Assembly (NCBI RefSeq): GCF_019968905.1
Contig: NZ_CP079946.1
Location: 1,240,001-1,304,000, forward strand
Origin: Corallococcus sp. EGB
GTDB lineage: Bacteria; Myxococcota; Myxococcia; Myxococcales; Myxococcaceae
Direction: 5' to 3'
Length of the DNA: 64,000 nt
The translations under genes were made by a program, and so were the position numbers. Of the stretch, positions 1 through 64,000 are shown one piece after another; position 1 is the first letter of the stretch; every line of letters begins with the position of its first letter. Under the pieces are notes generated by a model. That model was not told the origin of the DNA, searched no databases, and worked only from the letters and a program-made list of their open reading frames with translations.

Positions 1-942
1 GTCGTCCGTCTGGAGGCGGCCGTTCACCGCCTCCACCGCGTCACGCACCCGGGCGAGCACGGTCGACGGGTTCTCTCCGCGGCGCATCAGCACGATGCCC
101 TGCACCACGTCGCCGTCGCCGTCGCGGCTGACCACGCCCTGGCGGGGCGACCAGCCCTCGTTCACGTCCGCCACGTCCTTGAGGAACACGGGCGTGCCTT
201 CATGCGTGGCCACGCGCACGTCGCGGATGTCGTCCAGCGTGTGGAAGAGGCCCTCGCTGCGGATGACGAACTGTTCGGAGCCGCGCTCCAGCACGCCGCC
301 GCTGGCGTTCTCCGAGCCTTCCTTCAGCGCGTCCTCCAGGGTGTCCAGCGTGAGGCCGAACGCCGCGAGCCGGGCGGGGTCCGGCTGGATGTGGATCTCC
401 TTGAGCAGGCCGCCGTAGCTGACGACGTCCGCGACGCCGTCCACGCGCAGGAGGCTGGGGCGCACCACCCAGTCCTGGAGGGTGCGCAGCTTCATGGGGT
501 CGCCCTTCGCGCCCTTCAGCGTGTAGCGGTAGATTTCACCGATGGGCGTCGCCAGCGGGCCCAGGGAGGGCGTGATGCCCTCCGGCAGCTCCGCGTCCCG
601 CAGGCGCTCCAGCACCTGCGCGCGGGCGAAGAGCACGTCCGTGTTGTCGTTGAAGCTCAACGTCACGAACGACAGGCCGAACATGGAGAGGTTGCGCAGG
701 CGCGTCAGGCCCGGGATGCCGTTGAGCGCGCGCTCCATCGGGAGGCCAATCTGGCGCTCCACCTCCTCCGACGGCTGGCCCGGGTAGAGGGTGATGACGT
801 TGACCTGCGTGTCGGTGGGGTCCGGGAAGGCCTCCACGGTGAGGTCGCGGAAGCAGAAGTAGCCCCAGATGGCGGCCAGCAGCGTGAGGAACACCACCGC
901 CGCGCGGTTCTTCAGACTGAAGTCGACGAGCTTTTCGAACAT
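1..942 (-). CDS. CzcA/CusA-family heavy-metal efflux RND pump, N-terminal part (cut by window start)
   Basis: Inner-membrane RND subunit of a tripartite metal efflux pump, the last gene of a czcCBA-like operon. Only the first 314 residues are inside the window and the frame is open to base 1. The protein starts MFEKLVDFSLKNR, followed by a membrane helix at about residues 14-30 and the periplasmic porter region. The early segment with AFPDPTDTQV and YPGQPSEEVE is typical of CzcA/CusA proteins. The ATG lies 27 nt after the adaptor stop, so the two are surely co-transcribed. Export of divalent or monovalent metal cations is inferred from family; the substrate-defining helix IV residues lie outside the window, so the metal cannot be named. 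Confidence 0.93.
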   Translation of the reverse strand, partial: MFEKLVDFSLKNRAAVVFLTLLAAIWGYFCFRDLTVEAFPDPTDTQVNVITLYPGQPSEEVERQIGLPMERALNGIPGLTRLRNLSMFGLSFVTLSFNDNTDVLFARAQVLERLRDAELPEGITPSLGPLATPIGEIYRYTLKGAKGDPMKLRTLQDWVVRPSLLRVDGVADVVSYGGLLKEIHIQPDPARLAAFGLTLDTLEDALKEGSENASGGVLERGSEQFVIRSEGLFHTLDDIRDVRVATHEGTPVFLKDVADVNEGWSPRQGVVSRDGDGDVVQGIVLMRRGENPSTVLARVRDAVEAVNGRLQTDD

Positions 943-969
943 GGGCGTCTTTCGATGCGGTGGGGGGCT

Positions 970-2163
970 TCAGTCCGCCAACTCGATCTGGTTCTCCAGG
1001 AGCAGCGCGCCCCGGGCGACGAAGCGGTCACCGGAGGACAGGCCTGCGCGCAGCTCCACCTCGCCGTCGCGGCGGCGGCCCGGCGTCACGGGGACGCGCT
1101 CCAGGCGGTTCGAGTCCCGGGCGACGAAGACCACGGAGCGGGAGCCGTTCGTCACCACCGCGCTGTCCGGGACGCGCACGCGCTTGATGCCCTCCGGCGC
1201 CGTGGGCGTCACCTCCACGAAGGCGTTGGGGCGGAAGCGGCGGTCGCTGTTGGGGACGCGCACGCGCACCTCCACGGTGCGGCGCAGCGGGTCCACCACC
1301 TCGGAGACGCGGTCCACCTTGCCGGCGCGGACGATGCCGTCCCGCGTGGTGACGGTGACGTCCTGGCCGGGGGACATGTCCAGCGCGTCCGCCTCCTGGA
1401 GGTCGGCGATGACCATCACCTGATCCAGGTCCGACAGCCGCACGAGCGGCTTGTCGCGGTCCGGCGTCACCTCCTGGCTGGCCACCACGTCCAGGTCCAC
1501 CACCGTGCCGGAGCGCGGGGCCTTCACCCAGAAGAGGTTCTCCCCCTGCGAGGACACGCGGAGGCTGCCCTGCTTCGCCTTGGCGGCCTCCAGGGAGAGC
1601 TCGGCCTGGCGCAGCTCCGTCTGCGCCGCGAGCAGCTCCTTCTCCGGCGCGGCGCTCAGGGCCACCAGCTCCTTGAGGCGCTCCGCGGTGCGGCGCTTCT
1701 CCGCGACGTCGGCCTCCGCGCCGCGCAGCTCGCGCAGCAGCTCCGCGAAGGCGCCGGAGCGCACGCTGAAGAGATCATCGCCCTGCTTCACGCGGTCGCC
1801 GGGGTGCACGCGCACCTCCTCCACGCGGCCCGCGAGCGGGGCTCCCACGGACGCGGTGCGCGCCTCGTCGAACTGCACGCGCGCGGGGGAGGGGAGCGGC
1901 GTGAGGGCGTTGCCTTCCGTGGCGACGGCGAGCTGCACGTAGTGCCACTGGGGGGCGCCGTCCGGCAGGTGCACCGTCTCACCGTTCACGGTGGGGCCGC
2001 GGATGGCGGTCTCGCTCTCCGCGACGGAGTCCGTGGGGGCCAGCACGTAGAGCAGCACGCCGGTGCCCAGGAGGCCCGCTCCCGCGAAGGCCATCCAGAC
2101 CGGGGTGCGGCGCGAAGAGGTGGAGGGGGTCGTCGGGGCGGCGGAGGTGTCAGGCGTGTTCAT
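970..2163 (-). CDS. RND efflux periplasmic adaptor subunit (CzcB/HlyD-like)
   Basis: Membrane-fusion protein linking the RND pump to the outer-membrane channel. The 397-residue product has an N-terminal membrane anchor at about residues 20-42, a lipoyl/barrel-sandwich half beginning near residue 85, a charged helical hairpin at about 145-215 rich in Glu, Lys and Leu, and beta-barrel and membrane-proximal domains to the end. The length fits CzcB-type adaptors. It is the middle gene of the operon, 32 nt after the TolC-like gene and 27 nt before the pump gene. There is no His-rich N-terminal extension of the kind some CzcB proteins carry. Metal export is inferred from the partner genes and the adjacent metal-type two-component system. 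Confidence 0.92.
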   Translation of the reverse strand: MNTPDTSAAPTTPSTSSRRTPVWMAFAGAGLLGTGVLLYVLAPTDSVAESETAIRGPTVNGETVHLPDGAPQWHYVQLAVATEGNALTPLPSPARVQFDEARTASVGAPLAGRVEEVRVHPGDRVKQGDDLFSVRSGAFAELLRELRGAEADVAEKRRTAERLKELVALSAAPEKELLAAQTELRQAELSLEAAKAKQGSLRVSSQGENLFWVKAPRSGTVVDLDVVASQEVTPDRDKPLVRLSDLDQVMVIADLQEADALDMSPGQDVTVTTRDGIVRAGKVDRVSEVVDPLRRTVEVRVRVPNSDRRFRPNAFVEVTPTAPEGIKRVRVPDSAVVTNGSRSVVFVARDSNRLERVPVTPGRRRDGEVELRAGLSSGDRFVARGALLLENQIELAD

Positions 2164-2195
2164 GGTGGGGCTTTCAGAAAAGGGGTTGGGAACGT

Positions 2196-3521
2196 TCAGG
2201 AGCGGGGAGCCGTCAGCGTGTCCGGCGCGCGCGGACCGGCGGCGCTGGCGCGGGCGATGGCGATGGTGAGGTGGTAGGCGGTCTGATCCAGGTCCGCCGC
2301 GTGCAGCACCAGCTCTCCGTAGGTGCGGCGCGCGAGCAGCAGGTCTTGCAGCGCCGCGCCCCCGGCCTTCACCGCCGCGTCCAGGCGCTGCACCACGCCC
2401 TGGGCCAGGGGCAGCGTCTGCGTGTGGAGCTTCTGGCGGCGCTCCTGCACCGTGCGCAGCTGCTGGTTCAGCGTGGCCGTCTCCCGCTCGGCCTGGGCCG
2501 TGAGCTGCTCGCGGGCGGTCCTCGCGGATTGAGCGCTGACGCTGGCGGCGTGCGCGTCCGCCTGGCCGTGGTCGAAGAAGGGGAGGGGAATCGACATGCC
2601 CACGAAGAGGGAGTTCTGCTGGTTGCCCGCGATGACGAACTGGTCCCGCGTGTAGCCGGCGCGCACCGTCGGATCCGGAATCCAGCGGCGCCGCGCGAGC
2701 TTCAGCGAGGACCGCGCGGATTCCTCCTGCGCGCTCAGGGCCCGCAGGTCCGGACGCGCTTCGATGGCGGCGGGCGCGGGCGCCTTGTCGAGCCGCGCCT
2801 GGAGGAAGGACATCGCCCGCTCGTGGCTGCCGAAGGGCTCACACGGGATGCCCGCGAGCTGCGCGCAGGCCAGGAGCGCGTCCGTCAGCTTCGCCTGCTC
2901 CTCGCCCAGCGACGTCTCCAGCGTCTGCGCCTCCAGCGTGGAGCGGTCCACGTCCAGGCCCGCGGCGTCGCCGTGCTGCTGCCGGGCGCGCTGCAGGTCG
3001 GTGAGCTTGCGCGCGTCCTCGGCGAGCTTCGTCAGCTCCGCGATGCGCACCTCCGTGGAGGCCACGTCCGCGGCCCGCTCCAGCACGTCGTAGGTGCGGG
3101 CCCGGAGCGCGGCGTGCACGTCCAGCGTGGTGGCGGACAGCGCCGCCTTCGCCGCGTCCTGGCGCGGGCCGCGCTTGCCCAGCTCCACCAGCTCCGACAG
3201 GCCCACGACGTAGTTGGGCACGTCCGTCAACCGGCGCAGCCCCGGCGGGTTGGTGGCCCCAAGGGGGATGGTGTTCATGGACACGTCCAGCTCCGGGTTG
3301 GGCAGCAGGTGCGTGCGCTGGTGGTCCGCGCGCGAGGCGGCGACGCGGGCGCGGTCGTCCGCGAAGTCCGCGGAGTGCTCCCAGAGGAGCTCCGCCAGAC
3401 CGTCCTCGTCCGGCAGGTTGGAGAGCAGCAGCGAGGCGGAGGACGAGGGGCGCTGCTCGGCACTGGCGGTGAGACCGAGCAGGGTGCCCAGGGCGATGAG
3501 AGCGGGGAAGGAACGGCGCAA
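2196..3521 (-). CDS. TolC/CzcC-family outer membrane efflux protein (TTG start proposed)
   Basis: Outer-membrane channel of the tripartite metal efflux system and first gene of the operon. The body carries two outer-membrane efflux protein repeats with long coiled-coil stretches. I start it at TTG 3521. This gives MRRSFPALIALGTLLGL followed by TASA and Glu-Gln, a clean signal peptide, and GGAG sits 8 nt upstream at 3530-3533. Longer starts at 3557 (ATG) or 3608 would overlap the -24/-12 promoter at 3559-3573, whose expected transcription start (about 3547) lies downstream of both. The result is 441 residues, normal for CzcC-type proteins. The start is inferred; the family call is firm. Confidence 0.9.
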   Translation of the reverse strand: MRRSFPALIALGTLLGLTASAEQRPSSSASLLLSNLPDEDGLAELLWEHSADFADDRARVAASRADHQRTHLLPNPELDVSMNTIPLGATNPPGLRRLTDVPNYVVGLSELVELGKRGPRQDAAKAALSATTLDVHAALRARTYDVLERAADVASTEVRIAELTKLAEDARKLTDLQRARQQHGDAAGLDVDRSTLEAQTLETSLGEEQAKLTDALLACAQLAGIPCEPFGSHERAMSFLQARLDKAPAPAAIEARPDLRALSAQEESARSSLKLARRRWIPDPTVRAGYTRDQFVIAGNQQNSLFVGMSIPLPFFDHGQADAHAASVSAQSARTAREQLTAQAERETATLNQQLRTVQERRQKLHTQTLPLAQGVVQRLDAAVKAGGAALQDLLLARRTYGELVLHAADLDQTAYHLTIAIARASAAGPRAPDTLTAPRS

Positions 3522-3558
3522 GCGGCAGGCTCCGGTGAGAATCCGGAGGGCCCCCATC

Positions 3559-3573
3559 GCAAGCCGCGTGCCT
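3559..3573 (-). promoter_or_regulatory. sigma-54 (-24/-12) promoter of the metal-efflux operon
   Basis: Read on the minus strand the sequence is AGGCACGCGGCTTGC, which matches the consensus TGGCACG-N4-TTGC at 10 of 11 fixed positions. GG (3571-3572) and GC (3559-3560) are separated by exactly 10 bases. Transcription should begin near 3547, leaving a short leader with GGAG before the TTG start at 3521. An NtrC-type activator is encoded immediately upstream. Confidence 0.8.
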
Positions 3574-3613
3574 GGGTTTTCCTCAGTAAATCCGAGGGGA
3601 TGTGCCACTTCGG

Positions 3614-3690
3614 GACTTCAAAAAACTTTCAGTCCCGGCCGACTTCAAAATCCTTTCATCGCCCCGGCGCGGGCACTGCAAATCCCTTCA
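3614..3690 (-). promoter_or_regulatory. three-copy direct repeat, probable upstream activator sites for the adjacent NtrC-type regulator
   Basis: Two near-identical copies, GACTTCAAAAAACTTTCA (3614-3631) and GACTTCAAAATCCTTTCA (3641-3658), are followed by a weaker copy ACTGCAAATCCCTTCA (3675-3690) that runs into the end of the regulator gene. On the minus strand each copy holds TGAA (or TGCA in copy 3) repeated at an 11- or 10-base interval, about one helical turn. Copies lie roughly 65-145 bp upstream of the predicted transcription start, the usual distance for sigma-54 enhancer sites. The segment is clearly AT-richer than its surroundings. Binding by the adjacent regulator is inferred. Confidence 0.65.
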
Positions 3691-5061
3691 CGTGTCGCCC
3701 AGGCGCTTGAGGAAGGTCGGATAGGACAAACCGAGCGCCTTCGCCGCCTCCATACGCCGGCCGCCCTGCCGCTCCAGGACCCAGCGCACATAGGCGCGCT
3801 CCAGGTCCTCCATGGGCACGGGCTCCGTCACGCTGAAGGCTCCCGGCGGCGGCGGTGCCGCGGCGGGTGCCTCCGCCCGCGCGGCGATGGTGGAGGAGGG
3901 CGTGCCGCTGATGACCTCCAGCTCCAGCTCCGGTCCGGGCTCCAGCACGAGCGCCCGCTCCAGGATGTTGCGCAGCTCGCGCACGTTGCCCGGGAACGCA
4001 TAGGCGGCGAGCCTCGCGCGGGCCTTCGGGCCCAGGGTGACGTCGCGCCGGCCCAGCTCGCGGCCCAGGTCCGCGAGCATGCCCTCCGCCAGCGGGAGGA
4101 CGTCCTCGCGCCGGTTGCGCAGCGGGGGGATGTCGATGCGGAACACGCCCAGGCGGAACCAGAGGTCCTCGCGGAAGTTGCCGCCCGTCATCTGCTTGGG
4201 CAGGTCCCGGTTGGTGGCGGCCACGATGCGCGCGGTGCTCGTCTGCTCCGTGGTGCCGCCCAGCCGGCGGAAGCGCCCCGAGTCCAGGAAGGTGAGCAGC
4301 TTCGCCTGGAGCGGCAGCGGCAGCTCGCCCACCTCATCCAGGAAGAGCACGCCGCCGTGGGCCACCTCCACCAGCCCGCGCCGCGCGGTGCGCGCGTCCG
4401 TGAAGGCGCCCTTCTCGTGGCCGAACAGCTCGCTCTCCACCGTTTGTTCCGGCAGGGCCGCGCAGTTGATGTGCACGAAGGGCGCGCCGCCGTCCTTGGA
4501 CGCGAGCGCGTGCAGGTGCCGCGCGAGCTGCTCCTTGCCCACGCCGGTTTCACCCAGGAGCAGCACGGGGCTGCGCGGCGACGCGGCGATGCGCTCCAGC
4601 ATCGCGAACACGCGCTGCATGGCGGCGGACGCGGGGGGCACCAGCCGGCGGCGGCCGGACAGCTCGGCCTCCGCCGTCTCCAGCCGGTCTCGCAGGCGGC
4701 TGGCGTCCACGGCCCGGCGCGCGCGCAGCACCAGGTCCGCCAGCTCCACGGGCTTGGCCAGGTAGTCCGCCGCGCCCGCGCGCACCGCGTCCACCGCGCT
4801 GGCGATGTCGCCGTGCGCCGTCACCATCACCACCGCCACGCCGGGCGCGTGCGCCTTCAGCTCCGGGAGGAACGCGAGCCCGTCTCCGTCCGGCAGGCGG
4901 CGGTCCAGCACCACCAGCACGGGCGTGGCCTTCGCGAGCGACGCGCGGGCCTCGTGCAGCGAGTGCGCCACCGTGAGGCTGAAGCCCTCGCGCTGCAGCG
5001 CCACCGCGGCGATGGAGGAGAAGGCGCGGTCGTCGTCCACGAAGAGGGCGGGGAGGCTCAT
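3688..5061 (-). CDS. sigma-54-dependent response regulator (NtrC/ZraR type) with GAFTDA loop
   Basis: DNA-binding activator of a two-component system, 457 residues. The receiver domain spans 1-120 with acidic residues at 9-11, phospho-acceptor Asp53 and Lys103. The AAA+ domain has Walker A GETGVGKE at 170-177 and Walker B LFLDE near 239-243. A Fis-type helix-turn-helix is at the C-terminus (EAAKALGLSYPTFLKRL). The sigma-54 contact loop reads GAFTDA (218-223) where most family members have GAFTGA. The start overlaps the kinase stop by 4 nt, so the two are translationally coupled. The efflux operon with its -24/-12 promoter follows directly, so the natural target is that operon. The overall architecture is like ZraR/HydG metal-stress regulators. 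Confidence 0.93.
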   Translation of the reverse strand: MSLPALFVDDDRAFSSIAAVALQREGFSLTVAHSLHEARASLAKATPVLVVLDRRLPDGDGLAFLPELKAHAPGVAVVMVTAHGDIASAVDAVRAGAADYLAKPVELADLVLRARRAVDASRLRDRLETAEAELSGRRRLVPPASAAMQRVFAMLERIAASPRSPVLLLGETGVGKEQLARHLHALASKDGGAPFVHINCAALPEQTVESELFGHEKGAFTDARTARRGLVEVAHGGVLFLDEVGELPLPLQAKLLTFLDSGRFRRLGGTTEQTSTARIVAATNRDLPKQMTGGNFREDLWFRLGVFRIDIPPLRNRREDVLPLAEGMLADLGRELGRRDVTLGPKARARLAAYAFPGNVRELRNILERALVLEPGPELELEVISGTPSSTIAARAEAPAAAPPPPGAFSVTEPVPMEDLERAYVRWVLERQGGRRMEAAKALGLSYPTFLKRLGDT

Positions 5062-6719
5062 GGCCGGGGCACTCGGGGAAGGCGGAGGAGGAAGCGGCTG
5101 CCGCCGGGGAGGCGTTCAAAGGTGAGCTGTCCGCCCTGATGTTCCAGCGCCTGGCGCGTCATGGCCAGCCCCAGGCCGATGCCCTTGGGCTTGGAGGTGT
5201 GGAAGGGCTCGAAGAGGTGCCCCTCCATGTCCTGCGTCGGTCCGCCCCCGTTGTCCTCCACCGTCACCACCGCGGCGTCCGCGTCCATGCGGGCGCGAAC
5301 GTCCACCCGGGGCTCGGCCACCTTCCCCAGGTCCTTGGCCGCCACGGTGGCCTCCATGGCGTTGCGCACCAGGTTGTCCAGCGCGGTGGTGAGCAGCAGC
5401 GGGTCGCACGACAGGGGCGCCGCGTCCGGGGGCACGTCCACGTCCACGCGCACCTCGCCGGCCTCCGGCAGCGAGCGCAGGCCCTCCACCACGTCGCGCA
5501 CGAGCCGGGACAGGTCCACGTCCACGCGGCGCACGACGGGCGGCTTGCCGAAGTTCAAGAGCGACGTGGCCAGGTGCGCCAGCCGGTCGATCTGTCCGTG
5601 CAGGGTGCGCACCACGAGCCCGCCCTCGCCCTCCGGGGAGACGAGGCCGGCGGCGGCCTTGAGGCCGTTGAGGGAGTTCTTCACCTCGTGCGCGATGAGG
5701 CTGGCGGCGCTGCCCAGCGCGGCCATCTTCTCCTGCTGCGCGGAGCGGGTCTCCACCTCGCGGAACAGGCCGTAGACGCGGCGCCAGTGGACGGTGAAGA
5801 GCACCAGCGTGCCCACCTGGAGCAGCGCCAGCACCAGGAGCTGCACGAGGAAGCGGTCGCGCAGGCCGGACAGGAGCGCCGACTCGTCCGCGGCGAGCAC
5901 CAGGTGCAGCCCCGTGCCGGGCACGGGCGTGGCGGTGAGGAAGGTCTCCGGCCTCACGTCCAGCGAAGGGGGACGGACGCCCTCGCGGATGAAGTCGCGC
6001 AGCTCTCCGGAGGCGCGCGACACGTTGGCCCACGAGGGCGGCTCGCTGGGCAGGAAGAGGTCGCCCGAGGCGTTGAGGACGAGCAGCTCCAGGTCGTTGC
6101 TCAGCGGCCGTCCGCCCGGCAGCGCCATCTCCGTGTCCAGCAGGCCCGCGAGCACCGCGGTCGTCTTCCCCGCGCGCACCACCGGCACCGCGACGACGAA
6201 GAGGGACGCGCCCGGCGCGATGGCGTCCACCACCGACGTCTGGCGCGCGAGCACCTGCTGGAACCAGGGGCGCGCGGCGAAGCCGTCCTGGCCCTGCGCT
6301 TCCTCGAGGGGCGGGTCGCTCCAGCGCAGCTTGCCCTGCGCGTCCAGCACCATCACGCCCGCGTGGAAGAGGCCGGCGCGGGGCGTGGTGAGGTCCTGGA
6401 GGTCCTCCGTGGGCAGCTCGCGCTTCACGTCCGGGCCCACGCCTTCGGACACGCGCAAAAGCTCCGTCTGGAGCAGCTTCAGGTGCAGGCCCAGCGCCTC
6501 CGCGTAGACGCGCGCCTCGCGCGTCATGCGGGACTGGAACTCCGCGCGAGTCACGGCGACGTCGCCGCGATAGGAGAGCAGCGGCCCGGCCACGGCGACC
6601 GCGCCCAGCAGCACGAGGCCCGCGACGACGGAGCGGACGAACTGCCGCTCCGCCTGCGCGAGCCCGGGCCGGCCCTGGGGCGGGGCCGGCGTCTCAGGCG
6701 CTGAGCTTGGTGGCGACAC
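5058..6719 (-). CDS. membrane sensor histidine kinase (ZraS/NtrB-like)
   Basis: Sensor kinase of 553 residues, partner of the downstream sigma-54 regulator. It has a membrane helix at about 31-49, a periplasmic sensor region of about 240 residues resembling a Cache fold, and a second helix at about 290-311. The H-box [12 protein letters not shown] follows with His344, then an N-box ([10 protein letters not shown]) and G-boxes (GIGLGLAM) of the HATPase domain. No clear HAMP domain is visible between helix 2 and the H-box. The proposed ATG overlaps the end of purF by 26 nt; a slightly later start is possible. Context suggests it senses metal or envelope stress and controls the efflux operon. 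The ligand is unknown. Confidence 0.9.
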
Positions 6720-8079
6720 CCGCGCCCTGGGACAGCTTGTCGGTGAGGTACTGCCCGGAGAAGCACGCGGTGCAGTAGGTGCTGCGCTTCGGGTCGTCCA
6801 CCGCGGTGCCCAGTCCCTCCAGCGACAGGTAGCCCAGGGAGTCCGCCGTCACGTACTTCGCGATCTCCTCCGTGGAGTGGCTGGCGGCGATGAGCTCCGT
6901 GCGGCTGGGCGTGTCGATGCCGTAGTAGCAGGGCCACTGCGTGGGCGGCGAGGAGATGCGCAGGTGCACCTCCACGGCGCCCGCGGCCTTGAGCATCTTG
7001 ACAATCTTGCGGCTGGTGGTGCCGCGCACGATGGAGTCATCCACCACCACCACGCGCTTGCCCTTGAGCACCTGGCGCACGGCGGACAGCTTCAGCTTCA
7101 CGCCGAAGTGGCGGATGGACTGCTGAGGTTCAATGAAGGTGCGGCCCACGTAGTGGCTGCGGATGAGGCCCACGTCGTAGGGGATGCCGCTCACCTGCGA
7201 GAAGCCGATGGCCGCGGGCACGCCGGAGTCCGGTACCGCGATGACCAGGTCCGCCTCCGCGGGCTGCTCGCGCGCCAGCTGCATGCCCAGGCGCTTGCGC
7301 ACTTCGTAGACGCTGCTGCCGAAGAGGACGGAGTCCGGCTTGGCGAAGTAGACGTGCTCGAAGATGCAGCGGCCCAGCCGGGGCGCGGGCTTGAAGGGCA
7401 TGCTGGAGCGCAGCACGCCGTTCTCGATGACGACCAGCTCCCCGGGCTCCAGCTCGCGCACGAGCTCCGCCTCGATGAGGTCCAGCGCCGTCGTCTCGCT
7501 GGCGAGCACGTACGCGCCTTCCTTCATCTTGCCCAGCACCAGCGGCCGGAAGCCGTTGGGGTCGCGCACCGCGATGAGCTTGTCCTCGGTGAGCAGCAGG
7601 ATGCTGTAGGCGCCCTCCACCCGGCGCAGCGCTTCCACGAGGCGCGCCTCGAAGCCAGGCTGCTTGGAGCGGGCGAGGAGGTGCATCACCACCTCCGTGT
7701 CCGCGTCCGACTGGAACAGCGCGCCCTCCGCCTCCAGCTCCGCCTTGAGCTCCACCGCGTTCACGAGGTTGCCGTTGTGCGCGATGGAGAACTGGCCGCC
7801 CGCGTAGTTCACGAACAGGGGCTGGGCGTTCTTGATGCCGCTGCCGCCCGCCGTGCTGTAGCGCACGTGGCCAATGGCCGCCTTGCCGGGGAGCCCTTCA
7901 ATCACCGGCGCGGTGAAGATGTCGGCCACCAGGCCCATCTGCCGGTGCGCGCGCAGGGTGTGCCCGTCGGACGCGACGATGCCTGCGGACTCCTGTCCGC
8001 GGTGCTGCAGGGCGTGCAACCCCAGGTACGTCAGGTTGGACGCCTCTCCGTGACCCACGATTCCGAAGATGCCGCACAT
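6694..8079 (-). CDS. purF: amidophosphoribosyltransferase
   Basis: First committed enzyme of de novo purine synthesis, making phosphoribosylamine from PRPP and glutamine. The 461-residue product starts MCGIFGIVG, so removal of Met exposes the Cys nucleophile of the class II glutaminase domain. The PRPP-binding motif [13 protein letters not shown] lies at about 343-355. Four Cys residues (about 238, 384, 436 and 439, the last two in [10 protein letters not shown]) match the [4Fe-4S] ligands of the Bacillus-type enzyme. A start 16 codons upstream would place Met before Cys inside the chain and is less likely. It is the first gene of a minus-strand run leading into the sensor kinase, with which it overlaps by 26 nt. 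Confidence 0.97.
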
Positions 8080-8216
8080 GGCGCGCTGCCTTACCCCTTT
8101 CGACCGCGAAGCGGAACAGGAACGCACGCCTCGACGGTGGGTATTCCACCATCAGCCGACGTCGGCCCTTGTAGGCCAGCCAAGGTGCCGTCGCCTGAAA
8201 GGTAGGAGCCGCCGGG

Positions 8217-9563
8217 ATGCCCCGAGCGGTTACGCTCCCCGCCGGCATGTCCACCTTCCGGCGCTCCTTCCTCCGCTCCCTGCTGCCCTTCGCCTTGCTA
8301 ACGGCCGGGGCCGCCTATGCGCTCGCCTCCTGGAACTGGTGTGGGAGGTGGGAGGAGCGCACGCCCGAGGTGCTGTCACAGGTGCGTGGCGAGGGCGCCC
8401 TCAAGGCGGGCGCGGCGAAGGTGGCCCTCTCCCCGCCCTTCCCGGTGGTGGTGGCGGGCTACGTCCCGCCGCACCCCGAGGCGAGCCAGGCCGAGCTTCC
8501 CGTCCATGCGAGGGCCCTGGTGTTGGAGGCCGGCGGCGCGCGTGTGGGCGTGGTGTCGCTGGAGCTGCTCCTGGTGACCCCGGAAATCACGGCGCGGGTG
8601 CGTGAGCGCGCGGCGAAGGCGGGGGTGGAGGAGGTGCTGGTGGTGGCCACGCACACGCACTCGTCATTTGGAGGCTACGACGCACGGTGGGTGGCCCAGC
8701 TCTCAGCCATGGGGCGCTACCGGGAGGCCTCCGTGAGCGCGGTGGTGGCGGGCGCGAGCGAGGCGCTGGAGAAGGCCGCGGCCTCCCTGGCGGACGTGAC
8801 CCTGGAGGTGGGCGGCGCGGCGGACGCGGGGCTCGTCTATTCCCGCTCCGGCGGAGAGGTCCCGGACGGCCGGCTGACGCGGGTGGGACTGCGCGGGGAG
8901 GCGGGGTGGGTGGCGGAGGTGCTGGTGTTCGCCGGACACGCCACGCTCATCCCCCGGCAGCGGGCGCTGGTGGATCCGGACTACCCGGGGCGGCTGAGCG
9001 CGCTGCGCGAGGAGGCGGGCGCTGGCGTCTCCCTGTTCGTGCAGGGCAGCGAAGGCAATGCATCCGTGGCCTTCAACGAAGGGCAGGGCCCCGAGCGCGC
9101 CCTGGGCTTCGCGCGCAAGCTGGCGGCGCTCGCGGACACGGCGGCCCCCGCCTCCGTGGCGGAGCCGGCGCGGCTGGCGTTCGCGCGCGTGCGGACGGCG
9201 CTGCCCCGGCCGGACGCGTCGCGGCTGGTGCCCGCGCTCACCCGGGCGGCGGGGGACAACTTCCTGTGCGGTTCGTCGCCGCGCGAGGCGGAGGTGGACG
9301 CGCTGGTGCTGGGGCCGCTGGAGCTGCTGTCCATCCCCGGCGAGCCCACCGTGGGCGCGGGCCGGGCGCTGGCGGACGCGTCCGGGGCCTCGCACGTGCT
9401 GGGGCTCGCCAACGGCTACGTGGGCTACGTGGACACGCCGGAGCAGGTGCGCGCGGCGCAGGGCGAGTCCCGGCGCCAGTACTACGGCCCCGCCCTGCTG
9501 GAGCGCCTGGATGCCGCCGCGCGCGTGGCCTCCGGCGCGGTGGGCTTCTCCCCCGGGAGGTAG
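8217..9563 (+). CDS. neutral/alkaline non-lysosomal ceramidase N-terminal domain-like protein
   Basis: Membrane-anchored or exported protein of 448 residues, related to the N-terminal catalytic domain of neutral ceramidases. A hydrophobic segment at about 19-37 acts as signal anchor or signal peptide. ATHTHSSFGG near residue 145 resembles the zinc-binding THTHSGPGG of ceramidases, and QGSEGNAS near 277 resembles the GDVSPN segment. The C-terminal ceramidase domain is absent, as in many bacterial single-domain homologues. The start at 8217 is supported by GGAG 8 nt upstream; the ATG at 8247 lacks such a site. It is divergent from purF across a short gap. The lipid substrate is unknown. Confidence 0.75.
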   Translation: MPRAVTLPAGMSTFRRSFLRSLLPFALLTAGAAYALASWNWCGRWEERTPEVLSQVRGEGALKAGAAKVALSPPFPVVVAGYVPPHPEASQAELPVHARALVLEAGGARVGVVSLELLLVTPEITARVRERAAKAGVEEVLVVATHTHSSFGGYDARWVAQLSAMGRYREASVSAVVAGASEALEKAAASLADVTLEVGGAADAGLVYSRSGGEVPDGRLTRVGLRGEAGWVAEVLVFAGHATLIPRQRALVDPDYPGRLSALREEAGAGVSLFVQGSEGNASVAFNEGQGPERALGFARKLAALADTAAPASVAEPARLAFARVRTALPRPDASRLVPALTRAAGDNFLCGSSPREAEVDALVLGPLELLSIPGEPTVGAGRALADASGASHVLGLANGYVGYVDTPEQVRAAQGESRRQYYGPALLERLDAAARVASGAVGFSPGR

Positions 9564-9702
9564 GCGGGAGCGGAGGCCCGCCCGCCTGCCTGCCCTGGGG
9601 ACCTCCTGACGTCCGGCCGCCGTGAGGTGGCACCGTCGCTGACGGAGGGCCCGCTGCCTACCTTGGTCCTCGGATCGTCGGATTCGCGGGAGGGGGCACG
9701 GG

Positions 9703-10560
9703 ATGAGGTGGGAAGGCGGACGTCGCAGCTCGAACATCGAGGACCGGCGGGGCGGTGGCTTCGGACGCCCGCTCGCGGTGGGCGGCGGCGCCGCGTCGCT
9801 GGTGGTGGCGCTGCTGGTGATGTTGCTGGGCGGCGACCCATCCGACGTGCAGGTGGGCACGCGCACCGCTCCGTATTCGCAGCCGGGCACGGGCGGCTCC
9901 GGGAACGTCGACCCCCGGCAGGAGCAGCTGAAGGACTTCGCCTCCGTGGTGCTCGCGGACACGGAGGACACCTGGCCCCGCCTGCTGGAGCCCCAGGGCA
10001 TCCGCTACGTGCAGCCGCACCTGGTGCTCTTCACGGACGCGGTGCAGTCCGCGTGCGGGATGCAGGAGAGCGCGGTGGGGCCCTTCTATTGTCCGGGCGA
10101 CCAGAAGGTGTACCTGGACCTGAGCTTCTTCGACGAGCTGGAGGGCCGCTTCGGCGCGCCGGGTGACTTCGGCCGCGCGTACGTCATCGCGCACGAAGTG
10201 GGGCACCACGTGCAGAACCTGCTGGGCATCTCCCGCAGGGTGCAGTCGCTGCGCAACCGCACGAGCGAGGAGCAGGCCAACCAGCTCTCCGTGCTGACGG
10301 AGCTCCAGGCGGACTGCTTCGCCGGCATCTGGGCCCACCATGCCCAGAAGGAGCGCGACATCCTGGAGCAGGGCGACGTGGAGGAGGGCCTGGGCGCGGC
10401 CAGCGCCGTGGGCGACGACACGCTCCAGAAGCGCGCCCGGGGCTACGTCGTCCCCGAGTCCTTCACCCACGGCTCCGCCGCGCAGCGCATGACCTGGTTC
10501 AAGCGCGGCCTGGAGCAGGGGACGCTGGAGGCGTGTGACACCTTCAACGCCCGGCGGTAG
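9703..10560 (+). CDS. YpfJ-family (KPN_02809-type) neutral zinc metallopeptidase
   Basis: Putative zinc protease of 285 residues. The short basic N-terminus MRWEGGRRSSNIEDRRG, with its RxSxNIEDRRG core, is characteristic of the family. One membrane helix follows at about 24-43. The catalytic domain carries HEVGHHVQ with zinc ligands His164 and His168 and catalytic Glu165, and ELQADCFAG about 40 residues later supplies the third ligand region. The active site would face the periplasm. It is a single gene; the only close neighbour downstream is convergent. Substrate unknown. Confidence 0.92.
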   Translation: MRWEGGRRSSNIEDRRGGGFGRPLAVGGGAASLVVALLVMLLGGDPSDVQVGTRTAPYSQPGTGGSGNVDPRQEQLKDFASVVLADTEDTWPRLLEPQGIRYVQPHLVLFTDAVQSACGMQESAVGPFYCPGDQKVYLDLSFFDELEGRFGAPGDFGRAYVIAHEVGHHVQNLLGISRRVQSLRNRTSEEQANQLSVLTELQADCFAGIWAHHAQKERDILEQGDVEEGLGAASAVGDDTLQKRARGYVVPESFTHGSAAQRMTWFKRGLEQGTLEACDTFNARR

Positions 10561-10574
10561 GGGCGCGAAGAGCC

Positions 10575-11030
10575 TCAGCGCGCCCGCGCGGCGCCTGGCC
10601 CGTGCATCGACGGCAGGCGCTGCTGCTGCGTGCCGATGAGCGGCTGCTGGAGCTGATACGTGCCGTTGAGCGGCTGCTGCAACTGGTACGTGCCGTTGAG
10701 CGGCTGCTGAAGCTCGTAGGTCCCGATGAGCGGCTGCTGCAGCTGGTACGTGCCGACGAGCGGCTGCTGAAGCTCGTACGTCCCTTCGAGCGGCTGCTGG
10801 AGTTGATACGCGCCCGCGAGCGGCTGCTGGAACCCGCTCTCCGCGGGCGGCTGATACCAGTAATTGTTCCAGAAGGTGTTGTCGCCGGATTCACTTGTCA
10901 GTGATTGCGCGTTGTCCGGGCGCTGTGAGTCATTGCCCTCCGGGACGACCACTTCGTCCTGCTGCGCCAGGACCATGGCCGGACCGGACGCGAGCGCCAC
11001 TGCCAGGGTCACCAGGGTGCCAGTGCGCAT
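10575..11030 (-). CDS. small secreted protein made of seven 10-residue QQPLxGTYxL repeats
   Basis: Unrecognised exported protein of 151 residues. MRTGTLVTLAVALASGP with MVLA is a signal peptide, probably cleaved before Gln-Gln. A short acidic region and an aromatic stretch (FWNNYWYQPP) precede seven contiguous decapeptide repeats with consensus QQPL-x-GTY-[QE]-L, where x is A, E, V, I or N. A basic tail ends the protein. AGGAGGT just upstream fixes the ATG at 11030. The alternating polar and hydrophobic pattern with Gly-Thr-Tyr suggests stacked beta-strands or turns, for example a fibre or surface-adhesion element. No function can be assigned. It is convergent with the metallopeptidase gene and divergent from the beta-helix lipoprotein gene. 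Confidence 0.8.
   Translation of the reverse strand: MRTGTLVTLAVALASGPAMVLAQQDEVVVPEGNDSQRPDNAQSLTSESGDNTFWNNYWYQPPAESGFQQPLAGAYQLQQPLEGTYELQQPLVGTYQLQQPLIGTYELQQPLNGTYQLQQPLNGTYQLQQPLIGTQQQRLPSMHGPGAARAR
10620..10829 (-). repeat. coding tandem repeat, 30-bp unit x 7
   Basis: The plus-strand core GAGCGGCTGCTG recurs exactly every 30 bases, beginning at 10638, 10668, 10698, 10728, 10758, 10788 and 10818. The repeats are directly adjacent without spacers and encode the QQPLxGTYxL units, so this is a coding minisatellite, not a CRISPR array. Third-position variation between copies shows that they are not a very recent expansion. Confidence 0.95.
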
Positions 11031-11378
11031 GGGAACCTCCTTCCTTGGGGCGCGGGAGAGGGAACCGCGCCGCGACCTGCTTCTCAAGATGACCGCGCGG
11101 GTGGGCTCCGGCGAGCGCCTCGCACTGCTCCCTGGCCTGCTTGCGCGCCAGTCATGAAGCCGTGCGTCATTCGCATTTCGGACACATTGCGGACAATAGG
11201 CTTACCGCGTGCACGTGCTTTTCAAGCACGGCCAAAGGGGCGCCGCGTCAAAACACAAACGTGAAACTTGTGCTTGTCGTCAGTGTGTCTTTGCTCCGAG
11301 CATGCCGCCTTCCCGCTGCTTCGCGGGTCGCGGGTGCTTCCCCGTGGCCCAGGTGGAGCGGCCTCGCGGAGGAAAGAC
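11031..11378. other. 348-bp divergent intergenic region with a small perfect hairpin
   Basis: No gene is visible. The right half is relatively AT-rich. CGTGCTT-TTC-AAGCACG at 11214-11230 is a perfect 7-bp inverted repeat with a 3-base loop. TAGGCT at 11197-11202 could be a -10 element for the beta-helix lipoprotein gene, but no good -35 is spaced with it. The hairpin could be an operator or a leader structure for the plus-strand operon. All roles are inferred. Confidence 0.4.
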
Positions 11379-12935
11379 ATGCCCCGTTTGCAGTGGACCC
11401 GCGCGACGAGCGCGACGCTTCTGGCCCTGGTAGGGGCCCTTTCGCTGACCGCCTGCTCGGACGACGACAACACCACGCCGGACTCGGGCGTGAAAGTGGA
11501 CGCGGGTACCAATACGGACGCGGGCACGGACGCGGGGACGAACACGGACGCGGGCACGGACGCGGGCAGCGTGGACACGGGCATCCCCTGGGACGGCGGC
11601 AGCGCGGGGACGTTCTCCTGCGAGGGCAAGGCCCAGGCGACGCTGAACTTCGCGCCGGGCCAGGAGGAGGCGCTCCAGGACCAGGTGAACACGCTGGCCG
11701 AGTGCACCACCATCCAACTGGCGGCGGGCACGTACACCTTCGACAACGCCATCACCATCCGCCAGAAGGGCATCACGCTGGTGGGCGCGGGCAAGGGCGC
11801 CAAGGGCGAGGGCACGGGCGGGGCGAGCAGCACCGTGCTGGTCTTCACCAACGCCGCGGCGAACTCCAACGGCCTGGACGTGGTGGGTGACCGCTTCACG
11901 GTGAGCGACCTGGCGGTGTGGAACGCGAAGAAGGACGCCATCCGCGTGGAGTCCTCCATGGACGTGGTGATGCGCCGCGTGCGCACCGAGTGGGCGCAGG
12001 CCGACAAGGAGAGCAACGGCAAGTACGGCCTGTACCCGGTGAAGTCCAAGTACGTCGTCATCGAGGACTGCGAGGCCTACAACGCCGCGGACGCGGGCAT
12101 CTACGTGGGGCAGACGCAGTACGCCGTCGTGCGCAACAGCGTGGCGAAGCAGAACGTGGCGGGCATCGAGATTGAAAACACGCAGTACGCCTACGTGCTG
12201 GGCAACACGGCCCAGGACAACACCACGGGCCTGGTGGTGTTCGACCTGCCGGGCAACCCCATCCGGGGCACGGACATCCGGGTGAAGAACAACATCATCA
12301 CCGGCAACAACCGGAACAACTTCGCGTCCGTCGCGGCCAGCAGCAGCACGGTGTCGCAGGTGCCGGCGGGCACGGGCACGTTCATGCTGGCGTCGCGCCG
12401 CGTGGAGCTGACGGGCAACACCTGGGGCAACAACAACACGGTGGACGTGGCGGTGCTGAGCGGCCTCACCATCGAGCCCAACCCGGCGCTGTGGGACGCG
12501 GCGGGCGGGAACTTCGCGAGCTCCGACGTCTTCATCCACGGCAACACCTTCCAGGGTGGCAGCGGCGACAACGTGGACAACGGCAACCTGAGCCCGCAGC
12601 TGCGTCCGCTGGGCGCGGCCCTGGCGGCGCTCTACACCTACGGCGAGCAGCAGGGCGCGAAGGGCGTGGAGCACCTGGTGTGGGACGGCGTGGACCCCTA
12701 CAACCATGCCCGCGCGGAGGTGAACCCCATCAACATCTGCTTCGCCGACAACACGCTGCCCGCGGGCACCGTCAACGCCATCGCGGACCTGGACCTGGTG
12801 GCGGCGGGGGAGCTCGCGGCCAAGGGCAACTTCGCGGGCGGGTGGGCCCTCACGCGGCACTACCCGGCCACGAAGGCTGAGTTCGCCTGTTCGGGCTTCA
12901 GCCCCGCGCTGACGATTGGCGACAACATCCGGTAA
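11379..12935 (+). CDS. parallel beta-helix repeat lipoprotein (TIGR03805-like)
   Basis: Exported lipoprotein of 518 residues. The signal peptide ends in the lipobox LTAC with Cys26, followed by a low-complexity Asp-Ala-Gly-Thr linker and a right-handed beta-helix body with repeated turns such as GIYVGQTQYAVVRNS and GIEIENTQYAYVLGN. GGAGGAAAGAC directly before 11379 supports the start. This family is known to occur next to a diheme-type partner (SO_2930/TIGR03806 family), and that partner follows 24 nt downstream here. The pair has no established function; polysaccharide-linked or extracellular redox roles are speculation. It is probably lipid-anchored, possibly surface-exposed. Confidence 0.85.
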   Translation: MPRLQWTRATSATLLALVGALSLTACSDDDNTTPDSGVKVDAGTNTDAGTDAGTNTDAGTDAGSVDTGIPWDGGSAGTFSCEGKAQATLNFAPGQEEALQDQVNTLAECTTIQLAAGTYTFDNAITIRQKGITLVGAGKGAKGEGTGGASSTVLVFTNAAANSNGLDVVGDRFTVSDLAVWNAKKDAIRVESSMDVVMRRVRTEWAQADKESNGKYGLYPVKSKYVVIEDCEAYNAADAGIYVGQTQYAVVRNSVAKQNVAGIEIENTQYAYVLGNTAQDNTTGLVVFDLPGNPIRGTDIRVKNNIITGNNRNNFASVAASSSTVSQVPAGTGTFMLASRRVELTGNTWGNNNTVDVAVLSGLTIEPNPALWDAAGGNFASSDVFIHGNTFQGGSGDNVDNGNLSPQLRPLGAALAALYTYGEQQGAKGVEHLVWDGVDPYNHARAEVNPINICFADNTLPAGTVNAIADLDLVAAGELAAKGNFAGGWALTRHYPATKAEFACSGFSPALTIGDNIR

Positions 12936-12959
12936 CCGCGGTCAGGGAGCGTGACACCC

Positions 12960-14213
12960 ATGTCGACGTCGTTCGTGAATCCCCGTCTCTCCGTGGTGCT
13001 GCTGGCGCTGTCGCTGGCGGCCTGCGGGTCCTCCGACCCGGAAGTCCCCGGGCCCACACCCGACTCGGGCACCGTGCCGGATGCTGGAACCGGGGACGCG
13101 GGGGGCCCGGACGCGGGTGAACCGGACGCCGGTCCCGTGGACGCGGGGACGGATGCCGGAGCGCCGGATGCGGGCGAACCGGACGCCGGCCCCGGGGATG
13201 CGGGGCCTTCGCTGGCCATCCCCAACGTGCTGTCGGGCTTCGGGCTGTTCACCGGAAGCCCGGCGAACGGGGGGCTGGTCCCGGTGGAGGGCAACGTGCC
13301 CTACACCCTGTCCACCGCGCTGTTCTCCGACTACGCGGTGAAGTCACGCACCCTCTACATCCCCCCTGGCAAGACGGCGCACTACGAGCCCGTGGCCGCG
13401 CTGGACCTGCCGGTGGGGACGCTCATCACGAAGACGTTCGCCTTCCCGGCGGACCTGCGGAAGCCGGACCAGGACGTGCGGCTCATCGAGACGCGCGTCC
13501 TGGTGCACCAGCCTTCCGGTTGGGAGGCGTGGCCTTACGTCTGGAACGCGGAGCAGACGGAGGCCACGCTGGCCACCGGCGGCCGCACGCGCGACGTGAC
13601 GTTCACCGACCTGGACGGGGAGACGCGGTCGTTCCGCTACCCGGTGCCCTCCAAGAACCAGTGCCAGCAGTGCCACCACCTGCTGGACGGCCAGGGCAAT
13701 CAGGTGATGCACCCCATTGGCGTGAAGGCGCGCTACCTGCACCGCACGAACACCTACGGCGGTGTGGAGCATGATCAGCTGGAGTACCTGGCATCACTGG
13801 GCAAGCTGGACAGGCTGCCGGCCGCGGTGGACCTGCCGAAGGCGCCGGACGCGTTCAACCCGCAGGCCGCGGACCTGACCACGCGGGCGCGCACGTACCT
13901 GGACATCAACTGCGCGCATTGCCACAACCCGAAGGGGACGGCGGGCGTCACCAGCCAGCTGTTCCTCAACTTCGACAACACCAGCGTGTTCAACCTGGGC
14001 GAGTGCAAGCGCCCGGGCTCGGCGGGCAGCGGCGTGGGCGGTGAGTTCGACATCCTCCCCGGCAACCACGCGGAGTCCATCCTCTGGTACCGGCTGCACA
14101 CGGAGGAGGACGGCAAGATGATGCCGCAGATTGGCCGGACGATTCACCACAAGGAGGGCTCGCAGCTCATCGCGGATTGGATCGACTCCATGACGCCGAA
14201 GACCTGCAAGTAG
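12960..14213 (+). CDS. diheme cytochrome-like lipoprotein (SO_2930/TIGR03806-like), partner of the beta-helix protein
   Basis: Exported lipoprotein of 417 residues with lipobox SLAAC (Cys22) and a long Asp-Ala-Gly-Pro linker at about 30-85. Two CxxCH haem c motifs are visible, CQQCHH at about residue 235 and CAHCHN at about 318, as expected for the SO_2930 family. AGGGAG at 12944-12949 selects the ATG at 12960 over the nearer GTG at 12951. It follows the beta-helix gene by 24 nt, so the two form a two-gene operon. A periplasmic or outer-membrane redox role is inferred from haem binding; no substrate domain is recognised. Confidence 0.87.
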   Translation: MSTSFVNPRLSVVLLALSLAACGSSDPEVPGPTPDSGTVPDAGTGDAGGPDAGEPDAGPVDAGTDAGAPDAGEPDAGPGDAGPSLAIPNVLSGFGLFTGSPANGGLVPVEGNVPYTLSTALFSDYAVKSRTLYIPPGKTAHYEPVAALDLPVGTLITKTFAFPADLRKPDQDVRLIETRVLVHQPSGWEAWPYVWNAEQTEATLATGGRTRDVTFTDLDGETRSFRYPVPSKNQCQQCHHLLDGQGNQVMHPIGVKARYLHRTNTYGGVEHDQLEYLASLGKLDRLPAAVDLPKAPDAFNPQAADLTTRARTYLDINCAHCHNPKGTAGVTSQLFLNFDNTSVFNLGECKRPGSAGSGVGGEFDILPGNHAESILWYRLHTEEDGKMMPQIGRTIHHKEGSQLIADWIDSMTPKTCK

Positions 14214-14216
14214 CGC

Positions 14217-14489
14217 TCAGGCGGCCGGCGACGGGGGCTGGGGCTCCTCCAGCCCCACGTTGCCGGACGCGCGGAGGACGACGGTGGTCATCACCACCGC
14301 CGTGCCCGTGACGCTGCGCAGGGCCGCCGGCATGGACGCGGAGCTGGAGGCGCCGACGAACGCCACCTGCATGCCCGGCGCGGCGCGCCCCGGAAGAAGC
14401 GCAGCGGGTTGATAGGTGCGGGCGGTGTGCTCTCCCAGCTTCACCAGCGCGAAGCCCAGCAGGCCCGCGAAGAAGCTGACCTGGGGCAT
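14217..14489 (-). CDS. hypothetical protein, 90 residues
   Basis: Unrecognised small protein with codon use typical of the window (third positions almost all G or C) and GAAGG 5 nt before the ATG. It has a hydrophobic stretch near the N-terminus (SFFAGLLGFALVKLG) and another amphipathic Ala/Val-rich segment near 60-76, and it ends in a Pro-rich tail. It is convergent with the diheme lipoprotein gene (3 nt apart) and divergent from the small peptide gene at 14653. It could belong functionally with that peptide locus, but nothing in its sequence shows this. Confidence 0.55.
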   Translation of the reverse strand: MPQVSFFAGLLGFALVKLGEHTARTYQPAALLPGRAAPGMQVAFVGASSSASMPAALRSVTGTAVVMTTVVLRASGNVGLEEPQPPSPAA

Positions 14490-14580
14490 CTTGCCTTCGG
14501 ACAGCGCGGCGGTGGTCCGCGGACCCCAACCCCCTCGCGGGTCCCGCGCCGTGTTCCCGTCCGCGGGATGCCCCACATCG

Positions 14581-14609
14581 TTGCGACGCACTCCCCGGCC
14601 CCCTAGGCT
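14581..14609 (+). promoter_or_regulatory. candidate sigma-70-type promoter for the peptide/protease locus
   Basis: TTGCGA (14581-14586), a 17-base spacer and TAGGCT (14604-14609) lie upstream of the small peptide gene. The predicted start near 14616 leaves a leader of about 37 nt containing GGGAG at 14641-14645. The -10 match is partial, so this is a candidate only. Confidence 0.45.
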
Positions 14610-14652
14610 TCCTGACCGGTTTTCCCATCAATCCACTGCCGGGAGTGTTCCC

Positions 14653-14844
14653 TTGAAATTCACGAGCAAGGACGTGTCGAAGCTGCTGGACGAAGTGAGC
14701 GGATCCGAGGACCTCATCGGGTACGCCTGCGCCACGTCGTATCTCAACGGCCAGCACTACACGTGGAATGGCACGCAGTGGGTGGGCACCTACTTCCCGG
14801 AGCTCAAGTATCCGGTGGGCGAGGACTCGAGCAGCTCCTGCTAG
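14653..14844 (+). CDS. 63-residue Cys-terminated peptide, possible RiPP-type or protease-substrate precursor
   Basis: Small ORF with a TTG start, GGGAG 7 nt upstream and window-typical codon use. An N-terminal part that looks helical and leader-like (MKFTSKDVSKLLDEVSGSED) is followed by an aromatic-rich part with five Tyr, two Trp and one Cys (IGYACATSY, HYTWNGTQW) and a C-terminal tail GEDSSSSC ending in Cys63. There is no signal peptide. A subtilisin-like gene starts 25 nt downstream on the same strand. The leader/core look plus an adjacent protease recalls ribosomally made, post-translationally modified peptides, but no modifying enzyme or exporter is visible nearby. I do not recognise the family; function is inference. 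Confidence 0.65.
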   Translation: MKFTSKDVSKLLDEVSGSEDLIGYACATSYLNGQHYTWNGTQWVGTYFPELKYPVGEDSSSSC

Positions 14845-14869
14845 GCGGTGTTTCAAGGCCCTGCCTCCC

Positions 14870-15583
14870 ATGAAGGTCGCCATCGTGGACAGCGGTGTGT
14901 CGGTGGGCTTCCTTCGCGGGGCGGGGCTGTCGCTCGCCGGGGCCGCGAGCTTCACGGTGGACCGGGAGGCGCGGCGCCTGGAGTCCCGGGTCCATTCGCG
15001 GGAGGAGCTGGCCGCGTGGTGTGACGGCGGCTCCGTGCTGGAGGACCTGGAGGACACGCACGGCCACGGCACCGCGGTGCTGAGCATCCTGCGGGGACAG
15101 GGCCGTCCTCCTGACGACGTGGCGTGGTACGTCGCGCGCGTGCTGGATGGGCGGATGCGCGGCGACTCGCTGTGCCTGCTGGAAGCGCTGGAGTGGCTGA
15201 CGCGGGACGTGCGGCCGGACCTCATCAACCTGAGCCTGGGCACCGTGGGACGCGCCTTCGAGGCTCCGCTCACCGCGCTGTTGGACCGCGCGGTGGAGCA
15301 GGGCAGCCTGGTGCTCTGCGCCGCGGGGCCCGTGGCCGGCCTTCCGTCCGGGATGCCGTCGGTGGTGACGGTGGCGGACGCGGCGACGGCCCACGCCCTG
15401 CGCCGCGGCGACGTCGTGGACCACGTCGAACACGCGGCCTCGGTGCGGCTGTACTCGGACGGAGCCTGGTGCGAGCGCCCCCTCACGAGCAGCTACGCCT
15501 GCGCGCTGGCGGCCGCGCAGGTGCTGCGCGAGGGAGGTCCTCCCGGCTGGCGGCGCGTCACCGCGTCACGGCGGACGCGGTGA
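14870..15583 (+). CDS. small leaderless subtilisin-like (S8) protease-fold protein
   Basis: A 237-residue S8-like protein without signal or pro-peptide, hence probably cytoplasmic. Catalytic-type residues are visible: Asp7 in AIVDSG, His66 in DTHGHGTAVLSI, and Ser207 or Ser208 in PLTSSYACALAAA. DLINLSLG (117-124) matches the conserved strand before the specificity pocket. The usual oxyanion-hole Asn (AAGN) is replaced: the segment reads LCAAGP with Pro154. It follows the 63-residue peptide gene by 25 nt and is convergent with the catalase gene. The likely role is maturation or recognition of the neighbouring peptide. Alternatively it is a degenerate protease acting as a binding protein. Confidence 0.78.
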   Translation: MKVAIVDSGVSVGFLRGAGLSLAGAASFTVDREARRLESRVHSREELAAWCDGGSVLEDLEDTHGHGTAVLSILRGQGRPPDDVAWYVARVLDGRMRGDSLCLLEALEWLTRDVRPDLINLSLGTVGRAFEAPLTALLDRAVEQGSLVLCAAGPVAGLPSGMPSVVTVADAATAHALRRGDVVDHVEHAASVRLYSDGAWCERPLTSSYACALAAAQVLREGGPPGWRRVTASRRTR

Positions 15584-15601
15584 CGTTCGCCCTGGCGGGC
15601 C

Positions 15602-17716
15602 TCAGGCCGGGACGCGGGTGTTGTCCTGGCGGTCCCAGTGCCGGTGCTTCGCGAGCGACTGCGCGAACGCGGTGGCCAGCGCCGCCCCCGCACCCGCCTT
15701 GGAGCCCGCGACGACGCCGGGCGCGGCCGGGTCGATTTCACAGGCCTTGAGCACGTCCTCCGCGTCCTTGGACGCGCCCACCGTCTTGCAGTGCAGGTAG
15801 GCCTCCTGCACGAAGTGGCGCGACTCGCCGTCCTTCTTCAGCGTCTCCACGCTCTTGGCGCCGCCGGGGATGAAGACGCCGTCGTACTCCACGGAGGCGG
15901 TGGTCATGGCGCTCTTGTCCACCGGCACGTCCTTGCCGTTGGACGCCTTCACCGAGCCCAGGCGCCTGGCGATGACCGTCAGTCGCGCGCCCTGCGCCTC
16001 CAGCTCCTTGCGCAGCGCCATCAGTTCGTCCGCGTCCACGCCGTCCGCGACGAGCACGCCCACCTTGCGGGTCTTGATGGAGGGCTTCATGGCCATCTTC
16101 ATCGCCTCCATGCTCAGGGCCTTGGACGCGGGTGGGCCCTTGGGCGTGACGGGCGTGGCCTTGGGGGCGGGAAGGCCCAGCCCTTCCGCCACGGCGGAGA
16201 CGAGCAGCGCGTCGATCTTCGCGAAGTGCTCCAGCATGCGCTCCTGGATGGCCTTCGTCTCCACCTTGCCCAGTTCGAAGCGGCACGCGTCGATGAGGTG
16301 CTGCTGCTCCGGCTCGGAGAGGCTGCGGAAGAAGAGCGCCGCCTGGCTGTAGTGGTCGTTGAAGGAGGCGGAGCGCTCGCGGACCTTCTTCCCGTCCACC
16401 TGCTCCGGGTAATGCACGTAGCCGCCCTGCTTCTGGGAGGCGAGGAACGGGCAGCCGCCGCCCAGCGAGTTGGGGAAGTAGTTGGCGCGGCCTACGTTGC
16501 TCGTGTGTCGGCTGAAGCCGTCCTGCTGGTGGTTGTGCACCGGCGCCACCGGGCGGTTGATGGGGATCTCCGCGAAGTTCGGGCCGCCCAGGCGCGTCAG
16601 CTGCGTGTCCAGGTACGAGAAGAGGCGCGCCTGCATCAGCGGGTCGTCCGTGAAGTCGATGCCCGGCACGACGTTGGCCACGCAGAAGGCGACCTGCTCC
16701 GTCTCAGAGAAGAAGTTCGTCGGGTTGCGGTTGAGCGTGAGCTTGCCCACCGGCTGCACCGGGACGACCTCTTCCGGGATGAGCTTGGTGGCGTCCAGCA
16801 GGTCCACGCCCAGCGCCTGCGCGTCCTTCTCCTCCAGGATTTGGATGCCCAGCTCGTACTCGGGGAAGTCGCCCTGCTCGATGGCCTCGAAGAGGTCGCG
16901 GCGGTGGAAGTCCGGGTCCTTGCCCCCCAGCTTCTGGGCCTCGTCCCAGACGAGCGAGTGCGTACCCAACAGCGGCTTCCAGTGGAACTTCACGAAGCGC
17001 GCGGTGTTCTTTTCGTCCACGAAGCGGAAGGTGTGGACGCCGAAGCCCTGCATCATCCGGAAGCTGCGCGGGATGGCGCGGTCGGACATGATCCACATGA
17101 TCATGTGCAGGGTCTCCGGGACGAGCGACACGAAGTCCCAGAAGGAGTCATGCGCCGTCTGCGCCTGGGGAATCTCGTGGTGGGGCTCCGGCTTGGCGGC
17201 GTGGATGATGTCGGGGAACTTGATGCCGTCCTGGATGAAGAAGACGGGGATGTTGTTGCCCACGAGGTCGAAGTTGCCTTCCTCCGTGTAGAACTTCACC
17301 GCGAAGCCGCGCACGTCGCGCGCGGTGTCCGCGGAGCCTCGCGAGCCCGCGACGGTGGAGAAGCGCACGAAGACGGGCGTCTTCTTGGACGGGTCCTGGA
17401 GGAACTTCGCGCGGGTGTACTTGGCGAGGGACTCGTACACCTGGAAGTAGCCATGGGCGCCCGCGCCGCGCGCGTGGACGACGCGCTCGGGGATGCGCTC
17501 ATGGTCGAAGCGGGTGATCTTCTCACGGAAGTGGAAGTCCTCCAGGAGCGTGGGGCCGCGAGCGCCGACCTTGAGCGAGTCATCGGTGTGCTCGACGCGG
17601 ATGCCCTGGTCCGTGGTGAGGAAGTTGCCCGTGGGCTCCGAGCGGTCCCGCGCGAGCTGCTGGTCCTTGCTGTTCTCATCCACATGCACTGCGTCCGGCT
17701 GCTTCTGTGAGGTCAC
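15602..17716 (-). CDS. katE: large-subunit catalase with C-terminal GATase1-like domain (HPII/KatE type)
   Basis: Decomposes hydrogen peroxide; cytoplasmic clade 2 catalase of 704 residues. The catalytic His81 lies in RVVHARGAGAHGYF, the active-site Asn near 154 in LVGNNIPVFF, and the haem Tyr in RLFSYLDTQL. Residues about 555-704 form the class I glutamine-amidotransferase-like domain seen only in large catalases (KVGVLVADGVDADEL, VFIPGGAKS). The start is GTG 17716, chosen because AAGGAGGTGG lies immediately upstream. The length is slightly below that of E. coli HPII. It is a single gene on its own promoter. Stationary-phase or oxidative-stress control is family knowledge, not visible here. 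Confidence 0.96.
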   Translation of the reverse strand: MTSQKQPDAVHVDENSKDQQLARDRSEPTGNFLTTDQGIRVEHTDDSLKVGARGPTLLEDFHFREKITRFDHERIPERVVHARGAGAHGYFQVYESLAKYTRAKFLQDPSKKTPVFVRFSTVAGSRGSADTARDVRGFAVKFYTEEGNFDLVGNNIPVFFIQDGIKFPDIIHAAKPEPHHEIPQAQTAHDSFWDFVSLVPETLHMIMWIMSDRAIPRSFRMMQGFGVHTFRFVDEKNTARFVKFHWKPLLGTHSLVWDEAQKLGGKDPDFHRRDLFEAIEQGDFPEYELGIQILEEKDAQALGVDLLDATKLIPEEVVPVQPVGKLTLNRNPTNFFSETEQVAFCVANVVPGIDFTDDPLMQARLFSYLDTQLTRLGGPNFAEIPINRPVAPVHNHQQDGFSRHTSNVGRANYFPNSLGGGCPFLASQKQGGYVHYPEQVDGKKVRERSASFNDHYSQAALFFRSLSEPEQQHLIDACRFELGKVETKAIQERMLEHFAKIDALLVSAVAEGLGLPAPKATPVTPKGPPASKALSMEAMKMAMKPSIKTRKVGVLVADGVDADELMALRKELEAQGARLTVIARRLGSVKASNGKDVPVDKSAMTTASVEYDGVFIPGGAKSVETLKKDGESRHFVQEAYLHCKTVGASKDAEDVLKACEIDPAAPGVVAGSKAGAGAALATAFAQSLAKHRHWDRQDNTRVPA

Positions 17717-18047
17717 CGCGCCACCTCCTTCAAGGGGGCGCGCAGGGTGCCGGACGCGGTGGAGGCCGCACGCCTTACGTGGCGTGTCTGGGAGGTGCAG
17801 GACGCAAGGCGGCGGCTGTGTCCGGTGGCGTTCGTTCGCGGCGTTGGCCAGCGAGCGTCAGGCGTCCTTCACGTCCAACACCTTCGATGCGGTGGCGCTG
17901 GACCTCGCGTTCACCTGAGGGCGTCGGCGAGCGATTGATGGGACCTCCAGGGTCCAGGAGGAACCGTCCGCCCTGGAACGTCAGACGGGCGTGCTACCTC
18001 TCGCCGTCATGGATAGAGTGATGGGCGGCGAGGACTGGAGGGAATCC
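17717..18047. other. 331-bp divergent intergenic region
   Basis: The region lies between the catalase and Uma2 starts. It contains the catalase ribosome-binding site (17721-17730) and a short imperfect inverted repeat GGACC-TCCAG-GGTCC near 17941-17955. A 17-codon stretch ending at the TGA at 17916-17918 reads SFTSNTFDAVALDLAFT, reminiscent of a Uma2-type C-terminus, but nothing upstream of it is gene-like. I see no RNA gene. Confidence 0.35.
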
Positions 18048-18605
18048 ATGGGAAAGAAACCCGCGACCTACGCGGACCTGGAGGCACTCCCGGAGGGGGT
18101 CGTGGGGGAGATTGTCGCGGGGGAGCTGTATGCAAGTCCGCGGCCGGCATTCCCCCACCTCACGGCGGCTTCGTTCCTGATGGCGCTCCTGGGCAATCCC
18201 TTTGTCTTCGGACTGGGAGGCCCGGGAGGCTGGTACATCGTGGTCGAGCCCGAACTCCGGATGGGGGACGATGTCCTCGTTCCGGACCTGGCCGGCTGGC
18301 GGCGCGAGCGACTCCCGAAGGCGCCGAGGGGCGCGGCCCTTGCCCTTCCACCAGACTGGGTCTGCGAGGTGCTCTCTCCCTCGACGCGGCTCCTGGACCG
18401 CGAAGTGAAGCTGCCGGTGTTCGCGCGCGAAGGGGTGGGGCATGTCTGGTTCATCGACCCGGTCCTTCGCACCCTGGAGGTGTTCCGGTGGGAGGCGGGG
18501 CAGTACGTGCACCTGGCGACCCACTCGGGAGCTGGGCCTGTGTTCGCTGAACCCTTCGAGGCCGTGGCCTTGAAGCTCGGCGCGCTCTGGGACGAATGGG
18601 GCTGA
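18048..18605 (+). CDS. Uma2-family (DUF820) PD-(D/E)XK endonuclease-fold protein
   Basis: A 185-residue Uma2 protein. It starts MGKKPATYADLEALPEG, the typical N-terminus of the family, with GGAGGG 5 nt upstream of the ATG at 18048. The nuclease core shows the acidic/Lys signature: YIVVEPELRMG, LVPDLAGWRRERLP and WVCEVLSPSTRLLDREVK, ending in HVWFIDP. Uma2 proteins are abundant in cyanobacteria and myxobacteria and are often associated with mobile DNA, but no mobile element is visible here. It stands alone, convergent with the hydrolase gene. The biological substrate is unknown. Confidence 0.9.
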   Translation: MGKKPATYADLEALPEGVVGEIVAGELYASPRPAFPHLTAASFLMALLGNPFVFGLGGPGGWYIVVEPELRMGDDVLVPDLAGWRRERLPKAPRGAALALPPDWVCEVLSPSTRLLDREVKLPVFAREGVGHVWFIDPVLRTLEVFRWEAGQYVHLATHSGAGPVFAEPFEAVALKLGALWDEWG

Positions 18606-18615
18606 GTGCCGCGCC

Positions 18616-18655
18616 CGCTCGCGTTCGCCGTTGGCGGCGGGCTGCCGGGCGAGCG
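18616..18655 (+). terminator. possible hairpin terminator after the Uma2 gene
   Basis: CGCTCGC (18616-18622) pairs with GCGAGCG (18649-18655), with further G/C pairing inside the loop, 11 nt after the Uma2 stop. No T-tract follows, so it is at best a weak or factor-assisted terminator. Confidence 0.3.
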
Positions 18656-18728
18656 CGGATTCAGGTGCGCACGGGTCCAAGGCGCGCGAGTCTTGCACCC
18701 ATGCGGCTGGGCAGCCCCCCGGAGCTCG

Positions 18729-19847
18729 TCAAGCTGGTGCTGACTTCGTGAGGAACGCGTCCAGCGCGGCGTTCACCGCGTCCGGATGATCCAGTTGGAT
18801 CCAGTGGCTGGCGCCCTCCACCACCTGGTGCGCCACGCCTTCTCCCAGCCGGTGGAGGCTGCGGGGCAGGTCGTTGTCCGGCGCGACGAGCGAGAACTTC
18901 GGCCCCGGGTAGCGCGCGAGCGCGGCCTTCAGGTCGAAGCCCAGTCTGGAGCGCTGCACGGCCGTGACGGCGGACAGCGGCGTGGCGTCCAGGTCCGCCA
19001 GGAGCCGGTCTCGCACGTCCGCGCGCGACCCCGCCATCTCCGCCCAGTCCTTCCGCATCGCCTGCGCCACGTCGGGGGCATCCAGTGAAGCGAGGTACGC
19101 GGTCATGTGCTCCTCGGAGTACTGGCGCGCGTCCGTGAGCGGATCCACCAGGAACAGGCCCGCCACCTGCCGGGGATTCTCTCCCGCGTACGCCAGCGTC
19201 ACGCCTCCGCCGATGCTGTGCCCCACCAGCACGAAGCGGCGCAGCCCCAGCGCCCGCACGACGGCGGCGATGTCCGTCGCGAGCGCCTCCAGCGTGTAGT
19301 CCTCCGGATCCGGAGCGGCCGAGCCCCCGTGCCCGCGCAGCTCCATCGCGATGCCCCGGCGGCCCGTCCGGGCCAGGTGCTCCAGCTGCGCCTGCCAGTG
19401 GGACGCGTTGCCCGCGACCCCATGCACGAAGACGACGGGCAGCGCATTGCCTCCGCCTCCGGTGTCCACCAGCCGCAGGTCGCCCGCGGGCCCCGCCACG
19501 CGGAAGTCGTCGAAGCGGACGCGGTGGGGCTGGAAGGCCTGGCCTTCCGCGAAGGGGACCTCGTAGTGGGTGACGTGCAGGTCCCGGTCGATGAGGTAGC
19601 GGTCGTCCTCCGGGAAGAAGATGGCGCGCTCCGGCGCGTCCCCCGCGAAGCGCTTCACCGCGTCCATGGACTCCCAGAGGGTGACGAGGAGGAACTCCGC
19701 GCGCCCGTCCGCCACCTTGCGCAGGCAGTACGCGGCCAGGTTGCCCGGCGTGCGCCGGTAGTGCGTGAGGCCCGTCTGGTGGAGATACGCGAGGTACGCG
19801 TCCGCGTCCTCCGCCTTCGTTACTCCGCGCCAGGTGCGTGCGAGCAT
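18729..19847 (-). CDS. fusion of a monooxygenase-like (ABM-type) N-domain and an alpha/beta hydrolase
   Basis: Product of 372 residues. The first 100 or so residues (MLARTWRGVTKAEDADAYLAYL, then FLLVTLWESMDAVKRFAG) resemble dimeric alpha/beta-barrel antibiotic-biosynthesis-monooxygenase or heme-degrading folds. Residues from about 125 are a standard alpha/beta hydrolase with the HGVAG oxyanion motif, nucleophile elbow GHSIGG and catalytic His in EGASHWIQLDHPD near the end. GAGG 8 nt before the ATG at 19847 supports the start; longer frames upstream lack support. Cytoplasmic. The fused N-domain is unusual for a generic hydrolase. Substrate unknown. Confidence 0.85.
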   Translation of the reverse strand: MLARTWRGVTKAEDADAYLAYLHQTGLTHYRRTPGNLAAYCLRKVADGRAEFLLVTLWESMDAVKRFAGDAPERAIFFPEDDRYLIDRDLHVTHYEVPFAEGQAFQPHRVRFDDFRVAGPAGDLRLVDTGGGGNALPVVFVHGVAGNASHWQAQLEHLARTGRRGIAMELRGHGGSAAPDPEDYTLEALATDIAAVVRALGLRRFVLVGHSIGGGVTLAYAGENPRQVAGLFLVDPLTDARQYSEEHMTAYLASLDAPDVAQAMRKDWAEMAGSRADVRDRLLADLDATPLSAVTAVQRSRLGFDLKAALARYPGPKFSLVAPDNDLPRSLHRLGEGVAHQVVEGASHWIQLDHPDAVNAALDAFLTKSAPA

Positions 19848-19983
19848 TCCAGGTTCCTCGTGCAGGAAGAGGGGGAGCCCCGCATGTAGCGCGCCGGGTG
19901 GGGCAGGGGCCACCCCGCCGTGGTCCGCGCGTGGGCAGACGACACTTGGCTTGGGGGCGTGCGTCACCGACGATGTCGCGCAC

Positions 19984-22377
19984 GTGGACGCGAACCCTGG
20001 CGCACCGACTCCCGCGACGGACTCCCTGCCGGTGGACGAGGCCCGGCCCGGCTGGCGCGGGATGCTCGGGGGCCTGTCGCTGGTGCTGCCCGCGCTCTTC
20101 TTCTTCCGGGCGACGTTCACGCGCGACGTCTTCCTGGCGGGCGACACGCTGCGAGCCTTCTATCCGATGCGGGCCTACTGGGCCTCGCGCGTGTCTCGTG
20201 GCGAGTTCCCCGACTGGTTCCCCTACGACGGCTTCGGGCAGTCCTTCCCCGCCATCTTCATCTCCGGCGTGTTCCACCCCACGGCGCTCCTGCACCTGGT
20301 GCTGCCTCTGGGCGTGGCGGTGAAGCTCACGGTGCTGCTGTGCTTCCCCGTGGCGCTGCTGGGCACGGCCGCGCTCCTGCGCGAGTGGGGCGTCCCTCGC
20401 GCGGGCGCGCTGTTCGGGGCGCTGACGTTCACCTTCAGCGGCTACCTGGTCTGCATCACGAACAACCCCACGTACCTGCTGGCCGCGAGCACCGTGCCCG
20501 CCGCGCTGTGGGGCGTGCTGCGCTTCGTGCGGCGTCCCTCGGCCGCGCGGCTGGCGGTGGGCGGTGGCCTGCTGGCGCTGGTCGCGTTCGGCGGGGATGC
20601 GCAGGCGTTCGCCGTCACCCAGGCGTTGGGCATCCTGGTGGCGTTGACGGAGCCCGTGACCGCGACGGGGACATGGGCCCGGCGCGTGGGCGCGTGTCTG
20701 TTGCTGGTGCTCACCGGCGGGCTGCTGGCCGCGCCGCAGCTGCTCCCCGCCGCGGGGCTGGTGATGACGGGCGAGCCCGGTGCCCGGTCGCTTGTGGAAG
20801 CGCAGTACTTCTCGCTGCACCCGCTGCGGGTGGGAGAGCTGGTGCTGGGCCCGTTCCTGACGGAGCCGGTCGGGGTGCGCGGCATCCCGGAGATGGTGGT
20901 GCGCAAGCTCATCCGCGTGGGCGGCTTCACGCGCGCGTGGGTGGACTCGCTCTACGTGGGGACGCCCGCGTGCGTGCTGGCGCTGGCGGGCCTGGGGGCA
21001 TCGTGGCGCCAGCGGCGCACCTGGGTGTTCGTGGCCGGGTGGCTGCTGCTGCTGGCGCTGGTGCTGGGGGCGTCGCTGCCCGTGTACGGCTGGGTGTACC
21101 GGCTGCTGCCGCTGTGGCGGCCCTTCCGCTACCCGGAGAAGCTGGGGTCCTTCCTGGTGCTGGGGCTCGCGGTGGGCGCGGGCCTGGGCTGGCGGCGCTG
21201 TCTGGGGCCGGGTGGGGCGCCGCGCGCGGTCATCCTCTCGGGCATCGGTGTGGCGGCCCTGTGCGCGGCGGTCGCGCTGGGCGAGGCGGTGGGCGGGCTG
21301 TGGACGCGGGGCTGGGTGTCGCCGCACTGGCCGGATGCGCCCGCGGCGGCCGTCGAGGGCCTGTCGGACAACGTGGTGCGCATGGGGGCCATGGCGGCGG
21401 GGCTGGCGCTCCTGTGCGCGGTCCTGGCGTGGCGGCCCCGGTTGGGCGTGGGCCTGGTGGTGCTGCAAGGCGCGGCGCTCTTCCTGGAGAACGGGCCGCT
21501 CTACCAGGTGTCCCCGGCGGAGATGTTGGAGACGCCGCCTCCGTTCGCGGAGCGGATCCGCGCGTCCGCGCCGCCGGAGGAGCCGGTGCGGGTGAACACG
21601 GTGGTGAAGGGCTACTGGGCGCCGCCCCTGCCCGGCTACGACTTCAAGGACCGGTTGAGCCTGGGGCAGGTGGCGGTGCTGGCGCCGGACACGTCGGTGT
21701 TCTGGGACATCGAGAGCGCGCAAGGCTACCTGCCGGGACGGAGCTCGCGCGTGCTGCGGTTGATGGGTGATGCGAAGCGCTGGAACTTCGAGCTGGCGCC
21801 GCGCCTGTCCACTCCGTTCACGGTGACGCGCACGCAGGAGCTGGCCGAAGGGCCGCCTCCGGGAGCGCGGGTATTGGCACAGGAGCCGCTCTTCGGGACG
21901 ACGCTGCTGGCGCACCCCGGCGCGCCCGCGCGGATCCACCTGGCGCGCCCCGAGTGCGTGGCGACGTTCGATGACGCCCTGACGCGGATGACGGCGCCCG
22001 AGCCCATGGCGTCCGGGGCCGTCCTCGTGGAGTGCGCGGCGCCGCTGCCGGTGGAGGACGCGTCCGGCACGGGCACAGTGCAAGTGACGCGCGAGTCGCC
22101 GGAGCACTTCGCGGTGGAGGTGGAGGCTCCAGCGCCGTCGGTGCTGGTGATCAACGACGCATACCAACCCGGCTGGACCGCGACGCTGGACGGCGCGCCC
22201 GTGTCCATCCTCGCCGCCAACGTGGCCGTGCGCGCGGTGCCGGTGCCGGCGGGACGCCACACGGTGGTGATGCGCTACCGGACGCCGGGGCTCGTCCCCG
22301 GGCTGTGCCTGGGCGCGCTCACGCTGGGCGCGCTGGGCGCCGCGATGGCCGTGTCGCGGCGCCGTGCCCGGAGCTGA
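19984..22377 (+). CDS. YfhO-family multi-pass membrane protein
   Basis: Large polytopic membrane protein, about 797 residues from GTG 19984 (start uncertain; ATG 20062 gives 771). It has at least ten hydrophobic helices up to about residue 520, then a soluble C-terminal beta-rich domain ending in the YfhO signature region INDAYQPGWTATLDG and VPVPAGRHTVVMRY, followed by a last helix. After the first helix comes LAGDTLRAFYPMRAYW. YfhO proteins are glycosyltransferase-C-like membrane proteins linked in Gram-positives to lipoteichoic acid glycosylation; the myxobacterial role is unknown. It is divergent from the hydrolase gene and convergent with the lipoprotein gene. Confidence 0.85.
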   Translation: MDANPGAPTPATDSLPVDEARPGWRGMLGGLSLVLPALFFFRATFTRDVFLAGDTLRAFYPMRAYWASRVSRGEFPDWFPYDGFGQSFPAIFISGVFHPTALLHLVLPLGVAVKLTVLLCFPVALLGTAALLREWGVPRAGALFGALTFTFSGYLVCITNNPTYLLAASTVPAALWGVLRFVRRPSAARLAVGGGLLALVAFGGDAQAFAVTQALGILVALTEPVTATGTWARRVGACLLLVLTGGLLAAPQLLPAAGLVMTGEPGARSLVEAQYFSLHPLRVGELVLGPFLTEPVGVRGIPEMVVRKLIRVGGFTRAWVDSLYVGTPACVLALAGLGASWRQRRTWVFVAGWLLLLALVLGASLPVYGWVYRLLPLWRPFRYPEKLGSFLVLGLAVGAGLGWRRCLGPGGAPRAVILSGIGVAALCAAVALGEAVGGLWTRGWVSPHWPDAPAAAVEGLSDNVVRMGAMAAGLALLCAVLAWRPRLGVGLVVLQGAALFLENGPLYQVSPAEMLETPPPFAERIRASAPPEEPVRVNTVVKGYWAPPLPGYDFKDRLSLGQVAVLAPDTSVFWDIESAQGYLPGRSSRVLRLMGDAKRWNFELAPRLSTPFTVTRTQELAEGPPPGARVLAQEPLFGTTLLAHPGAPARIHLARPECVATFDDALTRMTAPEPMASGAVLVECAAPLPVEDASGTGTVQVTRESPEHFAVEVEAPAPSVLVINDAYQPGWTATLDGAPVSILAANVAVRAVPVPAGRHTVVMRYRTPGLVPGLCLGALTLGALGAAMAVSRRRARS

Positions 22378-22384
22378 CCGGGGC

Positions 22385-23242
22385 TCAGCGCGGCGCGGGT
22401 GTCGCGGTGCTCGGGGCGCTGAACGCGGGCGGAGAGGCGGTCAGCGCTCCGACGGAGTACGTGCCGTCGTATCCGTCTGGATCCTCCGCGTTCTTCTGGA
22501 GGGTGATGCCCGGGGCCTGGACCTCCCCCCGGCCTCGCAGGGAATGCTGACCACAGGCGTCCGCCGTCATTCCACGGCAGATCCACGCGGAGCCTCCGGC
22601 GTTCACCATGTCGAGCGACACCAGGCCGGGCTCCGCTTCGAGCAGCCGGTGCGTCATGAACTGGAGCTTCTCGTCCCAGGGCGCGCCCACGTCACGGCGC
22701 GCGTGCAGGTTGCCCACGAGCACGATGAAGGTGTCCCCGCGCGCTTCGCTCCGCGCCTGACGGAGCTGTGCCGCCATCGTCTCGTCGCGGTCCTTGCCAC
22801 CCGCGTCGAACGCCACCACCCGGACCGGCAGCCCCGCGTGCTTCCATCCGCGCACGCGCTCCAGCAGCTGACGCATGGCCTGGCTGCTGCGGCCATCCTG
22901 CACCTCGCGCCGCCAGAAGGCGCTGTCGAGAGGGCCTTCGGCTTCCCCCGCGACGAACGCATCCAGGCTCGCCTGCTCCTCCACGGGCAGCTCCAGGGCC
23001 AACCGCACCGGCTGTCCCGCCGCCGCCGCGTGACATGCCAGCCGCCCCGCGAAGGCCGGCGCCTCCTGGGTGCCGTGGACCTCTCCCAGCACGACGAAGG
23101 CCGCGGGCTTGAGCACCGCCTCCATGCCGGGAATCACCGGACCGCAGTCCGCCTTCACGGGCGCCACGGGGGCTTCGCGCGTCGTCCGGCACCCGGTCAG
23201 CAGACAGGTGGCCAACAGCAGGGAGCTCAGGGATGGTCGCAT
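22385..23242 (-). CDS. ChaN/Tiki-like lipoprotein (haem-binding uptake superfamily)
   Basis: Exported lipoprotein of 285 residues with signal MRPSLSSLLLATCLLTGC (lipobox LTGC). The motif VLGEVHGTQEAPAF near residues 50-65 and FIVLVGNLHARRD near 175 are characteristic of the Tiki/TraB/ChaN fold, whose conserved Glu and His residues coordinate metal or haem. GGAGG about 10 nt upstream fixes the start at 23242. ChaN-like proteins are linked to haem or iron handling and some Tiki members are proteases; the specific activity cannot be told from sequence. A terminator-like hairpin separates it from the upstream membrane protein gene. Confidence 0.78.
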   Translation of the reverse strand: MRPSLSSLLLATCLLTGCRTTREAPVAPVKADCGPVIPGMEAVLKPAAFVVLGEVHGTQEAPAFAGRLACHAAAAGQPVRLALELPVEEQASLDAFVAGEAEGPLDSAFWRREVQDGRSSQAMRQLLERVRGWKHAGLPVRVVAFDAGGKDRDETMAAQLRQARSEARGDTFIVLVGNLHARRDVGAPWDEKLQFMTHRLLEAEPGLVSLDMVNAGGSAWICRGMTADACGQHSLRGRGEVQAPGITLQKNAEDPDGYDGTYSVGALTASPPAFSAPSTATPAPR

Positions 23243-23301
23243 GGACGTGAAGCCTCCGGAGAAAAGGGGAAGCCGCAGTCTCCCGCAGCCCCGCACGCCT
23301 G

Positions 23302-23338
23302 AAAACACGACGGCCCGCCCCGGAAGACGGAGCGGGCC
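23302..23338 (-). terminator. intrinsic terminator after the membrane-protein gene
   Basis: GGCCCGC (23312-23318) pairs with GCGGGCC (23332-23338). On the minus strand the stem is followed by GTCGTGTTTTC, a T-run at 23302-23305. It lies 41 nt past the stop of the 23379-24269 gene and upstream of the ChaN-like lipoprotein start. Confidence 0.7.
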
Positions 23339-23378
23339 GGTTCCTGCCTCGCGCGTCGGCTCGACGCGACGGGCCGTG

Positions 23379-24269
23379 TCAGGCGGTGGGGACGACGACG
23401 CTCGGGCTCTCCCGGCGCTGGGCCGACGTGAGCGCCGAGCGCTGCAACCACCCGGCGAGCCCCAGCATCGCGAGCCCCGAGGTGCGCAGCGTGCGCAGCA
23501 GCTCCACCGCCTCCGCGGGATTGCCGGGCAGCACCGGCGCCAGCCACTCGCGCGCGTCGTAGAAGAGCCACACCGCGCCGGAGATGCCCATGGCCCACCA
23601 CACCCAGGCGAGCCGCCCGCCGCGAAGCATGTACGCGACGCGGAGGATGGGCGCGACGAGCAGGATGGTCGTCATGTCCCCCAGGCTGGACGCCAGCGCG
23701 ATGACCGCCGTGCACGTGGCCGCGAAGTCCTCGCCCAGGTGCCTCACCGCCGCGATGAGCGCGGGCCCGCCCACCGCGAGCGCCGCCACCGCCGCCACCG
23801 CCCACAGGAGCGTCGCGCGCGGACTGGACGGCGGCTGGAGCCCGGACTGCTTGTAGGTGCGCGCCAGCAGCACCAGCGCGAACGTGGTGCTCACGTTCGC
23901 CAGCACCACCACGCCCATGCGCACGGGCAACAGCGGCGACTGCGCGAACGGCACGTCCGGCACCGCGTGCATCCAGTAGCTGCGCAGGGCCGTGCTGACG
24001 AGCGACAGGAGCGCGCCCACCGTCAGGAGGCCCCACACGCGGCGCAGGTAGTCCCCCGCGCCGAACGACTTCGCCGCCGCCGCCGTGCCCAGCACCGCGA
24101 GCAGGCCCACGGCCCAGCCCGCAACGTCGCCCACCATTGCCAGCTGACGCGCGTCCTGGAACGACGTGGCCACCGCGGTCAGGTGCACCAACTGGAGCAC
24201 CAGCACGGCGCCCAGCCAGGGCGCCACCTTCGCGAGCGCGCGACCCGAAGAGGGACGGGGGGCGTTCAT
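23379..24269 (-). CDS. multi-pass membrane protein of unknown function
   Basis: A 296-residue integral membrane protein with about eight hydrophobic helices (for example APWLGAVLVLQLVHLTAV, GWAVGLLAVLGTAAAA, LLWAVAAVAALAVGG, WVWWAMGISGAVWLFYD) and short charged loops. I do not recognise the family. The start codon overlaps the stop of the upstream 90-residue gene by 4 nt (ATGA), so the two are translationally coupled and probably act together. A terminator hairpin follows. It could be a sensor-type membrane domain without an output domain or a small transporter; neither is shown. Confidence 0.8.
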   Translation of the reverse strand: MNAPRPSSGRALAKVAPWLGAVLVLQLVHLTAVATSFQDARQLAMVGDVAGWAVGLLAVLGTAAAAKSFGAGDYLRRVWGLLTVGALLSLVSTALRSYWMHAVPDVPFAQSPLLPVRMGVVVLANVSTTFALVLLARTYKQSGLQPPSSPRATLLWAVAAVAALAVGGPALIAAVRHLGEDFAATCTAVIALASSLGDMTTILLVAPILRVAYMLRGGRLAWVWWAMGISGAVWLFYDAREWLAPVLPGNPAEAVELLRTLRTSGLAMLGLAGWLQRSALTSAQRRESPSVVVPTA

Positions 24270-24538
24270 CGCAGCTTCTCCATGGCCTTCGACAGCTCCG
24301 TGAGGGTGTTCGTCGTGCGCGCCGCGCCGATGAAGACGTTGAGCATGGGCTTGAGCCCCTCCAGCACCTGCGGCACGTCCTGCACGCCCACCTGTTCGGG
24401 TGGACGCTTGAGGGCCCGCAGCGCGGCGGTGTGGATGGCCATCTTCGCGGTGAAGTCACCCAGGAGTGGCTCCAGGTGATGCATCAGCACGTCATGCCAT
24501 CCAGGGGCGGATGAGGGGGAGGACGAGGGAGTCTGCAC
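24266..24538 (-). CDS. hypothetical helical protein coupled to the membrane protein gene
   Basis: Small cytoplasmic protein of 90 residues, rich in Leu, Ala, Met and Lys and predicted helical (WHDVLMHHLEPLLGDFTAK, then NTLTELSKAMEKLR). GGAGGTG immediately upstream of the ATG is a strong ribosome-binding site, preceded by an unusual run of nine G/C at 24549-24557. The stop overlaps the start of the next gene by 4 nt. The family is not recognised; the coupling suggests it is a soluble partner of the eight-helix membrane protein. Confidence 0.75.
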   Translation of the reverse strand: MQTPSSSPSSAPGWHDVLMHHLEPLLGDFTAKMAIHTAALRALKRPPEQVGVQDVPQVLEGLKPMLNVFIGAARTTNTLTELSKAMEKLR

Positions 24539-24675
24539 ATCACCTCCGCGGGGGGGGGAGACCCCCAGCGTAGGGACATTTTGAACCCGGTACGAGGGCT
24601 CGCCTGCTCTCGGACCCGCACAAAATGCCCGGGCGGGGCCGATTTCGTCGTGAACCCTGGAAAACAGTGTCCGCT

Positions 24676-25032
24676 TCAGCGACGGCGGGGCTTCTTGTCC
24701 TCGTCCGGCTTGGGGGCCGGCCGGGGCTCATGGGGTCCCTTGAGGATGTCCTCGAAGCGGGACTTCTGCTTGCGGCGCTTGAAGAAGAGGGCGGTGCGGC
24801 CCAGCAGCTGCGCGAGCTCGGAGCCGGTGGCCGCGGCGATGCTGTCGGCGCCTTCGTGGCGGCCTTCCGGGCCTTCGTTGATCTTCACCTTGATGAGCTC
24901 GTGGTCGTTCAGCGCCTGCTCGACGGCGGCGATGACGCCCTCGGTGACGCCGGACGAGCCGACGATGACCACCGGCTCCAGGTGGTGGCCGAGGGCCCGC
25001 AGGTGGCGGCGTTCTTTCCCGGTGAGGGGCAT
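24676..25032 (-). CDS. yhbY: YhbY/CRS1-YhbY (CRM) domain RNA-binding protein
   Basis: A single CRM-domain protein of 118 residues. The N-terminus MPLTGKERRHLRALGHHLEP and the core VVIVGSSGVTEGVI are diagnostic, followed by HELIKVKI and the GxxA region near residues 65-80. The last 35 residues are a basic Pro/Lys-rich tail, longer than in E. coli YhbY. E. coli YhbY associates with pre-50S ribosomal subunits, so a ribosome assembly role is expected. AAGGAG lies 8 nt before the ATG. It follows the DnaJ/TPR gene by 30 nt on the same strand, so co-transcription is likely. Confidence 0.95.
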   Translation of the reverse strand: MPLTGKERRHLRALGHHLEPVVIVGSSGVTEGVIAAVEQALNDHELIKVKINEGPEGRHEGADSIAAATGSELAQLLGRTALFFKRRKQKSRFEDILKGPHEPRPAPKPDEDKKPRRR

Positions 25033-25062
25033 GGGGGGTGTCTCCTTGAAAAGGCGCGCACC

Positions 25063-27576
25063 CTACTTCTTTTGCGACGCCATGCGGACCTCTCGCATCG
25101 CATCGATGTGGTCCGGTTGCAGCTCGACCGTCCGCTTGAAGTGCTTGAGGGCGCCGGCCGCGTCGCCGCAGACCTTGGCGATGACGCCCAGGAAGTAGTG
25201 GGCGGGGGCGCAGCGCTCGTTGCGCTTGATGGCGGCCTGGATTTCGCGGAAGGCCTCCGGCTGGGCGGCCTTCTTGTCCGGAGCGGCGAGGAAGCGCGCG
25301 TAGCCCCGCCAGGCGAAGAACTCCGGCTCCTCGGCGTTGAGGGCGATGGCGTCGTTGAGCATCTTCACGGCTTCCGGGTACTTGCGCGCCTTCACCAGGA
25401 TGCAGGCCTTCTGGAAGAACTCCTCCGCCTGGAGGATGGCCTGGACGTCCACGCCGTCGCCGCCGCCGCTCTTGAGCTCTTCGAGGTAGGCCGCGCGGCT
25501 CTTGTCGTCGGAGAGGGCGCGGTAGGCGTCGCCGATGTACGCGAACACCTCCGCCTTGAGCTTCTCCAGCTCCGGCGGGGCGCCCGGGGGCAGGGTGTCC
25601 GGGTGGTAGAGCTTGGCCAGGCGGAAGTAGGCGATTTTCACCGCGCTGCCTTCGGTCTGTTCGGTGAGCCCGAGCCGCTGGAAGTGGTTCTGGCCCTTCA
25701 TGGTCGCGGCGAGCTGGCGCAGCGCGGGCAGTTCGTCCGAGCCAGGGGCGGGGCCCGAGGCGGCGGGGGCCGGCGCAGCGGCGACGACGGGCGGAGCGGG
25801 CCGGGCACCCGGGCCCGCCACGGGAGCGGCGCCGGCGGGAGCACCTGGAGGCCGGGCACCGGGGCCGGCGGTGGGGGCTGCACCGGCAGGGGACGCAGCC
25901 GGAGGACGCGGGATGGCACCCGGGCCCGCGACAGGCGCGGTGCCCGGACGCGCTGCACCTGGGCCCGCCACGGGAGCGGCGCCGGCGGGACGAGGCGCGG
26001 CACCTGGACCGGCGACGGGCGCACCAGGGCCGGCCACCGGCGCGGCGGGCCTGGCTCCAGCGGGCGCACCGGGCACGCCCGGACCCGCGACAGGCGCACC
26101 GGGGGCGGCCACCGGCGGGGCCGCGGGGCCCACGACAGGCGCGGCGGGCCGGGCTCCCGCGCTCGCGGTCCCCGGACCCGCGGCGGGCACGTCCGGACCG
26201 GTGGCTCCAGCGACAACGGCAGGCCCGGAGGCCGGCGGCGGGGGGGCCCCCTGCGCGCGAGAGACCGCCGCGAAGGAGACGCCGTTCAGCTCCTTCATCA
26301 GGAACGCCACGCGCAGCAGGTGGTCCGTGTCCTGCGGCAAGTCCTGGAGCAGCTGCCCCAGCGAACGCACGCCGTCGATGAAGGAGAGCGCGCGCACCTC
26401 GTGAGGCGTCAGGCGCAGGTCGCTGGAGGCCACCCGGCCTCCGGACTTCATGATGGGCATGGGCAGCACGAAGGCCAGCCGCCGCTTGAGGTCCGCGGAC
26501 GGCATGCGGCGCACCTGGTCGCTCAGCAGCGCCCAGCGGTTGCCCAGCGGCATCGCCTTCTGCGCGGGCAGGTCCTTCGCCTCGAAGGTGAACGTCCCGG
26601 ACTCCGCGCGCAGGGCCTTGCTCAGGAGGCCCAGCGCCCGCTGCGCCAGCTGCGTGAACGCCGTCGCCGGCTGCAGCAGCCCCAGCCCGAACAGCGCCGC
26701 GAGCAGGTCACCTCCGAAGCGCTCCTTCGCGCCCTCCGCCTGCTGCAACTGCTCCGCCGTCAGGAGCCGCGCCCCCAGCAGCGACACGCCCAGCGCGTCC
26801 TCCGCGTGCGACGAGTCCACGAACTCCGGACTTCCCTTGCGGAAGTGGACCGACAGCGTGCGGTCCGAAAGCCCCAGCATCAGGAGCCCCGTCTGCTCGC
26901 TCGCGGCGATGCGGCCGTACAGCTGCAGGGGCGAGTACTGCTGGAGCTGTCCCTGCGGCGGCACCGTGTTGGTCCCGTCATCCTCTGGCGTCGGCGCGGG
27001 CTGTGGCGCCTGCGCGGTCGCGGCCGGACGGGCCGCCGCACCCGGAGGGGCTCCCGCTCCAGGGGCTCCGGCAGGACGCGCCACCGCGCCAGGAGGACCC
27101 GGAGGCCGCGCGGCGACAGGACGTCCCGCCGCGTCGACGGGCGGACGCGCCGCGCCGGGAGGGGGGCCTCGCATCGCGCCCGGACCTGCCATGGGCGCGG
27201 CGCCAGGACCCGCCATGGGCACGGCGCCAGGACCCGCGACGGGGACGCCAGGACCGGCGACGGGCGCAGCAGGTCTGGCGCCAGGGCCCGCGGCGGGCGC
27301 GGCGCCAGGCCCGGGCGGCGGAGGCGCGATGGCGGCCGGCGCGGATTGCACCAGCGACGCGGGTGCTCCGTCCCCCCACAGCTCGCGGGGGAACACGTCC
27401 CGCACCTCCGGGAAGCGCCAGGGGAAGGCGAACTGCAGCCCGTCGGTGGAGACCTGGAGCTTGCCCTGGATGGAGCCGCTGTCGATGAGCAGCTCGATGG
27501 TCGGACCCGTCAGGGGGCCCCAGGTGGTGCCCCGATCGTTCCGCACCCAGTACTGCCGGACCTCGCCCTCCGCCAT
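25063..27576 (-). CDS. GYF-like / DUF4388 / DnaJ / TPR multidomain protein with Pro-Ala-Gly linkers
   Basis: An 837-residue cytoplasmic protein. Residues about 5-60 resemble a GYF_2-type domain ([22 protein letters not shown]). Two long Ala-Pro-Gly-Val linkers built on PVAGPGA-type units (about 75-195 and 460-590) flank a DUF4388 (PATAN) module ([20 protein letters not shown] to the VSFAAVSR region). A J-domain with intact HPD ([11 protein letters not shown]) and TPR-like helices close the protein. The start at ATG 27576 has GGGAG upstream; GTG 27594 is an alternative. DUF4388/DnaJ proteins are a myxobacterial speciality and often tie to motility or polarity signalling, but no specific role is visible. 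Confidence 0.88.
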
Positions 27577-27618
27577 GTGCCGTTCTGCTCCCACTCCCTG
27601 GACCGCCGGGGAGCGGGA

Positions 27619-27647
27619 ATTTTATCGCCGCCCGTGCCCACCTCCAA
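27619..27647 (-). promoter_or_regulatory. sigma-70-type promoter of the DUF4388/DnaJ gene
   Basis: On the minus strand TTGGAG (27642-27647), a 17-base spacer and TAAAAT (27619-27624) precede the gene. Both boxes match the vegetative consensus well and stand out in this GC-rich sequence. Expected start near 27612. Confidence 0.65.
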
Positions 27648-27682
27648 GCAGACGACCTCTCACGGGCAGGCGGGCAGGCGTT

Positions 27683-28504
27683 TCAGGGCGTGGCGCCCTC
27701 TATCGCCGCCAGCCCCACGTTGGCCAGGCACGCCGCGTCGGCCTGCTGCTGGGCGGGCGGGTCGAAGCAGTAGACCTCGCTGTCGAAGACCTTGCAGAGG
27801 CCCGCCGGGGTCCCCGAGCACGCCACCTTCCCGTACGCCGTGGTGCAGTTGTAGCCGCACACCGGGCCCGTCTCGCTCAGCTTGCACTGGGGCGCCGGCA
27901 GGTCCTTGCCCCACGCGCAGAGCGCCGCGGGCGACGGGTCGAAGCAGGTGAGGTGGCCGTTCTGCGCCTTGCACACGCCCAGGGGCGTCTTCGCGCACCG
28001 CACGCCCTCGGAGGCGTTCACGCAGTTGTAGCCGCACGCCACCTGGAGGCCGTTGCTGACGCACTGCGCGCGCGGCGCCTGCCGGCCGAAGACCGCGAAC
28101 ACCGCGGCGGGCGGGTCGAAGCACGTCACGTTGCCGCCCTGGCTGCGGCACACGCCCGCGGGCGTCCTCGCGCACTGCACCTTGCCGAAGTCCGTGACGC
28201 ACCCGTAGCCGCAGCCCACCACCCCGTCGATGGTCTTGCACTCCGAGTCCGGCAGCCCGGCGCCGTAGGCCTTCACCACGTAGGCCGGCGGGTCGAAGCA
28301 GACGGCCTGCCCGTCGATGACCGTACAGCGGCCCTGGAGCGTCTGGGCGCACCGCACGCGCTGGCCATCCGACTTGCACGCATAGCCACAGGACACGTGC
28401 CCGTCGATGGCGCGGCACGTGGCGGTGGTCGCGTCAGGCGGGGAGGGCGGCGCCGCCAGCGTCAGCGCCAGCACGGTCATCAGGGTCGCGAGCATGAACC
28501 GCAT
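27683..28504 (-). CDS. secreted Cys-rich protein with four six-Cys repeats
   Basis: Exported protein of 273 residues with signal peptide MRFMLATLMTVLALTLAA. The mature part is four repeats of about 60 residues. Each has the pattern C-x(7,8)-CGYxC-x(8,10)-C-x(6,7)-C-x(8,9)-CFDP, with conserved tails such as VRCAQT and TCFDPP. Twenty-four of the Cys residues fit this pattern, which implies a disulfide-knotted secreted or envelope protein. I do not recognise an assigned function. The last repeat is the most diverged and the C-terminus AACLANVGLAAIEG carries one extra Cys. It is a single gene, divergent from the TSUP transporter gene. Confidence 0.85.
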   Translation of the reverse strand: MRFMLATLMTVLALTLAAPPSPPDATTATCRAIDGHVSCGYACKSDGQRVRCAQTLQGRCTVIDGQAVCFDPPAYVVKAYGAGLPDSECKTIDGVVGCGYGCVTDFGKVQCARTPAGVCRSQGGNVTCFDPPAAVFAVFGRQAPRAQCVSNGLQVACGYNCVNASEGVRCAKTPLGVCKAQNGHLTCFDPSPAALCAWGKDLPAPQCKLSETGPVCGYNCTTAYGKVACSGTPAGLCKVFDSEVYCFDPPAQQQADAACLANVGLAAIEGATP

Positions 28505-28579
28505 TGACCCCCAAGCTTCCCCGCGACGCAAGCAACCGGCCGGGACGGCGCGCCGTCCGGGTGATAAGCGGGCGCCACC

Positions 28580-29365
28580 GTGGACCTGGACGTCAGCGCA
28601 GTGAAGCTGGTGCTGTTGTGTGTCGCCGCGCTGAGCGCGGGCTTCGTGGACGCCATCGCGGGAGGCGGGGGGCTCATCACCCTGCCCGCGCTCCTGACGG
28701 CGGGCCTGCCGGCGCACGTGGCGCTGGGCACCAACAAGGGGCAGTCCGTGTTCGGCTCGGGCGCGGCCATGGTGCGCTTCGCGCGGGCGGGCCTCGTGGA
28801 CGGAGACCTGGCCCGGGTGACGTTCCCCTTCGGCCTGATGGGCGCGTTCGGCGGCGCGGCGCTGGTGCTGCTGCTCAAGCCGGAGGTGCTCAAGCCGCTG
28901 GTGCTGGTGCTGCTCATCGCGGTGGCGGTGTTCCTCGCCTTCCGCCGCACGCCGCCGAAGCGCGACGGCGTGGAGCCCTCACCCCGGCCGCGCGCGCAGG
29001 CCATCGGCGCGCTCATCGCGCTCTGCATCGGCACCTATGACGGCTTCTTCGGGCCGGGCACGGGCACCTTCCTCATCGTGGCGTTCTCGTCGCTCCTGGG
29101 TCACGGGCTGGCGCGCGCGTCCGCGGACGCGAAGGTGGTGAACTTCGCCTCCAACCTGGCGTCCGTGACGCTCTTCGCGGTCCGGGGCGTGGTGCTGTGG
29201 AAGGTGGCGCTGCCCATGGCCGCCGCGCAGTTCACCGGCGCGTGGCTGGGCGCGCACATGGCGGTGAAGGGCGGCGACCGGCTGGTGCGCGGGGTGGTGC
29301 TGTGCGTGGTGGCCGCGCTGGTGCTGAAGCTGGGGCGCGACGTGTGGCTGGGCTGGGCGGCCTGA
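28580..29365 (+). CDS. TSUP-family (TauE/SafE, YfcA-like) membrane transporter
   Basis: Polytopic inner-membrane protein of 261 residues with about eight helices. The two family signature repeats are present: FVDAIAGGGGLITLPALL near residue 22 and GTYDGFFGPGTGTFLI near 150. TSUP proteins move sulfur- or carbon-containing organic or inorganic anions such as sulfite, sulfoacetate or thiosulfate; the substrate here is unknown. The start is GTG 28580, 75 nt divergent from the Cys-rich secreted protein gene. The length and motif placement are typical of YfcA-type members. Confidence 0.93.
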   Translation: MDLDVSAVKLVLLCVAALSAGFVDAIAGGGGLITLPALLTAGLPAHVALGTNKGQSVFGSGAAMVRFARAGLVDGDLARVTFPFGLMGAFGGAALVLLLKPEVLKPLVLVLLIAVAVFLAFRRTPPKRDGVEPSPRPRAQAIGALIALCIGTYDGFFGPGTGTFLIVAFSSLLGHGLARASADAKVVNFASNLASVTLFAVRGVVLWKVALPMAAAQFTGAWLGAHMAVKGGDRLVRGVVLCVVAALVLKLGRDVWLGWAA

Positions 29366-29390
29366 GACAGGCGCGCCGCCGCCCGGCCCT

Positions 29391-29912
29391 TCAGCCGATG
29401 TGCACGAGCAGGCTCAAGCCCCGCTTCGCCACCGCGGCGGTGAACTTCTGGAGCTCCACGAAGTAGGAGAGCAGCTCCTCCAGCGGATCCACGTCGTCCG
29501 TGGGCTCCTCCTCGTCCCAGGTGCCGGGGTAGATGTCCTCGGCCTGGAGCCGCGCCGGGTCGAAGCGCTCGCGCAGGGCGTCCACGGGCGTCTGCTTCAG
29601 CGCCTCCGCCAGCGCCTTCACCGAGGCCGCGTCGAACACGCGCGCGGTGCCTTCATCCGAGGGGATGTCGCCCACCTCGTCGCCGCCGCGCACGAGGAAG
29701 TCCAGCGGCGGCTGGCCCTCCCACGCCGTGCCGGTGAGCAGGTACTGGAGGCCGTGCCACGCCTCGCCGATGTCCAGCTCCAGGAACGCCGCGCCCTTCG
29801 GGTCGCCGAAGTCCTCCTCGTCCTCCAGGAAGGGCTCCAGCGACTCGGGCGCCTCGCGCAGGGCCTGGCGCTGCGCTTCGGTGGTGCTGCGCAGCGTGCA
29901 GAGCATCTCCAT
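29391..29912 (-). CDS. DUF1877 (YfbM-like) family protein
   Basis: Cytoplasmic protein of 173 residues. Family features are the LDIGEAWHGLQYLLTG segment near residue 47, FLVRGGDEVG near 73 and a C-terminal helical region ending FTAAVAKRGLSLLVHIG. The function of DUF1877 is unknown. It lies 8 nt downstream of the biotin carrier gene and is probably the last gene of the acyl-CoA carboxylase transcript, though its role there is not evident. Confidence 0.9.
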   Translation of the reverse strand: MEMLCTLRSTTEAQRQALREAPESLEPFLEDEEDFGDPKGAAFLELDIGEAWHGLQYLLTGTAWEGQPPLDFLVRGGDEVGDIPSDEGTARVFDAASVKALAEALKQTPVDALRERFDPARLQAEDIYPGTWDEEEPTDDVDPLEELLSYFVELQKFTAAVAKRGLSLLVHIG

Positions 29913-29920
29913 GGGGCGGG

Positions 29921-30430
29921 CTACTCCACGACGACGAGCTTGGCGTTGTTCTCCACGGCGGTGCCTTCCTTCGCGTGCACCTCCGTGACCTTGCCGGCCT
30001 TGGGGCTCTTGAGCTCGTTCTCCATCTTCATGGCCTCCACGACCACGAGCCCCTGGCCCTCCTTCACCTCGTCACCTGGCTTGACCAGCACCTTCACCAC
30101 CTTGCCGGGCATGGGCGCGAGGACGACCTGGCGGCCCTCCACGGAGAAGCTGCTCGCCGCCGCGCGCATGCGCAGCTTGCGCTCGTCCGCGACGTCGGTG
30201 CGGTTCACCTGCCCGCGCACCAGCGTGCCGATCTCGTCGCCGTTCTCCTCGAACTCGACGTTGTACGACTGGCCGTCCACCAGGAGCGACAGCGTGCCCT
30301 GGTCCACGGACAGCGCGTCCACCTGGAACGTCTTGCCGTTCACCGTGAGCCGGTAGCGGTCCTGGCCCAGGGACTCCAGGTCCACCGGCACCGCTTCCTT
30401 CTGGCCCTGCTGCTTCGTGAAGTAACGCAT
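29921..30430 (-). CDS. biotin carboxyl carrier (biotin/lipoyl attachment) subunit of acyl-CoA carboxylase
   Basis: A 169-residue carrier subunit. The C-terminal biotinyl domain (about 100-169) holds VVEAMKMENEL with biotinylated Lys135. The N-terminal 95 residues form a beta-rich region (YRLTVNGKTFQVDAL, GQSYNVEFEENGD) like the BT-linker domain of propionyl-/acetyl-CoA carboxylase alpha subunits, here split off as a separate protein. It lies 43 nt after the biotin carboxylase gene and completes the carboxylase set with the beta subunit upstream. Confidence 0.92.
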   Translation of the reverse strand: MRYFTKQQGQKEAVPVDLESLGQDRYRLTVNGKTFQVDALSVDQGTLSLLVDGQSYNVEFEENGDEIGTLVRGQVNRTDVADERKLRMRAAASSFSVEGRQVVLAPMPGKVVKVLVKPGDEVKEGQGLVVVEAMKMENELKSPKAGKVTEVHAKEGTAVENNAKLVVVE

Positions 30431-30473
30431 GGGAAAAGGTCCTTCCGGGAGGCTTGGCGGGAGGAAGAAGGTC

Positions 30474-31991
30474 TCAGCGGCGGCGGGTCTTCAGCGCCAG
30501 ACGCCACGGGCTGATGCGGCCGCTGGGGTCCGAGCCACCGGCGCGCGACGGCAGCGTCTTCGCGCGCTTCTGGTCGCGCTGGAAGGCGTGCAGCGTGCTC
30601 GCCAGCAGCGCCACCTCGCTGAGCTTGGGATCCTCCGCGCCCTGCAGCGCGGTGTGCTCGCGGGTGAGGAAGCTGGTGTCGTAGTCCCCGCCCACGAACT
30701 CCGGGTGGGACAGGATGCCGTGCAGGTAGCGGATGTTGGTGGTGATGCCCTTCACCACGTACTCGGAGAGCGCGCGCTTGGCCCGCGCGATGGCCTCCTC
30801 GCGCGTGGCGCCCCACACGGACAGCTTCGAAATCATGGGGTCGTAGTAGTTGGGCACCGTGAAGCCCGCGTACACGCCCGAGTCATCACGCACGTTCGGG
30901 CCGCCCGGCACGCGCAGCGCCTGGATTCTCCCGGGGCTGGGCATGAAGTTGCGGGACGGGTCCTCCGCGTACACGCGGACTTCAATGGCGTGACCGCGCG
31001 GCGCGGGGGCCTCGAAGAGGGGGAGCTTCTCGCCCTCGGCGGCCTTGCTCTGCATGGCCACCAGGTCCAGGCCGGTGACCCACTCCGTGACGGGGTGCTC
31101 CACCTGGAGGCGGGTGTTCATCTCCAGGAAGTAGAAGTTGCGGTGCACGTCCACCAGGAACTCCACCGTCCCGGCGCCCACGTAGTTGACGGCCTTGGCC
31201 GCCTTCACCGCGACCTCACCCATCTTCGCGCGCAACTCCGGCGTGAGGATGGGGCTGGGCGTCTCCTCCACCACCTTCTGGTGACGGCGCTGCGCGGAGC
31301 ACTCGCGCTCGTTCAGGTGGATGGTGTTGCCGTACTGGTCGGCGAAGACCTGGATCTCCACGTGATGTGGCTTCTCCAGGTACTTCTCGATGTAGACCGC
31401 GTCGTTGCCGAACGAGCTCATCGCCTCGCTCTTGGCGGAGCGCCAGGCGGAGTCGAAGTCGGCCATGCCCTCCACGCGGCGCATGCCCTTGCCGCCGCCG
31501 CCGCCGGCGGCCTTGAGCATGATGGGGAAGCCGATCTTCTGCGCGTACTCGCGCGCCTCCTCGATGGTGGCGATGGGCTCCGTGGTGCCGGGGACCACGG
31601 GCACGCCCGCCTTGATCATGTTGGCGCGGGCGCGGGTCTTCTCACCCATGGCGTCCATGGCGGAGGCCGGCGGGCCGATGAAGGTGATGCCGGCCTTCTC
31701 GCAGGCGCGCACGAAGGACGCGTTCTCGGAGAGGAAGCCATAGCCGGGGTGGATGGCGTCCGCGCCGGACTGCTTCGCGACCTCCAGGATGCGCTCCTGC
31801 ACGAGGTAGCTCTCGCGCGAGGGCGGGGGGCCGACGAAGTAGGCCTGGTCGGCGGTGCGCACGTGCAGCGCGGAGCGATCTGCTTCGGAGTACACCGCCA
31901 CCGTGGCGATGCCGAGGTCCTTGCAGGTGCGCATCACCCGGATGGCGATCTCGCCGCGATTGGCGACGAGCACTTTGCGGATCTTGGGCAT
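30474..31991 (-). CDS. biotin carboxylase subunit of acetyl/propionyl-CoA carboxylase (AccC-type)
   Basis: ATP-dependent carboxylation of biotin, 505 residues. The order is N-terminal preATP-grasp (KVLVANRGEIAIRVMR), ATP-grasp with the glycine loop KAAGGGGGKGMR, the EKYLEKPHHVEIQV and MNTRLQVEHPVTE motifs and a biotin carboxylase C-terminal domain (RVYAEDP, GVYAGFTVPNYYD). It is about 55 residues longer than E. coli AccC because of a charged C-terminal tail. The carrier gene follows and the carboxyltransferase gene lies upstream, so this is a split-subunit acyl-CoA carboxylase supplying malonyl- or methylmalonyl-CoA. Confidence 0.95.
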   Translation of the reverse strand: MPKIRKVLVANRGEIAIRVMRTCKDLGIATVAVYSEADRSALHVRTADQAYFVGPPPSRESYLVQERILEVAKQSGADAIHPGYGFLSENASFVRACEKAGITFIGPPASAMDAMGEKTRARANMIKAGVPVVPGTTEPIATIEEAREYAQKIGFPIMLKAAGGGGGKGMRRVEGMADFDSAWRSAKSEAMSSFGNDAVYIEKYLEKPHHVEIQVFADQYGNTIHLNERECSAQRRHQKVVEETPSPILTPELRAKMGEVAVKAAKAVNYVGAGTVEFLVDVHRNFYFLEMNTRLQVEHPVTEWVTGLDLVAMQSKAAEGEKLPLFEAPAPRGHAIEVRVYAEDPSRNFMPSPGRIQALRVPGGPNVRDDSGVYAGFTVPNYYDPMISKLSVWGATREEAIARAKRALSEYVVKGITTNIRYLHGILSHPEFVGGDYDTSFLTREHTALQGAEDPKLSEVALLASTLHAFQRDQKRAKTLPSRAGGSDPSGRISPWRLALKTRRR

Positions 31992-32031
31992 GGGCGCCCG
32001 TCTAGCATGGGGCGCCCGGGATTGCCTGCCT

Positions 32032-32646
32032 CTACTTGCGCAGGTTCAGGTACTGGTCCATCAGCTGCCGGGCCTGGGCGAGCTTCGCCTCGACGAAGCG
32101 GTCGTCCTCGTCCGGCTCCGGGGGCGGGGCGGGGCGCGAGGGGGCCTCCACGGGCTTGCCGTCCGTGCCGAAGTCCACCGCGGCCGCCAGCAGGTTGCGC
32201 GCCGCGCTCCCGCTGAAGAGGCGGGCGAGCGCGGTCGTCTCCACGTCCAGCCAGCGCGCGGCCTGGCGCAGGACGTCCAGGTATTCCCCCTCCATGGCGC
32301 GGGGCGGGCGGCTGGGGGCGGCCATGCAGACGCGCGCATAGCTGTGCTCGCGGTCCACGTACATGCCCATGGCACGGTCGCGGAAGTCGCGGGAGAGCGC
32401 CTGCGTCATGGCGTCCACGTGCTCCTCGGGGGAGGGCACCTTGCCGGACGCCTTGCCGGAGACGAGGGGAATCTCCGCCACGTGCCAGCCGCTGTCGGTG
32501 AGCGTTTCCGGACGGGGCTCCACCCACTTCACCTCGGGAGTGGGCAGGTCCAGACCCTCACACACGCCCTTGAGCGTCTGACGCAGGGCGGTGAGGTTTC
32601 CTTCGACGTCGGAGAGGAACAGGACGAGTCTGCGCTGCTGGGACAC
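32032..32646 (-). CDS. hypothetical protein inside the acyl-CoA carboxylase operon
   Basis: Cytoplasmic protein of 204 residues, family not recognised. The N-terminus (RRLVLFLSDVEGNLTALRQTL) looks like an alpha/beta fold, the middle is mixed, and residues 165-180 form a Pro/Glu-rich linker before a final helix (FVEAKLAQARQLMDQYLNLRK). It sits between the carboxyltransferase gene (119 nt upstream) and the biotin carboxylase gene (40 nt downstream), all on the minus strand. The position suggests a regulator or assembly factor of the carboxylase, but there is no sequence evidence for that. Confidence 0.78.
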   Translation of the reverse strand: MSQQRRLVLFLSDVEGNLTALRQTLKGVCEGLDLPTPEVKWVEPRPETLTDSGWHVAEIPLVSGKASGKVPSPEEHVDAMTQALSRDFRDRAMGMYVDREHSYARVCMAAPSRPPRAMEGEYLDVLRQAARWLDVETTALARLFSGSAARNLLAAAVDFGTDGKPVEAPSRPAPPPEPDEDDRFVEAKLAQARQLMDQYLNLRK

Positions 32647-32709
32647 GGGGGCTCCTTGAGTGGCCCCGTGAAAGCCTCGGCGTTACCCGCGAATTTCCGG
32701 AACGCGCCA

Positions 32710-32749
32710 CGCCCGCCTGCCCCCCAGGGCGACGGGGGACGTGCGGGCG
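32710..32749 (-). other. GC-rich hairpin in the carboxylase operon
   Basis: CGCCCGC (32710-32716) pairs with GCGGGCG (32743-32749), and CCCCC/GGGGG pair inside, 17 nt after the carboxyltransferase stop. No T-tract follows. It could be a partial terminator or an RNA-stability element that lowers expression of the downstream subunits. Confidence 0.35.
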
Positions 32750-32765
32750 CGGGCAGGGACTTCTT

Positions 32766-34328
<1,563 letters not shown>

Positions 34329-34493
34329 GGGGGGCCGCTCTAACACGATTGGCGGGCGGTGGCAGCGCTTCCCTTGCCCCTGGAGGGGTGGGCGGCCCTC
34401 CGGGCTGGGGGTGCGCGGGGCGGGGAGGAGACGGAAGTTCAGGATTTCCGACACCGCGTCTTCCGGGGGGAAGGCGGGCAGGGAGGCTTCGCG

Positions 34494-35645
34494 ATGCGTG
34501 ACAGGCCGGGGGCACTGCGGGTGGGGACGTTCCGGGGAGTGCCCATCCGGGTCCACTTCTCCCTGCTGATAGCGCTGCCGCTGCTGGCGCTGTCGTTTGG
34601 AGGGGCGCTCCAGCGGGCGGCGGACACGGCGGACGTGCCGCCGGGCGCGCTGGGCGGGCACCCGTGGGCGTGGGGGCTGGCGGTGGCGGTGGGGCTGTTC
34701 GTGTCCGTGCTGCTGCACGAGATGGCGCACACCTTCTATGCACTGCGCCATGGCGGCGAGGTGCGCGGCATCACGCTGATGATTGTCGGGGGTGTGTCGG
34801 AGCTGGGGGAGGCGCCCAGGCGGCCTCGGGACGAGGCGTTGATGGCGCTGGTGGGGCCGCTGACGAGCCTGGGGCTGGCGGCGTTCCTGGGCGTGCTGAC
34901 GTGGGGCGCGCACGGCCTAGGGCTGTTCCAGGTGCAGTTCGCGCTCTTCACGCTGGCGATGCTCAACGTCGTGCTGGGGGGCTTCAACCTGTTGCCGGCG
35001 TTCCCCATGGACGGGGGGCGCATCGTGCGCGCGGCGTTGACGCCCCGGATGGGGGTGGTGCGGGCGACGCAGGTGGCGGCGTGGTTGGGGCGGCTGTTCG
35101 CGTTGGCGTTTGGCGTGTGGGGCCTCATGACGCTGAACCCGTTCACGCTGGTGGTGTCGTTCTTCGTGCTGATGGGCGCGGAAGGGGAGTCCCGGCAGGT
35201 GCGGATGAAGGCGCTCCTGGAGCGGGTGAAGGTGGAGGCGCTGATGACGCCGCGGATGGTGGGCGTGGACCTGGACCTGACCCTGCAGGACGCGCAGTGG
35301 GCGCTGAGGCGCGAGCACGCGGGCATGCTGCCGGTGACGAGCGCGGGGCGTCCGGTGGGGCGGGTGACGTGGGTGGCGGTGCAGGCGGTGCCGGAGCCGC
35401 AGCGTGGAAGCCGCCTGGTGCGCGACGCGATGGAGGACGGGGTGGTGGCGGAGTTGCGCGAGGACGGGTGGACGGTGCTCCGGAGGATGGCGGAGGCGCG
35501 CGTGCCCATGGCCGCGGTGGTGGACGAGGAGGGGCTGCTCGCGGGGACGCTGGACTGGAATGACCTCCAGCGGGGGCTGATGCGCGCGGAGGAGGCGGAG
35601 CGCCAGCGGTCGCGGACGGGGTGGCCCCGGGAGCGGCCGGCGTAG
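34494..35645 (+). CDS. site-2 protease-family (M50) metalloprotease with CBS domains
   Basis: Intramembrane zinc protease of 383 residues. The N-terminus ([21 protein letters not shown]) is typical of the SpoIVFB-like group. Zinc ligands are in [12 protein letters not shown] (His75, Glu76, His79) and in [13 protein letters not shown]. About five membrane helices are followed by two CBS-type repeats ([18 protein letters not shown], then [13 protein letters not shown]) that usually bind adenine nucleotides. GGGAGG 7 nt upstream sets the ATG at 34494. It is divergent from the carboxylase operon. The substrate, possibly an anti-sigma factor or membrane regulator, is not evident. Confidence 0.93.
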
Positions 35646-35654
35646 GGACCGCGT

Positions 35655-36419
35655 TCAAGGGGACATGCGTCCACCGATGGCCGGAAAGCGCTCATAGGTT
35701 CGCAGGAGCGTTTCGAGATGGGCGGGATTGTCGAGGTCGAGGGGGGCCGCGGTGAGACGAACCATCCAGCCACCGGTCGCGGTGCGCCGGGCGCGTGACA
35801 GCAGCTCCGCGTCGCGCGCCGGGTCTGGGAACCCGATGTGTCGTGCGGCAGCGGCCGACCAGTAGTTGAGCCAGCCCAGGCGATGGGGGCACTCCGGCGA
35901 AGGGATTTCCCGTGTGAGCTTGAGTGCTGGCAGCCCACGAGGCGGAGGCTTGGGGTTCGCTGCCTGATTCTTGGTCTGGCGCGCGATCTCCACCCCAGCG
36001 GGGAAAGGTGTCGCGTGGCCCCAGAACGCGCGCGCTCCCTCCGCCATGCCTACCAGCAGGTCCTCTGCCGCCGCGAGGTTGCCGGCACTCATCGGCATCT
36101 CGGCGTGGACGTCGAGCAGCGGTTGGCCTCCTGGCCCGGAGTCCGCGGAGATCCCCAGCCCGTAGACCGTCACGAGTTCGCTCTCGTTGGGGCCATTGCA
36201 GACAAGAGGAAACCCTGGCCCATCCGGCCTGCCTCCCAGGACCCAGGCATCGCGCTGGGGGAGAGGGTAGGGATTCCCCTCGCTGGAAATGGCCCAGTCC
36301 AGGTGCATGCCCGGGAGGGCGCGCTCCAGGCCGTGGACGACGTCCAGGGGGCGACGATCATTGCCTGTGAGCGCGGGCGCATAGGCAATCATGACGAGAT
36401 CATTCCGCCGCTTCATCAT
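35655..36419 (-). CDS. DUF5953-family protein, possible orphan immunity factor
   Basis: Cytoplasmic protein of 254 residues if started at ATG 36419 (MMKRRNDLVMIAYAPALTG). It is recognised from memory as DUF5953, a myxobacterial family with segments PGGQPLLDVHAEMP, GARAFWGHATP, LGWLNYWSAAAA and FPDPARDAELL. The same frame continues upstream, without a stop, into the 3' part of a Sit-type toxin lipoprotein, so a GTG at 36602 would give a 315-residue fusion. In Sit loci the gene after the toxin gene encodes immunity. That makes this a candidate immunity gene left after loss of the toxin domain, but this is inference. Confidence 0.72.
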   Translation of the reverse strand: MMKRRNDLVMIAYAPALTGNDRRPLDVVHGLERALPGMHLDWAISSEGNPYPLPQRDAWVLGGRPDGPGFPLVCNGPNESELVTVYGLGISADSGPGGQPLLDVHAEMPMSAGNLAAAEDLLVGMAEGARAFWGHATPFPAGVEIARQTKNQAANPKPPPRGLPALKLTREIPSPECPHRLGWLNYWSAAAARHIGFPDPARDAELLSRARRTATGGWMVRLTAAPLDLDNPAHLETLLRTYERFPAIGGRMSP

Positions 36420-36928
36420 CCCTGCACCAAGCCATGAGGACGATGGTTCCTTCGGGGTGTGCTCCGACATGGACTGCCGCGTGAGTGGCCGGGTCCGGGG
36501 CGCAGCTTCGTCTGGATACGCGTGCCGCAGTTCGTATGCCTCCAGCTCCGCGTGGATGGCGGCCGCAACCACCACCGCACCGATGATGATCACCGCGCCC
36601 ACGGCGATCTCCGGATGGTCAGAAGGCAGACCCCCACCATCGTTTGCAGGGCCGCCGCGTCCGCCGAGGCCACGGGACAGCGATGCTCGGAGTCCTCGAA
36701 GCGGATCCTTCTGGAGTCAAGCGACTGAAAGCACCGCTCCACCAGCATGGCCCACGGTTGGGAGGCTTCCCGGACGACGCATTTCCCTCCGTCCCGCCAG
36801 GGCAGCGTCGCCGCCCTCTGGAGATTGGTGAGTCGTGACTCCCGAGTTGCTGACTCCTTCAGCCGTGGCGGCGACGCCGCACAGGCGGACAGGAAGAGCA
36901 GGAGCGCGGTGGCTGTGAGAAGGCGCAT
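36420..36928 (-). pseudogene. frameshifted, toxin-less Sit-type polymorphic toxin lipoprotein
   Basis: The 5' part (36928 to 36590) encodes a lipoprotein signal (MRLLTATALLLFLSAC, Cys16) and the conserved Sit N-terminal region NLQRAATLPW ... RCPVASADAAALQTMVGVCLL, then stops. The family's following hydrophobic segment, PEIAVGAVIIIGAVVVAAAI with ELEAYELRHAYP, is found directly downstream but in another frame. Restoring one base near 36617-36619 joins the two as ...CLLTHPEIAVG. After about 40 more residues the expected toxin domain is missing and the frame runs into a DUF5953 protein. SitA proteins are known in Myxococcus to pass between kin by outer-membrane exchange. The frameshift could be real decay or a sequencing error. 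Confidence 0.75.
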
Positions 36929-36937
36929 GACCGTTCT

Positions 36938-38317
36938 TCAAGGCTTCTCCGGCAGCGACCAGTTCATCTGGAAGCGGTGCGCGCCGTTGGGGGCGCTGTC
37001 CAGCCAGCCGGTGATGCTGTCGCTCTTGGCGAGCAGGGGGCCCAGCTCCGTGCTCGCGCCGAAGAACGCGGCCAGGCGTTCGTCGCCCATCACGTCCATC
37101 AGCGACACCTGGGACAGGCCTCGCGCCAGCTTCTTCGGATCCAACGTGAACTCCACCGCGCGCTTCAGCGGCGCACCCTTCTCCGTCAGCGACGCCAGCA
37201 GCGCCTGCGTCACCGTGGAGTCGTTGCCGAACACCAACTGCTTGCCCTTGAGCCGCACGTAGACGCTGCCACCCTTGGCCTCCATCGCGTAGCCGTCCTC
37301 CAGCGCCTTGGCCCCTGGGAACTTCGCCATGGGCGCCAGCGCCGCCTTCACCGCCGCCGCGTCCGCCACCTCCGCCGCCAGCGCCTGCTTCGCCGCGAAG
37401 AAGCGCACCTCCGGTTTGCGCAGCGACCCCTTCACCGCCACCGAGTCCACGCCGAACAACACCTGCCCCGTGAGCTGCTTCGCCAGCGCGTCCGTCACCG
37501 CCTTCACGTCCGCCGCCGGGCACGCGGGACACACCGTCCGCACCGCGTCCGCCACCGACCCCACCGCCTGCGCCACGCCTGTCGGCGCCACCTGCGCCCT
37601 CGCGAAGAGCAGGCCCGTGGGGGACATGGCGCCGTAGGGGCTGGTGCCCTGGGGCTGGAAGGGCGGCAGCGGCAGCTTCGCCGCCGTGCCCTCCACCTTC
37701 AGCCCCGTCGCCGTGCCGTCCAGCGCCAGCACGCCGTCCTTCGTGGACACGTACAGCACACCCGGCACCGTGGCCATCCTCGCGTCCGCGGCCGGCGCCT
37801 TCAGCGCCACCAGCTTCGCGGCCTCCTTGCGGAGCGCTTCGTCCGAATCCGTGCTCAGGAAGGCACACGCCTCCTGCCCCTTGAGGACGTAGCCGCCGTA
37901 GCCGCCCGTGGCGCTCGGCGCTCGCAGCGTCGTCACGCCCTTCACCGTGCCCGCCTTCACGTCGCCGTTGCGCGCGAGCACGTTCGCGGTCGCTTCCTGG
38001 AACACCTTCGCGTCCTTCACCCGCGTGCACGTGATGCGGCCGTCCTGCCGCATGGACACCGTCAGCGGCCCTGTCGCGTCGATGCCCAGCGCCTCCATCG
38101 CCTCCGGCTTCCCCAGGTCCAGGGGCAGCAGGGGATGCAGCTCGCCGCGCCACGCCTCCGGGTTCAGCATCTGCGAGGACGCTCCGGCCCGCGTGAAGAA
38201 CGCGTTCAACCCCTGCGCCTGGTCCAGCCGCGGGAGGTGGAGGACCGTCACCGCGGAGGCGGCGACGCGGGGCGTGGGTGCGGCCGCCAGCGTGGCGGCA
38301 AGTGCGAGGGCGAGCAT
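36938..38317 (-). CDS. secreted protein of unknown function, 459 residues
   Basis: Exported protein with signal peptide MLALALAATLAAAPTPRVAA, ATG 38317 preceded by AGGTGG; the GTG at 38338 is an alternative. The body is a soluble alpha/beta protein with many short repeats of the type GVLYVSTKDGVLALDG and KLVFGND, which resembles DUF3352-like or duplicated substrate-binding folds, and a conserved Cys pair VCPACP near residue 265. I cannot name a family with confidence. It is followed 9 nt later by the Sit-type lipoprotein remnant and preceded by a small unknown gene, all on the minus strand. Confidence 0.8.
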   Translation of the reverse strand: MLALALAATLAAAPTPRVAASAVTVLHLPRLDQAQGLNAFFTRAGASSQMLNPEAWRGELHPLLPLDLGKPEAMEALGIDATGPLTVSMRQDGRITCTRVKDAKVFQEATANVLARNGDVKAGTVKGVTTLRAPSATGGYGGYVLKGQEACAFLSTDSDEALRKEAAKLVALKAPAADARMATVPGVLYVSTKDGVLALDGTATGLKVEGTAAKLPLPPFQPQGTSPYGAMSPTGLLFARAQVAPTGVAQAVGSVADAVRTVCPACPAADVKAVTDALAKQLTGQVLFGVDSVAVKGSLRKPEVRFFAAKQALAAEVADAAAVKAALAPMAKFPGAKALEDGYAMEAKGGSVYVRLKGKQLVFGNDSTVTQALLASLTEKGAPLKRAVEFTLDPKKLARGLSQVSLMDVMGDERLAAFFGASTELGPLLAKSDSITGWLDSAPNGAHRFQMNWSLPEKP

Positions 38318-38394
38318 GCCCCCACCTGAGAGCGCCACACCGCCCCTGTCAAGGCACTCCCACCCGGGACGCCCACCATCAACGCCCGCTCGCC

Positions 38395-38781
38395 CTACTT
38401 CGGCAGGCGCCCCGTGTTGGCCCAGTCAATCATCCGCTCCGCCAGCTCCTCCGCGTTGCGGCGCAGGTAGGCCAGCTGCAACACCTCGTCATCCGTGTGC
38501 GCCAGCGCCATGCGCACCCGCAGGCTGTCCACGAACCGCAGCACCTGCTCGATGCTGAGCGACACCTGGTCCTCCAGCGCCCCCGCGAACCCTGCCACCT
38601 CTGCCTCCGCCGAGCAGCCCTCCGCCAGCAGCGCCGCCACCAGCGCGGACCGCGTCACCCGGTGCTCGCGCTCCCGCGTGTCCCGCAGCTGGAGCCGCCG
38701 CGGTTGCGCCCTCCACCGCGCCCCGCCGTTCGCTCCCTGCTCCCGCCCGTACTGCCCCCGCGATTGCATCGCTCGCATCAT
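38395..38781 (-). CDS. hypothetical helical protein, 128 residues
   Basis: Small protein starting MMRAMQSRGQYGREQG with a basic first third and a helical C-terminal two thirds (LEDQVSLSIEQVLRFVDSLRV, LQLAYLRRNAEELAERMIDW). GAGGGGG lies just upstream of the double ATG at 38776-38781. The frame is open far upstream, but that part is the antisense of a methyltransferase gene and is not coding. The family is not recognised. It lies 77 nt before the next minus-strand gene. Confidence 0.7.
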   Translation of the reverse strand: MMRAMQSRGQYGREQGANGGARWRAQPRRLQLRDTREREHRVTRSALVAALLAEGCSAEAEVAGFAGALEDQVSLSIEQVLRFVDSLRVRMALAHTDDEVLQLAYLRRNAEELAERMIDWANTGRLPK

Positions 38782-39234
38782 CCGTGCCCCCTCTTCGAAC
38801 GAGACCTGGGTCCCTCTACGGGCGTGACCGGCATTCCTCCTCCCGTCCACGAACAGGGCTCGTGGATGGAAGGCTTTCCATGGAATAACGATTTGTGCCT
38901 GCTTTCTTGCCCCGCCCCCGGGGATGCTCGGACTGTCATGCGAGGACACTCCTGGCAGGTGGGAAAAGCCTCTCGCCGGCGCCGGTCTCTCCGCCGGCGA
39001 GAGGTCACCGGGGAGTCCCGGTGTCTTGCTGCCTTGAAGGATTGTCGTGAGGCGGTATGCGTGGTGCGGGGCCCGCGGGAGGGGGCAGGTGTTCAGGTGG
39101 GGACAGTGTGCGGCCCTCTGGACGGATGGGATTGAACCTACAATCTGCCGCATCGTTCTGGGTCCGGGTTCCGGGGGACAGCGGTGGTCCGCCGCGTTCT
39201 TGTCGGGACCGTCACGGCCTTCCGGGGGGAAGCC
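38782..39234. other. 453-bp divergent intergenic region with an orphan hairpin and a possible promoter
   Basis: No gene is visible between the small helical protein and the methyltransferase. A perfect 13-bp inverted repeat occupies 38969-39004. TACAAT at 39139-39144 (one mismatch from TATAAT) could be a -10 box for the plus-strand gene about 90 nt upstream of its ATG; no good -35 is seen at 16-18 bp. The stretch around 38860-38910 is less GC-rich. A short RNA gene in this gap is possible but unproven. Confidence 0.45.
38965..39004 (-). terminator. 13-bp perfect hairpin with T-run, intrinsic-terminator-like on the minus strand
   Basis: CCTCTCGCCGGCG (38969-38981) and CGCCGGCGAGAGG (38992-39004) pair perfectly around a 10-base loop. 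On the minus strand the stem is followed by CTTTTCCC (T-run at 38964-38967). No annotated minus-strand gene ends here, so it may close an unrecognised transcript or act as a regulatory stem. Confidence 0.5.
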
Positions 39235-40230
39235 ATGTCGAACCTGCTCGACCTGCCGCGTCAGGCATTGATGGACTTGCGCTCGCGCATCAGCCACCTG
39301 CCGCTCGTGTCTCATCTCCACCGACGGCGCTCGCCCAACAGCCTGGCCCTGTCCAGCCCGGCGCCGCAAGACTCCGTGTTGGCGGATCCACAACGCGTGG
39401 AGGCGTGGCGCCGCGCGGTGGAGCGCTACGTGCGCCCCAACCAGGTGGTGGTGGACGTGAAGGCCGGCACCGGCCTGCGCACCTTCCTCGCCGCGCACCA
39501 GAACCCGCGCAAGCTGTACTCGGTGGATGACTCTCGCCTGCTGGACACCACGCAGTGGGTGGCCCGCCGCAACGGCCTGGACCGCATCGCCTTCGTGCGC
39601 GAGCCCACCTGGCACTTCCAGCCGCCGGAGAAGGCGGACGTGCTGCTGCACGAGCTGCTGGGAGATGCGCTGCTCGACGCGGGGCTCGTGCCCCGGATGC
39701 TGGACTTGCGCTCGCGCCTGCTCAAGCCGGGCGGCCGCATCCTCCCCAACCGCTTCGAGGTCTTCGTGGAGCCCGTGCAGCTGCGCGAGGAGGCGTGCGT
39801 CCCCTTCATCTGGACGCAGCACCTGCCCCACGTGGACTTCCGCTGCCTCCAGTCGCTGCGCGAGGCGATGAGCCCGTCGTACTTCACGCGGCTGGTGCGC
39901 TCGTATGAAGTCGACCACCTGCTGTGTGAGCCGGAGCCCGCGTTCGGGTTCGACCTGGAGACGATGCGCGCGGAGGGGCTGCCCTCGCGCGTGCGCATCC
40001 AGCGGCCGGTGGAGGAGGACGGGCGGGTGGACGGCTTCTGCCTCTTCTACCGGGTCGCCTTCGACGCGGAGCTGGCCTACGACGTGTCGCCCATGCGCGA
40101 GCGCAACACCACGTCGATGACGCTCCTGCGCGTGGAGCCGCGCGAGTTCAGCCGCTACGACACGCTGGAGTTCGAGCTGGAGCTGCCCAATCCGTCCGAC
40201 CCGCGCACCTGGCGGTGGCAGTTCACCTGA
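39235..40230 (+). CDS. class I SAM methyltransferase resembling protein arginine methyltransferases
   Basis: A 331-residue Rossmann-fold methyltransferase. Motif I is VVVDVKAGTGLRTFLAA, an acidic residue ends strand 2 (LYSVDD), and the post-I segment KADVLLHELLGDALLDAG resembles the double-E loop of PRMTs. The C-terminal half is a beta-barrel-like region (ILPNRFEVFVEPVQLREE, FCLFYRVAFDAEL) like the PRMT barrel. The ATG 39235 has GGGGGGAAG upstream. Its substrate is unknown; Arg methylation of a protein is a family-based guess. It stands alone, followed by a secreted protein gene. Confidence 0.8.
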   Translation: MSNLLDLPRQALMDLRSRISHLPLVSHLHRRRSPNSLALSSPAPQDSVLADPQRVEAWRRAVERYVRPNQVVVDVKAGTGLRTFLAAHQNPRKLYSVDDSRLLDTTQWVARRNGLDRIAFVREPTWHFQPPEKADVLLHELLGDALLDAGLVPRMLDLRSRLLKPGGRILPNRFEVFVEPVQLREEACVPFIWTQHLPHVDFRCLQSLREAMSPSYFTRLVRSYEVDHLLCEPEPAFGFDLETMRAEGLPSRVRIQRPVEEDGRVDGFCLFYRVAFDAELAYDVSPMRERNTTSMTLLRVEPREFSRYDTLEFELELPNPSDPRTWRWQFT

Positions 40231-40324
40231 CGGCAGTGCCGGAGGCCGGAGTGATGCCCGGTGGACAGGCTTCCTGTCTCCGGGTGTCGCCGCGGGGGGG
40301 CGCACTGCCTAGCTTGCATTCCGC

Positions 40325-41131
40325 ATGCGCCCGCTCCGACTCCTCGTCCTGCTTCTCGTCTCCGGTGCCGCGCTGCCCGCCGCGGCCCAGGCCCCGCGCA
40401 CCGTGGCGGGCGTGTGCGGCCGTACCAACTGGGTCTGCGTGGCGGAGTGCATCGACGCCGAGTGCGTCGACAAGTGCCTGCGCGAGGGGTGCGAGGACGC
40501 GCTCAAGCGGCTGAAGGCCTGCACGAGCAAGGCGGAGTGCGCGCCGGACGACACGGCGTGCGCCGCGAAGTCCTGCGGGCTCACCTGTGAGCGCTCCTTC
40601 GAGCCCGCGCCCAAGAGCCCGGAGAAGCTGGTGACGAACCCGTGCGAGGGCGCCAACGCGCCGAAGGGCACGGCGGTCCCCAAGGAGCTGGTGGGTACGT
40701 GGGTGCTGTCCGCGGCGAGCATCCCGGACACGGTGAAGCCGGGGGAGGAGCAGCGCATCGAGGTGCAGCCCCGGTCCGACTACGCGCGGGCGCTGCAGGT
40801 GACGCCCACCGGGTGCTTCGTGCTGCGGACGACGCTGGATGACGCGACGCTCGGGCGCGGCAGCATGCTGGATGTTCGTGCGTGGGGCCGGCTGGAGGTG
40901 ACGGACAAGAAGCACCTGGCGCTGCGCACGCAGGACGGTCAGGCGGTGGGCCCGGTGTGCGGCAAGGAGCGCGTGGTGCCGCTGTCCCAGGGCCGCTTCA
41001 AGGGCGGCGAGTTCACGTATGTCATTGAAGCGAAGGACTCGCTCATCCTCACCGTGCCGGGGGCCACGCGGCAGACGTTCCAGTTCGAGCGCGAGAAGCC
41101 CGAGGCGCCGGAGCCGCCTCCGAAGCCTTGA
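40325..41131 (+). CDS. secreted Cys-rich N-domain plus lipocalin-like protein, unknown function
   Basis: Exported protein of 268 residues with signal peptide MRPLRLLVLLLVSGAALPAAA. Residues 30-90 hold about 11 Cys (CGRTNWVCVAECIDAECVDKC and similar), likely a disulfide-rich module. From about 120 a beta-rich domain begins LVGTWVLSAASIPD and ends with FTYVIEAKDSLILTV, a lipocalin-like pattern. A Pro/Glu tail closes it. TAGCTT at 40310-40315 ends 9 nt before the ATG, which suggests a leaderless or very short-leader transcript. No function can be assigned. Confidence 0.8.
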   Translation: MRPLRLLVLLLVSGAALPAAAQAPRTVAGVCGRTNWVCVAECIDAECVDKCLREGCEDALKRLKACTSKAECAPDDTACAAKSCGLTCERSFEPAPKSPEKLVTNPCEGANAPKGTAVPKELVGTWVLSAASIPDTVKPGEEQRIEVQPRSDYARALQVTPTGCFVLRTTLDDATLGRGSMLDVRAWGRLEVTDKKHLALRTQDGQAVGPVCGKERVVPLSQGRFKGGEFTYVIEAKDSLILTVPGATRQTFQFEREKPEAPEPPPKP

Positions 41132-41175
41132 GGAGGGCCTTGCCCCCACCGGGGTGCACGGGTGAGAAGGACGCC

Positions 41176-42825
41176 ATGGCAGGCCGCGAGCGGATGGCGA
41201 GCATGGACGCGGCGTGGCTCCAGATGGAGGAGCCCGCGAACCTGATGATGATCACCGCGGTGCTCTGGTTCGACGGCGCCGTGGACCTGGAGCGGCTGCG
41301 CGCGGTGGTGCGGGAGCGGCTGGTGGAGCGCTACCCGCGCTTCCGGCAGCGGGTGGTGCCCGGCCCCCTGGGCGCGCCGCATTGGGAAGACGCGCCGGAC
41401 TTCAACGTGGATGAGCACCTGTCCACGCTGCGCCTGCCGGAGTCCGTGGGGCGCGCGGGGCTGGAGGCGCTCGTGGGGGACTGGCTGGGCGTGCCGTTGG
41501 AGCGCTCCCGTCCGTTGTGGCACTTCCATCTGGTGCGGGGCGCGCCGGGCGGGGACGTGCTGCTCGCGAGGCTGCACCACTGCATCGCGGACGGCATCGC
41601 GCTGGCGCGGGTGCTGCTGTCGCTGACGGATCCGGTGGAGCCTGGGGCGGCGGCAAGCTCGGACGCCGTGCTGGCCGCCGTGCTGGAGGCGGAGTCCAGC
41701 GTGTCGCGAGCCGCCGTGCTGGAGGAGGTCGCCGACGCGTCACGCGCGGACGTGCCAGCTGCGGACGCTGAAGCATCGCGGGTCGTCGCGTCCGAAGCAG
41801 GGGCCGACGCGCCGCGAATCGCCGAGCCGGAGGCTGACGTCAGCGGGTCACCGGCCGCCGCGACGGAGCCGGAGACGGAGGCCATCGCGATACGGACGGA
41901 TGAGCGCCCGCCCGCGCCACGGGCAGCCCGGACTGAGGACTCCGAAGCGGTGATGCCCTCCACGGCGGTTCAGCGGCCGGGCGGCTCTCGTTGGCTCAGG
42001 TTCGCCCGCGGCGCCCGCGCGGCGCTGCACCGGGGCGCGGAGCTGGTGCGCGAGCCCATCCTCGCGGGCGACCTCGTGCGTGAGGGCGCGAAGGGCGCGG
42101 CGGCGCTGGGCAAGCTGCTCGTGCTTCCTCCCGACCCTCGCACGTCCCTGCGAGGACCGCTGGGCGTCCGGAAGCTCGCCGCGTGGTCGGAGCCCATTCC
42201 CCTGGAGCGGGTGAAGGCCGTGGGCCGGACCCTGGGCGGCACGGTGAACGACGTGCTGCTCACCGCGGTGACGGGCGCGCTGCGGCGCTACCTGGCCGCG
42301 CACGATGCGCTCTTGGAGGACGTGCACGCGCTGGTGCCGGTGAACCTGCGGCCCCTGGATGCGCCGGTGCCTCGCGAGCTGGGCAACCGCTTCGGCGTGG
42401 TGTTCCTGCGGCTCCCCGTGCACCTGGCCGAGCCGCGCCGCCGGCTCCGGGAGGTGGCGAGGCGAATGGAGCACCTCAAGCGCTCGCCGGAGGCCGTGCT
42501 GACGTCCGGGACATTGGAGCTGCTGAGCCACGCCCCCGCCGCGCTGGAGCGCGCCCTCGTGGACGTGATGGGCACCAAGGCGTCGCTCGTCGCCTCCAAC
42601 GTGCCGGGGCCGCGTCAGCCGGTGTCGCTCGCGGGCAGCCGGCTGGCGGGGCTCACGTTCTGGGTTCCCCAGGCCGGCCACGTGGGCCTGGGGATCAGCC
42701 TCTTCAGCTACGCGGGACAGGTGACCGTGGGCGTGGCCTCGGATGCGTCGCGCGTGCCCGACCCGGGGGCCCTCGTCGCCGCGTTCCAGGAGGAGCTGGA
42801 CGCGCTGGAGACGCCGGCCCCCTGA
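41176..42825 (+). CDS. wax ester synthase/diacylglycerol acyltransferase (WS/DGAT) family protein with internal acidic insert
   Basis: Acyl-CoA:alcohol/diacylglycerol acyltransferase of 549 residues. The N-domain contains the catalytic motif RLHHCIADGIA with His134, His135 and Asp139. The C-domain has GGTVNDVLLTAVTGALRRYL, a LVPVNLRP strand and ASNVPGPRQPVSLAG. A low-complexity Ala/Glu/Asp/Ser-rich insert of about 110 residues (about 158-269) separates the domains; most family members have a much shorter linker. It starts at ATG 41176, 44 nt after the secreted protein gene. In myxobacteria such enzymes make storage lipids; substrate preference is not evident. Confidence 0.9.
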   Translation: MAGRERMASMDAAWLQMEEPANLMMITAVLWFDGAVDLERLRAVVRERLVERYPRFRQRVVPGPLGAPHWEDAPDFNVDEHLSTLRLPESVGRAGLEALVGDWLGVPLERSRPLWHFHLVRGAPGGDVLLARLHHCIADGIALARVLLSLTDPVEPGAAASSDAVLAAVLEAESSVSRAAVLEEVADASRADVPAADAEASRVVASEAGADAPRIAEPEADVSGSPAAATEPETEAIAIRTDERPPAPRAARTEDSEAVMPSTAVQRPGGSRWLRFARGARAALHRGAELVREPILAGDLVREGAKGAAALGKLLVLPPDPRTSLRGPLGVRKLAAWSEPIPLERVKAVGRTLGGTVNDVLLTAVTGALRRYLAAHDALLEDVHALVPVNLRPLDAPVPRELGNRFGVVFLRLPVHLAEPRRRLREVARRMEHLKRSPEAVLTSGTLELLSHAPAALERALVDVMGTKASLVASNVPGPRQPVSLAGSRLAGLTFWVPQAGHVGLGISLFSYAGQVTVGVASDASRVPDPGALVAAFQEELDALETPAP

Positions 42826-42828
42826 GCG

Positions 42829-44166
42829 CTACTTCGCGAAGAGCTTGTGCGGGTCGTACTTGCCGCGCACTTCCTTGAGCTTCGCGCGGATGGCCTCCGG
42901 CCACGCGCTGTCGAAGTGCTCCGCGGAGCGGATCTTGCCCATGAAGTTGATGGTCATCTCCGGCGACAGCCACGGCTTCAGCTCCGCGCGCAGGCCCTCC
43001 AGCGCGCCGGGCAGCACCGTCTCGAACAGCGGCGGGTGCATGCCCACCAGCCCGACGACGAAGTTGCCGCCGCGCCCACCCACCGCCGAGCCGCCCGCCA
43101 CGTCGTTGCTGCACGCGCCGCCCAGGTGCCGCACCTCCAGCATGAAGAACGGCGTCTGCACGCCCGCGCCCACGTGGCGCAGCACCGCGGTCGCGAAGTC
43201 CTGATCCACGTGCGTCAGCATCAGCCCGTTGGTCCACGCGGGGCTGGGCTTGTCCGGATCATTGTGGATGCGCGCAATCTGGGACGCGGGCAGCTCGCCC
43301 AGCATGTCCAGGTACACCGGGGCCAGCGCGCGCAGCGGGGCCGCCAGCTTCTCGCCCTCGGGGATGGGGCCTGGATACGCGAAGCGCAGGCTGAGCACCG
43401 TGCGCCCGCGCAGCGGCGGCGGGATGAAGTCGAACGGCGGGAAGCGCATGACGGCGATGCTCGTGGACACGCGCGCGTCCGCCTCCGCCGTCCACTTCAC
43501 CCAGCCGCGCAGCACGGCCTCGATGTGCTCCTCCGCGAAGAAGAGGCTGCCCGCGTAGAGCGAGCGCAGCTCCACCAACTTCAGCTTCACCTCCGTCACG
43601 ATGCCGAAGCCGCCCTTGCCGCCGCGCAGGCCCCAGAACAGGTCCGGGTGATGGTCCGCGCTCGCCTCCACCGTCTCCCCGTCGCTGGTGACCAGCGTGT
43701 AGCCCACGACATAGTCGGAGCTGATGCCGTGGCTGCGCACCAGCGGCCCCAGGCCGCCGCCCAACAGGTAGCCCACCACGCCCACGTTCGTGGACGAGCC
43801 CGCGATGGGCGCCAGGCCATGCTTCGCGGCCTCCGCGACGACCGGCTCCCAGCGCGCGCCCGCGCCGATGGTGGCGATGCGCGTCGCCGGGTCGATGCTC
43901 ACGTGGTTCAGCGCCTTCGTGGAGAGGAGCACGCCGGAGGTGACGGACGCGTAGGTCCCGTGCCCCGTGGCCTGCACGGAGACGGGCAGGTGGTTCTCCC
44001 GGGCGAAGCGGATGGCCTCCGCCACATCGTGCGTGGACTTCACCGCCACCACGTACTGCGGCGAGTGCGTGACCACGACGTTGAAGCCCGCGCACTCCGG
44101 GGCATAGCCCGCGTCGTTGGGCGTGTAGACAGGACCGCTTACGCGGTCGGCAAGGGACTGGGTCAT
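42829..44166 (-). CDS. FAD-linked (berberine-bridge type) oxidoreductase
   Basis: Flavoprotein oxidase/dehydrogenase of 445 residues. The FAD_binding_4 domain has LPVSVQATGHGTYAS (a GHG motif at the FAD-attachment His position) and GVVGYLLGGGLGPLVRSHG followed by LFWGLRGGKGGFGIVTEV. The C-terminal BBE element is KYDPHKLFAK. Only the His side of possible bicovalent attachment is clear; the usual Cys is not seen (LGGGLG in place of a Cys-containing loop). GGAG 10 nt upstream supports ATG 44166. It is convergent with the acyltransferase gene. Substrate unknown; many relatives oxidise sugars or secondary metabolites. Confidence 0.9.
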   Translation of the reverse strand: MTQSLADRVSGPVYTPNDAGYAPECAGFNVVVTHSPQYVVAVKSTHDVAEAIRFARENHLPVSVQATGHGTYASVTSGVLLSTKALNHVSIDPATRIATIGAGARWEPVVAEAAKHGLAPIAGSSTNVGVVGYLLGGGLGPLVRSHGISSDYVVGYTLVTSDGETVEASADHHPDLFWGLRGGKGGFGIVTEVKLKLVELRSLYAGSLFFAEEHIEAVLRGWVKWTAEADARVSTSIAVMRFPPFDFIPPPLRGRTVLSLRFAYPGPIPEGEKLAAPLRALAPVYLDMLGELPASQIARIHNDPDKPSPAWTNGLMLTHVDQDFATAVLRHVGAGVQTPFFMLEVRHLGGACSNDVAGGSAVGGRGGNFVVGLVGMHPPLFETVLPGALEGLRAELKPWLSPEMTINFMGKIRSAEHFDSAWPEAIRAKLKEVRGKYDPHKLFAK

Positions 44167-44269
44167 GGGGCGTGGCTCCTTTGGGTCAGCCAATTGCGCG
44201 AGACAGCATAGACCCGGAAGTCGGGTTGCACACGCAAGCGCTTCGTGACGGCACGTTCTGCTGTCACCT

Positions 44270-45655
44270 CTACGGCAGACCGTGCTCCTCCAGCTTGTTG
44301 TAGAGCGTGCGCCGGCTCACCCCGAGCAGCCGCGCCGCCAACGTGCGGTTGTCCCCCGCGCGCTTCAGCGCCTCCAGCAGCGCCGCCTTCTCCACGTCCT
44401 TGCGACGTGACTCCAACGTGACGGAGTCCGGTGGCGACGGAGGCGCGGGCGCGGCGACCGGCGCGAGTCCCGGCTGGCGCGAGAGCTCGCGCGCCACGTC
44501 CTCGCCGGTGAGCACGGGCCCATCGGAGAGGACCACCAGGCGCTCCAGGAAGTTCTGCAGCTGGCGCACGTTGCCGGGCCACGGCTGGGCCTGGAGCGCG
44601 CGCAGGCCGTCCTCGCTCAAGGCGAAGGGCGGCCGGCCGTTGGTCTTCGCGTGCACGACCAGGAAGTGGCGCGCGAGCAGCGCGATGTCCTCTGGCCGCT
44701 CGCGCAGCGTGGGCAGCCACAGGGGCACCACGTTGAGGCGATAGAAGAGGTCCTCGCGGAAGGTGCCCCGGCGCACGCCGTCCTCCAGCGACTGGTGCGT
44801 GGCCGCGACGAAGCGCACGTCCACCTTCACCGTCTGGGTTCCGCCCAGCCGTTCGAACTCGCGCTCCTGGAGCACGCGCAGGAGCTTCACCTGCACGGCG
44901 GGAGACACGTCGCCAATCTCGTCGAGGAACAGCGTGCCGCCGTGCGCCAGCTCCACGCGGCCGGGCTTGCGCGTCGCCGCGCCGGTGAAGGCGCCCCTCT
45001 CGTAGCCGAACAGCTCGCTCTCCAGCAGCGTGTCCGGCAGCGCCGCGCAGTGCAGCTTCACGAACGGCCCCGAGCGCCGGGGGCTGCCCTCGTGCAGGGC
45101 CCTCGCGGCCAGCTCCTTGCCCGTGCCGGACTCGCCCCGCAGCAGCACCGTGGCGGTGCCCTGCGCGGCCTTCGCGATGAGGGCCTTCACCTCCGCCATC
45201 GCCCGGCTCTGGCCCATGAGCAGGTGGTCCAGGCCGTCCGGCGCCTTGCCCGTGCCGCGCGCGGGCTCCGGATCCTGGCTCGCGTGGAGCAGCGCCTTCT
45301 TCAGGGTGAAGAGGAGCTCCTCGCGGTCGAAGGGCTTGAGCACGAAGTCCGCCGCGCCCGCCTTCATCGCCTCCACCGCGAGCGGCACCGTGCCGTGCGC
45401 GGTCATCAGCAGCACGGGCACGTCCGGCCAGCCGCGCCCCACCTCCGCGAGCAGCTCCATGCCGCTCATGCCCGGCATGCGCACGTCGCTCAGCACCACG
45501 TCGATGGGCCGGCGCGACAGGTGCGCCAGCGCGTCCCTCGCGTTGGAGGCCGGATGCGGGGTGAGGCCCGCCTGCGTGAGCAGCGCGCCCAACACCTTGA
45601 GCAGCGCGGGATCATCATCGACCACCAGGACGTGGCCCTTCAGTGCGTCGCTCAC
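44270..45655 (-). CDS. sigma-54-dependent response regulator (NtrC family, canonical GAFTGA)
   Basis: Activator of 461 residues: receiver domain with Asp12-14, Asp57 and Lys at about 107, AAA+ domain with GESGTGKE, intact GAFTGA loop and LFLDEIGD, and a Fis-type helix-turn-helix (LAARLLGVSRRTLYNKLEEHG) at the C-terminus. The GTG start at 45655 overlaps the kinase stop by 4 nt (GTGA). It is the last gene of a three-gene unit with the kinase and a MshEN/HEAT protein. Its targets are not evident; no -24/-12 promoter was found for the genes immediately around it. Confidence 0.94.
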   Translation of the reverse strand: MSDALKGHVLVVDDDPALLKVLGALLTQAGLTPHPASNARDALAHLSRRPIDVVLSDVRMPGMSGMELLAEVGRGWPDVPVLLMTAHGTVPLAVEAMKAGAADFVLKPFDREELLFTLKKALLHASQDPEPARGTGKAPDGLDHLLMGQSRAMAEVKALIAKAAQGTATVLLRGESGTGKELAARALHEGSPRRSGPFVKLHCAALPDTLLESELFGYERGAFTGAATRKPGRVELAHGGTLFLDEIGDVSPAVQVKLLRVLQEREFERLGGTQTVKVDVRFVAATHQSLEDGVRRGTFREDLFYRLNVVPLWLPTLRERPEDIALLARHFLVVHAKTNGRPPFALSEDGLRALQAQPWPGNVRQLQNFLERLVVLSDGPVLTGEDVARELSRQPGLAPVAAPAPPSPPDSVTLESRRKDVEKAALLEALKRAGDNRTLAARLLGVSRRTLYNKLEEHGLP

Positions 45656-47193
45656 GCGGCTTCTCCCTCGGATGCCGGGGCTGGGGTGACGGAGGCTGCC
45701 GGCAGGCGCAGGCGGAGGATGGTGCCACGGCCCTCGCCGCTCGTCAGGGACGCGGTGCCGCCGTGCGCCTCCGCCACGCGCCGCACGAAGGCCAGCCCCA
45801 GGCCGCTGCCCGCCGCCTTGGTGGTGAAGAAATCGTCGAAGGCCCGCTCGCGCGTGCGCGCGTCCATGCCGCTGCCGGTGTCCTGCACCTCCACCACCAC
45901 CGCGTCGCCGTCCCGCTGCGTGCGCACGGTGAGGGTGCCGCCCTCGGGCATGGCCTCGAAGGCGTTGCGCACCAGGTTCTCCAGCGCGTTGGCGAGCAGG
46001 TCCTCGTCCCCCGCGCACCCGGGCAGGCCGGGCGCGAGCTCCTTCTGGAGCACCACCGCGCCGGGCGTCGCGAAGGCCTGGAGCGACAGCACGCCCTCCA
46101 CCAGGCGGTTCAGGTCCAACGGCCGCCGCAGCGGTTCGACTCGCGCGAGGCGCTGGTACGTGCCGGCCACGCGGTCCAGGCGCTCCACCTGCTCCAGCAG
46201 CAGGTCCAGGAAGTCCCCGTGCGCGTCCCACGAGTGGCCGCGCGCGTGCTCCTCCTTGAGGTACTGCGCGGCGCCCTTGAGCGCGGCGATGGGGTTCTTC
46301 AGGTCGTGCGCCATCTGCGCGGAGAAGCGCCCCAGCGTGGCCAACTGCTCCAGGCGCTCGCGCTGGGTGACGAACGCGGTGACGCCCCGCCGCGCCGCCG
46401 CGAGCAACGAGAACGTGATGGCGGTGGTGCCCACGACGAGCGCCCCGGACTCGGCGGCGAAGACGCGGAAGAGGGTGAGGTACGCGAGCACGCCCACCAG
46501 CGCGAGGACGACGGCGTGCACCGCCGCGCTCGTGGCCCGCGCGTCCTTGCCGAAGAGCTGGAAGCGCAAGGACGCGGTGGCCATCACCGGGAGGCCCAGC
46601 AGCGTGCCCATGCTGCCCAGCCTCGGCACGGGCAGGGCCATGTCCGCCGCCAGGTCGGTGAGCAGCAGCGCGACGAGCAGCGTGAGACCCAGCAGCATCA
46701 GCCCCGCTCGTGCCCGCTCATCCTGCGAGTCCTCCGCGCGGGTGCGGCGCAGGTGGCGCGTGAGCAGCACGAAGCCCGTCGTGAGGATGGGGATGACGCC
46801 CACCGCGACGGCGAGCCCGAAGCCGAAGGTGTTGATGCGCGCCTCCAGCGCGGGCACGCCCATGGCGATGAGCATGGTCAGCGCGAGCGCGCCCATCACC
46901 GCGTAGGTGCCGTACAGGACCTGGGCGGAGCGGCGGCGGCGGCCCACGAACGCGAGGATGAAGTGCACCGCGCACGGCAGCGTCATCAGCGCCGCGGCGA
47001 AGCCCATCAGCCGCCAGCCGGAGTCCCCCGAGCGAGCCAGCCCGAAGGCGGAGAAGTTCCACGACGACAGCGCGATGGACAGCAGCGACAGCGGCAGCGC
47101 GAGGGGGCTCTTGCCCACGCGGGCGAGCGCGATGCCGGCGAGGGCGAGCTGCCCCGCGCACGCCAGCAGGCTGACCCACATGGCGCCGGTCAT
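45652..47193 (-). CDS. membrane histidine kinase with N-terminal multi-helix domain
   Basis: Sensor kinase of 513 residues. The first 265 residues form about seven or eight membrane helices without a large periplasmic domain, similar to 7TM-type (histidine kinase N-terminal) sensors that detect membrane-associated or small hydrophobic signals. The H-box MAHDLKNPIAALKGAA holds His296. The HATPase domain has the N-box LENLVRNAFEA, DTGSGM and GSGLGLAFVRR. It lies 16 nt after the MshEN/HEAT gene and is coupled to the sigma-54 regulator by a 4-nt overlap, so the three are one operon. Confidence 0.93.
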   Translation of the reverse strand: MTGAMWVSLLACAGQLALAGIALARVGKSPLALPLSLLSIALSSWNFSAFGLARSGDSGWRLMGFAAALMTLPCAVHFILAFVGRRRRSAQVLYGTYAVMGALALTMLIAMGVPALEARINTFGFGLAVAVGVIPILTTGFVLLTRHLRRTRAEDSQDERARAGLMLLGLTLLVALLLTDLAADMALPVPRLGSMGTLLGLPVMATASLRFQLFGKDARATSAAVHAVVLALVGVLAYLTLFRVFAAESGALVVGTTAITFSLLAAARRGVTAFVTQRERLEQLATLGRFSAQMAHDLKNPIAALKGAAQYLKEEHARGHSWDAHGDFLDLLLEQVERLDRVAGTYQRLARVEPLRRPLDLNRLVEGVLSLQAFATPGAVVLQKELAPGLPGCAGDEDLLANALENLVRNAFEAMPEGGTLTVRTQRDGDAVVVEVQDTGSGMDARTRERAFDDFFTTKAAGSGLGLAFVRRVAEAHGGTASLTSGEGRGTILRLRLPAASVTPAPASEGEAA

Positions 47194-47209
47194 CGCGCGC
47201 CTCCCGCGC

Positions 47210-50200
47210 TCAGAGCATGCCCAGCCGGCGGGCGTTGGCGGGGTCGACCGCCGCGGACTCCCAGCGCCGCACCGCCGACTCGCGCTCCACGTCGGGCGCG
47301 TCCGCGTAGTAGCCCAGCGTGTCGTGCAGGGCGCGGCTCAGCTCCTCGATGGCGGCGAGCCGCACGTCCAGCTCCCGGTGGCGCAGCGCGGCCACCAGCC
47401 AGTCCGCGCGACGGCGGCTGCGGTTCTCCGCCCACCACGCGGACCACTGGCGCGGCTGGAGGCCCAGCGTGGCGCGGGTGACTTCGCGCAGCGCCTCCGC
47501 GGCAGCCTGCGCGCACATGGCGTCGTCGCTGCCGGTGAGGTTGATGAGGCCCTCGATGGCGTCGCGGTCGTGCAGCGTGCCCAGCGCGCGGGCCGCCAGC
47601 GAGCGGCGCAGCGCGTCCCGGCTGGCCATCTCCTGGCGCAGGTCGCGCAGGGACGCGTCCAGGCGAGGCAGGTGCTTGAGCGCGGCGGCGGCGACGCGCG
47701 CGGCGCTGGAGATGTCCGGCTCCATGTCGAACAGACCGCGCAGCACGCCGTCCACCAGCTCCGCGTAGGGCAGGTTGCCCGCGGTGAGCAGCGCCAGGTA
47801 GCGCGTATCCGCGTCGTTCGAATCCAGGAGCGGCGCCAGCGCCACGGCCGCGGGACGGCCCAGGCGCGACAGCGCCGCGGGGATGGGGCCCAGCTCGTCC
47901 GCCTCCGGCAGCTCCACGACGGGCAGGCGGCTCCAGGCGGTGGGACCGGGGAAGTGCTGCGCGAGCACGCGCGCGCTGGCTTCCGGCGAACGCGCCAGCT
48001 CCGCGATGGCGCTGGAGCGCTGGGACGCATCCGGACCGGTGAGCCGGCGCAACAGCGGCGTGAAGTCCGGGGGCGGGCGCTCCTCGGGAGACAGCACCCG
48101 CGGAGGCAGCGCGGCGGCGCGGCCCAGGTTGGCCACGCCGCCACGGCCGAAGACGGGGTTCCATCCGAGCCCGGCGACCACGGCGGGCGCGGGCGCGGGC
48201 TGGACCGGGGCCGGGAAGCCGGGCACGTCCACGTCGATGGTGATGTCCTCCTCGGGCGCGCGCAGCTCGGACACGCGCTGCTTGCGGAAGAGGATGAGCT
48301 CCTGGAAGGCGGCCGGCAGGTCCTGGCAGAACAGGATGTAGTCGCTCAGCCGGCGCTGGCTCATGGGCTTCTGGCCGCAGTCGCCGTAGAGGATGGCCAC
48401 GAGGCGGCCCTTCACCTCGACCGGGTACAGGAAGACGGTGCGAGGGGCCTGACGGCCGAAGAGCTCCAGGTAGTGCCGCGTGAGCGCGTCCGGCGGCAGA
48501 GGGCCCGCATAGCTGCCGCGCGTGACCGCGACGGTGCGGAAGACGCTGCTCGCGTCGAGCGGGATGGAGACCTGGGCCAGGGCGTTCGCGTCCCAGCCCT
48601 CGCCGCGCGAGTCCCAACCACCGGCGGCGCCGCGCACGACGGCGAAGGCGGCCACGTAGTCGAACGTGCGGCGGCCGAAGCGCAGCGCCACGTCCAGCAG
48701 CCGGTCCAGGTCCCGCGTCGCCTCCCGCAGCGCGGAGCGGGCCTGCGGCAGCGTCCACTCCGGCACGGCGGCGTCCGGCGCGCTGGAGGCACCCGGGACG
48801 GACGTGGGCTCCGGCGCGCGAGGCCGGTTCGCGCCCGGGGTGGACGCGGGGTTGCTGAAGATGATGAACGACGGCTCGCCCCGGGGCGGCGCGGGGGGAA
48901 TGGGCGGCGAGGTCGGCGTGGCGGCCTGGGGCGCGCGGGCCTGCGGCTCGGGCGCGGGAGGCCACACCGCGGGACGGGCTCCCGGGGGCTGCGCGGGGGC
49001 GCCCGCGCGGTTCGCCGCGGCCTGGGGACCGGTCGCCGGCGCGCCCTGTGAGGCCGGCGCGGACTGGACGGTGGTGCCCGGTCGCTCGGAGCCCTGCGTG
49101 GCCTGCGGCGCGGTGGTGCCCGGACGGGGCGGCTGTGCCGTCGTCGCGGAGGGGCCCGGCCCGCCGAATCCCTGCGTCACGGGCCCCGGTCCGCCGAGGC
49201 CCTGCGCGGCCGCGGGAGCCTGCTGCACGGTGCTTCCAGGACGGCTTGGAGCCGTCTGCGGCGGCGTTGCGTACGCACCGGGCGCGGCGGGGCGGCCGCC
49301 CTGGGCGGGACCCTGCGGTGCGGAGGCGGGCGTGTTGGCTTGTCCCACGGGCGACAGCACGGGGATGGGCTGTGGCGGCGGGACGGGACGCTCTCCCGGC
49401 GGGTAGAGCGTCGGCGGCGCGGCATTGCCCGACGCACCCCGGTTCGGCGCCTGCGCGGGCGGGGTGGCCGGCATGTTCAGCCGCAGGGGCTCACGCGTGT
49501 ACGCGGGCGGCGGGATGTCCGCGGCCACCGGCGGCGGCGTGGGGCGCTGGACCGCGCGGGCCGTGGTCACCGGCCCCGCGGAGGTGTTCAGGCGCAGCGG
49601 CTCGCGCACGTACGCGGGGGGCGGGATGTCCGCGGGCTCGGGCCCACGCGCGGCGGCGGGACGGGGCGCGGCGGGCACGGGCTCCTGGGCCACGGAGCGC
49701 GCCAGCTGCTCCACCATGTCCACCGTCATCGACTCGTCATCCGGCGGCGGAGGCGGGGGCGGCGTGAGCGACCCGGCCTGCCGGGCGAGGGCCTCCGCCA
49801 ACTGGACGAAGCGGGGCGGCAGCGGCTGGCGGTAGATGACGGAGATCCACTCGCGCACCCGCAGCTCGATGGCGACCCACAGCTCCAGCGGCTTGCCCAG
49901 CAGGAAGCCGACCTCGTCCAGCTCCTTCTTGGGCACCGGATAGGCGCACGCCACATGCAGCGTGTTGCCGTCCAGCGACAGCGGGACGACGCTCAGGCGT
50001 TCGGCGATCTTGGGAGGGATGAAGCTGGCGACGTCGAGGTTCGGCTCGAAGTCCACCAGGTTCACGGGCCGGAAGCCGGAGGCCTCGCCCAACATCGCGA
50101 GGACGTCCGCTTCGGAGAGACCGCGCTCCAGGAGCGCCGTGTCCAGGTGGCCTCCCAGGGCTTGATGCTGACGCAACAACTCCCCGGCCTGCTCCTGGGT

Positions 50201-50245
50201 GAGGAGGGCGCGCGAGACGAGGTGCTGGGCAAGACGCGAAGGCAT
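47210..50245 (-). CDS. MshEN-type domain plus HEAT-like repeat protein with long Pro/Ala linker
   Basis: A 1011-residue protein. Residues 1-140 match the GspE/MshEN N-terminal domain (RLAQHLVSRALLTQEQAGELL, GFRPVNLVDFEPNLDVASFIP, PLELWVAIELRVREWISVIY), which in other proteins binds c-di-GMP; the first RLG is RLA here. A Pro/Ala/Gly-rich linker of about 320 residues includes a duplicated motif IPPPAY[VT]REPLRLN. A GAF-like region (about 495-650, TFDYVAAFAVVRG, VFLYPVEVKGRLVAILYGD) is followed by HEAT-type helical repeats to the end. There is no ATPase domain. It precedes the kinase/regulator pair by 16 nt and is likely part of that pathway. Confidence 0.82.
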   Translation of the reverse strand: MPSRLAQHLVSRALLTQEQAGELLRQHQALGGHLDTALLERGLSEADVLAMLGEASGFRPVNLVDFEPNLDVASFIPPKIAERLSVVPLSLDGNTLHVACAYPVPKKELDEVGFLLGKPLELWVAIELRVREWISVIYRQPLPPRFVQLAEALARQAGSLTPPPPPPPDDESMTVDMVEQLARSVAQEPVPAAPRPAAARGPEPADIPPPAYVREPLRLNTSAGPVTTARAVQRPTPPPVAADIPPPAYTREPLRLNMPATPPAQAPNRGASGNAAPPTLYPPGERPVPPPQPIPVLSPVGQANTPASAPQGPAQGGRPAAPGAYATPPQTAPSRPGSTVQQAPAAAQGLGGPGPVTQGFGGPGPSATTAQPPRPGTTAPQATQGSERPGTTVQSAPASQGAPATGPQAAANRAGAPAQPPGARPAVWPPAPEPQARAPQAATPTSPPIPPAPPRGEPSFIIFSNPASTPGANRPRAPEPTSVPGASSAPDAAVPEWTLPQARSALREATRDLDRLLDVALRFGRRTFDYVAAFAVVRGAAGGWDSRGEGWDANALAQVSIPLDASSVFRTVAVTRGSYAGPLPPDALTRHYLELFGRQAPRTVFLYPVEVKGRLVAILYGDCGQKPMSQRRLSDYILFCQDLPAAFQELILFRKQRVSELRAPEEDITIDVDVPGFPAPVQPAPAPAVVAGLGWNPVFGRGGVANLGRAAALPPRVLSPEERPPPDFTPLLRRLTGPDASQRSSAIAELARSPEASARVLAQHFPGPTAWSRLPVVELPEADELGPIPAALSRLGRPAAVALAPLLDSNDADTRYLALLTAGNLPYAELVDGVLRGLFDMEPDISSAARVAAAALKHLPRLDASLRDLRQEMASRDALRRSLAARALGTLHDRDAIEGLINLTGSDDAMCAQAAAEALREVTRATLGLQPRQWSAWWAENRSRRRADWLVAALRHRELDVRLAAIEELSRALHDTLGYYADAPDVERESAVRRWESAAVDPANARRLGML

Positions 50246-50295
50246 GAAGGCCGCGGCATCTTACGGCCGCGGCCGCAAGGCACAATGAGCCGGTT

Positions 50296-52245
50296 TCAGC
50301 TCGGTTGGACGACGAAGGTGGACGTCAGCTTGTCATGGAGCGTCTGCCCGCGGCGATCGAACAGCGCCATCCAGAAGCCGCCCAGGAAGAGAACAAAGGA
50401 AAGCCCGGCGAGCAGCGCCCGGAAGATGGCCCGGCCCGGGGTGGGCGCCATGCCATGGGTGTCCACCAGCCGCAGGCCCAGGAGCAACCGTCCCAGGGTG
50501 CGTCCATTCCACAGGAAGGCGGCGACCGCGCAGTACACGGTGGCGAGCACCACCACCAGGACCGCGCCCGGCAGCAGCACGGTGTGCAGCGCGCGCAGCC
50601 AGGCGACGAACGCGTCCAGGCCGGTCAACCCCGGCTGCGGCCCCTTCACGCCGGCAATGGACGAGGCCAGGGTGATGTAGGCCGCCGCAACGGCGCCGAT
50701 GGCCGCGGTGTCGACGGTGAAGGACAGCAGCCGGCGCCACAGCGACGCGGGCCGGGCGTGGACCTCACCCGAGGCCGGGGCGGCCGGGACCGCGGAGACC
50801 TTCGACTTCGTGGGGGCGGCGGGGGCGGCGGCGGGGGCGGGCGAGGTTTCCATGCGGGACACTCCCGGAGCGGTCGCGGGAGCCGTGGCGAAGGCCGGCG
50901 TCTCCAGCGGAGGCAGGATGGCCGGGTCGTCCATGACGGGCAGGCCCGGAGCGGCGTCCCGGCGAGCATCCATCAAGGGCAGGCCTGAGGAGGCCCGCGG
51001 TGCATCCCAGTGCTCGGAGGTCGACGGTCCGGAGGCGGAACCGTCCATGGAAGGCAATCCGGACGGAGCCGGCGGCGCGGCCGCGCCCATGCGGGGCAGC
51101 CCCGGAGTGGCTCCGCTCGTCGGACCGGAGGCCTGGGCCTGCGCGGCCGGACGAGGCAGCCCTGCGGCGGGAGCCTCCATGCGAGGCAGTCCGGGGGACG
51201 CGTGGGCGGCGTTGCCATGCGGCGGAGCCACGGCGGCCTGGGGGCGCGGAATGTGCGGCTCCGTGCCGTAGGCCGGAGTGGGCGCGGAGCCCGGGCGGGG
51301 CTCCATCGCAGGCTGCGCGGCGCGGGGAACTGCGACGCCAGGATTCTGGAAGCCCGGCTCCGACAGGGCCGCGGTGGGCGCGGCACGCGGAGGCACGGGC
51401 GCGGCGGCGGCCATCGGAGCCACGCCCGGAGGCGCGGCGGTCATCGGCGCCACGCTCGGAGGCGGCGCGACGGGGCGCGGGGGCGCCACGGCACCGGCAG
51501 GCGCGTTCCCCGAAGGCGGCGTGGCGCGAGGAGGCACGGGAGCCGCGGCACGAGCAGCCTGCTGCGCGGGAGCGCGGACGGCCGGACCTTCCGCGTGCGG
51601 CGCGGGACGGGCCGCCGGATCCGCGTGCGGCGCGGGAGCGCGAAGCGTCGCATCGGCCTGCGGCGCGGGGCGGGCCACCGGAGCCGCGGCGCGGATCGTC
51701 GCATCCGCGGGGGACGCGGAAGCCTGCGCGGCGCGAGCCGGGTTGGGTGCCGCGGCATGACCTGCCACGTCGCCCTGGGGCATCGCGGCGCGAGCCGCCG
51801 GATTCACCTGGGGCGCGGGCACTCGCACGGTCGCATCGGCGGCCGGAGCCTGCGCGCGGCTCGCCGCGCCGGGGGCGGGAGGCGGCACGGCGGCGCGAGG
51901 CGCGGCGGCCGGAGCCTGCGCGGGCCGGGGCGCGCCGGGAGGCACGGGCGCCATCCCCGGACGGACCGAAGGGGTCATGCCCGGCGGGGTGACGGGTCCG
52001 CGAGGTGGCTCCATCGCGAAGGCCGGCGTGCCACGCAACGTCTCCGGCTCGTTGTTCAGCGTGATGGGGTCTTCGCTGCCCGCAGCCGGGGCCGCGCGGC
52101 TTCCTGCCCGGCGATCAATGTGGATGTCCCGGTCGAGCAGGCTCGGGACGGGGGCCACCGCGGGTGGGCGCGCGGCATTCGCGGCGCAAGCGGGGCAATC
52201 TCCGACCGGCGGCAGCGAGGCGCCGCACTTCAGGCACTTGGACAA
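50296..52245 (-). CDS. zinc-ribbon / Pro-Ala-rich / RDD-family membrane protein
   Basis: Membrane protein of 649 residues. A TTG start at 52245 gives MSKCLKCGASLPPVGDCPAC, a zinc ribbon with two CxxC pairs; GGGAGG lies 5 nt upstream. A disordered Ala/Pro/Gly linker of about 450 residues includes recurring GLPRM/GLPSMD-type units. The C-terminal 150 residues are an RDD domain (SLWRRLLSFTVDTAAIG, then NGRTLGRLLLGLRLVDTHG and GQTLHDKLTSTFVV) with three to four helices. RDD proteins are putative transporters or membrane scaffolds. It sits 50 nt upstream of the MshEN/HEAT gene on the same strand. Confidence 0.87.
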   Translation of the reverse strand: MSKCLKCGASLPPVGDCPACAANAARPPAVAPVPSLLDRDIHIDRRAGSRAAPAAGSEDPITLNNEPETLRGTPAFAMEPPRGPVTPPGMTPSVRPGMAPVPPGAPRPAQAPAAAPRAAVPPPAPGAASRAQAPAADATVRVPAPQVNPAARAAMPQGDVAGHAAAPNPARAAQASASPADATIRAAAPVARPAPQADATLRAPAPHADPAARPAPHAEGPAVRAPAQQAARAAAPVPPRATPPSGNAPAGAVAPPRPVAPPPSVAPMTAAPPGVAPMAAAAPVPPRAAPTAALSEPGFQNPGVAVPRAAQPAMEPRPGSAPTPAYGTEPHIPRPQAAVAPPHGNAAHASPGLPRMEAPAAGLPRPAAQAQASGPTSGATPGLPRMGAAAPPAPSGLPSMDGSASGPSTSEHWDAPRASSGLPLMDARRDAAPGLPVMDDPAILPPLETPAFATAPATAPGVSRMETSPAPAAAPAAPTKSKVSAVPAAPASGEVHARPASLWRRLLSFTVDTAAIGAVAAAYITLASSIAGVKGPQPGLTGLDAFVAWLRALHTVLLPGAVLVVVLATVYCAVAAFLWNGRTLGRLLLGLRLVDTHGMAPTPGRAIFRALLAGLSFVLFLGGFWMALFDRRGQTLHDKLTSTFVVQPS

Positions 52246-52414
52246 CGGATCCTCCCGGTGACGCGGACAACCGTCGCCATGAAAGGCCGCATTCAGGCCT
52301 GTAGCAAGAAAAGGGCAAGCCCCCCGGCGGTCCCTCGCCCGAGGAACCGTCAGGGGCTCGGCCGCGCCAATCGCAACCCTCCCCGTGGGGACGGCGCGTA
52401 TGGGATGCCTCACG

Positions 52415-52681
52415 CTAGGCGTGGATGCGGCGCCGTCCCGCTGCTCCCACGAGGAGAAGCACGATGATGGCTCCCACGACGGACATGATGATGCCCGAGG
52501 CACGCAGCTCGAACAGGCGACCGTTGCGCTCGAAGAGCGAGCCGATGAGACCACCCACCAGCGAGCCCACCATGCCCAGAAGGGTCGTGGCCAACAGGCC
52601 CATGCTCTGCTTGCCCGGCAGGATGGCCCGGGCGATGAGGCCCGCGATGAGGCCGATGATGATGAAGGTGATGATCCCCAT
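52415..52681 (-). CDS. GlsB/YeaQ/YmgE-family small membrane protein
   Basis: Integral membrane protein of 88 residues with three hydrophobic helices: MGIITFIIIGLIAGLIAR, the GLLATTLLGMVGSLVGGLIG pair region and IIMSVVGAIIVLLLVG. The opening and the ILPGKQSMG loop are diagnostic of the transglycosylase-associated/GlsB family. GGGAGAG upstream selects the ATG at 52681 over a longer frame. Family members are stress-induced but of unknown biochemical role. Single gene. Confidence 0.93.
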   Translation of the reverse strand: MGIITFIIIGLIAGLIARAILPGKQSMGLLATTLLGMVGSLVGGLIGSLFERNGRLFELRASGIIMSVVGAIIVLLLVGAAGRRRIHA

Positions 52682-52790
52682 GAGAGTCTCTCCCGTGTGA
52701 GGGACCCGCGAGGTCCCGAGTGGGAGAAACGTAGGAATGGGCACAGGGATCCGTGACCAGGGATGCGAGCAGGGGCCGTCCGCTCGACTA

Positions 52791-53525
52791 CTAACCGAGC
52801 GACCCGTCTAGGTGCTGCATGACCGCGAGCGCCGCGAGCGCCGCCGTCTCCGTGCGCAGGATGCGCGAGCCCAGCGTCACCGGCCGCGCGCCCATGGCCC
52901 GCAGTCCGTCCACCTCCTCACGCGCGAGCCCGCCCTCGGGGCCAATCACCAGCGCCACCGGCGTCCCCGGCGCCACGCTCCGGAACGCCTCGCCCAGCGG
53001 CACCGCGGACTCCTCTTCATCCAGCACCAGCAGCAGCGTGCCCGGCGTCAACGCGCGAGCCGCGTCCAACAGCGGCTGGGGCGGATGCACGTGAGGCACG
53101 TCATCGCGCCGACACTGGCGCGCGGCCTCCTCGACGATCTTGGCCCACCGCTGCGTGCGCTCCCCGGCGCGCTTCGGCTCCAGCTTCACCACGCTGCGCA
53201 CCGTGGCCACCGGGTGGAACGCGGTGGCGCCCAGCTCCGTGCCCTTCTGCAGCACCAGCTCCAGCTTGTCCCCCTTGGGCAGCCCCTGCAGCACGCTCAT
53301 CTCGCGCGCGGGCGGCGTCACGCGCACGGCCCCCAGCAGCAGCCGCACGGACTCCGCGCCCAGTCCGGTGACGCGCGCCTCGAACGCGCGCCCCTTCCCG
53401 TCAAACACCTCCAGCGCGTCGCCGTCCTCCAGCCGCAGCACATGGACGAGGTAGTGGCGGCGCTCGCCCGTGAGCGTCACGTCGGCGGGGGCGGGGTCGG
53501 GCAGGGGAACGAAGAGGCGGACCAC
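52791..53525 (-). CDS. rsmE: 16S rRNA (uracil-1498-N3)-methyltransferase
   Basis: SPOUT methyltransferase of 244 residues. An N-terminal PUA-like domain (VRLFVPLPDP, RRHYLVHVLRLEDGDALEVF) is followed by the SPOUT knot with VALVIGPEGGLAREEVD and VTLGSRILRTETAALAALAV, both diagnostic of RsmE. The start is GTG 53525 with AAGGAAAG upstream, chosen because it gives the standard MVRLFVPL N-terminus. It modifies U1498 of 16S rRNA in the ribosome decoding region. It is divergent from the asparaginase gene. Confidence 0.95.
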   Translation of the reverse strand: MVRLFVPLPDPAPADVTLTGERRHYLVHVLRLEDGDALEVFDGKGRAFEARVTGLGAESVRLLLGAVRVTPPAREMSVLQGLPKGDKLELVLQKGTELGATAFHPVATVRSVVKLEPKRAGERTQRWAKIVEEAARQCRRDDVPHVHPPQPLLDAARALTPGTLLLVLDEEESAVPLGEAFRSVAPGTPVALVIGPEGGLAREEVDGLRAMGARPVTLGSRILRTETAALAALAVMQHLDGSLG

Positions 53526-53646
53526 GGCGGCTTTCCTTGAAGGGGAGGGCGCCCGCGAGGATAGCCCCCCAGGCGTCCAGGCGTGTCCTTTCCACGCTCC
53601 ACGAACGCCCGGCGCCTGCCTGTTCCTGCTATGGCGCCCCACGCCC

Positions 53647-54642
53647 ATGGCCACCCTCGTCATCGAGTCCACCCGCTCCGGCTTCGTCGAATCCCTCCAC
53701 ACCGTGTCCGTCGCGGTGGTGAGCGCGGAGGGCACGCGCGTCGCGTACGCGGGAGACCCGGAGCGCGTCACCTTCTGGCGCTCCGCGGCCAAGCCCTTCC
53801 AGTCCCTGCCCATGGTGCAGGACGGCGCGGCGGACCGGTACGGCTTCGGTCCGCGTGAGCTGGCGCTCTCGTGCGCGTCCCACTCCAGCGAGCCCGTGCA
53901 CCGCGCGCTCGCCATGCGGATGCTGAACGCGAGCGGCTGCGAGGAGCGCCACCTCGCGTGCGGCCCGCACCCGCCGCTGTCGCCCGCGGTCGCGGAGGAG
54001 GCCCTCAAGGCGGGCGTGGTGCTCACGCCCCGGTGGAACAACTGCTCCGGCAAGCACGCGGGGATGCTCGCGCTGGCCCGGCACCACGGCTGGGACCTCC
54101 ACGGCTACGCCAGCGACGGCCACCCGGTGCAGGAGCGCATCCAGGATGAAATCGCCAGGTGGACGGGCCTGCCGCGCGACGCGCTGGTGAAGGCCGTGGA
54201 TGGCTGCCTCGCCGTCTGCTTCGGCCTGCCGCTCAGCGCCATGGCCACCGCGTGGGCCCGCTTCGGCGTCTCCGAAGCGCCCGCGGCCCGGCGCCTGCGC
54301 GAGGCCATGCTCGCGCACCCGGAGCTGGTCGCGGGCAAGGGCCGCGCGTGCACGGACCTGATGACCGCCTTCAAGGGGGAGGCCGTGGTGAAGATTGGCG
54401 CGGAGGGCGTCTACTGCGCCGCGCTGCCCCGCGCCCGCCTGGGCGTGGCCCTCAAGGTGGAGGACGGTGACGCCCGCTGCGCCGCGCCCGCGCTCCTCGC
54501 CGTCCTGGGCCTCCTCGCGGAATCACAGGGCCTGTCCCTGCCCATGACGGGCCTGGACCACCACGCGGAGCCACGCATCCTCGACACGCGCAATGAAGTC
54601 GTGGGCTCCCTGCGCGCGGCCGGAGCGCTCGCGTTCACCTGA
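53647..54642 (+). CDS. asparaginase II-family protein (PF06089 type)
   Basis: A 331-residue member of the thermolabile asparaginase/AnsA-like family with the characteristic segments RSAAKPFQSLPMVQDGAAD, LALSCASHSSEP, NNCSGKHAGMLALARHHGWD and CTDLMTAFKGEAVVK. These Ser/Thr-Lys-rich motifs are probably catalytic. Cytoplasmic. It hydrolyses L-asparagine by family inference. The start is ATG 53647. It stands alone, divergent from rsmE and convergent with prmA. Confidence 0.92.
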   Translation: MATLVIESTRSGFVESLHTVSVAVVSAEGTRVAYAGDPERVTFWRSAAKPFQSLPMVQDGAADRYGFGPRELALSCASHSSEPVHRALAMRMLNASGCEERHLACGPHPPLSPAVAEEALKAGVVLTPRWNNCSGKHAGMLALARHHGWDLHGYASDGHPVQERIQDEIARWTGLPRDALVKAVDGCLAVCFGLPLSAMATAWARFGVSEAPAARRLREAMLAHPELVAGKGRACTDLMTAFKGEAVVKIGAEGVYCAALPRARLGVALKVEDGDARCAAPALLAVLGLLAESQGLSLPMTGLDHHAEPRILDTRNEVVGSLRAAGALAFT

Positions 54643-54791
54643 GTCCCCGGAAGCCGCCCGCTGTGGCGCGGAAGGTCACACGCGCGGCGTCATCTGTAAC
54701 CGGCCCCGCTACAACCGCGGCGGCGCGCCGACCGCCCTCCAGGGACACGGCGGCAGGCACGCGGACTGCAATGCCTCTCGCGCACACGGCG

Positions 54792-54836
54792 GGACTCGCG
54801 AGGTCCTGACGCCAAGGGGGAAAGCCTCGCGAGTCC
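54792..54836. repeat. 12-bp perfect inverted repeat in the asparaginase/prmA gap
   Basis: GGACTCGCGAGG (54792-54803) and CCTCGCGAGTCC (54825-54836) are perfect complements around a 21-base loop; each arm contains the palindrome CTCGCGAG. It lies next to a second hairpin at 54841-54881. It may be part of a bidirectional termination region or a structured RNA. Confidence 0.6.
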
Positions 54837-54840
54837 AGAT

Positions 54841-54881
54841 GGGGTCGGGTGAGCGAGCGAGCGCGTTCGCTGCCCGACCCC
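54841..54881. terminator. bidirectional-type hairpin between asparaginase and prmA
   Basis: GGGGTCGGG (54841-54849) pairs with CCCGACCCC (54873-54881), with AGCGA/TCGCT pairing inside. It ends 9 nt from the prmA stop. On the plus strand it is followed by CTCTTGTTC, a weak T-rich tail. It probably terminates prmA and blocks read-through from the convergent asparaginase gene. Confidence 0.6.
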
Positions 54882-54890
54882 CTCTTGTTC

Positions 54891-55757
54891 CTAGCGCTTC
54901 AAGTCGATGCGCACCCACTCGCCCTGCTGCGCGCCCTCCAGCACGGTGCACCCCAGGGCGCGGTACGCGGCCTCCACGTCCGCGCGCTGGTGCGCGAGCA
55001 CGCCGGCCAGCACCAGCCGGTCCTTCGCCTTGGGCACGATGAGGGGCGCCAGCTCGATCAGCGTGTTGGCCAGGATGTTCGCGAGCACCAGGTCGAAGGT
55101 GCCCGGCACCTCCGTCAGCTCGCGCCCGGAGATGTCCAGGTCGGGCGTCTGGTTGTCGGTGCAGTTCTCCTTCGCCAGCTCCACGGAGGTGGGGTCGTTG
55201 TCGGTGCCCACCACCTGGCCCGCGCCCAGCTTCTTCGCCGCGATGGCCAGCACGCCCGTGCCGGTGCCCACGTCCAGGACGCTCGCGCCCGGGTGCGTGG
55301 CCATGAAGTCATCCACCGCCGCCAGGCACAGCGACGTGGTGGGGTGGTCCCCCGTGCCGAAGGCCATCTTCGGCTCGATGACCAGCTTCACCTTGTCCGC
55401 CGGCGCGTTCGCCACGTCCCAGGGCGGGCCCACCCACAGGCGGCCCACCTGCACGGACTTGATGAGCGACTTCCACTCGTTGCTCCAGTCCTGCTGGGGC
55501 TGCTCGTCCAGCGACAGGCGCGCGGTGGGGTGGCTCTCCGCCACGGCGTCGCGCGCCTCCTCCGCGCTCTCGCGGTCCTCGAAGTAGGCGACGACGATGG
55601 CCTCGCCCTTCGCGGGGGCGCGCACGCCCGGCATGGTGGGCGTCTCCGCGTCACGGACTTCCAGGCCCAGGGCGCCGGACTCATGGAGGAGGTCCTGGAG
55701 GATTTCGGAGGACTCCTCCGCGATATCCACGGTGAGTGACAAGTAGGTCTGGGACAT
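54891..55757 (-). CDS. prmA: ribosomal protein L11 methyltransferase
   Basis: A 288-residue PrmA. The N-terminal substrate-recognition domain (TYLSLTVDIAEESSEILQDLL) is followed by the SAM-binding domain with MAFGTGDHPTTSLCL, VLDVGTGTGVLAIAA and LVLANILANTLIELAP, which are the standard PrmA motifs. It trimethylates ribosomal protein L11. A hairpin terminator follows the stop. It is the downstream neighbour of the M16 peptidase gene (82 nt) on the same strand and may share its transcript. Confidence 0.96.
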   Translation of the reverse strand: MSQTYLSLTVDIAEESSEILQDLLHESGALGLEVRDAETPTMPGVRAPAKGEAIVVAYFEDRESAEEARDAVAESHPTARLSLDEQPQQDWSNEWKSLIKSVQVGRLWVGPPWDVANAPADKVKLVIEPKMAFGTGDHPTTSLCLAAVDDFMATHPGASVLDVGTGTGVLAIAAKKLGAGQVVGTDNDPTSVELAKENCTDNQTPDLDISGRELTEVPGTFDLVLANILANTLIELAPLIVPKAKDRLVLAGVLAHQRADVEAAYRALGCTVLEGAQQGEWVRIDLKR

Positions 55758-55839
55758 GGCGCCCCTTCTACCGCACCCGGTGCGGCGTGGAAGCGTCGTC
55801 GTCGTGACGCTTCCACGCTCGCGAAGAAACCGCGGGACC

Positions 55840-58443
55840 TCAGGGGCCGACGACGGCCGTGACCACGCGGTCGAAGTCGATGACCCGGCGGGCCACCTCC
55901 CGCACGTCCTCCGCCGTCACCTTCGCCACGCGCTCGGAGTAGTGCAGGAAGTTGTCCAGCCCGATGCCGTAGCACGTGTCCAGCGCCAGCAGCGTCGCGC
56001 GGGCGCTGTTGCGTTGCAGGTCGATTTCATACGTCCCGATGATGTGCTGCTTGGCGCGCTCCAGCTCCGCGGCCGGAATCGGCTCGTCGCGGATGCGCTG
56101 CAGCTCGCGGCGCATGCCCTCCACGGCGGCCTCCACCTTCTCCGGGCTCGTGCCCATGTAGACGGCGAAGTAGCCCGGGTCCAACCCGTCCATGGAGAAG
56201 CTGCTCACGCTGTAGGCCATGGAGCGCTTGTCGCGCAGCTCGATGAAGAGCCGCCCGCCCTGGCCCGACAGCACCGTGGACAGCACGTCCAGCACCACGC
56301 GCCACGGGTCGCTCATCCGCGCCGCCTGGAAGCCCATCACCAGGTGCGTCTGCGCGCGCGCGAGCACCTTCTTCTCCGTGCGCGGCGAGGACGGCGGCGG
56401 CTCCGGCCGCACCTGGGGAGACGCCAGCGCCCCGCCGCGCGACTTGCCGAAGTACTCGTTCGCCAGCGCCCGCACCTCGTCCACGTCCACGTCGCCCACC
56501 ACGCTGAGCGTCATCTGCGACGGATCCATGTACGCCCGGTGGTACGCGCGCAGCTGCTCGGGCCCCAGCGCCTCCACGGAGGCCTTCTCGCCCAGCAGCG
56601 ACAGCCGGTACGGGTGCTGCTGGTAGAGCGCGCGCGAGAACAGCTCGAACGCCAGGCCCGACGGCTTGTCCTCGCGGGTGAGGATGTCCTGGAGCAGCAG
56701 CGCGCGCTCGCGGGCCACCTCCTCCTCGCGGAAGGCGGGGTTGAGCAGCACGTCCGCGAACAGCCGGAAGCCCGGCTCGAAGTAGCGCGACAGGAAGTCC
56801 GCCTTCAGGCTCACGGAGTTGCGGCCGCCCTGGCCGGTGACGTTGCCCGCGTACAGGTCGCTCAGGTGGGAGATGTCATCCGCGCCGAGCGTCGTGGTGC
56901 CCTTGGTGAGGGCCCGGCTGAGCAGCGTGGTGATGCCGTTGTTCTCCGGCGTCTCGTAGCGCGCGCCGCCGAGGAACGCCGCGCGCATGGAGAACAGCGG
57001 CACGTGCGGCTCCACGCGGATGATGAGCGTGGCGCCGGAGGGCAGCTTCTCCTGCACCACCTCCGAGCGCGCGGACACCCCGGCGCTCCGGGCCGCGCGC
57101 GGCGGGGCCTCCGGGGGCGGCCGCCGGGCGGCGCGCTCCGGGGGCGCGAGGCCGGGGCTCTTCGCCGCCTCGTCCAGCGCGGCGTGCACCTGGCCTTCCG
57201 TCAGCTCCGACGCGTGCGGCACCAGCGCGGTGACGATGGCGTGCTCCAGCCGCAGGTACTTCTGGGCCACGCGGCGCAGGTCCTCCGGCTTCAGGTTGCG
57301 GATGTCCTCCAGGTAGCGCGCCTCCGACTCCAGGCCGCCGGGCGACGTCTGGTACGAGCCCATGTTGCGCGCGGTGCCCTGCACCGTCTCCTTGCGGTAG
57401 ACGGACTCCGCCTCCACCACCGCCTGCACCGTGCGCAGCTCGTCCTCGGGCACGCCCGTGGTGCGCAGCGCCTCCAGCACGCGCGCCGTCTGCGTGAGCG
57501 CCTTCATCGCCTTCTCGGGCGGCAGCGTCAGCGACACGGAGAAGATGCCCGGGTCCTTGGGCGTGTACGCGGACGCGTGCACGTCGTTGACCAGGTGCTG
57601 GCGGCGCTTCACCTCGCGCACCAGCCACGACGAGTTGCCCTGGCCGGCGATCATCGCCAGCACGTCCAGCGCGGGCACGTCCGGGTGCTCCAGCTCCGGG
57701 ATGGAGAAGGCCAGGTGCACGTAGGCCTCCTTCACGTCCTCCTGCTCGATGTGCACGCGGCGGCCCGCGGGCGCCGGATCGCGCGGACGCGGCACCGGAC
57801 CCGCGTAGGGCCGGCCCCAGTCACCGCCGAAGATTTCGTCCACCCACTGCCGCAGCTGCGCCTCGTTCAGGTCGCCCGCGACGGAGAGCACCAGGTTCCT
57901 GGGCGTGTAGTGCCGGTGGTAGAACTCCAGCACCTTCTCGCGCGTGAAGCTGCGCACGCTCTCCTCGGTGCCGATGACGGGCAGCCGGTACGGGTGCGTC
58001 TGGAACGCGGCGGAGAACAGCCCCCGAGACGCTCTGCGCGACGGCGAGTCGTAGCTGCGCTTGATCTCCTCGCACACCACCTCGATTTCGCGCGCCAGCT
58101 CGTCCTTGTCGAACGAGGAGCGGCGCACCGCGTCCCCCAGGATGTCCAGGCCCGTGCGGGCGAACTGGCTGGCGATGACGATGTGGTAGACGGTCTGGTC
58201 GAAGGACGTCCAGGCGTTGATTTCGCCGCCGTGCGCCTCGATGTCCCGGGCAATCTCACCGGGGCCCCGGCGCTCCGTGCCCTTGAAGAGCATGTGCTCG
58301 TGCAGGTGGGCGAGTCCGGCCTGGTCCGGCCTTTCGTCCGCGCTGCCGGCCTTGACCCAGACCTGGAAGGCCGCGACCTTGGCGGCGTGCTGCTCCTCGA
58401 AGACGACGGTGAGCCCGTTGGGCAGGGTGTAGCGGATGGCCAT
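55840..58443 (-). CDS. M16-family (insulinase/pitrilysin-type) zinc peptidase, two-domain
   Basis: An 867-residue protein with two M16 halves. The N-half has the inverted zinc motif HLHEH (His46, Glu49, His50) in LAHLHEHMLFKGTERRG and the distal Glu in ELAREIEVVCEEIKRS. The second half (from about 440) lacks the zinc motif and is the inactive partner lobe, as in fused PqqL/processing-peptidase-like enzymes. A Pro/Ala/Arg-rich hinge (about 415-440) joins the halves. There is no signal peptide, so a cytoplasmic location is likely. Upstream is the divergent coiled-coil gene. Confidence 0.94.
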   Translation of the reverse strand: MAIRYTLPNGLTVVFEEQHAAKVAAFQVWVKAGSADERPDQAGLAHLHEHMLFKGTERRGPGEIARDIEAHGGEINAWTSFDQTVYHIVIASQFARTGLDILGDAVRRSSFDKDELAREIEVVCEEIKRSYDSPSRRASRGLFSAAFQTHPYRLPVIGTEESVRSFTREKVLEFYHRHYTPRNLVLSVAGDLNEAQLRQWVDEIFGGDWGRPYAGPVPRPRDPAPAGRRVHIEQEDVKEAYVHLAFSIPELEHPDVPALDVLAMIAGQGNSSWLVREVKRRQHLVNDVHASAYTPKDPGIFSVSLTLPPEKAMKALTQTARVLEALRTTGVPEDELRTVQAVVEAESVYRKETVQGTARNMGSYQTSPGGLESEARYLEDIRNLKPEDLRRVAQKYLRLEHAIVTALVPHASELTEGQVHAALDEAAKSPGLAPPERAARRPPPEAPPRAARSAGVSARSEVVQEKLPSGATLIIRVEPHVPLFSMRAAFLGGARYETPENNGITTLLSRALTKGTTTLGADDISHLSDLYAGNVTGQGGRNSVSLKADFLSRYFEPGFRLFADVLLNPAFREEEVARERALLLQDILTREDKPSGLAFELFSRALYQQHPYRLSLLGEKASVEALGPEQLRAYHRAYMDPSQMTLSVVGDVDVDEVRALANEYFGKSRGGALASPQVRPEPPPSSPRTEKKVLARAQTHLVMGFQAARMSDPWRVVLDVLSTVLSGQGGRLFIELRDKRSMAYSVSSFSMDGLDPGYFAVYMGTSPEKVEAAVEGMRRELQRIRDEPIPAAELERAKQHIIGTYEIDLQRNSARATLLALDTCYGIGLDNFLHYSERVAKVTAEDVREVARRVIDFDRVVTAVVGP

Positions 58444-58639
58444 AGGAGTGGTCCGAAGCTGTCATCCCCTCCCGAGGAGAGGCAAGGCGAGGTGTGATGT
58501 TTGCTCCATTGGCTAACGTCCCGCCCCCGCCACGTCGAGCGGACCGTGCCGCCCGCCTCCCACCAGGCAGGCGAAGCGCCATCGCCGCCATCGCGCAACT
58601 GGTGGAAACCCCCCGTGGCCGGTAACCTGGGGCGCGCAC

Positions 58640-60991
58640 ATGCCGTCTCCCCCGGACGAGGCGGATCCGCTCGCGGACCTGAAGGAACTGCTGGATGACG
58701 GCGACGCCCCCGTGGCGGCGCCCGCTCCGGCCCCCACCAGGCCGCTCGCGGTTCCCAGGCCTCCCCCCTCCGCGCCTCCTCCCCTGCCGCCCCGGCGGCC
58801 TGCCACGGGCCTGCCCGCCGACCCGGCGTTGAAGCCTGCCGCCGTGCCCGTCGCCCGGGTGCCCACGACCCCCGCGCCCATCGGCGGTGGAGGGTTGCCC
58901 ACGACCACGCCTCCGTCCCCGGCGGCCGCGGCGCGCAGTCCCGGCAAGGGAGACCCCTTCGCGGAGCCCGCCGAGCCCCGGCTGCCCATGGGCGGCTCTC
59001 CGGAGGACAAGCTGGAGTTCTTCCGGGGCATCCTGAAGCAGAAGACGGAGACCCTGGCCCGGGCGCGCGCGCTCTACGCCGAGCGCGAGTCCGAGGTCGC
59101 GCAGCTCAAGGCCGCGCTGGAGAAGGCGCGCAAGGAGGGCGGCGGCGCCGCGGGGCCGTCCGCGCAGGACGAGCAGCGGCTGAAGCAGGCCCAGGCGCGC
59201 ATCGCGTCGCTGGAGGCGGAGCTCGCCGCGTCGGAGGCGGACCGCAAGGACCTCACGCGCGCGCTGGCGGAGGTGGAGGCGGAGCTCCCCCGGCTGACGG
59301 AGGAGCTCCAGGCGGAGCGCGAGTCGCGCGGGGCGATGGCGGAGGAGCTCGTCGGCGCGAAGGAGGCGCTGGGGCTCGCGCAGGACCGCGTGGCGGAGCT
59401 GGCGTCCGGCAAGTCCGAGGCGCAGGGCGCGCTGGAGGCGGTCCAGGAGCAGTACCAGGCCACGCTCGCGGACGTGGAGCGGCTGACCGCCGAGCGCGAC
59501 GCGCAGGCGCTCAACATCAGCCAGCTGGAGACGGCGCTCGCGGAGGCCCGGGGCGCCATGGGGGCCCTGGAGAGCGAGAGCGACTGGTCGCGCAGCTCGC
59601 TGGAGGAGGCGCACGCCCACGCGAAGGTGATGGAGGGCGAGCGGGACGCCGCGCGCCGGCAGCTCGCGGTGGTGGAGGACGGGCTCAAGACGCTCCAGAC
59701 GCAGGTGACGGAGCTGGAGCGCTCGCTCGCGCTGAAGGACGCGGACGCGGTGGGCCTGCGCGCCGCGCTCACCGCGCGCACGGCGGAGGCCGCGGAGTTG
59801 CCGGCGCTCCGGAGCGCCCTGGAGGGCCGCGCCGCGGAGGCCGTCCGGATCCACGCGCGCGTGCGCGAGCTGGAGGCGGAGGTCGCCCAGGCGCGTGAAG
59901 CCGCGCGCGCCGAAGTGGAGGACGCGGAGGTCCGCGCGCGCACGCTTGAGTCGGAGCTGGCCTCGCTGCGCGAGGTGCTGGAGGCCGCGGAGGTCGAACA
60001 GGTCTCGCTGCGCGACCGCATGGAGTCGGACGCGGCGGCGCTCGGCGAGGCGGTGCACGAGGCCGAGGCCCGGGTGCACGAGGCGGAAGGCAAGGTCGCC
60101 GCGCTGGAGGCCCAGCTGGCGGAGCTCACCGCCCAGGCCGTGGCCGTGCAGACCGAGCGCGAAACGCACCAGCAGCAGCTCGCCGCCGTGGAGCGCAAGC
60201 TCGCCACGACCCAGGCGGAGCGCGTGGGCTTCTCCGCGCGCGTGTCCATGCTGGAGACCGCCGCGGGCCAACGCGAGGCGGAGCTGCAGCGTCAGCAGGC
60301 CCTGGTCGCCAAGGCCCAGGAGGAGCTGTCGCTGGAGCGCGCGCGGCGCGAGGCGGTGGAGGCCGAGCTCGCGGACGCCCGCGTGCAGGCCGCCGAGGCC
60401 GAGGGCCGCGCCGAGGCGCTGAGCGCGGGACATGACGACCAGCGCGAGGAGCTTGCCTCTCTCAACGAGCAACTGGAGGCCGCCCGCGCGGAAGCGGACA
60501 AGGTGGACCGGCTCCAGCAGCGCGTGAAGATGGTGGAGGGCGCGCTGGAGGTCTCCGAGTCCAAGCGCCGCGTCGCCGAAGCGCAGGCGGCCCGCGTGAA
60601 GGACCTGGAGGCGAAGCTCGCGCAGTCCGGCGCCACGCTCCAGTCGGAGCAGGGGAGCCGGACCTCGCTGGAGGCCCGGCTGGCGGAGGCCAGCGCCGCG
60701 CTTCAAGCGGAGCAGGACGCCAGGGCCGCGCTGGAGACCCAGCTCGAGGAGGCCCGCGCCGCGCTCGAGGCGGAGCAGGCGGCGCGTCAGGCGCTCGAAG
60801 CGAAGGTCGCGGCGGCGCCAGCGGCGGGCGCGGACGTGCCCGCGGATTGGGCGGCGGAGCGTGAGCAGCTCAAGGCGGACGTCGCCTCCATGAAGCGCAA
60901 GCTGATGGCGGCCGAGGCAGCGCTCGAATCGGCTGCCAGCACCAAGGCGAAGGTGGCGCGATTGGAAGCGCAATTGAAGGCCCTGAAGTAG
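58640..60991 (+). CDS. long coiled-coil protein with Pro-rich N-terminus
   Basis: A 783-residue protein. The first 120 residues are Pro/Ala-rich and disordered, followed by SPEDKLEFFRGILKQKTE and about 650 residues of almost unbroken heptads rich in Ala, Glu, Leu and Arg (for example LAEVEAELPRLTEELQ, LEAQLAELTAQAVAV). There is no membrane segment or enzymatic domain. Such proteins in myxobacteria act as cytoskeletal or motility scaffolds (AglZ/FrzS-like in general shape only). It is first in a tight plus-strand group, 13 nt before hemW, suggesting co-transcription. Function unknown. Confidence 0.88.
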   Translation: MPSPPDEADPLADLKELLDDGDAPVAAPAPAPTRPLAVPRPPPSAPPPLPPRRPATGLPADPALKPAAVPVARVPTTPAPIGGGGLPTTTPPSPAAAARSPGKGDPFAEPAEPRLPMGGSPEDKLEFFRGILKQKTETLARARALYAERESEVAQLKAALEKARKEGGGAAGPSAQDEQRLKQAQARIASLEAELAASEADRKDLTRALAEVEAELPRLTEELQAERESRGAMAEELVGAKEALGLAQDRVAELASGKSEAQGALEAVQEQYQATLADVERLTAERDAQALNISQLETALAEARGAMGALESESDWSRSSLEEAHAHAKVMEGERDAARRQLAVVEDGLKTLQTQVTELERSLALKDADAVGLRAALTARTAEAAELPALRSALEGRAAEAVRIHARVRELEAEVAQAREAARAEVEDAEVRARTLESELASLREVLEAAEVEQVSLRDRMESDAAALGEAVHEAEARVHEAEGKVAALEAQLAELTAQAVAVQTERETHQQQLAAVERKLATTQAERVGFSARVSMLETAAGQREAELQRQQALVAKAQEELSLERARREAVEAELADARVQAAEAEGRAEALSAGHDDQREELASLNEQLEAARAEADKVDRLQQRVKMVEGALEVSESKRRVAEAQAARVKDLEAKLAQSGATLQSEQGSRTSLEARLAEASAALQAEQDARAALETQLEEARAALEAEQAARQALEAKVAAAPAAGADVPADWAAEREQLKADVASMKRKLMAAEAALESAASTKAKVARLEAQLKALK

Positions 60992-61004
60992 AGGTTGGAC
61001 CTCC

Positions 61005-62210
61005 ATGTCCTTCGCCGCGCCCACGGATCCGCTGACGGGCATGCAGGCGGCCCGCTTCGGGCTGTACCTGCACTTCCCGTACTGCCTGGCCAAGTGCCCC
61101 TACTGCGACTTCGCGGTGGCGGTGGCGCGCCAGGTTCCTGAAGAGCGGTACGCGAACGCGGTGCTGGCGGAGCTGGACGCGCGCCTCGCCGCCAACCCGT
61201 CACTGCGCACCAAGCCGCTGGAGTCGCTCTTCCTCGGCGGCGGCACGCCGTCCCTCTGGCACCCGCGTTACGTGGCGCGCGTGCTGGAGGGCATCGCCGC
61301 GAGGATGTCGCTCGCGTCGGGCCTGGAGGTCTCCCTGGAGGGAAACCCGGAGCGCTCGGACGCGGAGCGCTTCGCCGGCTATCGCGCCGCGGGCATCAAC
61401 CGCCTGTCCCTGGGCGTGCAGTCCTTCCAGCCGGAGACGCTGAAGGCGCTGGGCCGCGCGCACGACGCCGCCATGGTGGAGGCCGCGGTGGCGGCGGCGC
61501 GCGAGGCGGACTTCCCCGTGGTGGCGCTGGACTTCATCTACGGCGTGCACGGCCAGACGGTGGCGCAGGTGGAGGCGGACGCGCGCCGCGCGGTGGCCCT
61601 GGAGCCCGAGCACCTCTCCACCTACGCGCTGACGGTGGAGCGCGAGGTGCTGGCGGAGTCCACGCCGCTGTCCAAGCAGCTGGACCGAGGTGAGCTGTTC
61701 CTTCCGGACGACGACGCCGTGGTGGCCATGGCCCGCGTGGTGCGCGACGTGTACGGCGCGCACGGCCTCACCCGCTACGAGGTCTCCAACCACGCGCGCC
61801 CCGGCCTCAGCTCCCGGCACAACGCGCTGTACTGGACCGGCGGCGAGTACCTGGCGCTGGGCGTGGGCGCCACCGGCATGCTCCTGTCCCCCGCGCCCCA
61901 CCGCTACGTGAACCTCCGCAGCCCGGAGGCCTACCTGCGCACGGTGGAGGAGGGGCGGCTGCCGGAGGCGAGCCGCGAGGACCTGGGCCCCGAGGAGCTC
62001 TTCGCCGAGCGGCTGAGCATGGGCCTGCGCCTGGTGTCGGGGGTGGACTGGGAGGCCGTCTGTGAGCGATACGGCCAGCCCGTGGAGCCCCGGCGCGCGG
62101 AAGTCGAGCGACTCGTGGCCCACGGCTTCGCCACGCGCCAGGGCCGCAGGTTGGCCCTGACGGAGCGGGGGGCGGACGTGCACAGCGCCATCTGCGCACG
62201 GCTGTTGTAG
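61005..62210 (+). CDS. hemW: HemW-type radical SAM protein (coproporphyrinogen III oxidase-like haem chaperone)
   Basis: Radical SAM enzyme-like protein of 401 residues. The [4Fe-4S] motif CLAKCPYC (C-x3-C-x2-C) is at about 27-34 within FGLYLHFPYCLAKCPYCDF. SLFLGGGTPSLW and GINRLSLGVQSFQPETL are HemW/HemN family segments, and a HemN_C domain follows (LFAERLSMGLRLVSGVD). The shorter length and lack of the extra N-terminal region of HemN favour HemW, a haem chaperone, over the anaerobic oxidase. It sits between the coiled-coil gene (13 nt) and a TPR membrane protein gene (26 nt). Confidence 0.9.
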   Translation: MSFAAPTDPLTGMQAARFGLYLHFPYCLAKCPYCDFAVAVARQVPEERYANAVLAELDARLAANPSLRTKPLESLFLGGGTPSLWHPRYVARVLEGIAARMSLASGLEVSLEGNPERSDAERFAGYRAAGINRLSLGVQSFQPETLKALGRAHDAAMVEAAVAAAREADFPVVALDFIYGVHGQTVAQVEADARRAVALEPEHLSTYALTVEREVLAESTPLSKQLDRGELFLPDDDAVVAMARVVRDVYGAHGLTRYEVSNHARPGLSSRHNALYWTGGEYLALGVGATGMLLSPAPHRYVNLRSPEAYLRTVEEGRLPEASREDLGPEELFAERLSMGLRLVSGVDWEAVCERYGQPVEPRRAEVERLVAHGFATRQGRRLALTERGADVHSAICARLL

Positions 62211-62236
62211 GCGGCTCCAGGAAGGACGATTCGACC

Positions 62237-63058
62237 GTGCTGACCAAGTGGTTGTTGTGGATGGGCCTCACGATGCTGACGGGCAGCCCGCTGCTGTCCC
62301 TCGGGCTGGTGGCCGTGCTGCTGTTCGCCGCGGACCGCTTCACGCTCCAGGTGCTGCCCAGCCCCATGCGCATCTTCAAGCGCTGGCAGCGCGCCGGTGA
62401 GCTCGCGGGCACCATCCTCACCAACACCCACGACCGCCGCGCCCGCGCGGAGCTGGCCGACATCCGCGTGGGCCAGAAGCGCTATCAGGAGGCGGTGGAC
62501 CTCTTGCGCCCCAACCTGGACGCGGGCGACGACGACGTGGACACCCTCTACCTGCTGGGCGTGGCCTACCTGGGCGCCGGCGACGCGCCCCGGGGCGAGC
62601 TGCTGCTCACCGAGGCCGAGCGCCTGGACGCCGACTACCGCCAGGGCGCCATCGACCTGGAGCGCGGCCGCTTCCGCCTCCAGCGCGGCGACCTGAAGGG
62701 CGCGCGCGAAGCCCTGGAGCGCTTCCTCCAGGTGCGCCAGGGCTCCGTGGAGGGGCGCGTGCTCCTGGCGCGCGCGCTGGACAAGGAGGGGCTGGACGTG
62801 GAGGCCAAGGAGGCCCGCGACGCCGCCTGGCGCGAGTACGCCGCCGCCCCCCGCTTCCAGAAGCGCCGCGACCGCTGGTGGGCGTACCGGGCCCGTCCGT
62901 CCCGCCCGCTGGCGTACGCCGCCATCGCCCTGGTGCTGATGGGCGTGGGGGCGTACCTGACCCGCTACCTGCCCACGCACGACACCTCCGGGCCCTACGG
63001 CGCCTTCGAGGCTGCGCCCTACGCCGCGGACGACATGGGCGGCGACGACGCGGAGTAG
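62237..63058 (+). CDS. TPR membrane protein of unknown function
   Basis: A 273-residue protein with GTG start. A hydrophobic N-terminal region (about 3-33) contains one or two helices, then TPR-like helix pairs (ADIRVGQKRYQEAVDLLRPNL, DVDTLYLLGVAYLGAGDAPRG, GAREALERFLQVRQ) and a second membrane helix near 230-248 (PLAYAAIALVLMGVGAYL) with an acidic C-terminal tail. Its topology suggests a membrane-tethered TPR scaffold. It is the third gene of the plus-strand group and is followed after 14 nt by the DUF4388 gene. Confidence 0.85.
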   Translation: MLTKWLLWMGLTMLTGSPLLSLGLVAVLLFAADRFTLQVLPSPMRIFKRWQRAGELAGTILTNTHDRRARAELADIRVGQKRYQEAVDLLRPNLDAGDDDVDTLYLLGVAYLGAGDAPRGELLLTEAERLDADYRQGAIDLERGRFRLQRGDLKGAREALERFLQVRQGSVEGRVLLARALDKEGLDVEAKEARDAAWREYAAAPRFQKRRDRWWAYRARPSRPLAYAAIALVLMGVGAYLTRYLPTHDTSGPYGAFEAAPYAADDMGGDDAE

Positions 63059-63072
63059 TAGGCTTTCCGCGC

Positions 63073-64000
63073 ATGTTCCCCCCGCCGTCCCAGGTGCTGC
63101 GCCAGCGCGAGGGCCTGCTGGCGGACACGCCCTTCCCGCTGCTCCTGCACGCGCTGATGGTGGAGGAGCGCACCTGCACGCTGGAGCTCAAGGTGCGCCA
63201 GCGCGAGAAGCGCATCACCTTCGAGGACGGCGCCCCGGTGGCGTGCCAGTCCAACCTCCTGCACGAGACGCTGGGCAAGTACCTGGTGGAGAAGGGCCGC
63301 CTGTCGGAGGCGGACTACCAGAAGTCCCTGGCGGAGAGCGTGTCCTCGGGCATGCAGCTGGGCGGGCTGCTCGTGCAGAAGGGGCTCATCAGCCCCTTCG
63401 ACCTCTACAAGCAGCTCCAGGCGAACCTGGCGCACAAGCTGTTGGACTGCTTCCGCTGGACGGACGCGAAGTACCGCCTCATCGCGGACGTGGAGACCCC
63501 GGACGCCACCGTGCGCGCCAACAGCGCGCAGCTCATCCTCACCGGCGTCTCCACCCAGCTGCCCTTCGACACCGTCGCCACGCACTTCACCTTCACGGAC
63601 GACCGCCGCTTCGGACAGATGCCTGGCGTGGAGTCCGCCCCCAAGCTCTCCTCCAAGGACGCGCGCCTGTTCCAGGCCCTGCGCCAGCGCCCCAACTTCA
63701 ACGAGCTGCTGGAGCGCACCGGCTTCGACATGGACTCCGTGCTGCGCCGGCTCTACGCCCTGTGCCTGTTGGGCGTGGCGGGCTTCGTGGAGGACGTGGA
63801 CGCGCGCGCGGAGGAGCTGGCCCGGAAGGCCCCCGCCGCCCCCATCCCCGCGCCCGCTCCGGTGCCCGTCTCCACGCCGGTGCCCGTGCCGTCCCAGACA
63901 CCGTCGGGCACGCCCTTCTCGGACGAGGACGAGGCCGCGCGCAACGCGCTCGTGGGCGCGTTCCTCAACCACCGCAGCCTGGATCCGTTCGCGCTCCTGG
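63073..64000 (+). CDS. DUF4388 (PATAN)-domain protein, N-terminal part (cut by window end)
   Basis: The first 309 residues are visible and the frame is open to base 64000. The DUF4388 module begins QVLRQREGLLADTPFPLLLHAL and continues through CTLELKVRQREKRITFEDGAPVACQSNLL, with the LGKYLVEKGRLSEADYQ helical part. A Pro/Val-rich linker (APIPAPAPVPVSTPVPVPSQ) starts near 255. Domains after residue 309 are outside the window, so the effector cannot be named. It resembles the DUF4388 part of the GYF/DUF4388/DnaJ protein at 25 kb. TAGGCT 8 nt before the ATG could be a -10 box for an internal leaderless transcript. Confidence 0.9.
   Translation, partial: MFPPPSQVLRQREGLLADTPFPLLLHALMVEERTCTLELKVRQREKRITFEDGAPVACQSNLLHETLGKYLVEKGRLSEADYQKSLAESVSSGMQLGGLLVQKGLISPFDLYKQLQANLAHKLLDCFRWTDAKYRLIADVETPDATVRANSAQLILTGVSTQLPFDTVATHFTFTDDRRFGQMPGVESAPKLSSKDARLFQALRQRPNFNELLERTGFDMDSVLRRLYALCLLGVAGFVEDVDARAEELARKAPAAPIPAPAPVPVSTPVPVPSQTPSGTPFSDEDEAARNALVGAFLNHRSLDPFALL

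Follow-up and report, generated by a model that had tools for sequence, protein, structure and literature searches.

Within the window, by which we mean the whole 64,000-nucleotide stretch of the Corallococcus sp. EGB genome analyzed here, a small gene on the forward strand (positions 14653 to 14844) encodes a precursor-like peptide of 63 amino acids. Exactly 25 nt separate its stop codon from the ATG at 14870 of a second forward-strand gene (14870 to 15583), which encodes a 237-amino-acid S8 (subtilisin-like) protease that is probably the leader protease for the peptide. The peptide gene starts with TTG, and a Shine-Dalgarno-like GGGAG (14641 to 14645, forward strand) lies 7 nt 5' of this start. 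The sequence-only reading had described a TTG-started frame with five Tyr, two Trp, and a Cys end, and the sequence bears this out, the C-terminus being SSSSC. The predicted leader, MKFTSKDVSKLLDEVSGSEDLIG (14653 to 14721), and the predicted core, YACATSYLNGQHYTWNGTQWVGTYFPELKYPVGEDSSSSC (14722 to 14841), which is the variable part of the peptide, meet at a putative cleavage site. The peptide has no signal sequence. It matched no Pfam family at E values up to 5, propeptide and inhibitor families included, and a phage search gave no relatives. A scan for promoter and terminator consensus sequences, which is uninformative in a GC-rich genome, found none.

The list of open reading frames also offered a 142-amino-acid frame from an upstream GTG, which we rejected since conservation begins only at the TTG: identity is 68 to 93% in the peptide-coding part versus 39 to 83% across the 150 nt upstream. 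The start residue of the paralogues is identical to that of the TTG-started frame. Orthologues start with TTG, GTG, or ATG, and most retain the sequence GGAGTG(C/T)TCCC 5' of the start.

The peptide is full length in 12 of 16 Corallococcus genomes, its own included, with 59 to 90% identity in the eleven others, and in all 12 the same S8 gene lies downstream, after 24 to 26 nt in nine genomes and 106 to 160 nt in three. The pair occupies one syntenic site, with a c-type-cytochrome-like gene on one side and a catalase gene on the other; four of the 16 genomes retain these flanks and lack the pair. Indels among the peptide orthologues are whole codons; the peptide has a dN/dS of ~0.59, and the S8 protein one of ~0.41. 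A coarser codon-position test on the peptide was not significant by itself (P = 0.13) and was replaced by a tree-aware count, which gave 50 synonymous and 82 nonsynonymous changes, a synonymous share of 38% versus the 24% expected (P = 2.6e-4). This synonymous excess (P = 0.0003 when rounded) indicates that the peptide frame is under purifying selection. An unconserved frame, which the sequence-only reading had named as one outcome that would speak against it, is therefore not what these genomes contain. Because the peptide occurs in 12 genomes and always 5' of the same S8 gene, the pair is confirmed as real and more than a chance arrangement.

The S8 protein lacks both a signal peptide and a propeptide and begins at the catalytic-Asp strand, as in a cytosolic-type enzyme; it matches the Pfam family Peptidase_S8 (PF00082; E = 2.9e-6, above the cutoff); the earlier description of a signal-less S8-like protein 25 nt after the peptide thus stands. 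Its AF2 model has a subtilisin fold (pLDDT, 85.5; best Z score to subtilisins, 19.2). Alignment with the other subtilases of the genome places the codons for catalytic Asp7 and His66 at 14888 to 14890 and 15065 to 15067 (forward strand). Catalytic Ser208 (15491 to 15493, forward strand) was assigned from its T/S-S-x-A-C-A motif, its invariance, and the fold, the motif lying beside the GTSMA-type sequences in the subtilase alignment but offset from them. All three residues are invariant across the members of this S8 subfamily that we examined. At the position where subtilisins have the oxyanion-hole Asn, which the other subtilases of the host genome retain, the window protein has Pro154 (15329 to 15331, forward strand). 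The Pro is present in all 12 S8 proteins of the window type, and Gly or Ala takes its place in the related proteins of the gene cluster described below. In subtilisin, loss of the oxyanion-hole Asn strongly slows catalysis. Since this Asn has been lost, slow turnover is suggested, and it is plausible that the protein would cleave slowly or only once per molecule.

The window peptide belongs to a larger precursor family, of which we collected 59 distinct sequences. Members occur in 18 of 195 Myxococcota genomes, as one to three tandem copies together with orphans, and number approximately three to six per Corallococcus genome. In the host genome, weaker leader matches led to two sister precursors at ~1.688 Mb of the chromosome (G000:C1), and an orphan precursor lies at 5.450 Mb. 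Most of the invariant columns of the family lie in residues 1 to 23 (M1, S9, L11, L12, V15, G17, D20, and G23), where the paralogues share the leader consensus MRYTRK[DN][VI]SELLxxVxGxPDVxGF..., and on this basis we divide the precursors into a leader and a core. The N-terminal half had been called leader-like from the single peptide, and the concentration of invariant columns there supports that view. Trp occurs at least once in every one of the 59 precursors, and each also has ED near its end and a Cys in its last 12 residues. They thus form a ribosomal precursor family with a conserved leader and a variable core, as in ribosomally synthesized and posttranslationally modified peptide (RiPP) pathways; each precursor would consist of a conserved leader of ~23 residues and a variable, aromatic core containing Ser and Cys. 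None of the NCBIfam and PADLOC models tested was matched by the precursors. Orphan precursors of 77 amino acids were also found at five further loci (L036, 9416 to 9649; L038, 9643 to 9876; L046, 9607 to 9840; L049, 9647 to 9880; and L052, 8667 to 8900), none of them near an S8, fusion, or ABC exporter gene of this family. An isolated 79-amino-acid relative ending in CEDGAAYNGEDMSSCYSHP (L041, 9738 to 9977) lies far from the cluster in G051, a genome of genus g8, probably Archangium.

Approximately 430 kb from the window pair, the host genome carries, with the two sister precursors, a fuller cluster of a kind in which one to three tandem precursors are followed by a gene for a 994-amino-acid GH57-DUF1611 fusion protein, an ABC exporter gene, and an S8 gene whose product is 53 to 56% identical to the window S8 protein. 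Only the fusion and exporter genes lie between the sister precursors and the S8 gene in the host genome. The N-terminal part of the fusion is GH57 branching-enzyme-like (Pfam E = 8.8e-13; PDB 2b5d, E = 1e-43) and retains both catalytic motifs, with Glu in WLPECAF and Asp in FDTELFGHWWHEG. Its C-terminal part resembles DUF1611, with a P-loop GTDTVQGKFTT; the Pfam match (E = 3.8e-5) is just under the cutoff in P0003 and over it in the host genome's own copy, and a profile comparison with PDB 2g0t gave E = 3.5e-8. A predicted fold for this C-terminal half was discarded (mean pLDDT, 51). Separate stand-alone GH57 and DUF1611 proteins are also encoded in the host genome. A domain search of the exporter identified ABC membrane and ATPase domains but no C39 peptidase, so that a separate protease would be needed. 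The clusters therefore link both an exporter and a putative leader protease to the precursor, as RiPP pathways do, whereas the window locus has the protease alone. No enzyme that defines a known RiPP class (lanthipeptide, sactipeptide, YcaO, and others) lies beside the cluster precursors. PADLOC defense models matched neither the peptide, nor either S8 protein, nor the fusion, and we accordingly rejected an antiphage defense system; a plasmid search gave no relatives of the cluster S8 protein.

The cluster was found in named records of Corallococcus species and of Archangium violaceum, and a genome of a further genus (G026) has the identical gene order with a divergent precursor. The fusion, the S8 subfamily, and the precursors are confined to the same 18 of the 195 Myxococcota genomes, apart from a fusion fragment in G018, and in 15 of the 18 the precursor, fusion, and cluster S8 genes share one contig. 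The 30 proteins of the S8 subfamily comprise 12 of the window type and 18 of the cluster type, and each of their genes either adjoins the gene for a window-type peptide or belongs to a cluster. The sequence-only reading had regarded S8 homologues without an adjacent peptide gene as evidence against it; no subfamily member of that kind turned up among the 195 genomes, aside from three (G003, G015, and G057) in which contig ends interrupt the cluster. The proposed linkage to a single S8 subfamily likewise holds for every window-type peptide. In a phylogenetic tree, the window-type S8 proteins form one clade apart from the cluster S8 proteins (support, 100/100); the row L103 in this tree is the G026 cluster protein, and its label "sat" derives from a sequence motif alone. 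The host genome has two genes of the subfamily, both accompanied by precursors, one in the window pair and one in the cluster. A truncated contig of G018, a genome of another genus, retains the end of a GH57-DUF1611-type gene and, after it, an ABC exporter gene (L116, 3277 to 5907); no S8 gene was found downstream of the latter. This locus is possibly a related pathway with a different protease.

No lanthipeptide, radical SAM, YcaO, or transporter gene had been noticed near the pair, and indeed no other biosynthetic gene, modification enzyme, or exporter adjoins it. The idea of a self-contained minimal peptide-protease module was not supported, however, since the same families form a fuller cluster elsewhere in the genome, and for this reason a satellite is the better description of the pair. 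We consider it likely that the two genes form a satellite within a RiPP-like pathway in which the S8 protein acts as leader protease while modification and export are provided in trans; as neither function is encoded beside the pair, action in trans is an inference. In this scheme, the precursor leader would be bound by the fusion enzyme of the cluster, and the core would then undergo modification, for which glycosylation (GH57) and carboxylate activation (the DUF1611 P-loop) are candidate reactions. The adjacent cytosolic S8 protein would cut after the leader, near residues 17 to 24, inside the cell, and the ABC protein of the cluster would export the product. Binding, modification, and export are the least secure of these steps. 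To our knowledge, GH57 and DUF1611 are not RiPP-modifying domains, and the core might therefore be left unmodified. Cleavage of the peptide by its neighboring protease, as previously suggested, agrees with the S8 family assignment and the gene linkage, and the peptide is probably the S8 substrate. The product may be a signal, an antibiotic, or a toxin-like effector.

The clearest rival to the satellite reading is that the pair is self-sufficient, with the S8 protein releasing an unmodified C-terminal signal or effector fragment and the distant cluster being unneeded. The pair does retain a diverged leader and an S8 clade to itself, and its isolation from other biosynthetic genes would suit such an arrangement. 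We nevertheless judge self-sufficiency unlikely: there is no exporter at the locus for a peptide that lacks a signal sequence, the sister precursors sit with the fusion enzyme and an exporter, and the pair has never been seen in a genome without the cluster. The last point, that all 12 genomes with the satellite also have the cluster, was rejected as proof of dependence and is weak evidence within the genus, because 15 of the 16 Corallococcus genomes have the cluster; one genome of the genus (G014) lacks the precursor, the fusion, and the S8 gene.

Two further rivals concern the role of the S8 protein. Subtilisin propeptides fold or restrain their protease, and the window peptide could be a separately encoded propeptide or inhibitor rather than a substrate, which would account for an S8 protein that begins at its catalytic domain and for a peptide gene immediately 5' of it in 12 of 12 genomes. 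Several features make this very improbable, namely, the lack of any Pfam propeptide or inhibitor match, paralogous peptides that adjoin the exporter, reach three copies per S8 gene, or lie as orphans far from any S8 gene (L036, L038, L046, L049, and L052), and a short constant leader followed by a variable remainder. Alternatively, without its oxyanion-hole Asn the S8 protein could be inactive as a protease and, as a pseudo-protease, serve as a carrier or recognition partner that binds the leader without cutting it. The replacement of this Asn in both clades, set against its retention in the other subtilases of the genome, is what favors this idea, but the invariant Asp, His, and Ser would be unexpected if catalysis had been lost, and we regard it as the least probable of the explanations considered.

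The closest precedent for the satellite reading is QhpE, a subtilase that removes a 28-residue leader from QhpC in the cytoplasm, before ABC export and in a single-turnover, suicidal manner (Nat Commun 2021, PMC7876137). It acts in quinohemoprotein amine dehydrogenase biosynthesis, with protease and substrate encoded in one operon (PMC7876137). The system described here likewise combines a small leader-bearing precursor, a cytosolic-type subtilase gene beside the substrate gene, and, in the cluster, an ABC exporter. Among NCBIfam models, that of QhpE (NF049966) comes nearest to the window S8 protein, but the scores of 58.9 bits for this protein and 68.2 for the cluster S8 protein fall below the cutoff of 165, and other subtilases of the host genome score equally high; we therefore rejected membership, and the likeness is one of anatomy. 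Moreover, where the Qhp pathway uses a radical SAM enzyme (QhpD) and a flavin enzyme (QhpG), the present system has a GH57-DUF1611 fusion as its putative modifying enzyme, and the window precursor has no family match. NisP, ElxP, and PatA are S8 leader proteases of RiPP pathways (PMC10885120), and the dedication to precursor processing proposed for the window protein would resemble theirs. Its fold matches include the RiPP-processing EpiP and PagA structures. Unlike those three enzymes, however, it has no secretion signal, propeptide, or oxyanion-hole Asn, and no lanthipeptide or cyanobactin enzymes accompany it.

The two parts of the fusion resemble GH57 glucan branching enzymes (PDB 2b5d, 3n8t, and 1ufa) and DUF1611 P-loop proteins (PDB 2g0t), respectively, but differ from them in being joined in one protein and linked to precursor peptides. 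In prochlorosin-type systems, scattered precursors share one modifying enzyme. The present family is similar in that its precursors, several in number, share a leader, vary in their cores, and in some cases lie at a distance from the enzyme gene; it differs in the enzyme, in the small number of precursors per Corallococcus genome, and in one satellite having its own protease. Literature searches on DUF1611 with RiPPs, GH57 with lanthipeptides, and branching enzymes with precursor peptides, which were incomplete in coverage, yielded no description of the system. Pathways that combine a precursor, a leader protease, and an exporter are already known, while the enzyme combination and the satellite layout are apparently undescribed.

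More tentatively, and as a possibility on which we would not yet rely, the system may constitute a new RiPP class. The GH57-DUF1611 fusion, in which a glucan-branching-enzyme-like domain adjoins one that resembles P-loop ATPases, would modify cores containing Trp, Ser, Cys, and acidic residues, for example, by sugar attachment or by activating the carboxylates of the conserved Glu-Asp. Leader removal would fall to a near-stoichiometric S8 protease with a defective oxyanion hole, and the window would hold a satellite of precursor plus protease. If correct, the satellite reading itself would point to an undescribed family of myxobacterial peptide products, whose putative modifying enzyme belongs to a type that has not been linked to the modification of peptides. 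Mining by known enzymes would probably miss this family, since no Pfam, NCBIfam, or PADLOC model tested recognizes its precursors. The satellite reading would also offer a simple pair of genes with which to study how a subtilase that lacks the oxyanion-hole Asn cleaves a leader, and it would suggest why a satellite precursor carries its own protease, because a slow or single-use protease must come with its substrate.

Two other features of the window were observed. A reverse-strand remnant of an SDF-family sodium:dicarboxylate symporter gene of ~370 bp lies at 14217 to 14591, and related genomes have an intact 427-amino-acid symporter at the same place (L044, 5169 to 6452). Farther upstream, a reverse-strand frame of 170 amino acids (10575 to 11087) encodes a repetitive, secreted-looking protein with repeated QQPLxGTYxLQ units.
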